Part shown: positions 1 through 64,000 of the stretch, in pieces
Layout: every line of letters begins with the position of its first letter
Position numbering within the stretch: the stretch's first letter is position 1
Assembly (NCBI RefSeq): GCF_013520865.1
Contig: NZ_JACDXJ010000001.1
Span: forward strand, 4,449,501-4,513,500
Direction of reading: 5' to 3'
Length of the DNA: 64,000 bases
Source of the DNA: Microvirga mediterraneensis
GTDB lineage: Bacteria; Pseudomonadota; Alphaproteobacteria; Rhizobiales; Beijerinckiaceae
Translations under genes and position numbers: made by a program
Notes under the pieces: model-generated
Told to the model about the DNA's origin: nothing
Seen by the model: only the letters and a program-made list of their open reading frames with translations
Database searches by the model: none

Positions 1-1686
1 CGTCAGCACCGCCTGCACGAGCGGATGATTGGCGGCACCTTCCTTGCGCTCGCGCTCGGCCTCGACCGCCTTCTCATGCAGGGTCGCCTGCCCCTCCTCC
101 GAGGACAGGGCCACCATCCAGCGCTCGCCGGTCCATTGCTGGAGGGCGCGGGTCAGGTCGTTGGCGATGGTGCGGCTGCCGGTGTCGGTGAGGCTGAGCT
201 CGATGCGGCCCTCCTCAAAGCGCACGAGACGCACGTCCCGTTCGAGCTGCGCCTTCAGGACGATCTCGCGCTTCTCGCCGGCGAGCGCCACCACGTCCTC
301 GAAGCGGCGAAGCCGCATGGTCGGCTCGGGTTGAGCAGTTTGCGGGCGCGGCTGAGGATAAGGCTGGGACGTCGCAAGCGCCATGTTGCCGGACGTGGCG
401 GGACCGGACGGCCGGGGCGCGGGCGCCGAGGGGCCGCCGACGGGAACCGGCGCGCCGTCCTTCAAGGCGCGCAGGGCCTCGTCAGGGGTCGGCAGGTCGG
501 CCGCATAGGCGAGGCGCACGATCACCATCTCGGCCGCCGCGATCGGACGGTTCGAGGACTGCACCTCGGGAATGCCCTTGAGAAGGATCTGCCAGGCGCG
601 CGACAGGGTCCTGACCGAAAGCTTCTGGGCGTAATCGGTGCCGCGCGTCCGCTCGATCTCGGAGAGAGCGGGATCCCTGGCGGCCTCAGGGATCAGCTTG
701 AGGCGGGTGACCACATGCGAGAAGGCCGCGAGATCGGACAGGATTACGGCCGGGTCCGCGCCGGCATCGTATTGCGAGCGCAAGCCCGCGAAGGCCCCCG
801 GCACGTCGCCGCGCATCACGGCCTCGAAGAGGTCGATCACCTGCGTGCGGTCGGCGAGGCCCAGCATGTCGCGCACGGTGTCGGGCGTCACCACGCCGGC
901 CCCGTGCGCGATGGCCTGGTCCATCAGCGACAGGGAATCGCGCGCCGAGCCTTCCGCCGCGCGGGCGATGGCGGCGAGCGCTTCCGCATCGGCCTGCACG
1001 CCCTCGGCGGCGCAGATGCGGCCGAGATGGGCCACGAGCTTGTCCGCCTCGATGCGGCGCAGGTCGAAGCGCTGGCAGCGGGACAGGATCGTGACGGGCA
1101 CTTTCCGGATTTCGGTGGTGGCGAAGATGAACTTCGCGTGCGGCGGCGGTTCCTCGAGCGTCTTCAGGAAGGCGTTGAACGCCTTCTCCGAGAGCATGTG
1201 GACCTCGTCGATGATGTAGACCTTGTAGCGGGCCGAGACCGGCGAATAGCGGATGCCGTCGATGATCTGGCGGACGTCGTCGATGCCGGTATGGGACGCG
1301 GCGTCCATCTCCAGCACGTCCACGTGCCGCGATTCCATGATCGCCTGACAATGCACGCCGAGCTCCGGCATGTGGATGGTCGGCTGACCGGAGCCGTCGG
1401 CCTTCTGGTAGTTGAGGCCGCGGGCGAGAATGCGGGCCGTGGTGGTCTTGCCGACGCCGCGGACGCCGGTGAGCATCCAGGCCTGCGGGATGCGCCCGGT
1501 CTCGAAGGCGTTCGAGAGGGTGCGCACCATCGCCTCCTGACCGATCAGGTCGTCGAAGGTTCGAGGGCGGTATTTACGGGCAAGGACGCGGTAGGGAGAG
1601 GCCGGCGCTGCGGAAGCGGGCGCGGCGGGGAAGCCCGGCAGGGCCGGCTCGTCGTTCGGGGGCGTGCCGGCTGTGGTATCGTCCAT
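1..1686 (-). CDS. dnaX: DNA polymerase III subunit gamma/tau (3' end outside the window)
   Basis: The clamp-loader ATPase loads the beta clamp and organises the replisome in the cytoplasm. The frame is open from an ATG at 1684-1686 to the left edge, giving 562 residues with the C-terminus missing. The AAA+ motor shows a Walker A GVRGVGKTT at about residues 74-82 and a Walker B DEVH at about 159-162, followed by the sensor segment IFATTE. The Cys-rich zinc module of E. coli DnaX is reduced to one Cys (about 112), which I recall as usual in alphaproteobacteria. A Pro/Ala-rich linker starts at about residue 425 and leads into the tau-type region. The gene lies just downstream of the SRP RNA on the same strand, a common alphaproteobacterial arrangement. 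The identity is secure; only the end is unseen. Confidence 0.96.
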   Translation of the reverse strand, partial: MDDTTAGTPPNDEPALPGFPAAPASAAPASPYRVLARKYRPRTFDDLIGQEAMVRTLSNAFETGRIPQAWMLTGVRGVGKTTTARILARGLNYQKADGSGQPTIHMPELGVHCQAIMESRHVDVLEMDAASHTGIDDVRQIIDGIRYSPVSARYKVYIIDEVHMLSEKAFNAFLKTLEEPPPHAKFIFATTEIRKVPVTILSRCQRFDLRRIEADKLVAHLGRICAAEGVQADAEALAAIARAAEGSARDSLSLMDQAIAHGAGVVTPDTVRDMLGLADRTQVIDLFEAVMRGDVPGAFAGLRSQYDAGADPAVILSDLAAFSHVVTRLKLIPEAARDPALSEIERTRGTDYAQKLSVRTLSRAWQILLKGIPEVQSSNRPIAAAEMVIVRLAYAADLPTPDEALRALKDGAPVPVGGPSAPAPRPSGPATSGNMALATSQPYPQPRPQTAQPEPTMRLRRFEDVVALAGEKREIVLKAQLERDVRLVRFEEGRIELSLTDTGSRTIANDLTRALQQWTGERWMVALSSEEGQATLHEKAVEAERERKEGAANHPLVQAVLT

Positions 1687-1711
1687 CGACTGCAAGGCTT
1701 TGGAGAATCTT

Positions 1712-1728
1712 AAAAAAGGTGGGAGGCT
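1712..1728 (-). terminator. Terminator of the SRP RNA
   Basis: The closing stem of the SRP RNA (3' arm CCTCCCACC) is followed on the minus strand by TTTTTT (1712-1717). This makes an intrinsic terminator just before the dnaX start at 1686. Read-through into dnaX is possible. Confidence 0.7.
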
Positions 1729-1817
1729 GGACGAAGACCCGTTCGGTCTCGTTAGGGCTGCTTCCTTCCGGACCTGACCCGGTTGGCGAGTGAGACGTCC
1801 CTCGCCAACCTCCCACC
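1719..1817 (-). ncRNA. ffs: Signal recognition particle RNA (4.5S, small bacterial type)
   Basis: The minus strand carries the invariant SRP domain IV core GGTCAGGTCCGGAAGGAAGC, which binds the Ffh M domain. The first and last bases (GGTGGGAGG and CCTCCCACC) pair to close one long rod, as expected for the roughly 100-nt 4.5S form without an Alu domain. A run of six T follows directly. A good sigma-70 promoter lies just upstream. The RNA works with Ffh and FtsY in co-translational membrane targeting. Confidence 0.97.
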
Positions 1818-1820
1818 GGC

Positions 1821-1849
1821 TATATGGGCGTATTGCCTGAGAAACGCAA
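1821..1849 (-). promoter_or_regulatory. Sigma-70 type promoter of ffs
   Basis: On the minus strand there is a -35 box TTGCGT (1844-1849), a 17-bp spacer and a -10 box CATATA (1821-1826). The box ends 3 bp before the mature SRP RNA 5' end at 1817, so transcription probably starts within the first bases of the annotated RNA. Confidence 0.7.
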
Positions 1850-1899
1850 GTTGGAAACGAGCCGCTCGCGCGGCCATCCCCGCTCTCCACCGCCGTCTG

Positions 1900-1997
1900 T
1901 GTCATTCCCGGCCGGAGCGCAGCGGAGGGGAAGGAATCCACGATCAGGCGCAACGCCATGGATCCCCTTCCCCGCCTTCGGCTCGCCGGGGATGACA
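1900..1997. repeat. REP-like palindromic intergenic element
   Basis: The outer arms TGTCATTCCCGGC and GCCGGGGATGACA are near-perfect inverted copies. Inner arms GGGGAAGGAATCCA and TGGATCCCCTTCCCC form a second stem. This is typical of dispersed extragenic palindromes in this group. It sits between the divergent ffs and HIT genes. Confidence 0.7.
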
Positions 1998-2055
1998 CGT
2001 TGGGTTCGTATCGACGAAGGCTGACACGAAGCCGCAGGGTCGGTTACATAGCGCC

Positions 2056-2466
2056 ATGACATTCACGCTCGATTCCCGGCTCGAAGCCGACACGATCCCG
2101 GTCGGCGATCTCGCCCTCTCGTCCGTCCTGCTCCTGAACGACGCCCGCTTTCCCTGGTTCGTGCTGGTGCCGCGCATCGCGGGGGCGAGCGAGTTCACCG
2201 ACCTGTCGGAGGCCGATTACGCCCAGCTTGCCCAGGAGATCCGCATCGCCACCAAGGTGATGCTGGAACTCTCCAAGCCCGACAAGGTAAATGTGGGGGC
2301 GCTGGGCAACATCGTGACGCAGCTTCATGTGCACGTGATCGGGCGCTTCCGCTCCGATCCGGCCTGGCCGGGCCCCGTCTGGGGCCATGGCACCCGCACC
2401 CCCTATCCCGACCACGCGGCGACGGCCCTGATCGAGCGCGCCGCAGCCCTCTTCGCAGCGGCCTGA
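2056..2466 (+). CDS. HIT-family nucleotide hydrolase
   Basis: This is a 136-residue cytoplasmic protein. Near residues 92-98 it has the segment QLHVHVIGR, which matches the histidine-triad loop (H-x-H-x-x) with the first histidine replaced by Gln. It belongs with the HIT-like nucleotide hydrolases/transferases. Members cleave dinucleoside polyphosphates or nucleotidyl conjugates; the substrate of this branch is not known. It starts at an ATG, and its stop lies 4 bp before the nudC start, so the two are almost certainly co-transcribed. The pairing of two nucleotide-pyrophosphate enzymes suggests nucleotide clean-up. The family is clear; the exact activity is not. Confidence 0.85.
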   Translation: MTFTLDSRLEADTIPVGDLALSSVLLLNDARFPWFVLVPRIAGASEFTDLSEADYAQLAQEIRIATKVMLELSKPDKVNVGALGNIVTQLHVHVIGRFRSDPAWPGPVWGHGTRTPYPDHAATALIERAAALFAAA

Positions 2467-2470
2467 CCCC

Positions 2471-3373
2471 ATGACCCGACCCATCGCCTACATCTCGAAT
2501 CCGCTCGTCCGCCACAGCGCCGAGCGGGACCCGGAGGCGCTTGCCAACGCGGCGCGGGATCCGCGCACCGCCATGGTGGTCCTGGCCGGCGACCTGCCGG
2601 TCCTCCAGGCCGGGGAGCCGGGGACGAGCCTCCTGCCCGCCTCATTCCTCGACCGCCTCCCCGGCCATCAGGAGCAGGTCTTTCTCGGCACGCTCGGCGA
2701 CCGGCCCGTGGTGGCGACCCTGGCGGCGCCGGAGGCTGCCGAATCGCTTCAGGACGATCCGTCCCTCGCGGTCGTGGACCTGCGCTCCATCGCTGTGCGC
2801 GGACTGGTTCCGGCCGAGGAACTCGGGATGCTCGCCATGGCGAAATCCCTGCTCGACTGGCACCGACGGCATCGCTTCTGCGCCAATTGCGGCGCGCCGA
2901 CGCAACCCACACAGGCCGGCTTCCGGCGCGACTGCGCCTCCTGCAATGCCCAGCATTTCCCCCGCACCGATCCCGTGGTGATCATGCTGATCACGCGCGG
3001 CGACAGATGCCTGATGGGCCGCCAGCCGCGCTTCGCCGAGAAGATGTATTCCTGCCTGGCGGGCTTCCTGGAGCCGGGCGAGACCATCGAGGACGCGGTG
3101 CGCCGGGAGACCTTCGAGGAGGCCGGCATCCGGGTCGGCGCGGTGCGCTACATGACCTCGCAGCCCTGGCCCTTCCCGTCCAACGTCATGATCGGCTGCA
3201 TCGGCGAGGCGCTCACCGAGGAGATCGCCTTCGACGGCGAGGAGCTGGAGGACGCGCGCTGGTTCACCAAGGACGACGTCCGGCGCATGCTGGAGGGCAC
3301 CCACGAGCAGTTCAACGCCCCCTCGCCCATCGCGATCGCCAACCATCTGGTCCGGGAGTGGGTGAAGGGATAA
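2471..3373 (+). CDS. nudC: NADH pyrophosphatase (NAD-cap decapping family)
   Basis: This 300-residue Nudix hydrolase cleaves NADH to NMNH and AMP; the family also removes NAD caps from RNA. Features in order: an N-terminal domain; a zinc ribbon with Cys at about 137, 140, 155 and 158; the full Nudix box from Gly198 to Ile220 (EPGE...RETFEEAG); and just after it the NudC signature SQPWPFPS (about 230-237), which separates this subfamily from general Nudix enzymes. The length matches the family. It starts 4 bp after the HIT gene, with which it is probably translationally coupled. Confidence 0.96.
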   Translation: MTRPIAYISNPLVRHSAERDPEALANAARDPRTAMVVLAGDLPVLQAGEPGTSLLPASFLDRLPGHQEQVFLGTLGDRPVVATLAAPEAAESLQDDPSLAVVDLRSIAVRGLVPAEELGMLAMAKSLLDWHRRHRFCANCGAPTQPTQAGFRRDCASCNAQHFPRTDPVVIMLITRGDRCLMGRQPRFAEKMYSCLAGFLEPGETIEDAVRRETFEEAGIRVGAVRYMTSQPWPFPSNVMIGCIGEALTEEIAFDGEELEDARWFTKDDVRRMLEGTHEQFNAPSPIAIANHLVREWVKG

Positions 3374-3452
3374 CGGAAGATGCATAGCATCGTGCCCGGA
3401 CGCGTCGGCCAATCCGGGCGGGTCCAGGACAGGATGCCGGAACCGCGAAGCA

Positions 3453-3528
3453 GTCATTCCCGCATCGGCGGTTCGGGGTCCCGGGTTCCGCTGCGCGGCC
3501 CCGGGAAAAGCCGACCATGACGGGCGGG
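3453..3528. repeat. REP-like palindrome
   Basis: GTCATTCCCGC on the left is answered by CATGACGGGCGGG on the right. The internal TCCCGGG and CCCGGGA arms form the core stem. It resembles the element at 1900-1997 and lies downstream of nudC. Confidence 0.5.
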
Positions 3529-3549
3529 TGCTGACCCCTCACATTCAAA

Positions 3550-3812
3550 GAGCCAGCACCTTGGGGCCCGCAGCGTGTGCTGCGAGCCTGAAGGTCAGTC
3601 GAGGGAGGGTGCGGTGCATCGCCCGGCTCGCTGTGAGAGTGAGAGTGGAAGAGCCGGACGGCGCCTCGCACGCGGTTCTTTTCAGGTGGACCAGCTGGGG
3701 AGCGCCCAAGGTCGACCTCCCGCGACCACAGGCGTGCGAGGCCTGCGGCGGGACCCCCTCCCGCCCCGCACTGGCTGACGCCCCGCGAGCGCGCCCCTCG
3801 GCGGGCGGGGAT
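3550..3812 (-). ncRNA. Candidate structured non-coding RNA, family not recognised
   Basis: Starting about 7 bp downstream of a near-perfect promoter, the minus strand can fold into a series of strong stems. These are a 7-bp hairpin at 3747-3765, an 11-bp perfect pairing of 3732-3742 with 3663-3673 (GCGTGCGAGGC / GCCTCGCACGC) closing an internal domain of about 58 nt, a hairpin at 3620-3660 (about 9 bp), and a hairpin at 3559-3594. No reading frame in it looks coding. I looked for and did not find tmRNA features (TpsiC arm, tag peptide), RNase P core motifs or an obvious 6S rod. The 3' end is a guess, placed just past the last hairpin. It may be a known Rhizobiales RNA family that I cannot name from memory. 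Confidence 0.5.
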
Positions 3813-3818
3813 GCGGAC

Positions 3819-3847
3819 GATATAGCCGAGCTTGTCCGCCCTGTCAA
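3819..3847 (-). promoter_or_regulatory. Strong sigma-70 promoter for the candidate RNA
   Basis: On the minus strand there is TTGACA (3842-3847), exactly 17 bp of spacer, then TATATC (3819-3824). This is the closest match to consensus that I noticed in the window. It points into a region with no protein gene, which is the main argument for a stable RNA there. Confidence 0.7.
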
Positions 3848-3890
3848 GAACAAAGTGAGAACATAACGTTCGCTTGGTCATCCCATTGAC

Positions 3891-3979
3891 GTCATTACCG
3901 GCCTCGTGCCGGTGATCCCGATCGGAACGGCGGGGCGCCTCCCAGACGCGGGGTGCCAGGCACAAGGCCTGGCCATGAC
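3891..3979. repeat. REP-like palindrome
   Basis: GTCATTACCGGCCTCGTGCC at the left has an imperfect inverted partner near CAAGGCCTGGCCATGAC at the right. It lies upstream of the candidate RNA promoter and past the 3' end of the GNAT gene. Confidence 0.5.
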
Positions 3980-4050
3980 GTGGAAGGAGTTGCATGAGGC
4001 GCGTCATTCCCAGCTGAACATGCAGGGATGAGCCGGGGGTGACAGAGGCC

Positions 4051-4581
4051 CTAACGCTTCGACTTCAACTCGAACCGATAGGCGACCTCGGCGACCATCT
4101 GGCCGCGCAGGTCGAAGGATTGCTCGGCGCCCGGTTGCCCGCCCAGGGCCTCGTAGAAGCGGCGGGCGGACAGGTTGTCCTTGAGCACCCAGAGGCCCAC
4201 CGAGCGGAAGCCGTGCTGGCTCAAGTGAGCGAAGACGCCGCGCATCATCCTCTGGCCGATGCCCTGGCGCTTGACCTTGTCGAGCAGGTAGATGGCGAAG
4301 ATTTCGGCCTCGGCGCCGAGCTGTTCGGCCCCCTCGCGAATCGGCCCGCCACGGGCGAAACCGACGATCTCGCCTGTGTCCGCCTGCGCGACGAGTAGCC
4401 TGGCCCGTGGATCCGGCTCCGCAAAGGCGCCCTGCCACATCCGCATCCGCTCCTCGACGGAGAGACCTGCCAGCGCCTCGGGACGCAGGAAATCCTTGTA
4501 GGATTCCCGCCAGCCCTGGACGTGAACCCTGGCGATTCCTTCGATGTCACCCTCGACCGCGTCGCGGATGCGGATGGTCAC
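4051..4581 (-). CDS. GNAT-family N-acetyltransferase
   Basis: This 176-residue protein has the GNAT acetyl-CoA fold. A VHVQGWRESYKDF segment near the N-terminus resembles the common start of such enzymes, a strand-turn VAQADTGEIVGFARGG follows, and the acetyl-CoA pyrophosphate loop is seen as VKRQGIGQRMM. The C-terminal NLSARRFYEALGG motif is typical. I chose the GTG at 4579-4581 because it overlaps the pheA stop as GTGA, indicating translational coupling; the longer upstream frame is only the shadow of pheA. The substrate (amine, amino acid or protein) cannot be read from sequence. It is the last gene of the kdsB-pheA-GNAT unit. Confidence 0.85.
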   Translation of the reverse strand: MTIRIRDAVEGDIEGIARVHVQGWRESYKDFLRPEALAGLSVEERMRMWQGAFAEPDPRARLLVAQADTGEIVGFARGGPIREGAEQLGAEAEIFAIYLLDKVKRQGIGQRMMRGVFAHLSQHGFRSVGLWVLKDNLSARRFYEALGGQPGAEQSFDLRGQMVAEVAYRFELKSKR

Positions 4582-5432
4582 TCGGCGGCTTCCTTGATCT
4601 TCTCGCGGAACGGATCGGCCGGGTAGACGCCGAGGATGCGCAATTCGCGGGAGAAGAATTCCAGCTCTTCCAGGGCTCGCTTGAGGTTCGCGTCCTCCGG
4701 GTGGCCGTCCACCTCGGCGTAGAACTGCGTCGCCAGGAACTCGCCTTCGAGCATGTAGCTCTCGAGCTTCGTCATGTTGATGCCGTTGGTCGCGAACCCG
4801 CCCAGGGCCTTGTAGAGCGCGGCCGGCAGGTTGCGGACGCGGAACACGAAGGACGTGACGGTCGGCCCCTGCCCCTTGGGCGCCCAATACGGCGTCTTGG
4901 ACAGGATGACGAAGCGGGTGGTGTTGTGCGCCTCGTCTTCCACGTTCTCGGCCAGGATGTTCAGGCCGTAGATATCGGCCGCCATGCGGGGCGAGAGCGA
5001 GGCCCGGGTCGGATCCTTCCACTCGGACACCTCGCGGGCCGAGCCCGCGGTGTCGCCGGCCACATGGGCTTTCAGCCCGAGCTTGCGGATGATCTTGCGG
5101 CACTGGCCCAGGGCATGGACGTGGCTGTAGACGTCCTTGACGGTGCCGAGATCCGCGCCCGGGATCGCCATGAGGTGGAAGTGGATCGGCAGGAAATGCT
5201 CGCCGAGGATGTGCAGCCCGGAGGTCGGCAGCATATGATGGATGTCGGCGACGCGCCCGGCGATGGAGTTCTCGATGGGGATCATGGCGAGGCCTGCCGT
5301 CCCCTCGTTCACGGCTGCCAGGGCGTCCTCGAAGGTCGGACAGGGCAGAGGCTCCCAGTCGGGACGCGCCTCCGAGCAGGCCGTGTGGGAATTGGCGCCC
5401 AACTCACCTTGGAAGGAAATAAGCTTGCTCAT
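4578..5432 (-). CDS. pheA: Prephenate dehydratase
   Basis: The enzyme converts prephenate to phenylpyruvate in phenylalanine synthesis. It has 284 residues and is monofunctional, with no chorismate mutase domain in front. The catalytic domain shows the conserved NTTRF (about 170-174). A C-terminal ACT domain starts at about residue 192 ([17 protein letters not shown]), with the LES segment of the phenylalanine-binding site at about 223-225. The ATG overlaps the upstream kdsB stop by 4 bp (ATGA), and its own stop overlaps the GNAT start. Feedback inhibition by phenylalanine through the ACT domain is expected from the family. Confidence 0.96.
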
Positions 5433-6172
5433 GATGTCCTCCGCGCGGCGAGGATCTCGCGCGCTTCCTCCAGTTGCTGCGGAGTGTCGACCCCGAAAGG
5501 CACATCGTCGACGACCGCCGCGTCGATGCGCATGCCGGCCTCGATGGCCCTGAGCTGCTCCAGGCGCTCCCGGACTTCCAGAGGCGAGGCAGGAAGCTCG
5601 ACAAAGCGCCGCAGAGCAGGGCGACGATAGGCATAGACGCCAATGTGATGGTAGAGCGGCCCCTCGCCGGTCGGGGCCGTAGCCCGCGTGAAGTAAAGGG
5701 CGCGGAAACGACCCGGCGAAATCTCGGTTCCCACCATCTTCACGACGTTTGGATTCACCTTCTCGTCCTCGCGCTCGATAGGGTAGACGAGCGTCGCGAT
5801 ATCGACGGCGGGGTCCTGCAGGGGAGAGACAGCGGCCGCGATTGCCTTCGGGTCGATGGTCGGAAAATCCCCTTGGACGTTCACGATCACGTCATGCCGC
5901 CCGTCCGGATCGAGCTTTTCCACAGCCTCGAAGATGCGGTCGGACCCGGAGGCGTGGTCCGACCGGGTCATGACCGCCCGCCCCCCGACCCTGGCCACGG
6001 CTTCGGCGATCTCGGGCGCGTCGGTCGCCACGGCCACGGGCCCGATTCCCGCCTCCATGGCCCGGCGCCACACATGGACGATCATGGGCTCGCCGGCGAT
6101 CTCGGCCAGAGGCTTGTTCGGCAGACGGGTTGCGGCGAGGCGGGAAGGAATCAGGACGATGGGATAGGACAT
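5429..6172 (-). CDS. kdsB: 3-deoxy-manno-octulosonate cytidylyltransferase (CMP-KDO synthetase)
   Basis: This enzyme activates KDO with CTP for lipid A inner-core synthesis in the cytoplasm. The 247-residue protein begins [15 protein letters not shown], the nucleotide-binding loop of the family, and carries the [12 protein letters not shown] and VQGDFPTI motifs. I chose the ATG at 6170-6172 (protein start [11 protein letters not shown]), because the longer start at 6217 adds 15 residues before the first beta strand that related proteins lack. It is the first gene of the operon and is transcribed divergently from cycM across a 273-bp gap that must hold both promoters. Confidence 0.96.
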
Positions 6173-6445
6173 GGTGCGTTCTTCAGGGAAACTGCGCGTC
6201 CTTAGAACATTGGGCATGAAAGTGGAAGGCGGAGCCCTTCGTCCCGGGCGGGAACCGAAGCTTCGGACGGTTCGCCGCGTCCGGGACCGGTGCTGCGACC
6301 ACGAGAACGGCGAAAACTCCTGGAAACCCCATTGTCAAAACCCCATCACTACGGCTAAGCAACGGCCCTGTCGTGGGCGTCCGCCCGCGGATCCGTTCTG
6401 CTGCGCTGATTTCGCCGGTGTACGAAGGCGAGGAGAGCCTAACTG

Positions 6446-6988
6446 ATGAATATCGAGACCAATAAGATCGCGGGCGCCGTTTTCGGTTCGCTTCTCTTCG
6501 TGGTCGGCGTGAACGTTATCGCCGGCGGCCTGTTTGCTCCCCATAAGCCCGCTGTCCCCGGATACGACCTCCCGGCCCCCGAAGCGGCGGCCGCCGGTGG
6601 AGCCGCCGCTCCCGCAGAGCCGGCGCAGCCGCTGCCGGTCCTTCTGGCCAGCGCCGATCCGGCCAAGGGCCAAGCCCAGTCCAAGAAGTGTGCCGCCTGC
6701 CACACCCTCGAGAAGGGCGGCGCGAACAAGGTCGGCCCGAACCTCTACGGCATCGTCGGACGCCCCGTCGCCTCGCATGAAGGCTTCAACTACTCTGCCG
6801 GCATGAAGGCCCATGGCGGCGACTGGACATACGAGGCCTTGGACGCCTTCATCCACAATCCGAAACAGGCGACGCCCGGCACCATCATGGCCTTCGCGGG
6901 ACTTGCCGGAGCCAAGGACCGGGCGGACCTGCTGGCTTACCTGCGGACCCTTTCCGACAGCCCGGTTCCGCTGCCGGCCGCCCAGTAA
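6446..6988 (+). CDS. cycM: Membrane-anchored class I cytochrome c
   Basis: This is a 180-residue electron carrier. One N-terminal membrane segment (about residues 8-28) serves as an uncleaved anchor. It is followed by an Ala/Pro-rich linker (about 38-68) and a single heme domain with CAACH at 82-86 and the likely axial Met in PGTIMAF at about 148. CycM-type proteins in rhizobia carry electrons from the bc1 complex to the aa3 oxidase on the periplasmic face; that role is inferred from family and layout. An intrinsic terminator follows directly, so it is probably a single-gene unit. Confidence 0.92.
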
Positions 6989-7014
6989 GTCATTCGCATC
7001 GATCACTTTTCGGA

Positions 7015-7044
7015 AAGCCGGGCCTCACGCCCGGCTTTTCTTTT
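7015..7044 (+). terminator. Intrinsic terminator after cycM
   Basis: The stem AAGCCGGGC / GCCCGGCTT with a short CTCAC loop is followed by TTCTTTT. It lies 27 bp after the cycM stop and separates it from the Yej operon. Confidence 0.85.
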
Positions 7045-7142
7045 GGGCGCTTGCGGCATTTACAGTTCATCCCTTGCGCTCGACCTGCTGCGCCCAAAAT
7101 GTAAGCTGACGACAGACGCCTCGCCCCTTCAGGAGACGCCTT

Positions 7143-8987
7143 GTGATCCGTACCCTTCTGCCGAGCCTCCTCGCGGCCTGCCTCGCCTTCACCCCCCTCG
7201 CAGCCCAGGAAACCCCATGGCGGCATGGCGCGGCCCTCCTCGACGAGCCCAGATATCCTCAAGGCTTCCCGCATTTCGACTACGTCAACCCGACCGCCCC
7301 CAAGGGCGGGCTGGTGCGCCTGGGCGCGCTCGGCACCTTCGACAGCTTCAACATCGTGGTCGCCGGCGTGAAGGGATCGCCCGAGCAGGGGCTCGGCCTG
7401 ATCTACGAAACCCTGACCACCTCCGCCCTCGACGAGGCGAACGCCGCCTACGGCCTGCTGGCCGAATCCTTTTCCTACCCTGAGGATTATTCCTCCGTCA
7501 GTTTCCGCCTGCGCCCGGAAGCCAAGTGGCACGACGGCCAACCGGTGACGGCGGACGACGTGATCTTTTCCTTCGAGAGCCTGAAGGCCAACAGCCCCAC
7601 CTATGCCTTCTACTACGCCAACGTCACGAAGGCCGAGAAGACGGGCGAGCGCGAGGTCAAGTTTACCTTCAATCAAAAGGGCAATCGCGAGCTGCCGCAG
7701 ATCATGGGCCAGCTGATGGTCCTTCCCAAGCATTGGTGGGAAGGCACCGCCCCGGACGGCCGCAAGCGCGACGTCACGCAGACCACGCTCGAGCCGCCGC
7801 TCGGTTCCGGCCCCTACCGTCTCAAGAATTTCGACACGGGCCGCAACGCCACCTATGAGCGCGTGAAGGATTACTGGGGCGAAAAGATCAACGTGAATGT
7901 CGGGCAGAACAACTTCGACGAGATCCGCTACGAGTATTACCGCGACGCGACGGTGCTGCTCGAAGCCTTCAAGGCGGACCGCCTCGACTTCCGCACCGAG
8001 AACAGCGCCCGCAACTGGGCCACGGGATATGATTTCCCGGCCCGGCAGGAAGGCCGCGTGGTCCTTGAGGAGTTTCCGTTCCGCGCCACGGGCGTCATGC
8101 AGGCCTTCGTGCTCAACATGCGGCGCGAGAAGTTCAAGGACCAGCGCGTCCGTCGGGCCTTCAATCTCGCCTTCCCGTTCGAGGAGCTGAACAAGACGAT
8201 CTTCTACGGCCTCTACGAGCGCCCTTCGAGCTACTTCTACGGGCTCGACCTCGCCTCCTCGGGTCTGCCCGAGGGCAAGGAGCTGGAGATCCTGGAGAGC
8301 GTCCGCGACAAGGTCCCGGCTTCCGTCTTCACGACGCCCTACAAGAATCCGGTCAACGACTCGCCCGAGACGATCCGCAACAATCTGCGCGAGGCGGACC
8401 GCCTGCTCAAGGAAGCCGGCTGGGAGGTGAAGAACGGCCGTCGCGTCAACGCCAAGGGCGAGGTCCTGAGCGTGGAGCTGCTCAGCAGCAGCCCCAACGA
8501 GGAGCGCGTGTTCCTGCCCTACAAGGCCTCTCTTGATCGTCTGGGCATCGCCGCGAGCGTGCGCACCATCGACGACGTGCAATACACCAACCGCACCCGC
8601 TCGTTCGACTTCGACATCGCCACCGGCCTCTGGCCGCAATCGCTCTCGCCGGGCAACGAGCAGCGCGAGTTCTGGGGCTCGCAGGCGGCCAGCAGGGAAG
8701 GCTCGCGCAACCTCGCCGGCATCGCCGATCCCGGTGTCGACGCGCTGATCGACAAGGTGATCTTCGCCACGGACCGCGAGGATCTCGTCGCCGCCACCAA
8801 GGCGCTCGACCGCGTCCTGCTCGCCCACGACTATGTCGTTCCGCAATGGACGTCGCTGAAGCAGCGCACGGCGCGCTGGAACCGCTACTCCCATCCCGAG
8901 ACGATGCCGCGCTACGGCGGCGCCGCCTTCCCGACCATCTGGTGGTACGACGAAGCCAAGGCCGCCAAGACGGGAGCGCCGCGATGA
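7143..8987 (+). CDS. yejA: Peptide ABC transporter substrate-binding protein (YejA-like, first copy)
   Basis: This 614-residue periplasmic binding protein of the SBP_bac_5 family begins at a GTG. It has a Sec signal peptide with a likely cut after LAAQ at about residue 21. The family core is visible as WRLxPEAKWHDGQPVTADDV-like text near residues 119-140 (here FRLRPEAKWHDG) and SGPYRLKNFDTGR. It opens a six-gene operon with a second, related binding protein. Yej transporters import oligopeptides and microcin C-type compounds, and in Brucella and Sinorhizobium they affect tolerance of antimicrobial peptides. The substrate here is inferred. Its stop overlaps the next start (ATGA). Confidence 0.9.
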   Translation: MIRTLLPSLLAACLAFTPLAAQETPWRHGAALLDEPRYPQGFPHFDYVNPTAPKGGLVRLGALGTFDSFNIVVAGVKGSPEQGLGLIYETLTTSALDEANAAYGLLAESFSYPEDYSSVSFRLRPEAKWHDGQPVTADDVIFSFESLKANSPTYAFYYANVTKAEKTGEREVKFTFNQKGNRELPQIMGQLMVLPKHWWEGTAPDGRKRDVTQTTLEPPLGSGPYRLKNFDTGRNATYERVKDYWGEKINVNVGQNNFDEIRYEYYRDATVLLEAFKADRLDFRTENSARNWATGYDFPARQEGRVVLEEFPFRATGVMQAFVLNMRREKFKDQRVRRAFNLAFPFEELNKTIFYGLYERPSSYFYGLDLASSGLPEGKELEILESVRDKVPASVFTTPYKNPVNDSPETIRNNLREADRLLKEAGWEVKNGRRVNAKGEVLSVELLSSSPNEERVFLPYKASLDRLGIAASVRTIDDVQYTNRTRSFDFDIATGLWPQSLSPGNEQREFWGSQAASREGSRNLAGIADPGVDALIDKVIFATDREDLVAATKALDRVLLAHDYVVPQWTSLKQRTARWNRYSHPETMPRYGGAAFPTIWWYDEAKAAKTGAPR

Positions 8988-10846
8988 GGGACATCAGCCG
9001 CCGGACCATCCTCAGGACGGGAGCGGCAGGTGCCGCTCTTTCCTTGCTGCCGCGCATCGGCTTGGCACAGGAAGGCGAAACCGAGACGCATGGCCTCTCG
9101 AGCTTCGGCGAGTTGAAATACGCGCCGGACTTCAGGCATTTCGACTACGTCGACCCGAATGCGCCCAAGGGCGGCACGCTGGCGATCCAGATCAAGCAGA
9201 CCACGGGCAACCAGAACTTCGACACCTTCAACACGCTCAACGTCTTCGTGCTGCGCGGCGACGGCGCGGCCGGCATGACGGGCACCTACGACAGCCTGAT
9301 GGCCGGCTCGGGCGATGAGCCGGACGCGCTGTACGGGCTCGTGGCGAAGAGCGTTCGCGTCTCCGACGACAAGCTCACCTACCGGTTCATCCTGCGCCCG
9401 GAGGCGCGCTTTCACGACGGCTCGAAGCTGACCGCGAAGGATGCGGCGTTCTCGCTCAACATCCTGAAGACCAAGGGGCATCCGGTCTTCAACCAGCTCC
9501 TGACCCAGATGGAAGCGGCGGAGGCGGAGGCTGACGATGTCCTGCGCGTCCGGTTCACGCCGCAGCGCAGCCGCGACATTCATCTCGTCGTCGCCGGCAT
9601 GCCGATCTTCTCCGAGCGCTACTGGCATGGGAAGGATTTCGAGGCCTCCACGCTGGAAGCGCCGCTCGGCTCGGGTCCCTACAAGGTCGGTCGCTTCGAG
9701 GTCGGGCGCTTCATCGAGTTCGACCGCGTTCCGGATTACTGGGCCAAGGACCTGCCCGTGAATGTGGGACAGAACAATTTCGAGCATGTCCGCTACGAGT
9801 ATTTCCGTGACCGCACGGTAGCCTTCGAAGCCTTCAAGAACGGCACGCTCAACTACAACGAGGAATTCACGTCCCGCATCTGGTCGACGGGCTACGACTT
9901 TCCGGCCGTGCGCGAAGGCAAGGTGAAGAAGGAAGAGATTTCGAACGACGCGCCCTCGACCATTCAGGGCTGGTATTTCAACCTGCGCCGGGACGCCTTC
10001 AAGGATCCGCGCATCCGCGAGGCCATCGGTCTCGCGTTCGACTTCGAATGGACGAACGCCAACATCATGTTCGGCCTCTATCGGCGCACGACCTCGTTCT
10101 TCGAGAACAGCGACATGAAGGCGGTGGGCAAGCCATCGCCGGAGGAATTGGCGCTGCTCGAACCTTTCCGCGACAGGCTGCCGGCCAGCGTCTTCGGCGA
10201 TCCCGTCCTGCCGCCCGTGTCCGACGGGTCGGGCCAAGACCGGCGGCTTCTGCGCCGCGCCGACGAGCTCCTGCGCGAAGCCGGATGCAAGCGCGAGGGC
10301 GGAGTGCTCAAGCTGCCGAACGGGCAGCCCTTCCGGATCGAGTTCCTCGATTTCCAGCCCTCGCTTCAGCCGCATACGCAACCTTTCCAGGCGAACCTGA
10401 AGCGGCTCGGGATCGATGCCGTTTCGCGCATCGTCGACGCGGCGCAGTATCAGCGCCGGATGGACGAGTACGATTTCGACATGGCGAGCCGCAATCTCGT
10501 CGGCTCCTCCACGCCCGGCGACAGCCTGCGCATCGTCTACGGGTCGGCCGCCGGCAAGAGGCCGGGCGCGCAGAACATCGCCGGAATCGACAACCCGGCC
10601 GTGGATGCCCTCATCGAGACGATCGGCAACGCCAAGTCGCGCCAGGAGCTGAACGTCGCCTGCCGCGCCCTGGACCGGGTCCTCCGTTCGGGCCATTATT
10701 GGGTCCCCATGTGGTACCGGGCCAGCGAATGGCTGGCCTATTGGGACCAGTTCTCGCGCCCCGAGACCAAGCCCCGTCTCACCTCGGGAGCACCGGGGAC
10801 CTGGTGGTACGATGCCGAGAAGGCGAAGCGGATCGGAAGAGGATAA
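8984..10846 (+). CDS. yejA: Peptide ABC transporter substrate-binding protein (YejA-like, second copy, Tat signal)
   Basis: This 620-residue paralogue of the preceding binding protein shares the phrases [31 protein letters not shown] and [25 protein letters not shown] blocks. I set the start at the ATG of 8984-8986, which overlaps the upstream stop and gives a leader with SRRTILR followed by a hydrophobic stretch. That is a twin-arginine (Tat) signal, unlike the Sec leader of the first copy. The two proteins may feed the same permease with different ligands, or one may need folding before export. The frame extends further upstream, but only as a shadow of the first gene. Confidence 0.9.
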
Positions 10847-10849
10847 GGC

Positions 10850-11254
10850 TTGGACACGACGCTGACGACACAGAGGGAGGCGGACATGCCCCGCCTGATC
10901 CTGCGGCTCGAGGGACTGGCCCTCTTCGTCCTGGCCACGGCCGCGTTTGCCCATATGGGCCTCTCCTGGTGGCTCTATGCCGTTCTCTTCTTCACGCCCG
11001 ACCTGAGCTTCGCGGCCTATACGGCGGGCCCCAAGCCAGGAGCCGTTTTCTACAACGCCCTCCACACCACCCTTGGCCCCGCCATCCTGGCGGGATCGGG
11101 ATGGCTGTCGGCGAATGCTCTCTGTCTCGGTCTCGCGGCCATCTGGGCGGCGCATATCGGGTTCGACCGCGTACTGGGCTACGGCTTGAAATACTCATCC
11201 GGCTTCAACGACACTCACCTTGGCCGCATCGGCCCCAAATCCGCAGGCGCTTGA
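10850..11254 (+). CDS. DUF4260-type integral membrane protein
   Basis: This small hydrophobic protein has 134 residues from a TTG at 10850, or 122 from the ATG at 10886. It has three to four membrane segments and the phrases [28 protein letters not shown] and [19 protein letters not shown] recognise these as the DUF4260 family, whose function is unknown. The gene starts 3 bp after the second binding protein, and its stop overlaps the yejB ATG (TGATG). It is therefore translated as part of the transporter operon, although DUF4260 is not a standard ABC component. Which start is used is undecided. Confidence 0.75.
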
Positions 11255-12363
11255 TGCTCGCCTATATCGCACGCCGCATTCTCCTCATGATCCCCACCAT
11301 CCTCGGGATCATGCTCATCTCCTTCGCCCTGGTGCAGTTCGCCCCCGGCGGCCCCGTCGAGCGCATCATCGCGCAGCTGCAGGGACAGGATACCGGCACC
11401 TCATCCCGCATCTCCGGCGGCGGAGGCGATTTCGGGGTTCAGAGCCCCGGCGGCGCGGGCGCGGGCGGCGGCGACACCTCCCGCTATCGCGGCGCACAGG
11501 GGCTCGATCCGCAATTCATCAAGCAGCTCGAGGCGCAGTTCGGCTTCGACAAGCCGGCCTATGAGCGTTTCCTGAAGATGCTGTGGGATTATGCCCGCTT
11601 CGATTTCGGCAAGAGCTATTTTCGCGACATCTCGGTTCTCGAACTGATCAAGGAGAAGCTGCCCGTCTCCATCAGCCTCGGTCTCTGGATGACGCTTCTG
11701 TCCTATGCGATCTCGATCCCGCTCGGCATCAAGAAGGCCGTGCAGGACGGCTCCTCCTTCGACATCTGGACCTCCGCCGTCGTGATCATCGGCTATGCCA
11801 TTCCCGGCTTCCTCTTCGCGATCCTCCTGATCGTGCTCTTCGCCGGCGGCTCGTTCTGGCAGATCTTCCCGCTGCGCGGCCTCACGTCGGAAAGCTGGTC
11901 GCTCATGCCCTGGTACTGGCAGATCGCCGACTACTTCTGGCATCTCGTGCTGCCGATCACCGCCATGGCGCTCGGTGCCTTCGCCACCTCGACCCTGCTG
12001 ACGAAGAACTCCTTCCTCGACGAGATCCGCAAGCAATACGTGCTCACGGCGCGCATGAAGGGCTTATCCGAGCGCCAGGTCCTCTACGGCCACGTGTTCC
12101 GCAATGCCATGCTCATCGTCATCGCGGGCTTTCCGGGAGCCTTCATCGGCGCCTTCTTTGCCGGAGCGCTTCTCATCGAGACCATCTTCTCCCTCGACGG
12201 CCTCGGACTCCTGTCTTTCGAGTCCATCGTGAACCGCGATTATCCGGTGGTCTTCGCCAATCTCTACATCTTCTCGCTGGTGGGGCTCGCGGTGAACCTT
12301 GTGTCCGACCTCACCTATACCTGGATCGATCCGCGGATCGATTTCGAGACCAGGGAGGCGTGA
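11254..12363 (+). CDS. yejB: Peptide ABC transporter permease, YejB type
   Basis: This is a 369-residue inner-membrane permease of the DppB/OppB class. The N-terminus [20 protein letters not shown] is the family hallmark. A Gly/Ser-rich insertion (about residues 48-75, GGGGDFG...[10 protein letters not shown]) lengthens the first periplasmic loop, as in YejB proteins. The EAA-type cytoplasmic loop reads [20 protein letters not shown] chose the ATG at 11254 because it overlaps the DUF4260 stop; the frame runs further upstream only in the shadow of other genes. It pairs with yejE two bases downstream. Confidence 0.94.
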
Positions 12364-12364
12364 G

Positions 12365-13524
12365 ATGAACGAGAACGTGCCCGTCGTCTCGCCGGCATCC
12401 TCGCCCGTGGCGCCTCCCCTGCCCCGGCAAGGCTTCATCAAGCTCTCGCCGCTCAACCGGCGGCGCCTGCAGAACTTCAAGGCCAACCGTCGCGGCTACT
12501 GGTCGTTCTGGATCTTCATGGTCCTGTTTGTCCTGAGCCTCTTCGCCGAGCTGATCGCCAACGACAAGCCGATCCTCGCCTCCTACAAGGGCGAGCTGCT
12601 CTATCCCGCCTTCGTGGATTACCCGGAGGAGAAATTCGGCGGCTTCCTGGCGCAGACCGATTACCGCGACCCGGTCATCGCCAAGGAGATCCAGGAGAAC
12701 GGCTGGCTGCTCTGGGCGCCGGTCCGCTTTTCCTACAACACCCACAACCTCGACCTGCCCGTCCCGGCGCCTGCGCCCCCCACATGGATGCTCACCGACG
12801 AGCAATGCCGCCCCATCGCGGAGCGCACCGGCGGCACCGGCTGCAAGGACATCGAGTGGAACTGGCTCGGCACCGACGACCAGGGGCGGGACGTGGTGGC
12901 GCGCCTCATCTACGGCTTCCGCATCTCCGTGCTGTTCGGCCTGACGCTCGCCGGCATCTCGTCCATCGTGGGCATCCTTGCCGGCGCGGTGCAGGGCTAT
13001 TACGGCGGCTGGACCGATCTCCTGTTCCAGCGCTTCATCGAGATCTGGACCGCGATCCCCTCGCTCTATCTTCTCATCATCATCTCGGCCGTGATCACGC
13101 CGAGCTTCTTCGTGCTGCTCGGCATCCTGCTGCTCTTCTCCTGGGTGTCGCTCGTGGGCGTGGTGCGCGCCGAGTTCCTGCGCGCGCGAAACTTCGAATA
13201 TGTGCGCGCCGCGCGGGCGCTCGGCCTGTCGAACGGCACCATCATGTTCAAGCATCTCCTGCCGAACGCCATGGTGGCGACGCTGACCTTCATGCCGTTC
13301 ATCATCAACGGTTCGATCACGACGCTCACATCCCTCGACTTCCTCGGCTTCGGCCTGCCGCCGGGTTCGCCGTCGCTCGGCGAACTGCTGGCGCAGGGCA
13401 AGGCCAACCTTCAGGCGCCATGGCTCGGCCTCGCGGGCTTCTTCGTGATCGCCATCATGCTCAGCCTCCTCATCTTCGTCGGCGAAGCCGTGCGCGACGC
13501 CTTCGATCCGCGGAAGACGTTCCG

Positions 13525-13528
<4 letters not shown>
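12365..13528 (+). CDS. yejE: Peptide ABC transporter permease, YejE type
   Basis: This is a 387-residue permease of the DppC/OppC class. A cytoplasmic N-tail with SPLNRRRLQNFKANRRGYWS leads into the first membrane segment. A long periplasmic insertion (about residues 75-165, including WNWLGTDDQGRDVVARLIYGFR) precedes the core permease domain, which holds the EAA loop ARALGLSNGTIMFKHLLPNA. I start it at the ATG of 12365, one base after the yejB stop codon. Its stop overlaps the yejF ATG. It forms the membrane channel with YejB. Confidence 0.94.
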
Positions 13529-15153
<1,625 letters not shown>

Positions 15154-15267
15154 GCTTTTCGGGATCAGCCCCCCAATTGTGGCGGTCACCTCCCCGTAGG
15201 AGAGCATCGCATCTTTCGCCGTAATGCCGTATCACTCATGATTCCCGTGTCTTGAAGGACTTTGCGA

Positions 15268-16488
15268 ATGCCTCGCGCTCTACTCATCGTGCTCGATTCC
15301 GTCGGTATCGGCGGGGCGAAGGATGCGCCCGCCCATGGCGATGCCGGGGCCGACACGGGCGGGCATATCGCGGAGGCCTGTGCGGCAGGGGGCGGCGGCC
15401 GGGCCGGGCTGCGCCAGGGTCCGCTCGACCTGCCGCACATGACGGCGCTCGGCCTCGGCCTCGCCTGCGAAGCCTCGACCGGGCGCATGCCGCCAAATCT
15501 CGATCCGAAGGGTGCGCTGAGAGGTGCCTGGGGCTATGGGGTCGAGACCTCCAAGGGCAAGGACACGCCCTCGGGCCATTGGGAGATCGCAGGCGTTCCC
15601 GTCGCCTTCGATTGGGGCTACTTCCCCGACACGCTTCCGTCCTTCCCGGAAGAGCTGACCGCGGCACTCATCGAACGCGGCAACCTTCCGGGCATTCTCG
15701 GCAACAAGCATGCCTCGGGCACCGCCGTCATCGACGAACTCGGCGCCGAACACATGCGCACCGGCAAGCCGATCGTCTACACCTCGGTCGACAGCGTGCT
15801 GCAGATTGCCGCCCACGAGGAAACCTTCGGGCTGGAGCGCCTCTACGACCTCTGCCGGATCGGGCGCGAACTCTGCGACGCATACAAGATCGGCCGCGTG
15901 ATCGCCCGTCCCTTCGTGGGCTCGCCCGAGACGGGCTTCAAGCGCACCGGCAACCGCAAGGATTTCGCCACGCCGCCGCCCTCCGACACCATTCTCGACA
16001 CGCTCACAAAGGCGGACCGCTCCGTGGTCACCGTCGGCAAGATCGGCGACATCTTCGCCCATCGCGGCACGGGCAAGGAAATCAAGCCGAACGGCAACGA
16101 TGCCTGCCTGTCCGCCGCCATCGCGGCGCTAAGGGACCTGCCCGACGGTGGCTTCGTCTTCGCCAATCTGGTGGATTTCGACAGCGAGTTCGGCCATCGC
16201 CGCGACATTCCCGGCTACGCCGCCGCCCTGGAAGCGTTCGACCGGCGCATCCCTGAGATCGAAGCGGCGCTTAAGGACGGCGACCTCGTCATCGTCACGG
16301 CCGACCACGGCAACGATCCCTCCTGGCGCGGCTCCGACCACACACGCGAACACGTCCCGATCCTGAGCTTCGGGCGGGGTGTGGCGCAGAACGCCATCGG
16401 ACGGCGGGAGAGCTTTGCCGATATGGGGGCGAGCGTGCTGCGGCATCTGGGTGTCGGAAATCCAGGCAAGGGGATGTCCTGGCTCTGA
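15268..16488 (+). CDS. deoB: Phosphopentomutase
   Basis: The enzyme interconverts (deoxy)ribose-1-phosphate and -5-phosphate in nucleoside breakdown. The 406-residue alkaline-phosphatase-superfamily protein opens with the metal-binding [10 protein letters not shown] and [10 protein letters not shown]. It ends with the second metal cluster [21 protein letters not shown]. The active-site Thr is expected in the N-terminal GADTGGH. I chose the ATG at 15268, two codons after a TTG, because AGGA lies 10 bp before it. It sits 114 bp after the peptide transporter and heads the pyrimidine-related block on this strand. The other deo genes lie 8-11 kb away on the other strand. Confidence 0.96.
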
Positions 16489-16559
16489 CCCTCGAAAAGG
16501 GCCAAGCTGCCGCACCTTGGGCGGGCGGCATTGACGGCACCGAAACTTTGGATCAGTCT

Positions 16560-16576
16560 TCCATAGATCGTATGGA
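16560..16576. promoter_or_regulatory. Short perfect inverted repeat upstream of the URC block, possible operator
   Basis: TCCATA-GATCG-TATGGA is a perfect 6+6 dyad. It lies about 56 bp before the URC1-like start, in a 143-bp gap that would hold the promoter of the uracil catabolism genes. No convincing -10/-35 pair was found next to it. The regulator is unknown. Confidence 0.3.
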
Positions 16577-16631
16577 GGCTCTCCGACGATCCGTTGTGGG
16601 AGTCTTCCCGTTTTCGCGTGGAAGATTGTTC

Positions 16632-17894
<1,263 letters not shown>

Positions 17895-17995
17895 CGCTTG
17901 GCTTTTAACCTTCCCGTCAAAGGGCCGGGCGACGGGATGCTGCGCTCGGCCGATACTATGCTATCGCTCGCGATCCGAAAGCACCGGAGCCCTGT

Positions 17996-19249
17996 GTGAC
18001 CGACCAGCCTGACCTGTCTCCAGAAACCCAAGCCGCGCGAAGCCTTCTCTCCGCCGCTGCCGTCCGCGAACGGTCGCACCAGCTCCTGCGGGTGGGGCTC
18101 GAAGGCCGACTTCGGCATTTCACGGTCGATCCCGGACGCCTTGAGGCTTGCGCCGACGAGGTCGTCAAGACGATCCGCGAGGCTTATCCGTCGCTCGATA
18201 TCCCGTTTCATGCCCGATGGCGCCATTTCTCCGCCGGCGGCCATGACCGCTGGGATGCGGTGATGCACGGCGCCCCTTGGGAAACCGCCGCCGACATGGC
18301 CCGTGCCGCCTTCGATCTCGCCATCGTGTCCGTCCTGCTCGATGCGGGCGCGGGGGCGCAGTGGCGCTACGAGGAAGGCCGCACGGGCGAAACCTACACC
18401 CGGTCCGAAGGCCTGGCGGTCGCCAGCTTCGACATGTTCATGAGCGGCGCCTTCTCGAGCAAGCCCGAGGATCCGTTCCGCGTCGACGCCGATGTGCTCA
18501 TGACCCTCACACCCGAGGATCTGGCCGAAGGTTTCCAGGTCTCGGCCGACAACCCGCTCGTCGGGCTGGAGGGCCGCGCCGCCCTGCTGAACCGTCTCGG
18601 CCGCGTGGTCGCGACGAATCCCGACATTTTCGGGCAGGTCGACGATCCTCGTCCGGGAGGCCTCGTCGACGTCATCGCGGCGACCGAGCAGGACGGCAAC
18701 ATCCGGGCGACCTCGATCCTGGAGGCGCTGCTCACCCATCTCGGGCCGATCTGGCCGGGCCGGATCACGCTCGGTGGGGTCGATCTCGGCGATACATGGC
18801 GCCATCCCCTGGTCGACGCGCCGGATGTCACGACGGGGCTGATCCCCTTCCACAAGCTCTCCCAATGGCTCTCCTATTCCCTGATCGAGCCGCTTGAATG
18901 GGCCGGCCTCACCGTGGTGGACATCGACGGGCTTACGGGCCTGCCCGAGTATCGCAACGGCGGACTGTTTCTGGATACGGGCGTGATCGCCCTGAAGGAT
19001 CCGGCGGATGCAACCCGCCCCCACGCGGTCGATTCCGAGCTCGTGGTGGAATGGCGGGCCTTGACCGTGGCCCTTCTCGACCGCATTGCCGAACCGATCC
19101 GCGCGAAGCTAGGATTCGCCGCGAAGGATTTCCCTCTCGCCAAGGTGCTGGAAGGCGGCACCTGGGCGACGGGGCGCAGGCTCGCGAAGGAGAAGCGCGG
19201 CGACGGCTCGCCTCCTCTCAGCGTGATCAGCGACGGGACGGTGTTTTAA
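17996..19249 (+). CDS. DUF1688 / URC4-like protein of uracil catabolism
   Basis: This 417-residue soluble protein starts at a GTG and has no signal peptide. I recognise it as the DUF1688 family, of which yeast Urc4 is a member; its conserved-looking blocks include LDAGAGAQWRYEE, GLAVASFDMFMSG and IPFHKLSQWLSYSLIEPLEW. Its catalytic role is not fully established; in the URC pathway it is required for converting uracil nucleotide to urea and a C3 acid. It sits 101 bp after the URC1-like gene and 132 bp before upp on the same strand, and this context is the strongest evidence for its role. Confidence 0.88.
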   Translation: MTDQPDLSPETQAARSLLSAAAVRERSHQLLRVGLEGRLRHFTVDPGRLEACADEVVKTIREAYPSLDIPFHARWRHFSAGGHDRWDAVMHGAPWETAADMARAAFDLAIVSVLLDAGAGAQWRYEEGRTGETYTRSEGLAVASFDMFMSGAFSSKPEDPFRVDADVLMTLTPEDLAEGFQVSADNPLVGLEGRAALLNRLGRVVATNPDIFGQVDDPRPGGLVDVIAATEQDGNIRATSILEALLTHLGPIWPGRITLGGVDLGDTWRHPLVDAPDVTTGLIPFHKLSQWLSYSLIEPLEWAGLTVVDIDGLTGLPEYRNGGLFLDTGVIALKDPADATRPHAVDSELVVEWRALTVALLDRIAEPIRAKLGFAAKDFPLAKVLEGGTWATGRRLAKEKRGDGSPPLSVISDGTVF

Positions 19250-19330
19250 AGCTTCGAACGCGCACGTTAAGAACCGGTTTTGCGTGTGGAGACGCGCAAA
19301 ACCTTAGAGCACCGGATGGCTTCGCATTCA

Positions 19331-19363
19331 CGTCCGATGCTTTAAATGAATCAGCATCCGACG
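19331..19363. repeat. Palindrome of the GCATCCGA family
   Basis: CGTCCGATGCT and AGCATCCGACG are inverted copies with one mismatch around an AT-rich loop. Related palindromes sit at 33101-33148 and 45186-45232. It overlaps an alternative ATG (19346) for upp, which argues for the downstream upp start. Confidence 0.55.
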
Positions 19364-19381
19364 ATCAAAGAGGAAAAGAAC

Positions 19382-20011
19382 ATGCAGGGCGTCACCGTGG
19401 TCGATCATCCGCTGGTTCAGCACAAGCTGACCCTGATGCGGGACAAGGAGCGTTCGACGAAGGGCTTCCGCCAGCTCCTCAACGAGATCGGCATGCTGCT
19501 CTGCTACGAGGTCACCCGCGACCTGCCCATGGAGCGCATCGAGATCGAGACTCCGATGACCAAGATGGAAGGCGCGCAGATCGCCGGCAAGAAACTCGTC
19601 TTCGCCCCCATCCTGCGCGCAGGCGTCGGCTTCCTCGACGGCATGCTCACCCTGGTTCCCGCCGCCCGCGTCGCCCATATCGGCCTCTACCGCGATCCGG
19701 AATCGCTCCAGGCCGTCGAATATTATTTCAAGGCCCCGTCCGATCTCGCCGACCGCATGGTGCTGGTGCTCGACCCGATGCTGGCCACCGCGAACTCGGC
19801 CGTCGCGGCCATCGACCGGTTGAAGGAGCGCGGCGCCAAGGACCTGCGCTTCGTCTGCCTGCTTGCCGCCCCCGAGGGCATCGAGAAGCTGCGCGGCGCG
19901 CATCCCGACGTGCATATCTGGACCGCCTCCATCGACGAGCGTCTCAACGACCACGGCTATATCGTGCCGGGACTCGGCGATGCCGGCGACCGCATGTACG
20001 GAACGCGTTAA
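19382..20011 (+). CDS. upp: Uracil phosphoribosyltransferase
   Basis: The enzyme converts uracil and PRPP to UMP. The 209-residue protein has [14 protein letters not shown] near the N-terminus, the PRPP-binding loop [12 protein letters not shown], and the C-terminal uracil-binding [17 protein letters not shown] chose the ATG at 19382 over the one at 19346 because AGAGG lies 8 bp before it and the length then equals that of typical Upp. In the URC context it is the URC6 step that commits uracil to catabolism; elsewhere it is a salvage enzyme, and both roles are possible here. Confidence 0.95.
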
Positions 20012-20027
20012 CCGAGGATCATCGATC

Positions 20028-20930
20028 TTGCGCTTCATCGTCGCCGACTGGGGTACGACCCGCTTTCGTGGCTATCTGATCGAGAACGAGACCATTCTCG
20101 ATCAGGTCTCGTCGGACGAGGGCGTGTCGGCCCTCCGAAAAGGCCAGCATCGCGACGTGTTCCTGCGCCAATGCGGCCCTTGGCTGAATGCGGAGCCGGA
20201 CGCACCGGTTCTGCTCGTCGGCATGGTGGGGAGCCGCGAGGGCTGGGTCGAGGCGCCCTATGCCGCCTGCCCAGCAGGCCCAAGTGAGATCGCCCGGGCG
20301 CTCGCGCCGGTGGATCTGGAGAACGGCCGCAAGGGCTACATCATCCCCGGCCTGTTCTGCGAGCCCGCGCCCGGTGCCGTCGACGTGATGCGCGGCGAGG
20401 AAACGCTGGTTCTCGGTGCGGGTATCGAGAACGGATTGATCTGCTCCGCCGGCACGCATCCGAAATGGATCGAGATGCGCAATGGCCGCATCGAGCGCTT
20501 CGCCACCTACATGACCGGCGAGATGTACGCGCTCTTGCGCGAGCATTCCATGATCGGCCGCCCGGCCACCGAACCGGAAGACCCGAGGGGCTTCGACCTC
20601 GGCCTCGATGCGGCACAGCGCAACAGCGGCGATAACAGGGTCGGCCTGCTGCATCTCCTGTTCAGCGCCCGCGCGTCCGTGGTCTCGGGTCGCATGAACA
20701 GCAATCTGCTCGCACCCTACCTGTCGGGCCTGCTGACGGGCGACGAGATCAACGGCGCGCTGTCGCAATTCGGCCGTCCCTCCTCCGTCACCATCCTGGC
20801 CGCACCCGAACGCGCGGAACTCTATATCCACGCCCTCAGGCGCCACGGCATCAAGGCGGAGACGAAGGACATGCAGCACGCCCTGATCGCAGGTCTCGCA
20901 CGCATCGTGCGCGAACACGCGATCGGATGA
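20028..20930 (+). CDS. dgoK: 2-dehydro-3-deoxygalactonokinase family sugar kinase
   Basis: This 300-residue DgoK-family kinase phosphorylates 2-keto-3-deoxy-galactonate in the De Ley-Doudoroff route. Seen are the N-terminal phosphate-binding FIVADWGTTRFRGYL, the GMVGSREGWVEAPY block and MRGEETLVLGA. The best start is a TTG at 20028 with GAGGATC about 8-14 bp before it, 16 bp after the upp stop. The only ATG further upstream lies inside upp. No aldolase (DgoA) or galactonate gene is nearby, so the link to its neighbours is unclear. The substrate should be taken as a 2-keto-3-deoxy sugar acid until tested. Confidence 0.87.
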   Translation: MRFIVADWGTTRFRGYLIENETILDQVSSDEGVSALRKGQHRDVFLRQCGPWLNAEPDAPVLLVGMVGSREGWVEAPYAACPAGPSEIARALAPVDLENGRKGYIIPGLFCEPAPGAVDVMRGEETLVLGAGIENGLICSAGTHPKWIEMRNGRIERFATYMTGEMYALLREHSMIGRPATEPEDPRGFDLGLDAAQRNSGDNRVGLLHLLFSARASVVSGRMNSNLLAPYLSGLLTGDEINGALSQFGRPSSVTILAAPERAELYIHALRRHGIKAETKDMQHALIAGLARIVREHAIG

Positions 20931-20990
20931 TGCGCATTCCGCCACCCTTTGAAGCTGTTCCGCAATTCGTCCACCGTTAGGTCAAAGCCA

Positions 20991-22373
20991 ATGCCCCATC
21001 CCCTCCTCGCCTCCGCGACCGATGCCTCGAAGCCGATCTGGCTCGTCACCGAGCAGACATGGCCGGACATCGCAGGACAGCTCCCGCAACTCGCGCAGGG
21101 CTTCGCGAAGGCGCAGGGTTTCGAGGGCAAAGCCGGGAGCCATTGCCTGCTGCCCGATGCGGATGGCAGCCTCATGGGGGTCCTCTTCGGCCTCAACGGC
21201 GCGGATTCCAGGCACAACGATCCGTTTCTCGTCGGCAAGCTTCCGCCGCTCCTGCCGGACGGCGTTTATCGCTTCGAGACCGATGCGCCGAACCCGACGC
21301 TCGCCGCGCTCGCCTGGTTGCTCGGCAGCTACAGCTTCGACCGCTATCGCACACGCCGCGAGAAATCCGTGCGCCTCGTGACGCCGAAGGGCGTCGATGC
21401 CGAGGAGGTCTCGCACATCGCCAACGCGGTCGTGACGAGCCGCGATCTCGTCAACACACCGACCAGCGACCTCGGCCCCGACGGCATCGAGGCGGCCGCG
21501 CGCCGGCTCGCGGAGACACACGGCGCCACCTTCACCAGCATCGTCGGCGACGATCTGCTTGCGCAGAACTTTCCGATGATCCACGCGGTCGGGCGCGCGT
21601 CAGCCACACCGCCACGTCTCATCGATTTCACCTGGGGCAAGGCGGATGCGCCGCGCGTCACGCTCGTCGGCAAGGGCGTCGCCTTCGACACCGGCGGCCT
21701 CGACATCAAGCCCGCCTCGTCCATGCTGCTCATGCGCAAGGATATGGGCGGCGCGGCCGCAACACTCGCGCTCGCCTCCATGATCATGGACGCCAAGCTC
21801 CCCGTGCGCCTGCGCGTGCTGATCCCCGCCGTCGAGAATTCCATCTCCGGCAACGCCTTCCGTCCCGGCGACATTCTCGCGAGCCGTAAGGGGATCAGCG
21901 TCGAGATCGGCAACACGGATGCGGAGGGCCGGCTCATCCTGGCCGATGCCCTGGCGCTGGCCGACGAGGAGAGCCCGGACCTTCTCGTCGATTTTGCGAC
22001 CCTGACCGGCGCCGCCCGCGTGGCGCTCGGCCCCGAACTGCCGCCGTTCTACACGGACGACGATGCGCTCGCGGCCGACATCGCCCGCCACGGCTCAGGC
22101 GTGAACGACCCCGTCTGGCGCATGCCGCTCTGGGCGCCCTACCAGAGCCAGCTCGATTCCAAGTTCGCCGACATGAACAACACCGGCGGGCCCATGGGCG
22201 GGTCGATCACCGCGGCCCTGTTCCTGCGCCGCTTCGTATCGGCCGCCAAGGCGCACGTGCATTTCGACATCTTCGCCTGGAACAGCTCCACCAAGCCGGC
22301 GCGCCCCGAAGGCGGCGAGGTTCAGGCGGCGCGCGCCATGTACGCTCTCCTCAAGGAACGCTACGGCTCCTGA
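20991..22373 (+). CDS. M17 leucyl aminopeptidase family protein
   Basis: This 460-residue dizinc/dimanganese aminopeptidase removes N-terminal residues from peptides in the cytoplasm. The catalytic domain shows LVGKGVAFDTGGLDIKP, the metal-binding KDMGG and the family signature NTDAEGRLILADAL, plus DFATLTGAARVALG. The N-terminal domain (about 1-165) is divergent from PepA, as in the shorter alphaproteobacterial form. I chose the ATG at 20991 (MPHPLLAS); a longer start at 20949 is possible. The NlpC/P60 gene follows 62 bp later. The pair could act on peptides, including cell-wall peptides. Confidence 0.92.
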   Translation: MPHPLLASATDASKPIWLVTEQTWPDIAGQLPQLAQGFAKAQGFEGKAGSHCLLPDADGSLMGVLFGLNGADSRHNDPFLVGKLPPLLPDGVYRFETDAPNPTLAALAWLLGSYSFDRYRTRREKSVRLVTPKGVDAEEVSHIANAVVTSRDLVNTPTSDLGPDGIEAAARRLAETHGATFTSIVGDDLLAQNFPMIHAVGRASATPPRLIDFTWGKADAPRVTLVGKGVAFDTGGLDIKPASSMLLMRKDMGGAAATLALASMIMDAKLPVRLRVLIPAVENSISGNAFRPGDILASRKGISVEIGNTDAEGRLILADALALADEESPDLLVDFATLTGAARVALGPELPPFYTDDDALAADIARHGSGVNDPVWRMPLWAPYQSQLDSKFADMNNTGGPMGGSITAALFLRRFVSAAKAHVHFDIFAWNSSTKPARPEGGEVQAARAMYALLKERYGS

Positions 22374-22435
22374 GCCGATGGCATCGTAGTGCCGAAGAGA
22401 CTAGAAGACCGCATGACCGTTCAGGAGCTGCCCCG

Positions 22436-23287
22436 ATGAGTTTCGACCGCCGCACCACGCCCGTCCGGGAGGATCTCGCCGATGAGCGCCTGCGCGGGCA
22501 GGTCGCGGCCGGGCGCTTCACGACCGGCACAAGCAAGCGCGTCGTCACGACCTTTTCGCCTCTGCATCGCCACCCGTCCCGCGATGCGCCGGTGGACACG
22601 CAGGCGATCTTTGGGGAAAGCGTGACGGTCTACGACGAGCACGAGGGCTGGGCCTGGGTGCAGCTCCACCACGACGGCTATGTGGGCTACCTGCCGAGCG
22701 AAGCTCTCGGCGAGCCGGGACCGGAACCGACGCACAAGGTCAGTGCGGTGCGCACCTTCGTCTATCCGGGCCCCAACCTGAAGCTGCCCTTCCAAGATTA
22801 CCTGACGCTGAACTCCAAGGTCGCCGTCACGGAAACGGAAGGCAATTACGCGCGCCTCGCCGCCGGCGGCTGGGTCTTCGCCGCGCACCTGAGCGGGCTC
22901 AATGTCTTCGAGACGGATTATGTGGACGTGGCCGAGCGCTTCCTGCACACGCCCTATCTCTGGGGCGGCAAGACGAGCCTCGGCATCGACTGCTCGGGGC
23001 TTGCCCAGACCGTGCTGACAGCCGCCGGCATCAAGGCCCCGCGCGACAGCGACATGCAGGAACGCGAACTCGGCTCCTCGGTCGAGGTGAAGCCGAATCT
23101 AAGCGGCCTCAGACGCGGCGACTTGGTGTTCTGGAAGGGCCATGTGGGCCTGATGATGGACGAAACGAACTTCATCCACGCCACCGGCCACAGCATGACC
23201 GTGATGATCGAGCCGCTGTCGGTCGCGGAAGAACGCATCCGCAGGACGAGCTACGGGCCGATCAGTTCGATCAAGCGGTTGGGCTGA
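22436..23287 (+). CDS. NlpC/P60-family cysteine peptidase with SH3-like domains
   Basis: This 283-residue protein has an N-terminal part with two bacterial SH3-like modules (about 35-155) and a C-terminal NlpC/P60 domain. The catalytic Cys is in GIDCSGLAQ (Cys186), the His is in WKGHVGLM (His236), and a third polar residue is probably in the HATGH segment that follows. Such enzymes cut gamma-D-Glu-diamino-acid bonds in peptidoglycan peptides. No signal peptide is visible, which suggests a role in recycling of wall peptides in the cytoplasm, consistent with the preceding aminopeptidase. This role is inferred. Confidence 0.9.
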   Translation: MSFDRRTTPVREDLADERLRGQVAAGRFTTGTSKRVVTTFSPLHRHPSRDAPVDTQAIFGESVTVYDEHEGWAWVQLHHDGYVGYLPSEALGEPGPEPTHKVSAVRTFVYPGPNLKLPFQDYLTLNSKVAVTETEGNYARLAAGGWVFAAHLSGLNVFETDYVDVAERFLHTPYLWGGKTSLGIDCSGLAQTVLTAAGIKAPRDSDMQERELGSSVEVKPNLSGLRRGDLVFWKGHVGLMMDETNFIHATGHSMTVMIEPLSVAEERIRRTSYGPISSIKRLG

Positions 23288-23347
23288 TCCACTGTCGTTC
23301 CGGACTGCGCAGTCCCGGGATCACTCGACAGGTGTGGCGCAGGAATA

Positions 23348-23453
23348 CCTCTCCCTGAGGGAGAGGTCGGACCGGAGGTCCGGGTGAGGGGTTAGTGTCT
23401 TCTCCGGATAGGCCTGTAACCCCTCACCCCAACCCTCTCCCTCAGGGAGAGGG
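23348..23453. repeat. Long palindromic repeat between convergent genes
   Basis: Two small palindromes (CCTCTCCCTGAGGGAGAGG and CCCTCTCCCTCAGGGAGAGGG) flank the inverted arms GGGTGAGGGGTTA (23382-23394) and TAACCCCTCACCC (23417-23429). The whole folds into one long hairpin. It lies between the ends of the NlpC/P60 gene and the minus-strand dehydrogenase gene, where it may also stop transcription from both sides. Confidence 0.75.
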
Positions 23454-23531
23454 AGATCAGAGCCTCATTCGGCATTTGGTCCCGAACTTTGCTGCGCTTC
23501 GGACGGGATGACCAATAAGGAATGCCGCGCG

Positions 23532-24469
23532 TCAATAACCCCGCTTCTTATCCACCACGTTCTCGAACGCCTCGCCCGCCTCATGGCGGCGGATCTGCTG
23601 CGCGATGTAGCGCGCCGTCGCTTCCGGCTCGCTCGTCGCCGAGTTGTGCGGCGTGATGGTCACGCGCGGGTGCGTCCAGAGCGGAGAGTTTTCCGGCAGG
23701 GGCTCGGTCTCGAACACGTCGAGGGTGGCGGCCATCAGGGTCCCGTCGTCGAGACAGGCGAGGATATCGGATTCCACCTGCAGTTTGCCGCGTCCCGCAT
23801 TGATCAGGACAGGTCCGCCGAGCCGGCCGTCGCGCGCGAGTTTCCCAAACAGGGAGCGGTTGAGAATGCCCTTGGTCTCGAGCGTGAGCGGCATGAGGGC
23901 GATGAGGATGTCGGTGCGGTTGAGGAAAGGCGTCAGCCCCTCTTCGCCCGCATAGACCTCGAAGCCCTCGACGGATTTCGCCGTGCGGCTCCAGCCGGCC
24001 ACGTCGAAGCCCATCACCTTCAGCTTGCGCGCCGCATCCTGGCCGAGCACGCCGAAGCCCATGATGCCGACGCGCACGTCCCCGGCAATCGGAGGAGCGC
24101 GATCCGGATTCCAGCGCTTGGCCCTCTGGTCCTCGTCGAAGCGGCGCTGCTCGCGCAGATACATGAGGCAGTGCAGCACCATGTATTCGCTCATGCGATG
24201 GGTGAGATCGTCCTGCGCCACGCGCACGATGGGCACTTCTGGGAGATCGTGATAGCTCATCAGGTGATCGACGCCTGCGCCGAGCGAGAAGATCGCTTCG
24301 AGATTGGGCAGGCCGGACAAGCTTCCCGGCTTCGGTCCCCAGGTCGCCACGTAGCGGACGGCGCTCCTGTCGAAGTCCTCGCCCAGCACGACGATGTCCC
24401 GATCCGGCAGATGGCGCGTGAAACGTTCGACCCAGGGCTGCGTTTCCCAGGTGACGGCAACGAGAAGGC

Positions 24470-24473
<4 letters not shown>
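23532..24473 (-). CDS. ghrA: D-2-hydroxyacid dehydrogenase (glyoxylate/hydroxypyruvate reductase A type)
   Basis: This is a 313-residue NAD(P)-dependent enzyme of the GhrA group. The Rossmann motif reads GIMGFGVLGQDAA; the catalytic Arg lies in NAGRGKLQ, the Glu in DVFETEPLPENSPLW and the His in TPHNSA. GhrA reduces glyoxylate and hydroxypyruvate. Its start overlaps the deoA stop as ATGA, so it is the last gene of the nucleoside operon, although its substrate has no obvious place there. Perhaps it handles a 2-keto acid from pentose breakdown (inference). Confidence 0.87.
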
Positions 24474-25792
<1,319 letters not shown>

Positions 25793-25793
25793 G

Positions 25794-26555
25794 TCAGTAG
25801 GTTCCGGCGGCCGTCGTTCCGGCCCGTCCTTCGATGGCGGCGATCAGCGCGTCGTAGACGCTGCTCGCCCCGATGCGAAATGTCTGTGGCGTTGCCCAGC
25901 CGAACCCCATGATGCGGTCGGCGAGATCGAGATAGATCTTCGCATCTGCGACGGTGCGGATGCCGCCGGAGGGTTTCAGGCCGACAGGCTTGCCGGATGC
26001 CTTGATGGCCTCGAGCATGATCTCGGCTGCCTCGGGCGTTGCCGAAACCGGCGTCTTTCCGGTCGAGGTCTTGATGAAATCTGCGCCCGCGTCGATGGCG
26101 AGACGGCTCGCCTGCGCGATCAGCTTCGGATCCTTCAGCTCGCCCGTCTCCAGGATCACCTTGAGCAGACGCCCCTGGTCGACGAGATCGCGCACGGCCT
26201 CCACCATCTCGGCGGCTACGGCAACATCGCCCCGGCGCAGGGCCTCATAGGGCAGCACGAGGTCGATCTCGTTGGCGCCGTCGGAGAGCGCTTCCTGTGT
26301 GTCGTCGGTGACGCGGCTCACATCCTCGCCACCGGCGGGGAAGTTCACCACCGTGGCGATGCGCACGGGCGAGCCCCTGAGATTCTCCTGCGACCGCTTC
26401 ACGAATTGCGGCCACACGCACACGGCCGCCACCGGCCCATGCGGATCGAGCGCCTTCTTGCACAGCGCATCGATGGCCTGATCGGTGCAATTATCCGTGA
26501 GATCGGTGAGATCGAGACTGCGCAGGGCGCGCGTTGCTGTTTGCGCATCAGACAT
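25794..26555 (-). CDS. deoC: Deoxyribose-phosphate aldolase
   Basis: The enzyme splits deoxyribose-5-phosphate into acetaldehyde and glyceraldehyde-3-phosphate. The 253-residue TIM barrel has the Schiff-base lysine in DFIKTSTGK, the second conserved lysine in GLKPSGGIRT, and the substrate segment EIDLVLPYEAL. I chose the ATG at 26555 (MSDAQTAT), 5 codons after another ATG. The gene overlaps the end of punA by 8 bp, showing tight coupling. With DeoB and DeoA it completes the route from deoxynucleosides to central carbon. Confidence 0.95.
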   Translation of the reverse strand: MSDAQTATRALRSLDLTDLTDNCTDQAIDALCKKALDPHGPVAAVCVWPQFVKRSQENLRGSPVRIATVVNFPAGGEDVSRVTDDTQEALSDGANEIDLVLPYEALRRGDVAVAAEMVEAVRDLVDQGRLLKVILETGELKDPKLIAQASRLAIDAGADFIKTSTGKTPVSATPEAAEIMLEAIKASGKPVGLKPSGGIRTVADAKIYLDLADRIMGFGWATPQTFRIGASSVYDALIAAIEGRAGTTAAGTY

Positions 26556-27369
26556 GAGAGAGCTCCGCAACGAAGGACCGAATGAGACGCTTGAACTTCT
26601 CAGACGCCTCGGCCGCCGTATCCTTGGTTTCCTGATGCGAGGGCGACGCGCCCTCGATTCCGGCCGCGAGGTTTGTGACGACCGAGACGGCGGCGACCTT
26701 CAAGCCGTAATAGCGCGCAAGGATCACCTCCGGCACCGTCGACATGCCGACGAGATCGCCGCCGAGGATCTGCACCATCCGGATCTCGGCCGGCGTCTCG
26801 AAGCTCGGACCGGACAGCCAGGCATAGACGCCCTCGGGCAACGCGATTCCGCTCTTCGTGGCGGCACGCTGCAGCACTTGGCGCAGATCCGCGTCATAGG
26901 CATTGGTGAGCGAGACGAAGCGCCCTTCCGTGTGATCGCGCAGCAGCGGATTGCCGCCCGAGAGATTGAGGTGATCGCTGATCGCCACGAGGCTTCCGGG
27001 GCGGATGTCGGCGCGCACGGAACCGGCCGCGTTCGTCGCAACGAGAACCGAAATGCCCAGCTCCTTCACGAAAGCGACGGGCAGGCGCATCGCACCCGCG
27101 TCGCCTGTCTCATAGTAATGCGCGCGGCCCTGGAACAGCAGCACCCGCTTTCCTTCGAGCGTGCCGGCGACGAGCTTGCCCGCATGGCCGGAGACGCCGC
27201 TTCTCGGGAAATGCGGAATCTCGGCATAGGGCAGGCTCACCGCATCGGTCACTTCGTCCACGAGGGTGCCGAGCCCCGTGCCGAGCACGAAAGCCGCATC
27301 GAACTGGCCGCCGAAGCCGCGGGCGCGCACGAAGGCGGCCGCCTCTTGAATCATCTGGTGCATCGTCAT
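26548..27369 (-). CDS. punA: Purine-nucleoside phosphorylase (PNP, trimeric type)
   Basis: This 273-residue phosphorylase of inosine and guanosine has the family landmarks VLGTGLGTLVDEV near the start, HAGKLVAGTLEGKRVLLFQGRAHYYE with the phosphate-binding residues, TNAAGSVRADIRPGSLVAISDHLNL, and the purine-binding EVILARYYGLKVAAVSVVTNLAAG. The product begins MTMHQ, so ATG codons at 27369 and 27363 are both possible. It follows cdd with a 59-bp gap and overlaps deoC, placing purine nucleoside use in the same operon as pyrimidine use. Confidence 0.94.
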   Translation of the reverse strand: MTMHQMIQEAAAFVRARGFGGQFDAAFVLGTGLGTLVDEVTDAVSLPYAEIPHFPRSGVSGHAGKLVAGTLEGKRVLLFQGRAHYYETGDAGAMRLPVAFVKELGISVLVATNAAGSVRADIRPGSLVAISDHLNLSGGNPLLRDHTEGRFVSLTNAYDADLRQVLQRAATKSGIALPEGVYAWLSGPSFETPAEIRMVQILGGDLVGMSTVPEVILARYYGLKVAAVSVVTNLAAGIEGASPSHQETKDTAAEASEKFKRLIRSFVAELSHV

Positions 27370-27428
27370 CGTTTCAGGCCCGACCCGCGGGCCTTCCTTT
27401 CATTGTCGCAATCGATCTCGGACAGAAC

Positions 27429-27833
27429 TCAGCGATCCGTCAAATTGTCCGGTCCGAACGAGAAGGGCAAAAGCTCGTCGAGCGTGAAGCTTTTCCGGAT
27501 CCCCTCGGGACCGGCGATGTGAATGGGCGTGTCGGGCGCGGCGAATTCGCGGATACGCTGGCGGCAGCCGCCGCAGGGGGTGACGAGATGCTCGCCCTCG
27601 CCCATCACGACGATGGCCGCGATGCGGCTTTCGCCGGCCGCGATCATGGCCGAGATGGCGCCCGCTTCGGCGCAGGAGCCGACCGGATAAGCGGCGTTCT
27701 CCACGTTGCAGCCGGTAAAGATCCTGCCGTCGGGCGTGGCGATCGCGGCGCCGACCTTGAAGCGCGAATAGGGCGCATAGGCTTTGGCCTGGATCGCCTT
27801 GGCGGCCTCGAACAGAATGTCGAGCGACGTCAT
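27429..27833 (-). CDS. cdd: Cytidine deaminase
   Basis: This 134-residue enzyme deaminates cytidine and deoxycytidine to uridine forms. It is the short tetrameric type. The motifs are CNVENAAYP, the zinc Cys and catalytic Glu in SCAEAGAIS, and the second zinc pair in PCGGCRQ. I set the start at the ATG of 27831-27833, 2 bp after the permease stop; the frame continuing upstream is a shadow of the permease genes. Its product feeds the phosphorylases downstream in the operon. Confidence 0.95.
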   Translation of the reverse strand: MTSLDILFEAAKAIQAKAYAPYSRFKVGAAIATPDGRIFTGCNVENAAYPVGSCAEAGAISAMIAAGESRIAAIVVMGEGEHLVTPCGGCRQRIREFAAPDTPIHIAGPEGIRKSFTLDELLPFSFGPDNLTDR

Positions 27834-27835
27834 GC

Positions 27836-28741
27836 TCAGCGCTCCTTCACATAGGGCACGCCGGCGGCGCGCGGCGGGATGGCCTTGCCGATGACGCCTG
27901 CGAGCAGGATGACGGTCATGAGATAGGGCAGCGCCTGAATGGCCTGGACCGGCACCTCGCCGATCCCCGGCAGCGCAATGCCCTGCAGGCGGATGGAGAT
28001 GGCGTCGAGCAGTCCGAAGAGGATGCACGCGCCGAGGGCCGGCCATGCCCGCCACTTGGCGAAGATGAGGGCTGCAAGCGCGATGAAGCCCTTGCCGGCC
28101 GTCATGTTGTTCAGGAAGCCGGCCGATTGGCCGACCGAGAGATACGTCCCGCCGATGCCGCAGAGGACGCCCCCGATGACGACGGCGGTGTAGCGCAGTC
28201 CGGTGACCGAGATGCCCGCCGTATCGACGGCGGCCGGGTTCTCGCCGACGGCGCGCAGGCGAAGGCCGAAGCGGGTGCGCCCCAGCACGAACCAGGTGAG
28301 CGGCACGGCGAGCAGCACCACATAGACGAGAGCCGAATGGCCGAAGATCACGTCCTCGAAGCGCTGCGCGCCCTCCAGCGGCGGCGTGCGTCCACCCTGG
28401 TTGTACCAGGCGTTGCCGACGATGGCGGTCAAGCCCGCCGCCAGCATGTTGATGGCGACGCCGGACACGATCTGGTTGCCGCGCTGGCTGATGGACGCGA
28501 AGCCGTGGATGAGGCCGAAGACCACCGATGCGCCGATGCCGGCGATCAGGCCGATCCAGGCCGAGCCGAAGGCGTAGGCGGCCGCAGCCGCCGCGAAGGC
28601 CGCCACCAGCATCTTGCCTTCGAGACCGATATCCACCACGCCCGACCGCTCGGACCAGAGCCCGGCCAGGCAGGCGGCGAGAAGCGGGATCGAGAGCCGC
28701 AGGGCCGAGTCGAAGACCGTGACGAGAGAACTGAGTTCCAT
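27836..28741 (-). CDS. Nucleoside ABC transporter permease (YufQ/NupQ-like)
   Basis: This 301-residue inner-membrane permease of the branched-chain amino-acid/ribose type has about eight membrane segments. Family phrases are GLWSERSGVVDIGLEGKML near the N-terminus, GNQIVSGVAINMLAAGL, and AVGENPAAVDTAGISV. These match the second permease of BmpA-type nucleoside importers. It lies 3 bp after the other permease and 2 bp before cdd, so the transporter is read together with the catabolic genes. Confidence 0.92.
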   Translation of the reverse strand: MELSSLVTVFDSALRLSIPLLAACLAGLWSERSGVVDIGLEGKMLVAAFAAAAAAYAFGSAWIGLIAGIGASVVFGLIHGFASISQRGNQIVSGVAINMLAAGLTAIVGNAWYNQGGRTPPLEGAQRFEDVIFGHSALVYVVLLAVPLTWFVLGRTRFGLRLRAVGENPAAVDTAGISVTGLRYTAVVIGGVLCGIGGTYLSVGQSAGFLNNMTAGKGFIALAALIFAKWRAWPALGACILFGLLDAISIRLQGIALPGIGEVPVQAIQALPYLMTVILLAGVIGKAIPPRAAGVPYVKER

Positions 28742-28744
28742 GGC

Positions 28745-29848
28745 TCAGGCCCTCGCCAGTTTCTGGCGCGTGAACAGATGCGCCACGGCGCGCCGGAACA
28801 GCCCATCGAGGGCGCCGGCGAACAGGATGATGATGCCGCCGATCACCACCACCATGTCGCGGGTGATGGCCGGCTGCTCGAAGGCGAGCTCCGCACCGCC
28901 CTGATAGAGAATGCCGAACAGGAGCGAGGCCAGGATGATGCCGACGGGGTGCGCGCGTCCCATGAGCGCCACCGCGATGCCGACGAAACCGTAGCCGGAG
29001 GTGAATTCGAGCAGCAGGCGGTGCTGGTAGCCCATGAGCTCGTTGACCGCGAGGCCGCCTGCCAATGCGCCGGAGATGACCATCGCGATGATGATGATCC
29101 GCGCAGGCGAGATGCCTGCATAGACCGCCGCCGTAGGATTGGAGCCGACGACGCGGATCGCATAGCCGAGGCGCGAGCGATAGATGAGAAGCCACACGAA
29201 ATAGGACGCCGCCAGAGCCAGCACCAGCGTGAGGTTGAGCTGCGAGGCCGGGATCTGGATGCCGAAGGCGGCGAAGACGTCATGCATGAAAGGAATGCTC
29301 GCTGCCTCCGGGAAGGCCGGCGTTTCCGGATTCATGGATTGGGGCTCGCGCAGCACGTTCACGAGCAGGTAGACGATCAGCACGCTGGCAAGCCAGTTGA
29401 ACATGATCGTCGTGATCACGATGTGGCTGCCGCGCTTCGCCTGGAGATAACCCGGAACGGCCGCCCAGGCGGCGCCGAAGGCGGCGGCACCCAGAATGCC
29501 CAGTGGGATCAGCAGGAAGCCCGGCAGGAAAGTGAGATTGTTGAGCACGAGCGCGATGCCGAGGCCCGCGAGCGTCGCCTGCCCTTCGCCACCGATGTTG
29601 AACAGCCCGGCATGATAGGCGACCGCGACCGCGAGACCGACGAAGATGAAGTCGGTCATGTAAAACAGGGTGAAGCCGAGCCCCTCCCCGGTGCCGAGGC
29701 TGCCCTGGATCAGGAAGCGGGTTGCCGAGAGCGGGTTCTCACCGATGCCGAGCACGACGAGGCCGGCGACGAGGAAGGCCGCCACCACGGAAATGGCGGG
29801 CACGAGGACCGTGTCGGCCCATTTGGGCAGGTCGAGGGGAGCGCTCAC
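28745..29848 (-). CDS. Nucleoside ABC transporter permease (YufP/NupP-like)
   Basis: This 367-residue permease carries the phrases ADFIFVGLAVAVAYHAGLFNIGGEGQ (here YMTDFIFVGLA...HAGLFNIG), LQAKRGSHIVITTIMFNW, and VVGSNPTAAVYAGIS. They are characteristic of the first permease of BMP-family nucleoside importers. About nine to ten membrane segments are likely. Its ATG overlaps the VOC gene stop (ATGA), and the second permease follows 3 bp later. Confidence 0.92.
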   Translation of the reverse strand: MSAPLDLPKWADTVLVPAISVVAAFLVAGLVVLGIGENPLSATRFLIQGSLGTGEGLGFTLFYMTDFIFVGLAVAVAYHAGLFNIGGEGQATLAGLGIALVLNNLTFLPGFLLIPLGILGAAAFGAAWAAVPGYLQAKRGSHIVITTIMFNWLASVLIVYLLVNVLREPQSMNPETPAFPEAASIPFMHDVFAAFGIQIPASQLNLTLVLALAASYFVWLLIYRSRLGYAIRVVGSNPTAAVYAGISPARIIIIAMVISGALAGGLAVNELMGYQHRLLLEFTSGYGFVGIAVALMGRAHPVGIILASLLFGILYQGGAELAFEQPAITRDMVVVIGGIIILFAGALDGLFRRAVAHLFTRQKLARA

Positions 29849-30278
29849 GTCTGAGAATCCGGCAGGAACATGTGGCCCTGCTCATCAAGAGGGAAGGACG
29901 GGTTCCAGGCGACTTCCCAGAGATGCCCGTCGGGATCGGCGAAATAGCCCGAATAGCCGCCCCAGAACACATCGTGCAGCGGCTTGACGGGACGCGCGCC
30001 GGCCTTCACGGCAAGCGCATAGACCTCGTCGGCCTCCTCCTTGGAACGGGCATTGTAGGCGAGCGTGATGGCGGCAAAGGCGGTTGGCTTGTCCTCGACA
30101 CCCGCATCCGCCGCGAGATCGGCGCGACCGAAGAGACCGAGCGCCAAACCGTTCGCCTGGAAAAAGGCGACGCTGGGCTGGCTGGCGCTCGATGCCTTCC
30201 AGCCCCAGGCCTCGTAGAAGGCCCGGGACTTCGCGAGATCGGCGACGCCAAGGGTGACGAGGGTCAGTCGTGGTTGCA

Positions 30279-30279
<1 letters not shown>
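29845..30279 (-). CDS. VOC (glyoxalase/bleomycin-resistance fold) protein
   Basis: This 144-residue single VOC domain starts at the ATG of 30277-30279, which overlaps the ABC ATPase stop; a longer upstream frame is spurious. It has the beta-alpha-beta start LTLVTLGVADLAKSRAFYEAWGWK and the C-terminal metal-site segment GYFADPDGHLWEVAWNP, where the terminal Glu is the usual ligand. VOC proteins include glyoxalases, dioxygenases and isomerases, so the reaction is not predictable. It is embedded with 4-bp overlaps on both sides between transporter subunits, which is unusual and suggests a role linked to an imported compound. Confidence 0.82.
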
Positions 30280-31802
<1,523 letters not shown>

Positions 31803-31872
31803 CGGCCTCGAAGGATCTGCCGGCAATGACGAAACAGGAGCCGGATCTTATCGGAAAAACTAAATCTGGTCG

Positions 31873-31913
31873 AAAAAGATTTGGCCGCAGGCCTTTGCGG
31901 GCCTGCGGCCAAA
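31873..31913 (-). terminator. Terminator/attenuator between the binding-protein and ABC ATPase genes
   Basis: The arms TTTGGCCGCAGGCC and GGCCTGCGGCCAAA pair perfectly around a short loop and are followed on the minus strand by TCTTTTT. It lies 13 bp after the BMP gene stop and about 70 bp before the ATPase start. This would give more binding protein than membrane components. Confidence 0.85.
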
Positions 31914-31925
31914 CCGTGCTTCATC

Positions 31926-32930
31926 TTACATCGGGCACTTGGAGTCGGACATGTAGTCGTGCACCTTGATGGAGCCGGACTTGATGCCTTCGGCGGCCTT
32001 GTCGGCGGCGGCCTTCATGTCGGGGGTGATCAGCGACTTGTTGTTGTCGTCCAGCGCCCAGGCCACGCCGTCTTCCTTGAGGCCGAGAACCTGGAGGCCG
32101 CTCTTGAAGGAGCCCTTCTTGGCCTGGTCGAAGACGTTGTAGGTCGCCACGTCCACGCGCTTGACCATGGAGGTCAGGATCTTGCCGGGATGCAGGGCAT
32201 TCTGGTTCGAGTCGACGCCGATGCCGAGCTTGCCCGCGTCGGCGGTGGCGCGCATCACGCCCACGCCGGTGCCGCCGGCCGCATGGTAGATCACGTCGGC
32301 GCCGCGATCGATCTGGCTCTTGGCGAGTTCGCCGCCCTTCACCGGGTCGTTCCAGGCCGCGCCTGTCGTGCCGGTCATGTTCTGGAACACCTCGGCGTCC
32401 TTCTTGGCGTATTTCACGCCCTGGACATAGCCGCAGGCGAACTTGCGGATGAGCGGAATGTCCATGCCGCCCACGAAGCCGACCTTGCCGGACTTGGAGG
32501 CCTGGGCCGCCAGGAGGCCGACCAGGAACGAGCCCTCGTGCTCCTTGAACACGATGGATTCCACGTTCGGCTTCTCGACGACGGCGTCGATGATGGCGAA
32601 CTGGGTCTTCGGGAACTCCTCGGCGACCTTCTTCAGAGCGGATTCCTGGGAAAAGCCGACGGCCACGATGGGCGAGAAACCGTCGCGGGCGAAGCGGCGC
32701 AGGGCCTGCTCGCGCTGTGCGTCGTTCTGCGGCTCGAAATCGCGGTAATCGGTGCCGGTGTCCTTCTTGAACTTCTCGGCGCCCGTGTGGACGCCCTCGT
32801 TGAAGGATTTGTCGAACTTGCCGCCGAGATCGTACACGATCGCGGGCTTGAAGGCCGCCTGCTGCGCGAAGGCAGCCGAAGCGGAGAAGGCGAGGCCCGC
32901 GAGCGCGAGGCCGAACTTGGTTACTGTCAT
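31926..32930 (-). CDS. BMP-family nucleoside-binding lipoprotein/periplasmic protein
   Basis: This 334-residue substrate-binding protein of the BmpA/PnrA/Med family binds nucleosides in the periplasm. A signal peptide ends at AFA-Q (about residue 22). No lipobox Cys is present, so it is soluble rather than lipidated. The family blocks are IVYDLGGKFDKSFNEGV, FEPQNDAQREQALRRFA, GFVGGMDIPLIRKF and GTTGAAWNDP. It is the first gene of the nucleoside operon. The 262 bp upstream hold two palindromic elements, and I could not fix the promoter. Confidence 0.93.
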   Translation of the reverse strand: MTVTKFGLALAGLAFSASAAFAQQAAFKPAIVYDLGGKFDKSFNEGVHTGAEKFKKDTGTDYRDFEPQNDAQREQALRRFARDGFSPIVAVGFSQESALKKVAEEFPKTQFAIIDAVVEKPNVESIVFKEHEGSFLVGLLAAQASKSGKVGFVGGMDIPLIRKFACGYVQGVKYAKKDAEVFQNMTGTTGAAWNDPVKGGELAKSQIDRGADVIYHAAGGTGVGVMRATADAGKLGIGVDSNQNALHPGKILTSMVKRVDVATYNVFDQAKKGSFKSGLQVLGLKEDGVAWALDDNNKSLITPDMKAAADKAAEGIKSGSIKVHDYMSDSKCPM

Positions 32931-33039
32931 CGGCTTTGTTCCCTGTTAGACGCCGGCTTGGTGCCGGTTGCCCCATGACGATGGCATGGCAAGGGTCACA
33001 ACGCCAAGGCCCCTGTCAAGACAGCATGTTATTTCCTTC

Positions 33040-33087
33040 ACGCATCGTGCGGAAAAGTGGCCCCGGTTTTCCGCAAGAACGATGCGT
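33040..33087. repeat. Palindromic intergenic element with GGAAAAGTGG core
   Basis: ACGCATCGT..GGAAAA and TTTTCC..ACGATGCGT form nested inverted arms around GTGGCCCCGG. It lies in the divergent gap between the BMP gene and moeB. A partial relative, GCGAAAAGTGGCCCC, occurs near 45398. Confidence 0.65.
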
Positions 33088-33100
33088 CAATGTCAATCCA

Positions 33101-33148
33101 AGCATCCGATGGATCCCACAAGTGCCTTCCACTTTTGGGTCGGATGCT
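33101..33148. repeat. Palindrome of the GCATCCGA family
   Basis: AGCATCCGA and TCGGATGCT are perfect outer arms; inner CCCA-AGTG and CACTT-TGGG segments pair too. It is clearly related to the elements at 45186-45232 and 19331-19363. Confidence 0.75.
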
Positions 33149-33192
33149 GACGGAATGGTTGATAGCCAAACTCATTCCCGTAAGGTCACGAC

Positions 33193-33969
33193 ATGCCGCT
33201 CACCTCCGACGAAATCGACCGCTATGCCCGCCACCTCGTTCTCCGGGACGTGGGCGGGCCGGGACAACTGAAACTGAAGGCCGCGCGCGTGCTCGTGATC
33301 GGCGCCGGCGGGCTAGGCGCGCCCCTGATCCAATACCTCGCCGCAGCCGGCATAGGCGCCATCGGGATCGTCGACGACGATGCGGTCAGCCTCTCCAATC
33401 TGCAGCGGCAGGTGATCCATTCCACGCCGGATCTCGGCCGGCCCAAGGCGGAGAGCGCGGCGGAGGCCGTCGGGCGCCTCAACCCGCACGTGGCGGTCGA
33501 ACCCCATCTGACCCGCCTCACGCCCGACAACGCCCGCGGCCTGGTCGGCGGCTACGATATCGTGGCCGACGGCTCGGACAATTTCGACACCCGTTATGCG
33601 GTGTCGGATGCCTGCTTTTTCGAGAAGAAGCCCCTGGTGACGGCCGCCCTGGGCCAGTTCGACGGTTCGCTCACGACGATCCGGGCTCATGAGAACGGCC
33701 CGGACGGCAAGCCGAACCCTACCTATCGCTGCCTCTTCCCCTCCCCGCCTCCGGCCGGCGCGATCCCGACCTGCGCGGAGGCCGGGATCCTCGGCGCCCT
33801 GGCGGGCGTCATGGGCAGCCTGATGGCCCTGGAAGTGATCCGGGAGATCGTCGGCTTCGGCGAGAGCCTCGTGGGGCGCCTGCTGATGGTCGATGCACGT
33901 GGGATGCGGTTCGACACGGTCCGCTACGGCTGGGATGAGGGGAACCCGTTGAGTGGCACATCGCGCTAA
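33193..33969 (+). CDS. moeB: Molybdopterin-synthase adenylyltransferase / HesA-MoeB-ThiF family
   Basis: This 258-residue enzyme adenylates the C-terminal glycine of a ubiquitin-like sulfur carrier (MoaD or ThiS). The nucleotide loop is VLVIGAGGLGAP (about 34-44). Asp/Arg substrate residues lie in DDDAVSLSNLQRQVIH and DGSDNFDTRY, and the conserved Cys is in IPTCAEAGILG (Cys193). Only one Cys of the first zinc pair is present (YRCLFP, Cys179) and there is no C-terminal CxxC, so zinc binding looks lost. MoeB is the most likely assignment, but the ThiF role cannot be excluded without neighbours. Confidence 0.87.
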   Translation: MPLTSDEIDRYARHLVLRDVGGPGQLKLKAARVLVIGAGGLGAPLIQYLAAAGIGAIGIVDDDAVSLSNLQRQVIHSTPDLGRPKAESAAEAVGRLNPHVAVEPHLTRLTPDNARGLVGGYDIVADGSDNFDTRYAVSDACFFEKKPLVTAALGQFDGSLTTIRAHENGPDGKPNPTYRCLFPSPPPAGAIPTCAEAGILGALAGVMGSLMALEVIREIVGFGESLVGRLLMVDARGMRFDTVRYGWDEGNPLSGTSR

Positions 33970-33996
33970 ACCCTCTCCCCTTTTGGGGAGAGGGTT
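33969..33996. terminator. Bidirectional terminator hairpin between moeB and pheT
   Basis: AACCCTCTCCCC-TTTT-GGGGAGAGGGTT is a perfect 12-bp stem immediately after the moeB stop. It lies 10 bp past the pheT stop on the other strand. The sequence is related to the small palindromes at 23348-23453. Confidence 0.65.
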
Positions 33997-34006
33997 AGGC
34001 CCGTGT

Positions 34007-36418
34007 TCAAGACCGCAGCACCGCGCCGGTCTTCTTCGCGACCTCGCCGACGATCTTGGCCGAGACGGCCTCGATCTCCACATCGGTGAGGGTCTTTTCC
34101 GTCGGCTGCAGGGTGACGGCGATGGCCACGGACTTCTTGTCCGGGTCGATGCCGGTGCCCTCGTAGATGTCGAACACGTCGACGCCCACGATCAGCTGGC
34201 GCTCGGCCCCCTGCGCGGCCTTCACGATGTCGCCGGCGGCCACGGCGCGGCCGACCACGAAGGCGAAGTCGCGGGTGAGCGGCTGGAAGTCCGGCAGGTT
34301 GAGCTTCGGCTTCATCTTGGTCGGCTTCGCCTTGGGCGGCGGCAGCGCGTTGAGGTTGAGCTCGAAGGCGACCAGCGGCCCCTTCAGGTCGAGCGCCTTC
34401 AGGACCTTGGGATGAACCTCTCCGAAAGAGCCGACCACGTTCTTGGGTCCGAACTGCAGCGTGCCCGAACGGCCGGGATGGAACCAGGCCGGACCTCCGG
34501 CAACGATCTGGAGACCGCCGGAGGGGATGCCGAGCGCGGCCAGCAGGGCCAGCACGTCCGCCTTGGCGTCGAAAGCATCGACGGCCTCGGCGCCACCGTC
34601 CCAGTGACGGCCGACACCTTCGGCCCGGGCGGTACCGCGACGCACGGCGGCGGCCTTGATGGACTGACCTTCCGGCTCATCCGACGCGAAGGTCTGGCCG
34701 ACCTCGAACAGCGCCACGTCGCCGTAGCCGCGATCCGCGTTGCGCTGCGCGGCCTTGAGCAGGCCCGGCAGCAGGCTCGGGCGCATGTCGGAGAGTTCGG
34801 CCGCGATCGGGTTGGCGAGCGCAAGCCGCGCATCGCCGCCGCCGAACAGCTCGGCCTCGCTCTTGGCGATGAAGGACCAGGTGACGGCCTCCACCAGCCC
34901 GCGCACGGCCAGCGAGCGGCGGGCGAGGCGTGTACGCTTCTGGATCAGGGTCAGGATGGGCTTGGCGACGGCGGCTTCGAGGCGCGGCAGCGGCTGAGGC
35001 TCGATGCGGTCGACGCCGGCGATGCGGATGACCTCCTCGACGAGATCCGCCTTGCCGTCGATGTCGGGCCGCCAGGACGGGGCCGTGACACTCACGCGGT
35101 CGCCGGAACCCTGGATACCGAAGCCGAGCTTCTTCAGGATCGTCTCGGATTCGGCAGGCTTCACGTCGAGGCCTGACAGGCGCGGCACTTCCGACCAGGG
35201 AAACTCGACCGTGAGCCGGTTGTCCGGAACCTGCCCCGCCACGAGAGCCTCGGACGGCTCACCGCCGCACAGATCCATGACCAGCTTGGTGGCGAGGTCG
35301 AGACCCGGCAGCGTGAAGGCCGGATCGACGCCGCGCTCGAAGCGGTAGCGGGCATCGGTGATGATCCCGAGCTTGCGACCCGTCTGCGCGATGTTGAGCG
35401 GGTCCCAGAGAGCCGATTCGATCAGCACGTCGGTCGTTGTCTCGTCGCAGCCAGAATGCTCGCCGCCCATGATGCCGCCGATGGATTCGACGCCGTTCTC
35501 GTCGGCGATCACCACGACACCCGGATCGAGCTTGTAGGTGCGGGTGTCGAGCGCCAGCACCTCCTCGCCCTCCTTCGCCCGGCGGATTGTGAGGTTGCCC
35601 TTCACCTTCCTGGCGTCGAAGACGTGGAGAGGACGGCCCCGGTCGAAGGTCATGTAGTTGGTGATGTCCACCAGGGCGTTGATCGGACGAAGACCGATGG
35701 AGAGCAGACGGCGCTGCATCCATTCGGGCGACGGCCCGTTCTTCACGCCGCGCACGAGCCGCAGGGCGAAGGCCGGGCAGAGCTTCCCGTCCTCGATCGT
35801 CACCGAGACCGGGCAGGCCCCCTCGCCCTGGATGGGCGTGACGGCATCGTTCTTGAGCGTGCCGAGGCCGGCGGCCGCAAGGTCGCGGGCGATGCCGTGG
35901 ATCGACGTGCAGTCCGGCCGGTTCGGCGTGAGGTTGATCTCGATCACCGGATCGTCGAGGCCTTCATAGGCCGCGTAGGGAACGCCCACGGGCGCATCGG
36001 CTGGAAGGTCGATGATGCCGTCGTGATCATCGGAGATTTCGAGCTCCGCCGCCGAGCACAGCATGCCGGCGCTCTCGACGCCCCGGATGGTGCCGACGCC
36101 CAGCGTGATGTTCTTGCCCGGAATGTAGGTGCCGGGCGGCGCGAACACGCTCTTCATGCCCGTGCGGGCATTGGGAGCGCCGCACACGACCTGGATCGGC
36201 GCGCCTTCGCCCGTATCGACCATGCAGACGCGCAGGCGGTCGGCATTGGGGTGCTGCACGGCGGAGATCACATAGGCCACCTTGTAGGGCGCCAGCGTCT
36301 TCGCCTTGTCCTCGACGCCTTCGACCTCGAGGCCGATGCGGGTGAGCGTCTCGACGATCTCGTCGAGGGAGGCCGAGGTGTCGAGGTGATCCTTCAGCCA
36401 GGAGAGGGTGAATTTCAT
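34007..36418 (-). CDS. pheT: Phenylalanine-tRNA ligase beta subunit
   Basis: This 803-residue subunit of the (alpha beta)2 synthetase is full length for the family. Features in order: an N-terminal tRNA-binding EMAP-like domain (about 38-150, with [19 protein letters not shown]), the B3/4 editing domain ([18 protein letters not shown] onward), the B5 domain, a catalytic-like core, and a C-terminal ferredoxin-fold anticodon-binding domain ending [17 protein letters not shown]. Its ATG overlaps the stop of the DUF4304-like gene, not pheS, which is unusual. The identity is secure. Confidence 0.97.
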
Positions 36419-36951
36419 GACTTTGACTCGCGGAATTTCTGTATCACGGCCGGCTGCGCCAAGCCCCAGGCACCAGATGCTCGAGTGGGAGCGTTCTCGT
36501 AGCTCTCTAGAAACTTATGGTGCGCTTCCCTTGTAGCCATGCCGAGCATCGCAGGAATGGCAAACTGCTCCAGTGCATCGACCAGAAGGGACAAGCGCTC
36601 CGACTTGCTGAAGATGTCAGTATAGGAAACGGTATCGAGCCTCGGCTCGAGATCAGGTGGACAGAGCCCCGCTATCCGCGAGCGAAGGTGACATTCGTAT
36701 TCTTTAGGGTCCTGAATATCCTCGATCCAGCGGAGCAAGATGCCGAGATTGACATAAACGCGCCCTCCCCCGGCTGACTTCTGAATATTCACCAGGCAGA
36801 CAGCATCGGGCGTCAGAAGACGCCAGGTCAAGGCATCGCGCTTGAAGCCATGCGGCCTCAAACGCGCATCGAACGCCTGCCTCAGCTCCTTTACGGCAAT
36901 CTCTCGCTCTTCCTTCGAGAGACTATCCAGCTGGGCGTCGAGGCTGTTCAT
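36415..36951 (-). CDS. DUF4304-like protein inserted between pheS and pheT
   Basis: This is a 178-residue soluble protein. The segment [34 protein letters not shown] followed by VYVNLGIL fits the DUF4304 family pattern as I recall it; that assignment is moderate. No catalytic motif or membrane segment is visible. The gene overlaps pheS by 4 bp on one side and pheT by 4 bp on the other (ATGA both times), so all three are translated in series. pheS and pheT are normally adjacent, so the insertion is likely recent or lineage-specific. Base composition is lower in GC than both neighbours, supporting acquisition. Function unknown. Confidence 0.75.
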
Positions 36952-38033
36952 GACGTCAGGCCGCTCACGAGGCTCGGGATGTCGAGCGGGCGGAAGCCGT
37001 AATGGTTCAGCCAGCGCACATCGGCCTCGAAGAAGGGGCGCAGGTCCGGCATGCCGTATTTCAGCATGGCGATGCGGTCGATGCCCATGCCCCAGGCGAA
37101 GCCCTGGTACTCGTCGGGATCAAGACCGCAATTCCTCAGCACGTTCGGATGGACCATGCCGCATCCCAGGATCTCGAGCCAGTCCGTACCCTCGCCGAAG
37201 CGGATCTCGCCGCCCTTGCGCGAGCACTGGATGTCCACTTCGGCGGATGGTTCCGTGAAGGGGAAGAACGACGGGCGGAAGCGCATCTTCACCTGCTCGA
37301 CCTCGAAGAAGGCCTTGCAGAACTCCTCCAGGACCCATTTCATGTGCGCGATGTTGGCCTGCTTGTCGATGACGAGGCCTTCCACCTGGTGGAACATCGG
37401 CGTGTGGGTCTGGTCCGAGTCGTGGCGATAGGTCCGGCCGGGAATGATCACCCGGATCGGCGGCGCCTTCGACGTCATCGTCCGGATCTGCACCGGCGAG
37501 GTATGCGTGCGCAGCACCTTGCGCTCGCCCTTCTCGTCGGGAGCGAGGAAGAAGGTGTCGTGCATTTCCCGGGCCGGATGACCTTCGGGGAAGTTGAGGG
37601 CCGTGAAGTTGAGGTAATCCGTCTCGATGTCCGGTCCCTCGGCCACGGAGAAGCCCATATCGGCGAAGATCGCCGTCAGTTCCTCGATCACCTGGCTGAT
37701 GGGGTGGATGCGGCCACGGGCTTCGGGCGCCTCGGACACGGGGAGCGTCACGTCGATGCGCTCGGCCGTCAGTCGGGCTTCGAGCGCGGCCTCGGCGAGC
37801 GTGTCTTTCTTGGCCGCGATGGCGGTCTGCACCTTGTCGCGCAGGCCGTTGATGAGCGGTCCGCGTTCCTTGCGCTCCTCGGGCGTCATGGAGCCGAGGG
37901 TTTTCAGGAGCTCGGAGACGGAGCCCTTCTTGCCGAGCGCGGCAACGCGCACGGTTTCGAGAGCCGCTTCGTCGCCGGCGGCATCGACCTGGGTCAGCAG
38001 GTCAGTTTCGAGTTGGTTGAGATCGGTGGTCAT
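36948..38033 (-). CDS. pheS: Phenylalanine-tRNA ligase alpha subunit
   Basis: This 361-residue catalytic subunit starts at the ATG of 38031-38033 ([15 protein letters not shown]); a longer upstream frame is non-coding. An N-terminal coiled coil (about 1-85, with [15 protein letters not shown]) is followed by the class II synthetase core. Motif 1 is in [19 protein letters not shown], motif 2 in [12 protein letters not shown] and [19 protein letters not shown], and motif 3 in [14 protein letters not shown]. It lies 195 bp after rplT, a conserved neighbourhood. Confidence 0.97.
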
Positions 38034-38180
38034 CGGTCCCTGGCCAGATGCGTGCGCCAAATTCAGGCGCCTTGAGTGAGGCGCGGCGCGGGAACCGTCA
38101 AGTCTTCCGAGCCGCGAAAGTGCGACCGACAGCGCAAAAAGGCCGTCAGCGCGAATGGTCTCGGAGAAGGGGGAGTAAGG

Positions 38181-38209
38181 CGGTGCGGCTGAACAGGCCA
38201 GCCGCACCG
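38181..38209 (-). promoter_or_regulatory. Strong hairpin between rplT and pheS
   Basis: CGGTGCGGCTG and CAGCCGCACCG pair perfectly (11 bp) around a 7-nt loop. No T-run follows on either strand, so it is not a clear intrinsic terminator. It may be a processing or attenuation site between the ribosomal protein genes and pheS. Confidence 0.5.
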
Positions 38210-38228
38210 AAATCCGGTCTATCCGACC

Positions 38229-38597
38229 TTAGGCGGCCTGCTGCGGCAGGGCGGCCTTGGCGGCGTCCACGTAAGCGGCGAAAGCCGCCGGCTCATGGAT
38301 GGCCATTTCGGACAGAACCTTGCGATCCACCTCGATCCCAGCCTTGCCGAGACCATCGATAAATCGGGAATAGGTCAAGCCATGCGTGCGGACGGCAGCG
38401 TTGAGACGCTGGATCCAGAGAGCGCGGAAGGTGCGCTTCTTGTTGCGACGGTCGCGAGTGGCATATTGCATGCTCTTCTCGACCGCCTGCTTGGCGATGC
38501 GGATCGTGTTCTTGCGGCGGCCGTAGAAACCCTTGGCGGCCTTGAAAACCTTCTTGTGCTTGGCGTGGGCGGTAACGCCCCGTTTGACGCGGGCCAT
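38229..38597 (-). CDS. rplT: 50S ribosomal protein L20
   Basis: This 122-residue 23S rRNA-binding protein, needed early in large-subunit assembly, is full length. The N-terminal basic extension [16 protein letters not shown] is followed by [30 protein letters not shown], both strongly conserved in L20. It lies 43 bp after rpmI. Autogenous control by L20 is known in other bacteria; I see no clear leader element for it here. Confidence 0.98.
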
Positions 38598-38640
38598 GGA
38601 AAAACTCCTTCAAAATCCGGGATGTAGAGAAAGAACCGCC

Positions 38641-38841
38641 TTAGCCGTTCGGCAGGAAGTACTTCTTCACGTTGTACGCATCGCCCTCGAACAGGGTCGT
38701 GGTGCCGCGCAGGTTGCGGATCTGCTTGTTGGTCCGCTTGATCATCCCGTGGCGCTTGCCGGCCTGGGCGTAAACGACCTTGCCGGTGCCAGTGATCTTG
38801 AAGCGCTTTTTCGCGCCAGACTTCGTCTTCAGCTTGGGCAT
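38641..38841 (-). CDS. rpmI: 50S ribosomal protein L35
   Basis: This 66-residue basic protein begins [20 protein letters not shown] and contains the conserved [16 protein letters not shown] segment. I chose the ATG at 38839-38841, with AAGGAGAG about 6 bp before it; the longer frame upstream is not conserved protein. It follows infC and is followed by rplT, the universal order. A terminator stands between infC and rpmI, so rpmI-rplT may also have their own promoter. Confidence 0.97.
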
Positions 38842-38980
38842 TTGGCTCTCCTTTGGACAGGCGTCCGGAGCGGCAAGCCGCACCTTGGCCTTTTCATTGC
38901 TGCATTGAGCAAAACGAACCGCCACGGCAGCCCTAACAGCCGGGCGGTTCAATGAAGGGCGGCTTATGACAGAAGGGCGC

Positions 38981-39014
38981 CCAAAAAGCAATGGCCGCCG
39001 GAACCCCGACGGCC
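38981..39014 (-). terminator. Intrinsic terminator after infC
   Basis: GGCCGTCGG-GGTT-CCGGCGGCC, with a small mismatch, is followed on the minus strand by ATTGCTTTTTGG. It lies about 28 bp after the infC stop and separates infC from rpmI. Confidence 0.7.
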
Positions 39015-39041
39015 GTGAATTTCGCTTGGGAAAGAGAGCCC

Positions 39042-39584
39042 TTACCGCGGCGCCAGGACCATGACGACTTGGCGGCCCTCGAAGTTCGGCTCCATCTCGA
39101 CCTTGGCCAGATCGCCCACATCGGCCTTGACCCGGTCCAGCACCTTCAGACCGAGGGATTGGTGCGCCATCTCGCGGCCACGGAAGCGCAGGGTGATCTT
39201 CACCTTGTTGCCTTCCTCGAAGAAGCCCTTCATGGCCTTCATCTTGACCTCGTAATCGTGGTCGTCGATGCCGGGACGCAGCTTGATTTCCTTGACCTCG
39301 ACCGTCTTCTGCTTCTTTCGGGCCTCGGCGGCCTTCTTCTGCTCGAGAAAGCGGAATTTACCGTAATCGAGGATCTTGCAGACGGGAGGATTGGCGTTCG
39401 GCGAGATCTCTACGAGATCGAGGCCGGCCTCTTCGGCCACCTTGAGGGCATCGAAGAAGGGCACAACGCCTCGGTTCTGCCCTGCATCGTCGATCAGCTG
39501 CACTTCGCGAACACCGCGAATGTCTCGGTTGGCGCGCGGTCCGTCCTTCTGCGGCACCGGCATGGCTCTCATTGGTCTGCGAAT
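39042..39584 (-). CDS. infC: Translation initiation factor IF-3, with ATT start
   Basis: IF-3 (180 residues) binds the 30S subunit and checks start codons. The N-domain reads [18 protein letters not shown] and the C-domain [17 protein letters not shown] and [19 protein letters not shown] place the start at ATT (39582-39584) rather than at the ATG of 39572. It has AGGAG 9 bp upstream, and the added residues make the usual alphaproteobacterial N-terminus (M)RRP-RA. An AUU start in infC is the known basis of IF-3 self-repression, because IF-3 rejects such codons. It is followed by a terminator, rpmI and rplT. Confidence 0.95.
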
Positions 39585-39699
39585 GGCTCGTATCTCCTGT
39601 TGAGGGCTAGGCCGCCGACCGGGGACTCCGGAGGAATCCCTGCTGGTATGCTCAGCCTTGCCACGAATGAATCGACATTTCGCGCAAATCTGCGGGAAG

Positions 39700-41016
39700 T
39701 CAACTCGTCCGATGGGTAAAACGGCCTGTCAGGAGGGCTGAATACACATCGAGGGTGCTGGATACCATGCGCTCGAGCGAAAAATGGCGCTCCACATGGG
39801 ACCGGGCCCTGGTCCCGAGGGCGATTCTGGCGCTGGCTCCCAGGCCCAGCGCCGCCCCGACCGCTTCGGCCAGGGCATCGACGTCTCCAGCCGGGATCCT
39901 CCAGCCGGTCCGCTCCTGCGGCGGGACGGCCGGCGGGGCCAGGACCGTCTCCGGCACGGCCCCCAGATCGGACACGACCACGGGCGTTCCCATCGCCTGG
40001 GCCTCCACGGCCGAGCGCCCGAAGGCCTCCGGCTCCGTCGAGGGCACGGTCACGACCGACGCCGCCAGGAAGGCGGCCGGCATATCGGTGCAATGGCCGA
40101 CCCGCCGGACGATGCCCTTCAGCTTGCGGGCCGCGATCAGGCTGTCGAGCTCCTTCTCATAGGCCTCCCTCCCCTGGGGATCGCCCGCGAGGATATAGGC
40201 TACATCGCTGAGGCCGGCATCGCGCAGCCTGGCCGCCGCCTCGATCAGCACCTTCTGCCCTTTCCATCCGGTAAGTCGGGCCGCCAGCAGGACCACGCGT
40301 TCGTGCGGGGCGACCTCCCAGGCCTTCCGCAGGGCCTCGATCCGCTCCGGGGCCACCGCATGGGGAGAGAAGACGGAAAAGTCGGTTCCCCGGTGGATAA
40401 CCCGGATACGGTCCCCGGCCTGCGGGTAGACCGAGCGGATCAGCTCGCCGGTGTAGTGCGAATTGGCGATGACCGCGTCGCCCCGCGCCATCACGGAATT
40501 GTACAGGACCTTGACCGACGACCGGCCGGAATAGCTGCCGTGATAGGTGGTGACGAAGGGAATGTTCAGGGAGCGCGCGGCCCCCAGGCCCACCCAGGCG
40601 GGTGCCCGGGAGCGCGCATGGACGAGGGAAACCCGCTCCTGATGGCAGATCCGGGCGAGCTTTCGCACGTTGACGAGCATGGAAAACGGATTCTTCGTGG
40701 CCGCCGGGAACGGGATCCATACGCCGCCCTTGGTCTGGAGCTCGCCGACGAGCCGCCCGCCCTCCGTCGCCACGAGGGCGCGGGCGCCGGCATGGACCAA
40801 GCCCTCGGCGATATCGACCGTGGTGCGCTCGGCCCCTCCGGCTTCGAGCTCGGGCACGATCTGCAGGATGGTCCGACCCTCCAGCGGATGCACATGAGAG
40901 GACGGAAATGCCGCCCCTCCGCCGGGTCGCGTTGAAAAACTCACGGATGTAAGAGCCTTCTCAAAAGAATCATCTAGAAACGGTTGCTTCAAAGCAGTTG
41001 AGGATGAGTTAACCAT
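39700..41016 (-). CDS. Glycosyltransferase family 4 protein
   Basis: This protein has 438 residues from the ATG at 41014-41016. The N-domain starts [24 protein letters not shown], typical of GT4. The C-domain has [16 protein letters not shown], the donor-phosphate segment [15 protein letters not shown], and the nucleotide-sugar motif [20 protein letters not shown]. Such retaining enzymes build lipopolysaccharide or exopolysaccharide at the inner membrane face. The first 60-70 residues are not conserved-looking, so the true start may be an inner GTG (for example before SFSTRPGGG). The ATG used here overlaps the ATG of the divergent hydrolase. Acceptor and sugar are unknown. Confidence 0.85.
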
Positions 41017-41770
41017 GCCGCAAAGCGTCACGGTAGGCCAGGATGCCCGCCCCATCGCGGTTTTATTCCGGGAGGGCAAAGGCCCTCCCGTCGTCTGGCT
41101 CGGCGGATTCAAATCCGACATGCGCGCCACCAAGGCGACAGCCCTCGACGACTGGGCGAAGGAGAACGGCCGCGCCTTCCTGCGGTTCGATTATAGCGGG
41201 CACGGCGAATCGGGGGGAGACTTCGAGGACGGGACCATCTCCCGCTGGCTCGAGGATGCGCTGTCCGTCATCGAGCGATTCGTGACCGAACGTCCCATCT
41301 TCGTCGGCTCGTCCATGGGCGGGTGGATCAGCCTGCTGGCGGCCCGCCACCTCATGGAGACGCGGCCCGAGATCGCCCCAGCGGGCATGGTCCTCATCGC
41401 CCCGGCGGTCGACATGACGGAGCGGCTCATGTGGGACCGCTTCCCCGAGGCTCTTCGGAAGGGCGTGCAGGAAACCGGGGTCTATCACAGGCCTTCCGCC
41501 TATTCGGACGACCCCTATCCGATCACCTGGAAGCTGATCGAGGACGGGCGCCGCCACCTCATCCTCGACCGCCCGATCCAGACCGGCTGCCCGGTTCATA
41601 TCCTGCAGGGCATGGAGGATCCCGACGTCCCGTGGGACCATGCTCTGCGCCTCGTCGAGCACCTGCCGGGGGACAGCGTGTCGCTGACCCTGATCAAGGA
41701 CGGTGACCACCGGCTGTCACGACCGGAAGACATCGAACGGCTGATGATGGCCGTTGCCGGAATGCCCTAA
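41015..41770 (+). CDS. Alpha/beta hydrolase
   Basis: This 251-residue serine hydrolase has the nucleophile in GSSMGGW (Ser100), the acid probably in the MEDPDVPWDHA segment, and the His in KDGDHRLSRPEDI. The layout, with an FDYSGHGES strand and a moderate lid region, resembles short-chain esterases related to ABHD10. A start at the ATG of 41015 is supported by GAGGAT about 9 bp upstream. It is transcribed divergently from the glycosyltransferase with overlapping start codons. The substrate is unknown; a carboxylester or thioester is likely. Confidence 0.88.
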   Translation: MPQSVTVGQDARPIAVLFREGKGPPVVWLGGFKSDMRATKATALDDWAKENGRAFLRFDYSGHGESGGDFEDGTISRWLEDALSVIERFVTERPIFVGSSMGGWISLLAARHLMETRPEIAPAGMVLIAPAVDMTERLMWDRFPEALRKGVQETGVYHRPSAYSDDPYPITWKLIEDGRRHLILDRPIQTGCPVHILQGMEDPDVPWDHALRLVEHLPGDSVSLTLIKDGDHRLSRPEDIERLMMAVAGMP

Positions 41771-41890
41771 GCGATGGGAAAAAGACGGATCGTGGGGAAA
41801 GGTGGCGCGAAAAGCGGACTCTTCTCGTGAGGCGGCCCCTCACCTCTTGAAGAGCGCGCCGCCCGAACAGGCCCCGAAGGCTGCATGGTG

Positions 41891-42778
41891 CTAGATCTCC
41901 ACGCGGTCGAGGAGCGGGACACCATGGGGTTGGAGCAGAATCCTCCCGCGTCCGACTCGGGCGAGCCGGACCGGTGCCCCCTTCTCTTCCAGGCGGCGCC
42001 GGAGAAGAAGCAATCGCGTATCGAGATTGTCCTTGACCTCGGGCAACCGCATAGTGGCCGAGAGCCGAAGCTCCCGGTTTGTGAACCCGACCCGTCCTTC
42101 GCGCTGATGCACATCGAGCATGAACATCAGCAACCGGCCCGCGACACCCTTGATGAGGTATTCGTTGTCGATGAAGATGCTGTCGTCCAGCGTGTGATGC
42201 GACACGCGGAACACGCGCTCTTCCGGTGAATCGAAAGATTTGTGGGTCTTGGAAGCATGCTCCTCTGCCGCCGGAGCCTCCGCGAGAGCGAGGGAGGCTC
42301 CGATCTGGCATGCGATGATCGTCATGACCGCCTGATCGTCGGCACCAAAAGCGAACCGCTCCCGGCTTTCGGCGAACAGCACGCCTGTGACTTTTCCTTG
42401 CACGATCATCGGAACGCCGATCCGGCTCAGCGGGCCCGGCACCGTCCCTTCCACGGTCTCCCCGCGGCCCCCGCCGGCCGGCTGCGTCTCGTCGTCCATG
42501 CCATCCGCATGGATGAGACGCCCATCAGTCGCAACCACGCCGATGAGACCGTCACCGAGGCGCACCTCCGATGTACTGCCCGTCCGCTCGTAGCCGCGAC
42601 TTCCGCGCGTGATCAGAACTCCGCGCGATCCATCGAGAAGCAGCAGCAGGATATTCCTGTATCCGAAACGTTCGCGAAGGCCATCGAGGACGGTATCGAC
42701 GATCTTGCTCGCATCGCTCTGCCGGGAGATCGCATCCACGAGAACGGCGGCATCCAACAATGGAGAGAGGCTCGGCAT
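41891..42778 (-). CDS. GAF-domain protein with C-terminal winged-helix-like region
   Basis: This is a 295-residue cytoplasmic protein. Residues about 15-165 form a GAF domain (IVDTVLDGLRERFGYRNILLLLLD, then LSRIGVPMIVQGKVTGVLFAES). A charged linker follows, and then about residues 210-290 look like a winged helix (FTNRELRLSATMRLPEVKDNLDTRLLLLRRRLEEKG). This suggests a ligand- or redox-sensing regulator, but the DNA-binding part is my reading of the pattern and not a firm family match. It stands alone with 520 bp free upstream. No cyclase or kinase motif is present. Confidence 0.72.
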   Translation of the reverse strand: MPSLSPLLDAAVLVDAISRQSDASKIVDTVLDGLRERFGYRNILLLLLDGSRGVLITRGSRGYERTGSTSEVRLGDGLIGVVATDGRLIHADGMDDETQPAGGGRGETVEGTVPGPLSRIGVPMIVQGKVTGVLFAESRERFAFGADDQAVMTIIACQIGASLALAEAPAAEEHASKTHKSFDSPEERVFRVSHHTLDDSIFIDNEYLIKGVAGRLLMFMLDVHQREGRVGFTNRELRLSATMRLPEVKDNLDTRLLLLRRRLEEKGAPVRLARVGRGRILLQPHGVPLLDRVEI

Positions 42779-43298
42779 GACGGGCGGAAGGGTCAGATCA
42801 AGAGAGACCGGCCATTTCGGCGCCGGCCAAGAACAGCTGATCCGCTCCTGGGAACCACCCGGAAACCCAATTTGGGGAGGTGCACCGCCGGGCGCGGCCC
42901 CGCATTGTCTCTCGATTGGCCTGGCCCGCTGCTGACGTCGATCTTGCCAGAGGGCCGCGGAGCTGCGTCAGCGAACTGAAGGCCCGCGTGAGTGAAATCC
43001 GGATCTGCCTTTCACCAGCATGGCCCTCCGGGTTATCGGCACACCAATCGCGATCCGCCCAAGGCGCTGGAGCTGCCTCCGCTTGAGTGAAATTTTCCCT
43101 ATTCTGTGGTGAGCCACATTTTCGAACGGCGAACCCGCTCCATTTCGCCGAAGAACTTTCTGACGGAACGTCGAAAAACGGTTGAAGGGATAGCCATGTC
43201 CTGCCCTGGGCCAATCTGCGGGCGATCGCGCGATCCGGCGAGCCCCGTTCATGGTGACGATGGACTTGCACTCCGGCGTCTCTGCTCGCACGCGAAAG
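42779..43298. other. Intergenic region, no supported gene
   Basis: These 520 bp lie upstream of the GAF gene. Short frames on both strands have no recognisable motif, biased composition and no good ribosome site. Nothing further was recognised. The promoter of the GAF gene should lie near its right-hand start, but I could not place it. Confidence 0.5.
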
Positions 43299-43610
43299 TC
43301 AGGACAGAGATCGCGTCCCATCCGCATGTGGGATGGCGCGGGTCGCCTTGTTGAGCCAGTAAGCCGCTTGTTCGTGCCGCCAGTCCAAGCGCAATGCACT
43401 TCTGAAATCGTCGATGGCCTGATCATACTGGCCGAGGCTGAGGAGAACGCGGCCACGGATCAGGTGGAACCGTACCGTATGGGGGGAGGAATGCTTAAAT
43501 TTCCGCAAGGATAGCCCTAAGCCCCAACATGTGATGAGGGCTGAAAATGGCATTCTTGGCAGTTCAATGCAGTCCCGATCTTTAGGCATCGTTTCTTTCC
43601 AAGAGTACAT
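43299..43610 (-). CDS. Possible small TPR protein or gene remnant
   Basis: This encodes up to 103 residues. Residues about 45-92 read as one and a half tetratricopeptide repeats (LIRGRVLLSLGQYDQAIDDFRSALRLDW, then HEQAAYWLNKATRAI), which fits the TPR pattern of Gly8, Tyr11, Ala20 and Asp/Pro end. The first 40 residues look unrelated, no ribosome site precedes the ATG, and a single TPR is rarely a whole protein. It is therefore probably the 3' end of a decayed TPR gene. Orphan position between GAF and AraC genes. Confidence 0.4.
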   Translation of the reverse strand: MYSWKETMPKDRDCIELPRMPFSALITCWGLGLSLRKFKHSSPHTVRFHLIRGRVLLSLGQYDQAIDDFRSALRLDWRHEQAAYWLNKATRAIPHADGTRSLS

Positions 43611-43982
43611 ACCGATTTAGCCATCTCCAGTTCGTCGGAGCGGAACGCCCCTCCTCGCTGTGGGGGAAAAGGTGGCATCGGTCTTCCTTTGCGGAAATCG
43701 GAAAAGCGCACGACCTGTCGAAATTGCGCAGAAAACGTTTTGGACCCTTCACTTTGATGCTCGACCAGTCTTCGCTGACGCGGCAGAAAAGAAACTGAGT
43801 TTCATGACACAGGCCGCAAAACGAAACCTCATTTCAAGACAACCCCTCAAAGCTCTCGCCGGCCAAGGGCTGCGCGGTTTCATCACCGTGACCTCCTGAA
43901 AGGCCGGTGCAATCGAGCAATTGAATTGACCGGATCCGATCATGGCGAGCCGAGCCCCCCGATCACCCGTGATGCGTGGAGC
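43611..43982. other. Intergenic region, no supported gene
   Basis: These 372 bp between the TPR remnant and the AraC gene have lower GC than the core regions. I found no motif-bearing frame, clear repeat or terminator; it may be further remnant of the decayed gene. Confidence 0.45.
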
Positions 43983-45017
43983 TCAGCGATACATGGCTTT
44001 TGACAGGGTCTGCTTTGGGGTTTCGCCGAACGTGCGCTTGTAGAGAGCGCCGAACTCACCCAAATGGCCAAAGCCGCAAGCGAGCGCAATCTCCGTTACG
44101 GTGCCGACAGCCGGATCCGCCGCGAGCAATGCCCTGTTCACGTGCTGCAGGCGAACGGACCGAAGAAAGGCCATGGGAGTCATGCCACGGAAGTTCTGGA
44201 AGCCATTCTGCAGGCTCCTGGCACTCACTCCCGCATAATTGGCGATATCCGCAAGCGATAACGGCTCGGAATAATGCGCTTCGATATAGGCTTCGGCGCG
44301 CTTTACATAAAAGGGCGCGGCCGCGGATTGGGGCCGCAGAAGCGCATCGGTGTAGGTGTGGCGTTGGGACAGAAGAAGCCCGGTGAGCAGGGATTGCTCG
44401 AATTGCCGCCAAGCTATGGGCGAGTGCCTGATAAGAGCCTCCGGGTCGGATAACTCCGTCTCCACATATTCCAAAAGCCTCAGCCAGCTATGTCCGGTCG
44501 GGGCCTCCAGATCGACCCCGGTATCGAAGTCGAGAAAGCCCGGAATTTCATAGCCAAGAAGTTTGGCGCAGCATTCCGCAACCTTGTGCCGGCTCGTGAT
44601 GAGCACGCGATGCTCCGCATCCTTCGGAATCGTGAGCATCCGCTGGGGTCCGGAGGAGAAGATGACGCCCTGGCGTTGTGAGATCGTGAAAGATTCTCGA
44701 TTGATCTCAAGCTGGCTGGGTTGGCTCGGGCTGACCACGAAAGCCATCCGATCGTCAGCTTCCTCCGGGGATTGGTCTATCTCGACGTCGCTTTCGACGT
44801 GGAGCCGGAAGATGCCAAGATCGAAATGTCCTCGATACCCGAACATTCCACCCGCCGACCTGTCGCGAGATGCCGGCGTAAGACGCTGGGGCGACACGAA
44901 GACATTGAGGGCGTTCTCCAACTCTTCAAGCTTGGTCGAGCGCCAAGTCTGGTCGATGATGAAATCGATGTGAGGCGCCGCTTCGGCGTCCTGATCCGGC
45001 GTATCGTCCATGACCAT
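43983..45017 (-). CDS. AraC-family transcriptional regulator
   Basis: This 344-residue regulator has an N-terminal AraC-binding-like domain (about 25-210, cupin-like, with RGHFDLGIFRLHVES) and a C-terminal AraC DNA-binding domain (about 240-340). The latter holds two helix-turn-helices, SLADIANYAGVSARSLQNGFQNFRG and VTEIALACGFGHLGEFGALYKRTFGETP. The start may be the ATG at 45017 or the one two codons later. The neighbouring 45018-45120 is AT-rich and probably holds its promoter. The effector is unknown; the adjacent RTX genes are a possible but untested target. Confidence 0.92.
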   Translation of the reverse strand: MVMDDTPDQDAEAAPHIDFIIDQTWRSTKLEELENALNVFVSPQRLTPASRDRSAGGMFGYRGHFDLGIFRLHVESDVEIDQSPEEADDRMAFVVSPSQPSQLEINRESFTISQRQGVIFSSGPQRMLTIPKDAEHRVLITSRHKVAECCAKLLGYEIPGFLDFDTGVDLEAPTGHSWLRLLEYVETELSDPEALIRHSPIAWRQFEQSLLTGLLLSQRHTYTDALLRPQSAAAPFYVKRAEAYIEAHYSEPLSLADIANYAGVSARSLQNGFQNFRGMTPMAFLRSVRLQHVNRALLAADPAVGTVTEIALACGFGHLGEFGALYKRTFGETPKQTLSKAMYR

Positions 45018-45185
45018 CTTCAGAGGAGAACTGGTTTTTTCTTTTTCAAACCGCGAGATATAACAATTGAGTACAACTATAAGCTTGCATATATTAAATA
45101 CAAACTAAGTTAATACTAAAAATAGTTATCTGCCCTCGGAAAACCCCCGCACTCGCGGAGATCTGCCAGGGCTATGGCCCCTAAA

Positions 45186-45232
45186 GCATCGGACCCAAAG
45201 GTGAAATCCACTTTTGGATTCCCATCCGATGC
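45186..45232. repeat. Palindrome of the GCATCCGA family
   Basis: GCATCGGA(CCCAAAGGTG) pairs with (CACTTTTGGATTCCCA)TCCGATGC, leaving a small mismatch bulge. The core AAAGTGGA/TCCACTTT is shared with the other copies. Confidence 0.75.
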
Positions 45233-45451
45233 GTTCTTCTTTGAGCAAAGCAGCGTCGTTGCGGCCCCGAAGGGCCGCGTCAACGACAGCCGGATCCCGT
45301 TTCCCGCACAATGTTCTAGTAGTCGCAAAATCCGAAATCTCTTGCTGCGTTCGGTCCGCGAACTGTTAGCGCCTCGGACGGACCCAGAGAGCCGCGTCAG
45401 CGAAAAGTGGCCCCAGCTCTCCGCCTCATCCGATGCGCCAGCCCAGAGAAG

Positions 45452-45496
45452 GAGCCTCGGACCCGAAAGGGGAGTCCACTTTCGGGTCCGAGGCTC
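45452..45496. repeat. Perfect long palindrome of the same family
   Basis: GAGCCTCGGACCCGAAA and TTTCGGGTCCGAGGCTC are perfect 17-nt inverted arms with an 11-nt loop. It lies 140 bp past the 3' end of the RTX protein gene and could act as its transcription stop, although no T-run follows. Confidence 0.8.
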
Positions 45497-45636
45497 TAGC
45501 GCGGTCGTTATTCTCTCATCCACGCCGATGCGTTACTCTTCGAACAGCGCTTCACAAGCTCGCACCCTTTGGGTTCTTCCAAGAAGAAACTCCGGCAGGA
45601 GCCCCGCCGGAGTTGAGGTCAAAACCGATAGGCTCG

Positions 45637-48600
45637 TCAGATAACCCAGATATCCGTGACCTTCAGCCCTTTGACCTTCACGATCTCGACTGCGGCGCCT
45701 TTGCCGGAACCGTCGGCATCGTAGTAGAGCACGCCGCCCTTGTAGACCAGGTAGTCGTTCTTGTCCGTGGCCTTGTTGGCCTTGAACATCGTGACGTCGA
45801 GCTTTGCGGGCACATCGAATGTACCCGTCGTTCCGAGCTTCTTGAACACAGCGTTATCAAGGAAGAGCTTGTCCTGACCCGACTTGAAGTCATAGATCTG
45901 ATCGAAGTTCGCCGCTTTGCTGGTCTTTTTGTTGAAGACGAAGGTGTCGTTGCCGGCACCACCATAAAGCTTGTCGTGACCTTCCTCACCGTTGAGGACG
46001 TCGTCATCGGCGTCGCCCTTGAGAAGGTCGTTGCCTTTGCCGCCGAAGAGGGCGTCGTTGCCGATGCCCCCGTACATCTTATCGTTGCCGGCCTCGCCCT
46101 TCAGGAGATCCTTGCCGGCTTCGCCCTTCAAGGTGTCGTTGCCTTTGCCGCCGAACAGACTGTCGATGCCATCGCCACCCAGGAGAGAATCGTCACCGTT
46201 CTCGCCAAAGAGCTGGTCGTCACCGGCCAATCCCTTGATGATGTCCTTCGCCGTGCCGGTGCCGCCCTTGAGGATGTCGTCCAGGGCGGAGCCGTTCATC
46301 TTGTCGGCCTTCTTCGTGCCGCGCTTGTTCAAGGTGAGCTGGTCACCGACATTGATGGTGAAGACCTGATCCTGCACACCCCCGTGACCATCGGCGACCC
46401 TCACCTTGATCTGGTGAGACGCAGCCTCTTCGAAATTGACGCCCGGTCCGGCCAGCACGAGCTTGTTGCCAGAGGAGATGGCGAAACGGCCACCCGCATT
46501 GTCGAGGAGCGTGTAGGTGAGAACATCACCATTCGCATCGGCAGCCGAAAGCGTGCCGATTTCCGCACCCGGCAGGGTGTACTCCAGGACGGAAGCATTG
46601 CTCAGCGACAGGCCCGTCGGGGCGTTGTTGGGTGGGTTGACCGGCGCATCCTTCACAACGACGGTGATGGTTTGTGTCGCCACGTCGTCAATGCTGCCGT
46701 CCGATACCCGGACCGTTAGCTGGTACGGCGTGTCCGCGCCGACCTGCAACCGGTCAGCATTGGCGATCTTGATCTTGCCGGTGGCGTCGATCGTGAACAG
46801 GCCGTTATGCGTATCAGCCAACGAGTAGGACAGAGTACGTCCATCAAGGTTGGCATCCGGGTCGGACGCCGTCACCGTGCCGATCTCGACGGCGCCAGCA
46901 TTCTCGCTGACGACGATCGTTCCGTTCGCACCAGCCTGACCGCTGCCGGATGCGGTGATCGGGGCAATCGTCGGGCCGACATTGTTCTTCACGGTGATCG
47001 TCACGCCGCCGGTGACGGGAGTGACGCCATCGGTGGCCGTGATCCGGTAGGTTCGCGTGTAGTCTGCTGTGAGAGGAACCCAGTCCACACCGCCGCGCAC
47101 ACGGATTTCATTGCCGACAATCTCGAACCGTCCGTCCTCGCTGACCTTTCCTCCGGTATCATTCATTGGATTTTCGAACGTATATCCAATATCGACGGCA
47201 CCGTCTTTAAGCGGAAGCGTCTTGACAACGAAGCCGTTGGTCTTGCCCTCATGCACCGTGTGGGTGCCCGACGGGGTTGGCGGAGGCGGATTGTCCGGCA
47301 CCGTACCGACGACATTCACCGCGTTGGTGAAGGTCTTAATCGGGTTGAAGGTGTCCGTCACGGTGAACGAGAAGTCTGTCTGCCCTGCGGCAGCCGCCGT
47401 GAAGGTGACTGCGGCAAGGAAGGTTTCGATGGCAGTCGCAGAGCCCATCAGTGTGAACTTCCGAACGCCGTTCCCATCCGTACCGTTATCGGTAACCTGC
47501 ACGCCACCGCCAGGCACCATCCCGGCAAGCTCACCCTTCACGTTCTGGAACGATACGGTCAGGGTGAGATCGTCACCGTCGAGATCGTCGATGTCGACAC
47601 CCGACAAAATGCCGGCGATAGCGGTTCCGACGTCGCCGCTATGAGTTTCCTGTCCGGCGCGGATCGCGAAGCTCGGAGCATTGTCGTCGTCGGTGATCGA
47701 GCCCGTCGCGCTGCCTTGGCCGGGATTGATAGCCGCACCTTGCAAATTGCCCAGCGTGACAGTGAAGGTCTCGGCGAGTTCTGCAACCCGGTCGGCTCTC
47801 ACCTTCAAGGTAATATTCTGGAAGATATCGGTCCCCGAGAAGCTGACGATACCAGTCAGGTCCTGGAAATCGTTGGCATCGATCCCGGTGCCACTCACGG
47901 TCCAGGTAGCCGTTGACGTGCTTCCCGTCGAATCCCGCGTGACGCGGAACACGTAATCCACGAAGCCGGCATCACCCTCGACCACCGGTCCGGTCGTGAT
48001 GGCGGCGATCGACAGGAGCGGCACGTTCTTCACGGTGATGGACACATTGCCCGTGACGGTGCCGTTCGGTGCACCCGAGCCGTCATCGGCGATGATGGCA
48101 TAGTTCGGCAGGGTCGTATCCTGCGCCACTTCGGAGAGCGTTGTTCCGTTGGGTGCGTTGACAACGATCTTGTTGTTTTCGATCCGGAACTTCCCATCCA
48201 GGCTGATCTTGTGGGCAGCATCCTGCGCGACAGCGAAGGTGTAGGAAATTGCCTGTCCGTCGTCATCGAAATCGTCCATGACGAGCACGGGCGTACCGTC
48301 GCCGGAACGCTCATTGATGGTCGCTGCAGCTGTCGGATCGGTTGGGGCCTGGTTCGGCGCCGTCGCCGTGACGGTGGAGGGGGCTCCGGCCACGGCCGTG
48401 TGCTGGCCGGTGCCGGTGTGCTGGTCGACCACCGTGTACGAGAACGTCTTCGTGCCCGCCGCCGTCGGCGTGAAGGTCACGTTGTCGAGGAAGTTCGACA
48501 CGGCCAAGGCCTTGCCGGTGAACGTGATCGAGCCGGTGCCGGCGTTGTTCACCACCGTCACGCCGCCGCCGCTCGTCAGCCCGCCCCAGGTGCCGCCGCC

Positions 48601-49875
48601 GGCCGCGAACGTCACCGTCAGGGTGACGTCGTCGTTCTCCGCGTCGGTCAACGCGATGGCGGCGAACGGGGTGATCGTCGCCCCGACCGACACCGCTTGG
48701 TCCCCCGCCCCCGCGGTGAACGCCGCGTTGTTGTTGATGTCCGCCGCCACCGTGATCGCCGTGCTGCTGGCCGACCACGCGCCCGCGCCCTGCGGCTTCA
48801 CCTGCACGGTGAAGGTGGTGTTCTGGCCCGCGCCGCTATAGCTGTCCGTCGGGTTGAACTGCAGCCCCGCCAGCCAGGCGTTCACCTGGCTCTTCGTGCC
48901 CGTGAAGCTGTAGATCTTGGTGGTCGCGTCGCCCCCGGCCACCTGGCCCTGGAACGCGCCGTTCGCCGCCGCGAACGACACCTCCACCGTCAGCGGGTCC
49001 AGGTCGTTGCCGTAGCTCACCGACAGGGCGCCGTTGAACGGCGTCGGGTAGACCGTGCCCGTCGACTCCCCGCTCACCGTCGTCGTCGCCGCCGCAATCG
49101 TCGGAGGTGTCGGTGCCGCCTGCGTGATCGCAACCTGATAGCTCTGTTGCTTTTGAAGGGTGTTATTGCCGACATCGTAGGCAACGACGATCAAATCCTT
49201 TGACGTTCCATCCGTCGATGTGATTGCTTGGTTCGTCGTGATCTGGCCAGTCGTCTCATTGATCGTGAACTTGCCGTCCACGGTCAGCAGGTTGCCACCC
49301 ACCAGGAACGCATATTTATTGTTTTTGAATGCCGTAAGAAGATCAGGATCAACCCAGGTTGCCTTGACGACGGTTGCACCGGCACCCGTCGTACCTCCCG
49401 TAATCGTCGACTGAGCTCCGAAATTGACTGCACTGACTGCCTCATTCACATTCTGGATGTTGAACGTGAAGGCAAGACCGTAATCTGCCTTTGGTGTGTA
49501 GCCCGTCTGAAAGCCCACGGAGAACTGGATGGTGTTCGTCCAAACATTCGTCGGACCGTTCTTGTCCTCGAAGTTCCACAATGTGGAAGCAGGCGTCGTC
49601 GTGTCTCCATTAGGACGCTTCAAATAGACAACCCAGCTGTTGAAACCGGCATCCCATCTGATTCCATAGCGCCCAAAGTCATCTCCAGGTGCGCCATTCG
49701 CGGTATCTGGAGTAAGAATGACTTTCGAAAGATCCTCCTGAGGATCGAAGCCGGTAATCTTTGCGACAATCAGCCCAACATCTGAATTCTCGTTGAAGTT
49801 GAGGGCCGCAGAATTGGTCGGATCGGTGCTTGTTCCGTTAACCGCTTCCATTGCGAGATTGTAAAAGATCGCCAT
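45637..49875 (-). CDS. Large RTX surface/secreted protein with cadherin-like and Calx-beta domains
   Basis: This is a 1412-residue acidic protein that probably leaves the cell by type I secretion. I start it at the ATG of 49873-49875, with AGAGG about 6 bp upstream, rather than 11 codons earlier. It has no Sec signal. In order: a novel N-terminus (about 1-170); about three ~95-residue repeats of the xPFxGxxLxDxExDxLTVTxSF type; a Calx-beta domain at about 630-730; cadherin-like segments; a block of about ten RTX nonapeptides (GGxGxDxLx, about 1190-1310) that fold on calcium; and a C-terminal tail, the usual secretion signal. It lies 82 bp after the giant gene and may be co-transcribed with it. 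Role: adhesin or matrix protein, inferred. Confidence 0.88.
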   Translation of the reverse strand: MAIFYNLAMEAVNGTSTDPTNSAALNFNENSDVGLIVAKITGFDPQEDLSKVILTPDTANGAPGDDFGRYGIRWDAGFNSWVVYLKRPNGDTTTPASTLWNFEDKNGPTNVWTNTIQFSVGFQTGYTPKADYGLAFTFNIQNVNEAVSAVNFGAQSTITGGTTGAGATVVKATWVDPDLLTAFKNNKYAFLVGGNLLTVDGKFTINETTGQITTNQAITSTDGTSKDLIVVAYDVGNNTLQKQQSYQVAITQAAPTPPTIAAATTTVSGESTGTVYPTPFNGALSVSYGNDLDPLTVEVSFAAANGAFQGQVAGGDATTKIYSFTGTKSQVNAWLAGLQFNPTDSYSGAGQNTTFTVQVKPQGAGAWSASSTAITVAADINNNAAFTAGAGDQAVSVGATITPFAAIALTDAENDDVTLTVTFAAGGGTWGGLTSGGGVTVVNNAGTGSITFTGKALAVSNFLDNVTFTPTAAGTKTFSYTVVDQHTGTGQHTAVAGAPSTVTATAPNQAPTDPTAAATINERSGDGTPVLVMDDFDDDGQAISYTFAVAQDAAHKISLDGKFRIENNKIVVNAPNGTTLSEVAQDTTLPNYAIIADDGSGAPNGTVTGNVSITVKNVPLLSIAAITTGPVVEGDAGFVDYVFRVTRDSTGSTSTATWTVSGTGIDANDFQDLTGIVSFSGTDIFQNITLKVRADRVAELAETFTVTLGNLQGAAINPGQGSATGSITDDDNAPSFAIRAGQETHSGDVGTAIAGILSGVDIDDLDGDDLTLTVSFQNVKGELAGMVPGGGVQVTDNGTDGNGVRKFTLMGSATAIETFLAAVTFTAAAAGQTDFSFTVTDTFNPIKTFTNAVNVVGTVPDNPPPPTPSGTHTVHEGKTNGFVVKTLPLKDGAVDIGYTFENPMNDTGGKVSEDGRFEIVGNEIRVRGGVDWVPLTADYTRTYRITATDGVTPVTGGVTITVKNNVGPTIAPITASGSGQAGANGTIVVSENAGAVEIGTVTASDPDANLDGRTLSYSLADTHNGLFTIDATGKIKIANADRLQVGADTPYQLTVRVSDGSIDDVATQTITVVVKDAPVNPPNNAPTGLSLSNASVLEYTLPGAEIGTLSAADANGDVLTYTLLDNAGGRFAISSGNKLVLAGPGVNFEEAASHQIKVRVADGHGGVQDQVFTINVGDQLTLNKRGTKKADKMNGSALDDILKGGTGTAKDIIKGLAGDDQLFGENGDDSLLGGDGIDSLFGGKGNDTLKGEAGKDLLKGEAGNDKMYGGIGNDALFGGKGNDLLKGDADDDVLNGEEGHDKLYGGAGNDTFVFNKKTSKAANFDQIYDFKSGQDKLFLDNAVFKKLGTTGTFDVPAKLDVTMFKANKATDKNDYLVYKGGVLYYDADGSGKGAAVEIVKVKGLKVTDIWVI

Positions 49876-49957
49876 CGGCCCCTCTTTATTAAGTTTATAC
49901 CATTTCACTTATGAGACAAAATCGGACCGTGTTTCGCAGCCTCGATATCTTGCTACG

Positions 49958-52900
49958 TTATATCACTATAAACGCCGACCTGTCCAGGGTTGCGCTATTG
50001 GCGAGCCACGCGAACATGACCGCTGCTGCCTCACCTGAGCCGTCCTCATCGAAGTAGAGCGCGCCGGAGTCGGGATCGTAGATGATCCTATGCGTGTCCA
50101 AGGTCGCCGCAGGCCCAACCACGAACACATCGTCCGTCAGTTCACCACCCTGATAGTCCCACAACTGGAACACATCAGCGCTCAGCCGAATAATGTCTTC
50201 TCCAGCGGTAAAGTCTTGGATGGTATCGAATTCGTCAGCGATCAGATCCGTATCGAATACGAAGGCGTCGTGGCCTGTGCCGCCCGTGAGATCATCGTAA
50301 CCATAGCCGCCATGCAGAACGTCATCGCCCCCGCCGCCGGAGAATGCGTCGTCACCTCTGCCGCCTTTGAAGGTTTCGTTCGCTGCGGTGCCCGTTCCGA
50401 TTTCATTGAACCAGTCGCGCACTGTAATGCTCATCTGCTTCTGGAATGTACCAGACCCATCCGAAACCTGGATTGTCACTGAGTGAGAGCGCGATACCTC
50501 GAAGTCGAGCTTGGTACCGTCGAGCACCTTCAATCGGTCGCCATCGATGTAGAACCGACCAGCCGCGTCTTGATCCGACAGAATCGCATTACCCGATCCA
50601 TCCGTGCCAATCACGAACTTGAACGTGTACGCTCCTGACGGTCCATCAGTATCGACTGGCAACAGAGAGCCGATCGTGAACCCATTCTGTGACCACTCGC
50701 GCGCCCAATTTCCAGACCAGCCAAGATCCGTTGGTGCTTGGTTCGCCTGCTCCGCCCCGATCGTCACAGTCTGCTCAGCCGACGCCACCCGAAGCTCGGG
50801 ATGAGCTACGTCATAAGCGACGATCGTAAACGTGTGGGTCGTGTTCGCATCCGTGTCGACGAGGGTCCGCGTCAGGCGCACCTGCCCGGACACTTCGTCA
50901 ATTTCGAATAAACCGTCATCACTCCTCAGACTCAGCGCACCGTTCACAAGGAACTTGTAGTGATTGATCCGGAACTGATCGTTCAGCACATCGGGATCGT
51001 TCGAACCAACAAGAACGAGACTCGTGTTGTCGAGGTCTCCAACCCGCAGCGTCGCAAATGTTCCGAAGGTCACCTCCGTCGGCGCCTCGTTCACATCCTC
51101 GAGGTTGATCGTGATGTCTACATGGGCGGACTCAAAGCCGTTGCCCTGCTGGTCTCTCGTCCATACGCTGATGGTCCAGCTGTGCTGCGTCAGCGTTTCG
51201 TAGTCGAGGCCCGCCCGCAGGGTGATCCTGCCGGTCGCCTGGTCGATATCGAACAGGCCGCTCTGGTCATTCATGAAGTACCGAAGATCAGCCAGGCTGC
51301 CGTCGTCGTGCGCGACGATCTGCGCTACGAACCCATTGGCCAGAACCGTCTCCAGGAAGCCGATCGTCGCGACCGCCGGTCCGGCGCCGCTGTTGACGCC
51401 GTCCACGACGGGCGCCTGATTGGCGCCCGTATCGTTGATCGCGATATGGATCGTGCTCTCGGTGTAAGCACCATGGATATCCACGGCCCGCACAAGATAG
51501 GGAAGATCCGGAATGTCTCCATCGACGAAGGCGTTGAGCACCTTTACAGCGCCGCCGACGATCTCGAACCGGTTGTCCTGGCTCCCCCGGTGCATGGCGT
51601 TGTCGTACCAGAAGCCGACCGCCACATCGTCATTGTCCGGGTCAACAACATGCAGGGTACCCACCTCTGACCCAGGCGCGGCGGTCTCGGCGATCGTCTT
51701 CCTTGCGGCATCGTCCGACCAGCCGGGAGCGACCGGGGCACGGTTTTGATCAGTCGATGTCTCGCCATCGGATGTGTTCACCGTGGCCCACGTGCTGACC
51801 GGGTAATGATATGCGTCCTGGACCGTAATCGAGAAGATATGCGGACCGATGAGACCATCGATAGGATTGTCGGGATCATAATGGGCCGGATCGTAGCGGA
51901 GAGCGTGAAGGATACCGTCCAGTGCATCGGCCGTACCCGCGAAGGTGATGGTCACGACGTTGCCTGAAGTCGCAACCTGCACACTCGGGTCATTCGGGTT
52001 ATAGCCGGTCAGCGTTCCGAGGTTTCCGTTGAAGGAGACCGTGACGATCAGCGTATCACCGTCGCTATCCGTCAGATCGATGCCACGGAATGGCGCCACC
52101 ACAGGACCGTCGTCGGTGGCGGGCGTCACCTGTGTTCCAGGGAAGAATGTCACGCTCGGCTCGGCATTCGGAGCCGGATCCGTGCCATGGGTCGTGCGGA
52201 CCGTCACCTGGGCCGTAACCGGCTCGTGCATGGGATCCTGAACCGAGATATCGAAGATCGTGCTCACGCCTGTCGGCGCATTCGACGCCGAGTCGTCGGT
52301 CGGATTGAATGACAAGCCGTGCAGGAATTCGGTCAAAGAACCGACATTAGCCGTGATGGTGTAGGTGCGAATACCATTCACGAGCGATGTGGCGACGTCC
52401 CACCCAAGTAAGCCTTCGAGCTCGCCGGCCGCATCACTGAACCGGATGGTCAGAACGAGGATGTCATTCTCCGCGTCCGTGATGCCGACGCCATAGAACG
52501 GGTAAACGGCGGAGCCATTATCCGTGGCCCATGTCGTGTCCGAACCCTGAGCGATCTCAATGCTGGGCGCTGCGTTCGTGATGCCCGAGCCATAAGGCGC
52601 CGTTACGACCTCCACCTGGCCCGTTACAGGAGAATGGGTCGAGTCCTGGACCGTGATCGTAAAGGCCGTCGTAACTGAAGCGGAACCCGTCAATCCATCG
52701 GTCGGGTCGAACGACAGGCCATGCAGGATCGCGTCCAGCTCGTCGGCCTTTCCCGTGAGCACATAGGTCCGGATCCCATTCATCTGCGTCCACGTCGTGG
52801 GAAGGCCGGTGCCTAGCAACGCTCCCGTGGCCGCCACGAACGAGATCGTCAGAACAAGCGTATCGTTCTCCGCATCCGAGATATCGACACCTCGGAACGG

Positions 52901-55900
52901 ATAAACGACAGGACCATCGCTCATTGCACCCGTCGTTTCCGTACCCGTCAGGATGTAGATCTCGGGCCGCATGTTGCCTGTGTCGTCGCCGTCCTGCGTA
53001 TGTACGGTGACATGATCGATCACGGGCAGGTGCAAGGCATCGCTCACGCTGATGGTAAAAACGGTGTCAACCGCTCCACTATCCGCCGAGCCATTCTGGG
53101 GATTGAAAGTCAGATTATGCAGAGCAGCATCCAGAGCATCCGCTTTACCGACGAACCTGAAGGTGACGGTTCCATCCGCATTCGAGACGAAGGTGGCACT
53201 GCCCGCGCCTTGAAGCTGGTCCGCCGTACCGCTGAAGGTAATCGTCAGGACCAGATCGTCATCCTCGGCATCCGACAGATCCACGCCCCGGAACGGATAG
53301 ACGGCCAAGCCGTCGTCCATCGCATTGGTCGTTCTCGTATCGGGCGCAATGAACAGAACCGGACGCCCGTTCGCGCTCGACTCGGTTACCACCGTCACCG
53401 TTTCCGGCGCATCGATGAGCAGATGGAGACCATCCGAGAGGGCGAAGGTGAACGTCGTTGTGACTAGCCCGCCTGCGGCGGAGTCATTGGTCGCGTCGAA
53501 GGTGACGTTGTCAAGGAAGGTTTCAAGATCTGCTGCCTTTCCGACGAAGAAGTACGTCACGAGCCCCTGATTGTCGGGAGCACTGTAACCTACACTTACG
53601 GTTCCCGGGACCGTATCGATATTGCCGAGCGTCCCGTTAGCGGCACGGAATTTCACACTTAGGGTAATGGTATTGTTTTCGCGATCCTCGAGATCGAGAC
53701 CGGCAAAGGGACGTACCACGCCGGCATTCCCCTGGCCATTGTCCAGAACAACGAAATGCTCCGCATCGTTATCGATTGTCAGAGTCGAATTCTCGTTGGC
53801 CGGCGTGTCGATGATGGTGACGGTTCGGGGTTGAGCGGCCGTCGCACCGTGAGTGTCCTCGACTTGGACCGAGAACTGGGTCGCCCGATCCGGCCGACCG
53901 GCGAATTGATCCTCCGGATTGAAGGTCAGTTGCTGGACGATCTGGTTCACCCAGCCAACGGCTCCCTTGACCGTGAAAGTATTGTTCACCGGATCATAGA
54001 AGTAGTCCCGATTCTGCTGGCCTAAAGCGCTGGTAAGAGAGCCGTGACTGCCGTCGAACGTGATAGTGACCGTGATCTCATCGTCCGGTCCGGCGTCATC
54101 ATCCTCGAAGGAGAAGCCCTGGAACGGTTTGGTCGTCCCCGTATCAGGGATGGTCCATTCGGTATCGCCGCTGACGAGGATTTCAGGCGCGATATTCAAT
54201 GCTCCAACAGTGAACGTGACGGCCCGAACAATGGTGCTGGCATCGGGACCGGCGCCATCCATGACCTTCACATAGAGCGTCTTCGTTCCGGCTGTCAGCG
54301 CCCCGTTCACGACGATGTTGCCACTCGCATCGACCCTGAAGTCGGAGCCTGTGTAAACAGTATTGCCCGATGGATCTGTCACGAGCTGGTAGTGGAAATC
54401 GCGGAACTCCGGACGTTCGTCGGGATCCTGGATCGTGATGGTCGCAGCCACCGTATCAAGCGGCGCTCCGACGATGATCCCATCGGCGGGCGGATATGCT
54501 GCGGGCGGCGCCTCGTTCACGTCCGTGACGTAGATCCTTAGCGTCTGCAGATCTGAGGTCTGGTTATGATTGTCGGTCGTCGTGACGCTGATTTCATACC
54601 ATCTCGTTTCCACTCCCGTGTCTGGATCGATCCACCGATGGAGACGCGGGTCGTTGCTTTCGTAATCGAGCGGACCAGTCGCGATGACGCGCCATGCACC
54701 GTCGCTGTAGACCAGTGAGAACAAACCTCCAGCGTTGTCGACAAGATTGATACCCTCGAGCGTGTCGCCAAGATCGGGATCTATGGCAGAAAGGGTACCG
54801 ACGAACGCACCGGCCTCAACAGTCTCACGAACCACGTTGTCGGCGATGCTGGCGATCGGGGCGAGGTTGCCCACGTCATTGATAATGATCGTGATCGTCG
54901 TCCTGGATTCCGCGCCGAACTGATCCTTGACGACGATCGCGTAGTCACGGCTCTCGCCGTTGGGAGCGACCTGGATCGGCGCACCCGTCCTAAAGACCTG
55001 GTTATTCACGATGCGGAAAGCGCCATCCGCGCTGACATCGGACGGACCGGAAGGAAGATCGAAGAAGAACGTGATCTCGTCATGCTCAGGATCCTCTGCC
55101 AGCAGCTCTGCGACGTAGGCTCCTCCCGGGATCGTTTCGTCGATGACGCCGTCCTGCATCCCCCATAGGTGAGGAGCCTCGTTCACATCCTGAACGTAGA
55201 CCTGGATCGTCGTGTACTCGGAGTACTGACCGGTCTCTAGGTCCTTGGCCCTAATCTGGAGAAGGAAAAATTTCTGCTCGTTCGCTCCGACTCCTATGGG
55301 GGTCAAGCCATCCGTATCAGAATCGTAATTGACAGTTCCCCTGAAAGCGATTTGCCCGGAGGATGAGACAAAGAACCGGTTGCCATAATTGTTAGCCATC
55401 TCATAAGTGAGCGACCTGCTTCCGTCGTCATCCGAGGCGACATTCACGACCGGAGTGAGGCTGTCATATACGAAGTCATCGATCAGAATGATGGGAGCGC
55501 CCGTCGGTAAGGGAGTGCTTGGCGGGCCAGTCAATGTCCCGTGCACGGAGTGTACGACGATATCCGGCGTGATAGTGGCCTGCCCGCCCTGCCCGTCCTG
55601 AACAGCAATCCGGAAGGTGGTGTCATCAATGCCGCTTGTCGCAGCGGGTCGGTCAGTCGGATTGAACTTCAGGGTGTGCAACTGATTGAGCACGTTCTGC
55701 AGGGAACCGATGATCGTGTATGCTCCTTCATGCACGCCACCGTTCCCGTCGACGAATGCGCCGCCGAACTGCCCTAGGGCAGTAACCGTCACCGAAATAG
55801 TATCGGTAGTGTTCGGATCGACGATGTTCACGCCCGCGAATGGCGTAACGAGATTAGTGTTCTCATTGTCAGCGATAGTGAAGCTCGCAGCCGGTGCAGT

Positions 55901-58900
55901 GATCGTCGGTGCCGTATTGCTTGTATTCTCTGGATTGATCGTAAAGGTTACAGGTCGGACGATGTTGAAGGAAGTTCCGCTTGAGTTACTGACTCCTCCG
56001 TGGTCGGCAACTTTCACCCAGAGAGTGATCGAAGATGGAGTCAGTGCACCCGACACGCTGATCTGCCCGGTCGTAGCATTGATCTGGAACGGACCCGTAT
56101 AGGTGGTATGACCGTCAGCTTGGACGAGTGAAAACACGAAGTTTTCGTTCGGTCCTGGAAAATCCGGATCGTCCACGGTCGCGACAGTCGCGACGATCGT
56201 ACCTGACGGCGCATTAGAAGCGATGGAGGAGACGACGTTGAAAGTTGCGTTCGTCAGAGCTTCGTTCTGGTCGAGAATATAGACCCTAATTTCAGCAGGA
56301 TCAGAAGCTAGGCCACCGTACTCCTCCTGTGCTACGACCCTGAGCAGGTAATAGCGACCGCCAGTCTCGGGATCCACGAGAAGCCCCGGATCCTCATAGT
56401 CTAAGGCAGCCACGGCCCGGATTACAAACTGGCCGTCGCTCTGTTCGATCTGGAATTTAGCCTTGAGCGCGTCGGAAACACTGCTGTGCCATTCATAGAT
56501 GATGGGATACTGTTCTGGATCGTAGGAATCGGAGCCCGCCCCAACGATGTAGCCACTCGTATTCTCGTAGACCTCACCCTCTTCAACAATTGGAGTGGTC
56601 GGCGCATCATCCACATTCATGAGTGTGATGGTGAGCATTTGAACCGAACTCGAGAGGCCACCCGGATCGGTGGCCTGAACGAATATTTTGACGATCCCCC
56701 CTATGTGACTCTCGTAGTCCAGCGTAGCCGTAGGCTTTAGGGTGATGATCCCTGTAGCAGGATCAATATCGAACAAGTTGTTGGAATTGCCGGGCTGATT
56801 CACGAAGCTGTAGCGCAGGTCTACATCACCATTAGGATCCGAAGCGATTACATGGAAAGGGATCTGTGTTGAGTTCTCAGGGATTGTAAAGTCGATCGCG
56901 TTATTGCTCCACTTGGGCGCATTCGGCGCAAGGTTGTTGGGGGTTAACGTCGTGTTGACATGGATCGAATCGTAAGTGACCGCTGAATGCTGGTCATCTT
57001 TATACGTGATGGTGAACTGGGTGGTTCCCGCCATTCCGTTCGTCGGATCGAAGGTCAACGCGCGAAGCGCAGCCGTGATGGAGGCTGGAGAGCCTGAGAA
57101 GGTGTAGGCAATTATCCCGTTGCTGCTCTGTATGGTGGCCGTACCAGCATTTCCAAGTAGGCCGTTTGCCTCGGCGAACGAGATCGTCACGACAAGATTG
57201 TTGTTCTCCGGGTCGCTCAGAGTCACACCCCGGAATGGATTGACAATCGAACCATAGTCGAAAGCCGCCGTTGCAATTGTGCTCGGGTCAACGGAGATCG
57301 ATGGTAGGGCATTTGATCCGGCTGTCGCACTCGCTGTAATGACGCGAATTTCCGGAGCTGACACCGGCAGATGTAGAGCGTCTTTCACCTGGATATTGAA
57401 CAAGGTGATATTCGCACGCCCATCCGTTGGATTGAAGCTGAGACCGCGAAGAAGGGCCTGAAGCTCCCCAGCCTTACCGGTGAAAGTGTAGATCCGGGTT
57501 CCGTCAACTACGACGCCACCAGATAGTCCGCCATTATCGAAAGCACCGTCATCGTTGGGGAAAGAGATTGTTACCTCAAGATCGTCGTCCTCCGAGTCAG
57601 TGAGCTGCAATCCTCGGAAAGGTTTTACGGAAGGCCCCGTATCGACAGCATACGTATCCCACGTACCCTCCTCGACATCGACCACTGGAGCCTCATTCGA
57701 GCCGGAGTTGCTGACAGTCGTCTCGACGTGAATCTGGCTGTTGCTGACGGCCTGATGCAGATCGTCCTTCACCTTGATCGTGAAATTAGTGCGATTGGCT
57801 ATGCCATTGCTGGGATCGAACGTTGCATTTTGCAGGATGTTGGTCACCGCACTCGCCGACACACGGAAACTTATCGTGTGAATACCGTCGATGTATGTAC
57901 TGGTAATTGCTGCTTCGCCAACAGATAAGAATCCATGGTCCGATTCATATGAGACCTCGATGGTGACAAAGTCATTTTCTGGATCGCTCACGACGACGCC
58001 GCGAAAGGGCTTCACGGCAGGCCCCACATCGGTCGCGTATGTCGACACCGTATTCGGATCCACAATGATCACCGGTGGCGAGTTCGAGGTCGTGTTGCTG
58101 GCGCTCGTAATCACGTGGATCTGATCGTTAACGACCCAATCATGATACCGATCCTTGACCGCGAGGGTAAATTCTGTGGTGTTCGCATACCCGTTGGTTG
58201 GATTGAAGGTGAGCGCGCGGACGAGGTTCTGGAGGTTCAATCCCTTTCCTGTGAACGTATACGTGATGATGCCCGTGTTTGGATTGAAGGAACTCTGCGC
58301 GGAGCCATAGCTCGCGAGATCACCGTCCGACTTTTTGAAGGATAGGGTGAAGGTGAGGTCATCGTTGTCGAGATCGTAGAGCCGGACTCCTCTGAAGGGG
58401 GAAACTGGATCTCCCGTGTCGACCGCATAAGTCCTTTCGTCTCCTGTCGCCACAGTGAGCGACGGCAAGGAATTCACCATTTCATCGACTACGACTACAT
58501 AGTCGATGGTTTTTTTGAGAGCGGGATTGCTTTCATCCTCGACTTGCACATGCAGTACATAAGTGCCTGGCGCCGTGAATTGCGATCGGGTCGTAACCTG
58601 ACCAAAAGCATCGATCATGAACATGCCGCTGTCGTCGACCCGCGTGCCGTTCGTAAAACTGAATACGTTATTGCGGAAGCTCGACACCGTATCCGGATCA
58701 GTCCAATTGAACTTGATCACCTGCGACCCTGGGTCTGTCTCCCATGCGCGGATTGCATGAGGGTTCGCGTATGTCAGCGTGTCCGGAGCTTCGTTGACGT
58801 CTCTAATCTGAACACCAATGCCGAAGATGGAGGAGCGGCCCGTATTATCGGTCACGCGAATTGTAACCTGCTGAAACGGGTTGATCGCCTCATAGTTGAG

Positions 58901-60205
58901 GGCTGTCTTCAGGCGCAGCTGATCGCCAACGATTTCAAATGCCGGGTTATTGATATTGTATGCAGTATTCTCAAGAGCGTAAGTGAAGGTACTCCCGGCA
59001 TCGTCGTCGACGCCGAGCAAGGTGCCCAAGGAAACGTTAGAGACATTTTCGTTGACGGATACGCCTGCCCCATTGTTGATCTTAAGGCCTTTTGGGGCCT
59101 CTGGAGCATCGGTAATGTAAACCCGGAGAACGGTGTCCGAGTAGTGCCCTACCTGGTTTGTCGCCCGCACGACAACGTCAGCCACTCCCCCCGGCCAGGC
59201 TTCATAATTGACATTGTTCGCGACGAGAAAAATCTTACCATTGTCCCATTGAGCCGAGAAGCCTGAACTGGGGTTCATCACCTCAAAGGACAGTGCTCCG
59301 TACCTCTCCTGGTCGGTACCGGTGAGCTCGCCGACCCTGATGTTGTACGCATTCTCGACCGGAGAAGTCCCGTTGATGATTCGAACATCGGTCGGATTCT
59401 CAGCGACATCCGTCAGGTCAAACGTTATTGTTGCCTGTGAACCCGATCTGCCGTCGGAGGCCGTGACCGTTGCGCTGATCTTGTGATCAGCGTAAGCCTC
59501 ATAATCGAACTTGCTCGGATCCTCGACGTAGAGCCTGCCCAAATCATCAATCGAGAAGCCGGTCCCGGGATCCACTCTCCAAATGATGCTATCACCGTCG
59601 GCATCCCTCGACTGGAGGTACCCGAGCAATGTACCGTAACCGAGATTCTCGGTGATCGTGAGATTGCCCGTAAACTCCGGTGTTGACGGCCTCGCTAAAG
59701 GCACTGGACTTTCAACACCCGAGAATGTGGGTGCTCCCCCCTCCGGTGCTGGATGAGACAATGCTGCGATCAGCTCGTATGATGCGATCAGTGCCTCACT
59801 GGACGAGTCATCAGCCGCACCCCCCTCCTCCCCACCTGGAGCGGCCGGCGCGAGAACCGCCTCGTCTTGCGGCCAAAGGGGGACCTCCGTGGAATGCGAC
59901 AGGACTGAATCGAAAGCGCCCTCATCCAAGCCGTGCAACTCGTCGCCATCACTCTTAATGGTTGAAGCAATGCCCTGAGTCTGAAGGATCGAGGAGCGGA
60001 CCTCACCATCGGACAAAGACTCGTAAGCCGTCGCGGAAGCGGCCTCTCCCATAATGGACCGTCGCCCATCGAGTTCGTCGACTAGGAGGTCGAGGGCTAG
60101 ATTCGTTGGCTCTGTCGGGGCTGAATCGCCCGGCAACGTTTCGTCGATCACCTTGCCGACATTGACAGGCTTTCCGGTGACCTTGTCGAAAACGGGCTTA
60201 TTCAT
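49958..60205 (-). CDS. Giant RTX adhesin with cadherin-like and PFRG-type repeats
   Basis: This protein has about 3415 residues from the ATG at 60203-60205, with GGGGA 7 bp upstream. It has no Sec signal. The first ~165 residues are acidic and low in complexity. The body alternates cadherin-like segments with about eleven copies of a ~100-residue repeat. Its landmarks are VxPFRGVxLxDxExD, a VTISF strand, FTGKAxxLxxxLxxLxFNPT, a TxFxIxVxDxxHxPV strand and VxT. Four copies lie in a row at about 580-1065 and five at about 2140-2810. A short RTX block (about 3270-3330, GGRGDDAFSGGGGDD) and a C-terminal secretion tail end it. The pattern fits BapA/LapA-like biofilm adhesins exported by type I secretion. 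No transporter gene is in the window. Composition is less GC-rich than the core genes. Confidence 0.87.
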   Translation of the reverse strand: MNKPVFDKVTGKPVNVGKVIDETLPGDSAPTEPTNLALDLLVDELDGRRSIMGEAASATAYESLSDGEVRSSILQTQGIASTIKSDGDELHGLDEGAFDSVLSHSTEVPLWPQDEAVLAPAAPGGEEGGAADDSSSEALIASYELIAALSHPAPEGGAPTFSGVESPVPLARPSTPEFTGNLTITENLGYGTLLGYLQSRDADGDSIIWRVDPGTGFSIDDLGRLYVEDPSKFDYEAYADHKISATVTASDGRSGSQATITFDLTDVAENPTDVRIINGTSPVENAYNIRVGELTGTDQERYGALSFEVMNPSSGFSAQWDNGKIFLVANNVNYEAWPGGVADVVVRATNQVGHYSDTVLRVYITDAPEAPKGLKINNGAGVSVNENVSNVSLGTLLGVDDDAGSTFTYALENTAYNINNPAFEIVGDQLRLKTALNYEAINPFQQVTIRVTDNTGRSSIFGIGVQIRDVNEAPDTLTYANPHAIRAWETDPGSQVIKFNWTDPDTVSSFRNNVFSFTNGTRVDDSGMFMIDAFGQVTTRSQFTAPGTYVLHVQVEDESNPALKKTIDYVVVVDEMVNSLPSLTVATGDERTYAVDTGDPVSPFRGVRLYDLDNDDLTFTLSFKKSDGDLASYGSAQSSFNPNTGIITYTFTGKGLNLQNLVRALTFNPTNGYANTTEFTLAVKDRYHDWVVNDQIHVITSASNTTSNSPPVIIVDPNTVSTYATDVGPAVKPFRGVVVSDPENDFVTIEVSYESDHGFLSVGEAAITSTYIDGIHTISFRVSASAVTNILQNATFDPSNGIANRTNFTIKVKDDLHQAVSNSQIHVETTVSNSGSNEAPVVDVEEGTWDTYAVDTGPSVKPFRGLQLTDSEDDDLEVTISFPNDDGAFDNGGLSGGVVVDGTRIYTFTGKAGELQALLRGLSFNPTDGRANITLFNIQVKDALHLPVSAPEIRVITASATAGSNALPSISVDPSTIATAAFDYGSIVNPFRGVTLSDPENNNLVVTISFAEANGLLGNAGTATIQSSNGIIAYTFSGSPASITAALRALTFDPTNGMAGTTQFTITYKDDQHSAVTYDSIHVNTTLTPNNLAPNAPKWSNNAIDFTIPENSTQIPFHVIASDPNGDVDLRYSFVNQPGNSNNLFDIDPATGIITLKPTATLDYESHIGGIVKIFVQATDPGGLSSSVQMLTITLMNVDDAPTTPIVEEGEVYENTSGYIVGAGSDSYDPEQYPIIYEWHSSVSDALKAKFQIEQSDGQFVIRAVAALDYEDPGLLVDPETGGRYYLLRVVAQEEYGGLASDPAEIRVYILDQNEALTNATFNVVSSIASNAPSGTIVATVATVDDPDFPGPNENFVFSLVQADGHTTYTGPFQINATTGQISVSGALTPSSITLWVKVADHGGVSNSSGTSFNIVRPVTFTINPENTSNTAPTITAPAASFTIADNENTNLVTPFAGVNIVDPNTTDTISVTVTALGQFGGAFVDGNGGVHEGAYTIIGSLQNVLNQLHTLKFNPTDRPAATSGIDDTTFRIAVQDGQGGQATITPDIVVHSVHGTLTGPPSTPLPTGAPIILIDDFVYDSLTPVVNVASDDDGSRSLTYEMANNYGNRFFVSSSGQIAFRGTVNYDSDTDGLTPIGVGANEQKFFLLQIRAKDLETGQYSEYTTIQVYVQDVNEAPHLWGMQDGVIDETIPGGAYVAELLAEDPEHDEITFFFDLPSGPSDVSADGAFRIVNNQVFRTGAPIQVAPNGESRDYAIVVKDQFGAESRTTITIIINDVGNLAPIASIADNVVRETVEAGAFVGTLSAIDPDLGDTLEGINLVDNAGGLFSLVYSDGAWRVIATGPLDYESNDPRLHRWIDPDTGVETRWYEISVTTTDNHNQTSDLQTLRIYVTDVNEAPPAAYPPADGIIVGAPLDTVAATITIQDPDERPEFRDFHYQLVTDPSGNTVYTGSDFRVDASGNIVVNGALTAGTKTLYVKVMDGAGPDASTIVRAVTFTVGALNIAPEILVSGDTEWTIPDTGTTKPFQGFSFEDDDAGPDDEITVTITFDGSHGSLTSALGQQNRDYFYDPVNNTFTVKGAVGWVNQIVQQLTFNPEDQFAGRPDRATQFSVQVEDTHGATAAQPRTVTIIDTPANENSTLTIDNDAEHFVVLDNGQGNAGVVRPFAGLDLEDRENNTITLSVKFRAANGTLGNIDTVPGTVSVGYSAPDNQGLVTYFFVGKAADLETFLDNVTFDATNDSAAGGLVTTTFTFALSDGLHLLIDAPETVTVVTESSANGRPVLFIAPDTRTTNAMDDGLAVYPFRGVDLSDAEDDDLVLTITFSGTADQLQGAGSATFVSNADGTVTFRFVGKADALDAALHNLTFNPQNGSADSGAVDTVFTISVSDALHLPVIDHVTVHTQDGDDTGNMRPEIYILTGTETTGAMSDGPVVYPFRGVDISDAENDTLVLTISFVAATGALLGTGLPTTWTQMNGIRTYVLTGKADELDAILHGLSFDPTDGLTGSASVTTAFTITVQDSTHSPVTGQVEVVTAPYGSGITNAAPSIEIAQGSDTTWATDNGSAVYPFYGVGITDAENDILVLTIRFSDAAGELEGLLGWDVATSLVNGIRTYTITANVGSLTEFLHGLSFNPTDDSASNAPTGVSTIFDISVQDPMHEPVTAQVTVRTTHGTDPAPNAEPSVTFFPGTQVTPATDDGPVVAPFRGIDLTDSDGDTLIVTVSFNGNLGTLTGYNPNDPSVQVATSGNVVTITFAGTADALDGILHALRYDPAHYDPDNPIDGLIGPHIFSITVQDAYHYPVSTWATVNTSDGETSTDQNRAPVAPGWSDDAARKTIAETAAPGSEVGTLHVVDPDNDDVAVGFWYDNAMHRGSQDNRFEIVGGAVKVLNAFVDGDIPDLPYLVRAVDIHGAYTESTIHIAINDTGANQAPVVDGVNSGAGPAVATIGFLETVLANGFVAQIVAHDDGSLADLRYFMNDQSGLFDIDQATGRITLRAGLDYETLTQHSWTISVWTRDQQGNGFESAHVDITINLEDVNEAPTEVTFGTFATLRVGDLDNTSLVLVGSNDPDVLNDQFRINHYKFLVNGALSLRSDDGLFEIDEVSGQVRLTRTLVDTDANTTHTFTIVAYDVAHPELRVASAEQTVTIGAEQANQAPTDLGWSGNWAREWSQNGFTIGSLLPVDTDGPSGAYTFKFVIGTDGSGNAILSDQDAAGRFYIDGDRLKVLDGTKLDFEVSRSHSVTIQVSDGSGTFQKQMSITVRDWFNEIGTGTAANETFKGGRGDDAFSGGGGDDVLHGGYGYDDLTGGTGHDAFVFDTDLIADEFDTIQDFTAGEDIIRLSADVFQLWDYQGGELTDDVFVVGPAATLDTHRIIYDPDSGALYFDEDGSGEAAAVMFAWLANSATLDRSAFIVI

Positions 60206-60928
60206 GGTGATGTCCCCTTCTGTCCACTTGCAGACGCCGGAACTGCTGGAGCTCAGGCGAATGTTACAATGTTTGAGACATTTAAGGACAAACCGGCCAA
60301 GCTGACAGCTCTCCAATCAGAGAGGTGCCCAGAGGAAATGCCGGATTCGAGATTATTTTCCGAAGCTAAAGGACGCCGAGCTCCGCGAGCAAATCCATGT
60401 CTTTCCGTTGAGAAGACAAAGCAGGGGGGGGAGTGCGGAGCGAACTATCCTGCTGCTTTTTCTTGGAGTGAGAACATCAACCTATTAACTGTCTCACGAG
60501 ATATTCAGCAATTCTGAGAAGGATGGAGCAAATACTACGATCAACAGGAGCAGTTGCAACCGATAGCTGCATCATCTTGCTACAATGCACGATGGCCCCG
60601 CGATATTGCAAAGAGAGGCGCGGGACGGAAGGCAAGGCGCCACGAATGAGCTCCTGGGCCGAACTCTCACGATGTTCGAAGGAAGCCGAAGTGCATGTCT
60701 TCCGCCGGATACTAAGCGAGGTGTTTCTCAGGAAACTGAGCGGTCTTGGCCCATAATGATCGGGAACCCGAAGGTCGATACCTTTGAGAAGGGTAGCCAT
60801 CGCGATACACGTCCGCCACGACCTCAGGAGCAACCCGCCCCTCGTCAGAGCAGATAAACTGTCACATAAAGCTATTCGTGAGTTCCGCTCGAACCTCCGA
60901 CACGAGGCGAGCTGCAAATTTGAACCTT
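60206..60928. other. Intergenic region upstream of the giant adhesin
   Basis: These 723 bp have lower GC than the core regions. Apart from the possible promoter at 60263-60291 I see nothing. Frames on both strands (the longest about 146 residues on the minus strand) lack motifs and are rich in residues typical of out-of-frame reading. Confidence 0.5.
60263..60291 (-). promoter_or_regulatory. Possible promoter of the giant adhesin gene
   Basis: On the minus strand there is TTGTCC (60286-60291), 17 bp, then TGTAAC (60263-60268), about 58 bp before the start codon. Spacing is ideal and the boxes are moderate, so this is tentative. Confidence 0.35.
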
Positions 60929-60972
60929 TGGCGCTCCCTAGGGGACTCGAACCCCTGTTTTCGCCGTGAGAG
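60929..60972 (-). other. attR-like remnant: 44-nt 3' end of tRNA-Glu(CTC)
   Basis: Read on the minus strand, the segment begins in the anticodon loop (CTCTCAC, anticodon CTC). It runs through the 3' anticodon stem, the T arm (AGGGG-TTCGAGT-CCCCT) and the acceptor strand AGGGAGC, discriminator G and encoded CCA, as in tRNA-Glu. Beyond 60972 the sequence no longer matches a tRNA: there is no D arm, 5' acceptor strand or anticodon 5' stem. This is the core usually duplicated when an element integrates at a tRNA 3' end. Its orientation puts the element on the right-hand side. Confidence 0.8.
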
Positions 60973-61341
60973 AACTACAACACCAATCATCTTCTCAATA
61001 AGATCAACGGGTTAAAAGAGACCCTGTAGTCATTTCCTGTAGGCAATGTCTTTCGTCATCTTCGCCTGGGGAAACCGGAGCAGGTCCAGGCTCATCCCAT
61101 ACAGCGCCGGGCGAGTTTCCCCCGTGTGGGGTGTGCCTGTCCAATGGGAGAGTCGGCCCGTACCACACCGTTGATACCTATGCGCTCATGCCTTGAGTGC
61201 CCCGCTTGGCCTGCTATGAATGAGGCCGAGCGACTGCGCCAAGAGCCAGGAATTCAGCGGCGGGCCTCTTTCGATTACCACCTCAGCTATATAATCGTAA
61301 TCCGCGTAAAGGGCTGTCGAAGGAAACCCAGAGGAGACATT

Positions 61342-61677
61342 GTGAAAGTCTTACTTGTCGCGGCTTGCACCGTCCTAGCCCTCTCTAGGACCGTCTATGC
61401 GGACGAGGTGTCGGACCTCAGGGATCGCGTCCAACAGCTAGAAAGCCGCATTCAAGAGATTGAAGCTGGCCAGTCCACCTATGTCCACAAGGATGAGGAT
61501 GAACAAAAGGAAGCAGCTAAGGCCGGGTTGAGCCTGAACGATAGCTTTTGCAAGATGGGCGCTGAAATGGCCTGCAAGGAAGCTGCGAAGCTCCGTGTCA
61601 AGGGGCACACGATCTGGCCAGACAATCCACGCCAGGCCACCTACCAATTCTTTCCGGAAGGATCTCCAAAGCTCTAA
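61342..61677 (+). CDS. Small periplasmic coiled-coil protein, function unknown
   Basis: This is a 111-residue protein. The GTG at 61342 is preceded by GAGGAG 5 bp upstream, which decides the start over a longer frame. The signal peptide is residues about 1-20 (hydrophobic core then VYA-D). Next comes a short coiled coil (VSDLRDRVQQLESRIQEIEAG, about 23-43), then a region with two Cys about 9 apart (SFCKMGAEMACKEAAK) that could form a disulfide. It ends in IWPDNPRQATYQFFPEGSPKL. No family recognised. The same frame stays open after the stop, with a further coding-like stretch to about 61890, hinting that the ancestor was longer. Confidence 0.7.
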   Translation: MKVLLVAACTVLALSRTVYADEVSDLRDRVQQLESRIQEIEAGQSTYVHKDEDEQKEAAKAGLSLNDSFCKMGAEMACKEAAKLRVKGHTIWPDNPRQATYQFFPEGSPKL

Positions 61678-62071
61678 TCCTATCTCACAAGGCTCAAGGA
61701 GGCTGCTCGATGCACTACGCCCCAACTGCGGGACGTACATGCCCTGCGAGAGGAAGCCAACGGACGCCCGAGAAAGGACCCCACTGGCCCGAAGGGTGTC
61801 TACTCGATCAGCATGGACAGTCTCGGCAATCTTGAGGTGGATAAGGATGGCCCCCTATTGGGACGGAGCCCTGATCGAGACGCGTAGCCCCAAGGTGCCG
61901 CGGCGTACGATCATCTGCCGCCTCGATTAAACCCTGGCGTATGATCTGGATAAACGCTGGATCTTAAGCTCTTCCGGCGCATCCCAATGGAGAGCCCCAG
62001 AATTCCTTGCTCCCCGAATTGGCATTTAATCATAACTGTGCTGTCCTAAGGCCAAGCATCTCCGCAGCAAC
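61678..62071. other. Intergenic region with a possible decayed reading frame
   Basis: After the stop at 61677 the same frame continues without a start to about 61888. Part of the text looks protein-like (GVYSISMDSLGNLEVDKDG). This may be the tail of a once longer gene or an unrelated fragment. Nothing is recognised from 61930 to 62071. Confidence 0.4.
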
Positions 62072-62503
62072 ATGCGAAGGAGTACACCAGGAGGAGGCAA
62101 AGCTGCGTTGGCCGCTTCGGCAGGACCCAGAAGCCAGTCTTGTAAAACCGTGAAGGGGGCAACTGGCTCCTTGCGGGGCATTGCTCTGTTTGGGTTGGTC
62201 TTCGATGAGCTGTCGAGGCAACTCGGGGATGAGTTCTCGACCGCTGAACTCATGCAAGCGGCCCAACATCTAATTGAGATTTCAAAAGGCGAGTACGTCG
62301 AAGCTACAGTCCGGGACTACACTGGCCGACCTAGTTACTACTCACAGGACGTAGCTATCTTGGTCTCGACTCAACCGTGGAAAATCTGCTGTTTTGAGCT
62401 GCCGAAGCTCGACCATTGCGACCACGAGGAACTAAGCCTGGAGGCACGCCAGAGTATCAAGGAACTTCACCAAGGTTGGCATGAGTATGTGTGGGACTAC
62501 TGA
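62072..62503 (+). CDS. Hypothetical protein, first gene of the island cassette
   Basis: It is up to 143 residues long. From about residue 42 the text looks like real protein (LVFDELSRQLGDEFSTAELMQAAQHLIEISKGEYVEATV), with mixed helices and an acidic C-terminus ending HEYVWDY. The first ~40 residues look like non-coding sequence, so the true start is probably an internal TTG or other codon that I cannot fix. Its stop is immediately followed by the next ATG (TGAATG). No family is recognised. Position at the head of the HTH-HNH-helicase series suggests it belongs to the same system. Confidence 0.55.
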   Translation: MRRSTPGGGKAALAASAGPRSQSCKTVKGATGSLRGIALFGLVFDELSRQLGDEFSTAELMQAAQHLIEISKGEYVEATVRDYTGRPSYYSQDVAILVSTQPWKICCFELPKLDHCDHEELSLEARQSIKELHQGWHEYVWDY

Positions 62504-62776
62504 ATGACATCTGCAAATTATCAGCCTGCTATGGCGCTACGGGAGCACCTGCTTGAGGGACACCGGGTATCGTTATTAGAGGCCATACTTCTTTTCGGCG
62601 TCCAAAGCCTTAATGCGGAACTAGCCCGCATGAAGAAAGAAGGTTTCATCGTCAAGTCGCAACGTGCTCCCATGGCGAAGATTATTCGCCGGGTCAACGA
62701 ATATACGATCTGTAAAGTCCCTGACGCGCTGCCATACAGAGAAATCCATATGACCGAGTACTGGATCAGCCGATGA
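62504..62776 (+). CDS. Small helix-turn-helix-like protein of the island cassette
   Basis: This is a 90-residue protein. Residues about 13-55 (LREHLLEGHRVSLLEAILLFGVQSLNAELARMKKEGFIVKSQ) have the pattern of a winged helix-turn-helix: helix, turn, recognition-like helix, then a basic wing. Similar small proteins occur in phages and islands. It starts directly at the previous stop, and its own stop overlaps the HNH start (ATGA). It could regulate the cassette or be a DNA-binding subunit; sequence alone does not decide. Confidence 0.65.
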   Translation: MTSANYQPAMALREHLLEGHRVSLLEAILLFGVQSLNAELARMKKEGFIVKSQRAPMAKIIRRVNEYTICKVPDALPYREIHMTEYWISR

Positions 62777-62985
62777 GCAGGAGGCTTTTCTCTGACCGCC
62801 AGAGAAAGATCCTGAGACTACTTGCCGGCAGCTCTTGCCAAAAGTGCGGGCAGCCGCTCGACGCCAGCTTTCATGCCGATCATAAGCAGGCTTTTTCGAA
62901 AGGCGGCAAGACCATCCTTAAGAACGGCCAGGCTCTATGTCCAACATGTAATCAACAAAAGGGGAATAAGGATGACGCAGATTAA
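62773..62985 (+). CDS. HNH endonuclease
   Basis: This is a 70-residue minimal HNH nuclease. A zinc-binding CQKC (Cys22, Cys25) and CPTC (Cys56, Cys59) frame the metal finger. Between them lie the catalytic DH (FHADHKQAFSKGG, His37) and the Asn of LKNGQ (Asn51), followed by NQQKG. It is much shorter than restriction enzymes and close to phage and island HNH proteins. Its start overlaps the HTH gene by 4 bp, and its end overlaps the helicase start by 14 bp, so expression is tightly linked. Target DNA is unknown. Confidence 0.88.
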   Translation: MSRRLFSDRQRKILRLLAGSSCQKCGQPLDASFHADHKQAFSKGGKTILKNGQALCPTCNQQKGNKDDAD

Positions 62986-64000
62986 CTTGCGACCGTGGCA
63001 GGCTCAGGCAATCAGTAAGGCCATCACTTGGCTTGTTGAGACCCGAGTTGATCGACACTTTCTGATTAATGCAGCACCCGGAGCAGGCAAAACGATCTGC
63101 GCATCTGTTATTGCACGTCGGCTGATCGAAGCCGATGAGATTGACCGAGTGATTGTGATCGCTCCACGATCTGAAGTCGTAAGACAATGGGCGGAGGAGT
63201 ACAAGGTTGTTACTGGCCGCAGCATGACAAAGGTCACAGGCGCTCATGCCGAGATCGAAGACTATGGCACTGATTTATGCGCTACATGGTCAGCAATTCA
63301 GGGATTACAGGACGGATTTCAACAAGTCTGCCGAGCATCAAGGACTTTGGTGATCTGTGACGAGCATCACCATGCAGCTGTCGAAGCAGCTTGGGGCGCG
63401 AAGGCAGATGGAGCCTTTACCGATGCTAGATACGTTCTTGTTCTCACAGGAACCCCCATTCGGTCGGATGGGCAGGAACCTGTCTGGTTTGGGTATGATA
63501 GTCTTGGAAGGATAGACCACCCTCAAGAGGGCACATATACACTCTCTTACGGAGATGCAGTTGACTTAGGATACTGTCGACCGATCACTTTTCATCGGCA
63601 TGAAGGACGCTTCTCTGTTACGCTTCCGGATGGAGACAATATAGCTGTCTCAGGTACTGCCGAGACCGAACTAGGTACCGAACTTAAGCGCATCAAAGGC
63701 TTGCAGCAGGCTCTTGATTTTTACAAGCTTGCTTGCACCCCAAAATATTTAGCTGATGGAGAGACCCCCGATGTGGAATCTTATCAAGCATCAATGCTCC
63801 AGTGGGGCATCGCAAAACTCAACGACATCCGCCACCTGATACCCAACGCAGGCGGGCTTGTGATTGCTCCAAACATTGCTGTGGCAGAGTACATGGCAGC
63901 TTTGCTTGAACAACTTGAGGGGGAACGACCTGTCCTTGTGCATAGTCAGCTAGCTAATGCAGAGGCTCGCATCAGCTCCTTCAAAAATACGGACAAGCGT
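62972..64000 (+). CDS. Superfamily 2 DEAD/DEAH-like helicase (3' end outside the window)
   Basis: The frame is open from the ATG at 62972 to the right edge, giving 343 residues. The start RPWQAQAI is followed by Walker A AAPGAGKT (34-41), a motif Ia-type IVIAPRSEVVRQW (61-73), motif II DEHH (130-133) and motif III LTGTP (158-162). A second RecA-like domain begins at about 285 (GGLVIAPNIAVAEYMAALLEQL) and is cut. DEHH instead of DEAH and the ResIII-like layout fit restriction- or defence-associated helicases. It overlaps the HNH gene by 14 bp. The gene symbol and the full domain set need the missing part. Confidence 0.88.
   Translation, partial: MTQINLRPWQAQAISKAITWLVETRVDRHFLINAAPGAGKTICASVIARRLIEADEIDRVIVIAPRSEVVRQWAEEYKVVTGRSMTKVTGAHAEIEDYGTDLCATWSAIQGLQDGFQQVCRASRTLVICDEHHHAAVEAAWGAKADGAFTDARYVLVLTGTPIRSDGQEPVWFGYDSLGRIDHPQEGTYTLSYGDAVDLGYCRPITFHRHEGRFSVTLPDGDNIAVSGTAETELGTELKRIKGLQQALDFYKLACTPKYLADGETPDVESYQASMLQWGIAKLNDIRHLIPNAGGLVIAPNIAVAEYMAALLEQLEGERPVLVHSQLANAEARISSFKNTDKR

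Follow-up and report, generated by a model that had tools for sequence, protein, structure and literature searches.

We find that positions 60923-60972 of the window (the whole 64-kb stretch of the Microvirga mediterraneensis chromosome that was analysed) are almost certainly the attL site of an 18.0-kb integrative genomic island, which lies in a chromosomal tRNA-Glu(CTC) gene and recombined at the anticodon loop. The original prediction noticed here a match to the 3' end of tRNA-Glu with no 5' half, and the match is exact: the reverse complement of window 60929-60972 reads as the 3' part of tRNA-Glu(CTC), from the anticodon loop to CCA (44 nt), and ARAGORN calls no tRNA gene in the 64-kb window. 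This piece sits within a perfect 50-bp direct repeat (window 60923-60972) that runs 6 nt beyond its CCA end, and whose second perfect copy occupies G000:C1:4528454-4528503, these being the only two places recovered by BLAST against the organism's own 5.35-Mb genome. The right-hand copy lies 18,031 bp away in matching orientation (the distance being taken between overlap starts), and a perfect 50-bp repeat so placed is not a product of chance. It makes up the 3' portion of a complete tRNA-Glu(CTC) gene on the minus strand (L006 18460-18535), which adjoins an rluD-like gene; a tRNA-Glu(TTC) gene is present elsewhere in the same genome (27-nt probe match with 2 mismatches). The features at the left boundary are as follows:

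49958..60316, minus strand: giant repetitive ORF of 3452 aa, adhesin-like by eye, a chromosomal neighbour outside the island with related sequence in G003 and G021
60317..60922, no strand: native flank on the left that separates the giant ORF from attL and is not island DNA, identified by identity in G003 and G021
60923..60972, minus strand: attL, the displaced tRNA-Glu(CTC) 3' end plus 6 flanking nt, left island boundary; perfect direct repeat, no tRNA called
60966..60972, minus strand: GTGAGAG anticodon loop, predicted 7-bp crossover (overlap) region, in a stretch common to both ends of related elements
61023..61046, plus strand: predicted arm-type sites for the integrase, a direct repeat of 11 bp present twice with a 13-bp period (CCTGTAGTCAT, CCTGTAGGCAA), with a similar tandem pair at the integrase end

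Both the intact minus-strand tRNA and the integrase that were expected to the right are thus present, the tRNA carrying the same core, and together with the repeat they support the view that the remnant was left by tyrosine-recombinase integration. The integrase gene (L006 17145-18434, minus strand) lies between the two repeat copies and ends 25 bp from the intact tRNA; its product matches PF00589 at 27.3 bits (cut-off 27.1) and DUF6538 (E 3.4e-09), and the XerC model at E 4e-07, under that model's cut-off. Insertion of an island into a tRNA gene is an ordinary kind of event. In the mechanism that we propose, the attP of the island would have carried an identical 3' tRNA half, so that integration would have restored a complete tRNA on the right and moved the earlier 3' half to the left, together with the native sequence that flanks it. 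The likely enzyme is the DUF6538-type tyrosine integrase encoded beside the rebuilt tRNA, for which we predict binding to the tandem 11-bp arm sites at each end of the island and strand exchange within the 7-bp GTGAGAG loop; the island may still be mobile at present. GC content was considered as a marker of the left border and dropped, because the island and the giant ORF flanking attL are similarly AT-rich.

Gene content of the island

Accessory genes from about 61 kb had been assigned to the element, and correctly so, given that the island starts at attL; the window holds its left 3 kb only, with the following genes:

61126..61677, plus strand: ORF of 183 aa from GTG, without a Pfam hit that passes the cut-off; by eye, starting later, near 61342, would leave a protein with a coiled coil and what looks like a signal peptide
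62072..62503, plus strand: ORF of 143 aa, from the ORF list and Pfam scan
62504..62776, plus strand: small winged-helix protein, HTH_39 (E 1.7e-05, over cut-off)
62773..62985, plus strand: small HNH nuclease (PF01844, E 7.6e-13)
62972..64000, plus strand: SF2 helicase (ResIII/DEAD, weakly RadD-like, with a zinc ribbon), an ORF cut by the window end that reaches L006 4139

Beyond these, the cargo comprises genes for a Dcm methylase and Vsr, one for a putative restriction nuclease, and three genes conserved together, here termed B, C and D (the trio). The C5 methylase and Vsr of a type II restriction-modification system with Vsr are both present (C5 methylase PF00145, 8.9e-34; PDLC03324, 9e-122; TIGR00632, 9.4e-36), and protection from phage or foreign DNA of other kinds is the most likely role of the cargo. 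An RNase H gene, together with a KilAC-like match that is weak (E 0.0054) and falls under cut-off, could instead suggest that the element is a decayed prophage, or else one that is conjugative or mobilizable; however, Pfam scans of 18 chosen island ORFs (the remaining ORFs mostly overlapped these or were shorter than 90 aa) listed no virion structural, capsid, portal, terminase, relaxase or type IV secretion families, and we regard this explanation as unlikely relative to a defence-carrying island.

Arm-type sites and their conservation

The tandem pair at the integrase end lies at L006 18411-18434, and a strict arm-pair pattern, searched against the organism's own genome, hits just the two ends of the island, while the reversed pattern used as control hits nothing. 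Taken singly, the 11-bp word is not rare, with 11 matches (at most 2 mismatches) in L006 against 4.1 expected. A looser pattern finds seven sites, spread over 4 of the 48 genomes of the genus (G000, the organism's own, G007, G024 and G045; control, 0); it was tailored to three of these four and written after the G007 sites were known, so that only G045 is an unforced match. The same four arm-pair carriers are the genus genomes with an integrase match at E<1e-100; odds of 1 in 194,580 for such an agreement on four genomes out of 48 were discarded, given the way in which the pattern had been derived. Spacing is nearly constant among them (in the order G000, G045, G007, G024): from overlap to arm pair at the far ends it is 51, 50, 49 and 53 bp, and from arm pair to overlap at the integrase ends 62, 63, 63 and 63 bp. 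The layout seen here is repeated in G045, in a 5.8-kb element at tRNA-Glu CTC, and in G007, in an 8.8-kb element at tRNA-Glu TTC, while the far arm pair of G024 stands on another contig, beside a 16-bp core without a tRNA remnant. In G049 a partial integrase match contains a stop codon (E 3.1e-21) and the arm pair is absent. The integrase is rare, being found at E<1e-40 in 1 of 397 order genomes in a sampled order-wide search, the own genome being the one; PF00589 was uninformative as a marker across the 48 genus genomes, with several integrases per genome among the matches listed.

A recurrent target in the genus

The tRNA remnant, left flank and sequence related to the giant ORF recur in G003 and G021 beside other DNA: window 60885-60972 is 94% identical in G003 and window 60887-60946 is 90% identical in G021, with the remnants there cut elsewhere. 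Since these genomes keep the flank and the giant ORF beside different remnants and different DNA, the left flank of attL is, to judge by this conservation, native chromosome, and the tRNA-Glu gene is by the same comparison a recurrent integration target in the genus. A 3' remnant of at least 44 nt with no tRNA called there occurs in at least 11 of the 48 genus genomes. BLAST of the relatives' 1.5-kb tRNA flanks against the window's attL flank gave no match; longer flanks revealed the G003 and G021 synteny. In the comparison with relatives envisaged in the original prediction, the site is filled differently in G003 and G021, where the remnants break off at other points and other DNA follows, rather than remnant and flank being conserved without an insertion, but a strict empty site, with this left flank running directly into an intact tRNA, was absent among the matches in the 48 genomes.

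Such recurrent targeting, with relatives' remnants of several lengths sharing one left flank, raises the idea that the remnant stems from an older, lost element and that the 18 kb now in place, as a composite or a replacement, simply reused the same tRNA, and a serine resolvase in mid-island could be taken the same way. However, the left arm-site pair resembles the pair at the integrase end and keeps the spacing of related elements, and for this reason the remnant and the present integrase fit together; moreover, own-genome searches found no extra copies of the tRNA-Glu(CTC) 3' end inside the 18 kb, and we consider an older origin very improbable. Pieces of tRNA can also come from duplication, yet segmental duplication of the tRNA gene, or chance, hardly merits belief against an integration scar, given a repeat that ends at the anticodon loop, an adjoining integrase, arm-like pairs at both ends and other DNA at the same site in relatives.

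Comparison with known systems

The Islander description of tDNA-integrated islands (PMC4383910) gives lengths of 2-200 kb, ends formed by an intact tDNA and a same-orientation 3' fragment, and a tyrosine integrase between them, and its table places 2083 of 3919 islands in the anticodon-centred crossover class. The present island has the intact tDNA, the same-orientation 3' fragment, the integrase and a length within that range, and against the features given there we see no difference in integration mechanism, the cargo and integrase subfamily being what is specific here. Its 3' fragment is displaced downstream, outside coding domains, and lies about 600 bp from the giant ORF. In the account of tRNA-dependent lysogeny by Guerrero-Bustamante and Hatfull (2024, PMC10865867), a lambda-like tyrosine integrase likewise acts at a tRNA gene, and putative arm-type site pairs flanking the attP core are noted, as they are at both ends here. 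The tRNA-carrying type described there, with a short core and a carried tRNA, differs from our case, in which the 50-bp core rebuilds the host tRNA and a carried tRNA is therefore needless. A different element in G003 resembles the tRNA-carrying type.

The B-C-D trio

B is a probable Fe-S PD-(D/E)XK nuclease, C a 493-aa protein and D an Upf1-like helicase; B and C had no match in the defence library searched. Genomes in which the trio co-occurs range from Geobacter and Accumulibacter to Gemmata and Streptomyces, and the trio adjoins Dcm and Vsr here and in one other locus. Fe-S nucleases of the Cas4/AddB/Dna2 type combine the PD-(D/E)XK and Q-x3-Y motifs with one N-terminal and three C-terminal cysteines. 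Gene B conforms to this pattern: in an alignment of 10 rows read by eye (the partial L134 being omitted, and L131 and L139 being nearly one protein), E-x-K, Q-x3-Y and C-x3-C-x5-C are present in 10 of 10 rows and the N-terminal cysteine in all 9 that cover that region. Its only Pfam match is MmcB-like (E 0.0026, under cut-off). By sequence, solved structures returned nothing for B and only three weak DNA2 chains for D (E 0.065), and Foldseek by itself yielded nothing at E<=0.001 with either of two models. A study of Cas4 family nucleases (PMC5704561) places UvrD-Cas4 fusions in Dcm/Vsr loci as proposed defence components. In the island, too, Dcm and Vsr are accompanied by a Cas4-like nuclease and an SF1 helicase; in contrast to the fusions described there, the two are encoded by separate genes, a DExxQ motif is present in the helicase and there is an extra 493-aa partner. 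It is quite possible, if still tentative, that B-C-D is an undescribed anti-phage system, a split Dna2-like machine in which B would be the nuclease and D the helicase core, with C combining an exonuclease-like fold, which apparently lacks its first acidic motif, and a barrel segment of the kind known from Sen1/IGHMBP2 helicases. Among the titles and abstract openings listed by literature searches, none dealt with the island, the integrase subfamily or the trio, nor with DUF6538 together with integrase.

A whole mobile element was thus predicted correctly from a 44-nt fragment read by eye. The case offers a testable attachment-site anatomy for the DUF6538 integrase subfamily, with core, overlap and arm-like sites at fixed spacing. 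While the island itself is of a known type, the B-C-D trio is the more interesting lead, and worth testing by phage challenge.

The tRNA-Glu island and its boundaries

The element at the right of the window is a tRNA-Glu island, as the original prediction held. Window 60929-60972 (minus strand) corresponds to the part of tRNA-Glu(CTC) that runs from anticodon loop to CCA and lacks the 5' half, and ARAGORN called no tRNA anywhere in the window, which bears out the claim of a 3' duplicate. A search of the own genome (G000; 5.35 Mb, 8 contigs) recovered a perfect repeat of 50 bp, 6 nt of which lie past the CCA end, in two copies, window 60923-60972 (the left boundary, attL) and G000:C1:4528454-4528503. 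The sequence was extended rightward from the window (G000:C1:4449501-4513500) as locus L006 (G000:C1:4510001-4530000; window position = L006 position + 60500), where the intact minus-strand tRNA, a nearby integrase and a second copy of the core had been expected; all three are present, the core as the 50-bp repeat and the integrase ORF adjoining the tRNA.

Features at the right end of the island
L006 17145-18434, minus strand: integrase ORF (DUF6538, E 3.4e-09; Phage_integrase, 27.3 bits)
L006 18460-18535, minus strand: intact tRNA-Glu(CTC), called by ARAGORN
L006 18631-19629, flanking the tRNA opposite the integrase: pseudouridine synthase gene (domain scan), rluD-like

From crossover region to crossover region the element measures 18,031 bp. 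The Phage_integrase score is barely above its cut-off of 27.1 bits, and the XerC model matched the ORF weakly. The upstream end of the ORF, with TTG as first codon, overlaps the arm-like sites, so its true start may be further in. As a genomic island the element is ordinary, with an unusually clear attachment-site anatomy. Elsewhere in the window lies a bacterial small SRP RNA (1718-1814, minus strand).

Remnants and other insertions at the site

A genus-wide sequence search matched all 48 genomes, mostly via the tRNA itself. Twenty candidate second copies were fetched and then checked by ARAGORN, which called no tRNA in 18, an intact one in G042 (whose other copy received no call) and an odd one in G055. 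At least 11 of the 48 genomes (G000, G003, G007, G011, G041, G042, G044, G045, G049, G050, G052) contain remnants of at least 44 nt and at least 94% identity that lack a tRNA call, and 23-24-nt pieces lie on the same contig as the tRNA in three more (G021, G048, G051); weaker matches in G006, G013, G022, G043, G055, G057 and G058, and a second match in G050, were left out of the count.

When 29 loci from relatives (L040-L068) were compared with the window (alignments of at least 80 columns shown), those of G003 and G021 matched a giant ORF (49958-60316 of the window). Both genomes also have the sequence adjoining attL; the left flank is chromosomal. The remnant, 6 flanking nt included, measures 60 nt in G003, 24 nt in G021 and 50 nt in the window, and the DNA past it differs among the three, so that the pattern points to separate insertions into one site; remnant and flanks are not conserved in all relatives. 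The G021 remnant shares a contig with the intact tRNA, about 24 kb away, and the integrase next to that tRNA is a different one. In the proposed comparison for an empty site, the same left flank was found with other DNA inserted (G003, G021); none of the matches among the genus genomes joins the giant-ORF flank to an intact tRNA, and a strict empty site is therefore lacking. Past an intact tRNA, G020 and G062 have sequence similar to window 60901-60928 (identity over 72 nt, tRNA part included, 91% and 93%), in which a terminator-like hairpin can be seen by eye.

Several further observations concern this site. The giant ORF beside it encodes 3452 aa, repetitive and adhesin-like by eye, and sequence related to its start occurs in G017, far from the tRNA. 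The different island of G021 opens, at L041 143-3391 (G021:C228), with a different tyrosine integrase and then a C5 methylase. The host tRNA-Glu(CTC) of G003 looks split, with a 7-bp common core GGACGTC (L042 1-340, G003:C280; L065 ~9937-9996, G003:C322), and its element carries a complete tRNA-Glu(CTC) about 170 bp inside, an arrangement resembling the tRNA-dependent lysogeny of actinobacteriophages. Locus L104 (G050) has the same upstream stretch as G003; none of the six nearby ORFs that were scanned matched an integrase.

Arm-like sites and the crossover region

The 11-bp word CCTGTAGGCAA, with up to 2 mismatches, occurs at 11 places in L006 against 4.1 expected, a count reached by 2 of 200 shuffles, and four of these matches form tandem pairs of 13-bp period at both island ends (L006 523-546 and 18411-18434). 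A strict pair pattern, for which G000 and the G024 locus served as models, matched 5 places in 3 of the 48 genomes, the two in the own genome being the island ends and the match in G045 falling outside its making; its reversed control matched nowhere in the 48. A looser pattern, drawn up after the G007 sites had appeared, matched 7 places (control 0) in G000, G007, G024 and G045, the same 4 of 48 genomes that match the integrase at E<1e-100 (19 of 48 do at E<=0.001). The next-best integrase match is a piece with a stop in G049 (E 3.1e-21), where the arm pair was not found.

In the G045 element, an arm pair with one mismatch adjoins the remnant at the far end, opposite the integrase. G007, whose integrase is 53% identical to that of the island (the query), has a related 8.8-kb element (L142, G007:C3 565070-573910) with arm-like pairs at both ends, located in tRNA-Glu(TTC), so the integrase subfamily uses both glutamate isoacceptors. 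In G024 the far-end arm pair (L073/L141, G024:C64 near 100313) adjoins only a 16-bp core from the anticodon stem-loop; a tRNA remnant is absent, and this end may be a secondary attachment site or an eroded one.

Across the four elements (G000, G045, G007 and G024, in that order) the spacing between arm pair and predicted overlap is nearly constant, the far ends giving 51, 50, 49 and 53 bp and the integrase ends 62, 63, 63 and 63 bp. When all four are compared, what the element ends have in common comes down to TCGCC-GTGAGAG of the anticodon stem-loop, with G007 reading GTGAAAG, and the 7-nt anticodon loop is thus the likely overlap. In the Islander table, the anticodon-centred class comprises 2083 of 3919 islands (PMC4383910).

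Cargo and the B-C-D trio

ORFs of the island (L006)
Near attL: 143-aa unknown, winged helix, HNH, SF2 helicase
Further ORFs: 316-aa putative nuclease, Vsr, Dcm-type methylase
Trio and neighbour: helicase D (Upf1-like, 482 aa), C (unknown, 493 aa), B (probable Fe-S PD-(D/E)XK nuclease, 376 aa), A (264 aa)
Remainder: serine resolvase, RNase H, several unknowns

Among 7996 scored candidates, 198 were relatives of C at E<=0.001, and 43 of the best 120 of these were aligned. Scanning genome contigs for C gave 160 pattern stretches, 9 of which encode a relative, and at all nine loci homologs of B, C and D stand side by side (B is partial and D in two pieces at L134; C is in two pieces at L137). A is present at 3 of the nine, and Dcm with Vsr at one (L132); one viral contig carries A and B and runs out after the beginning of C. 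Among 297 sampled genomes of the order, C was matched only in the own genome and, weakly, in G323, where C and D match at 28-30% and B does not. In a Mesorhizobium record, the 316-aa protein and C both have relatives, listed with tags 03815 and 03835. In PADLOC, A, B, C and the 316-aa protein had no match at E<=0.01, and D had only weak ones. The B-C-D trio is the part of the island most worth following.
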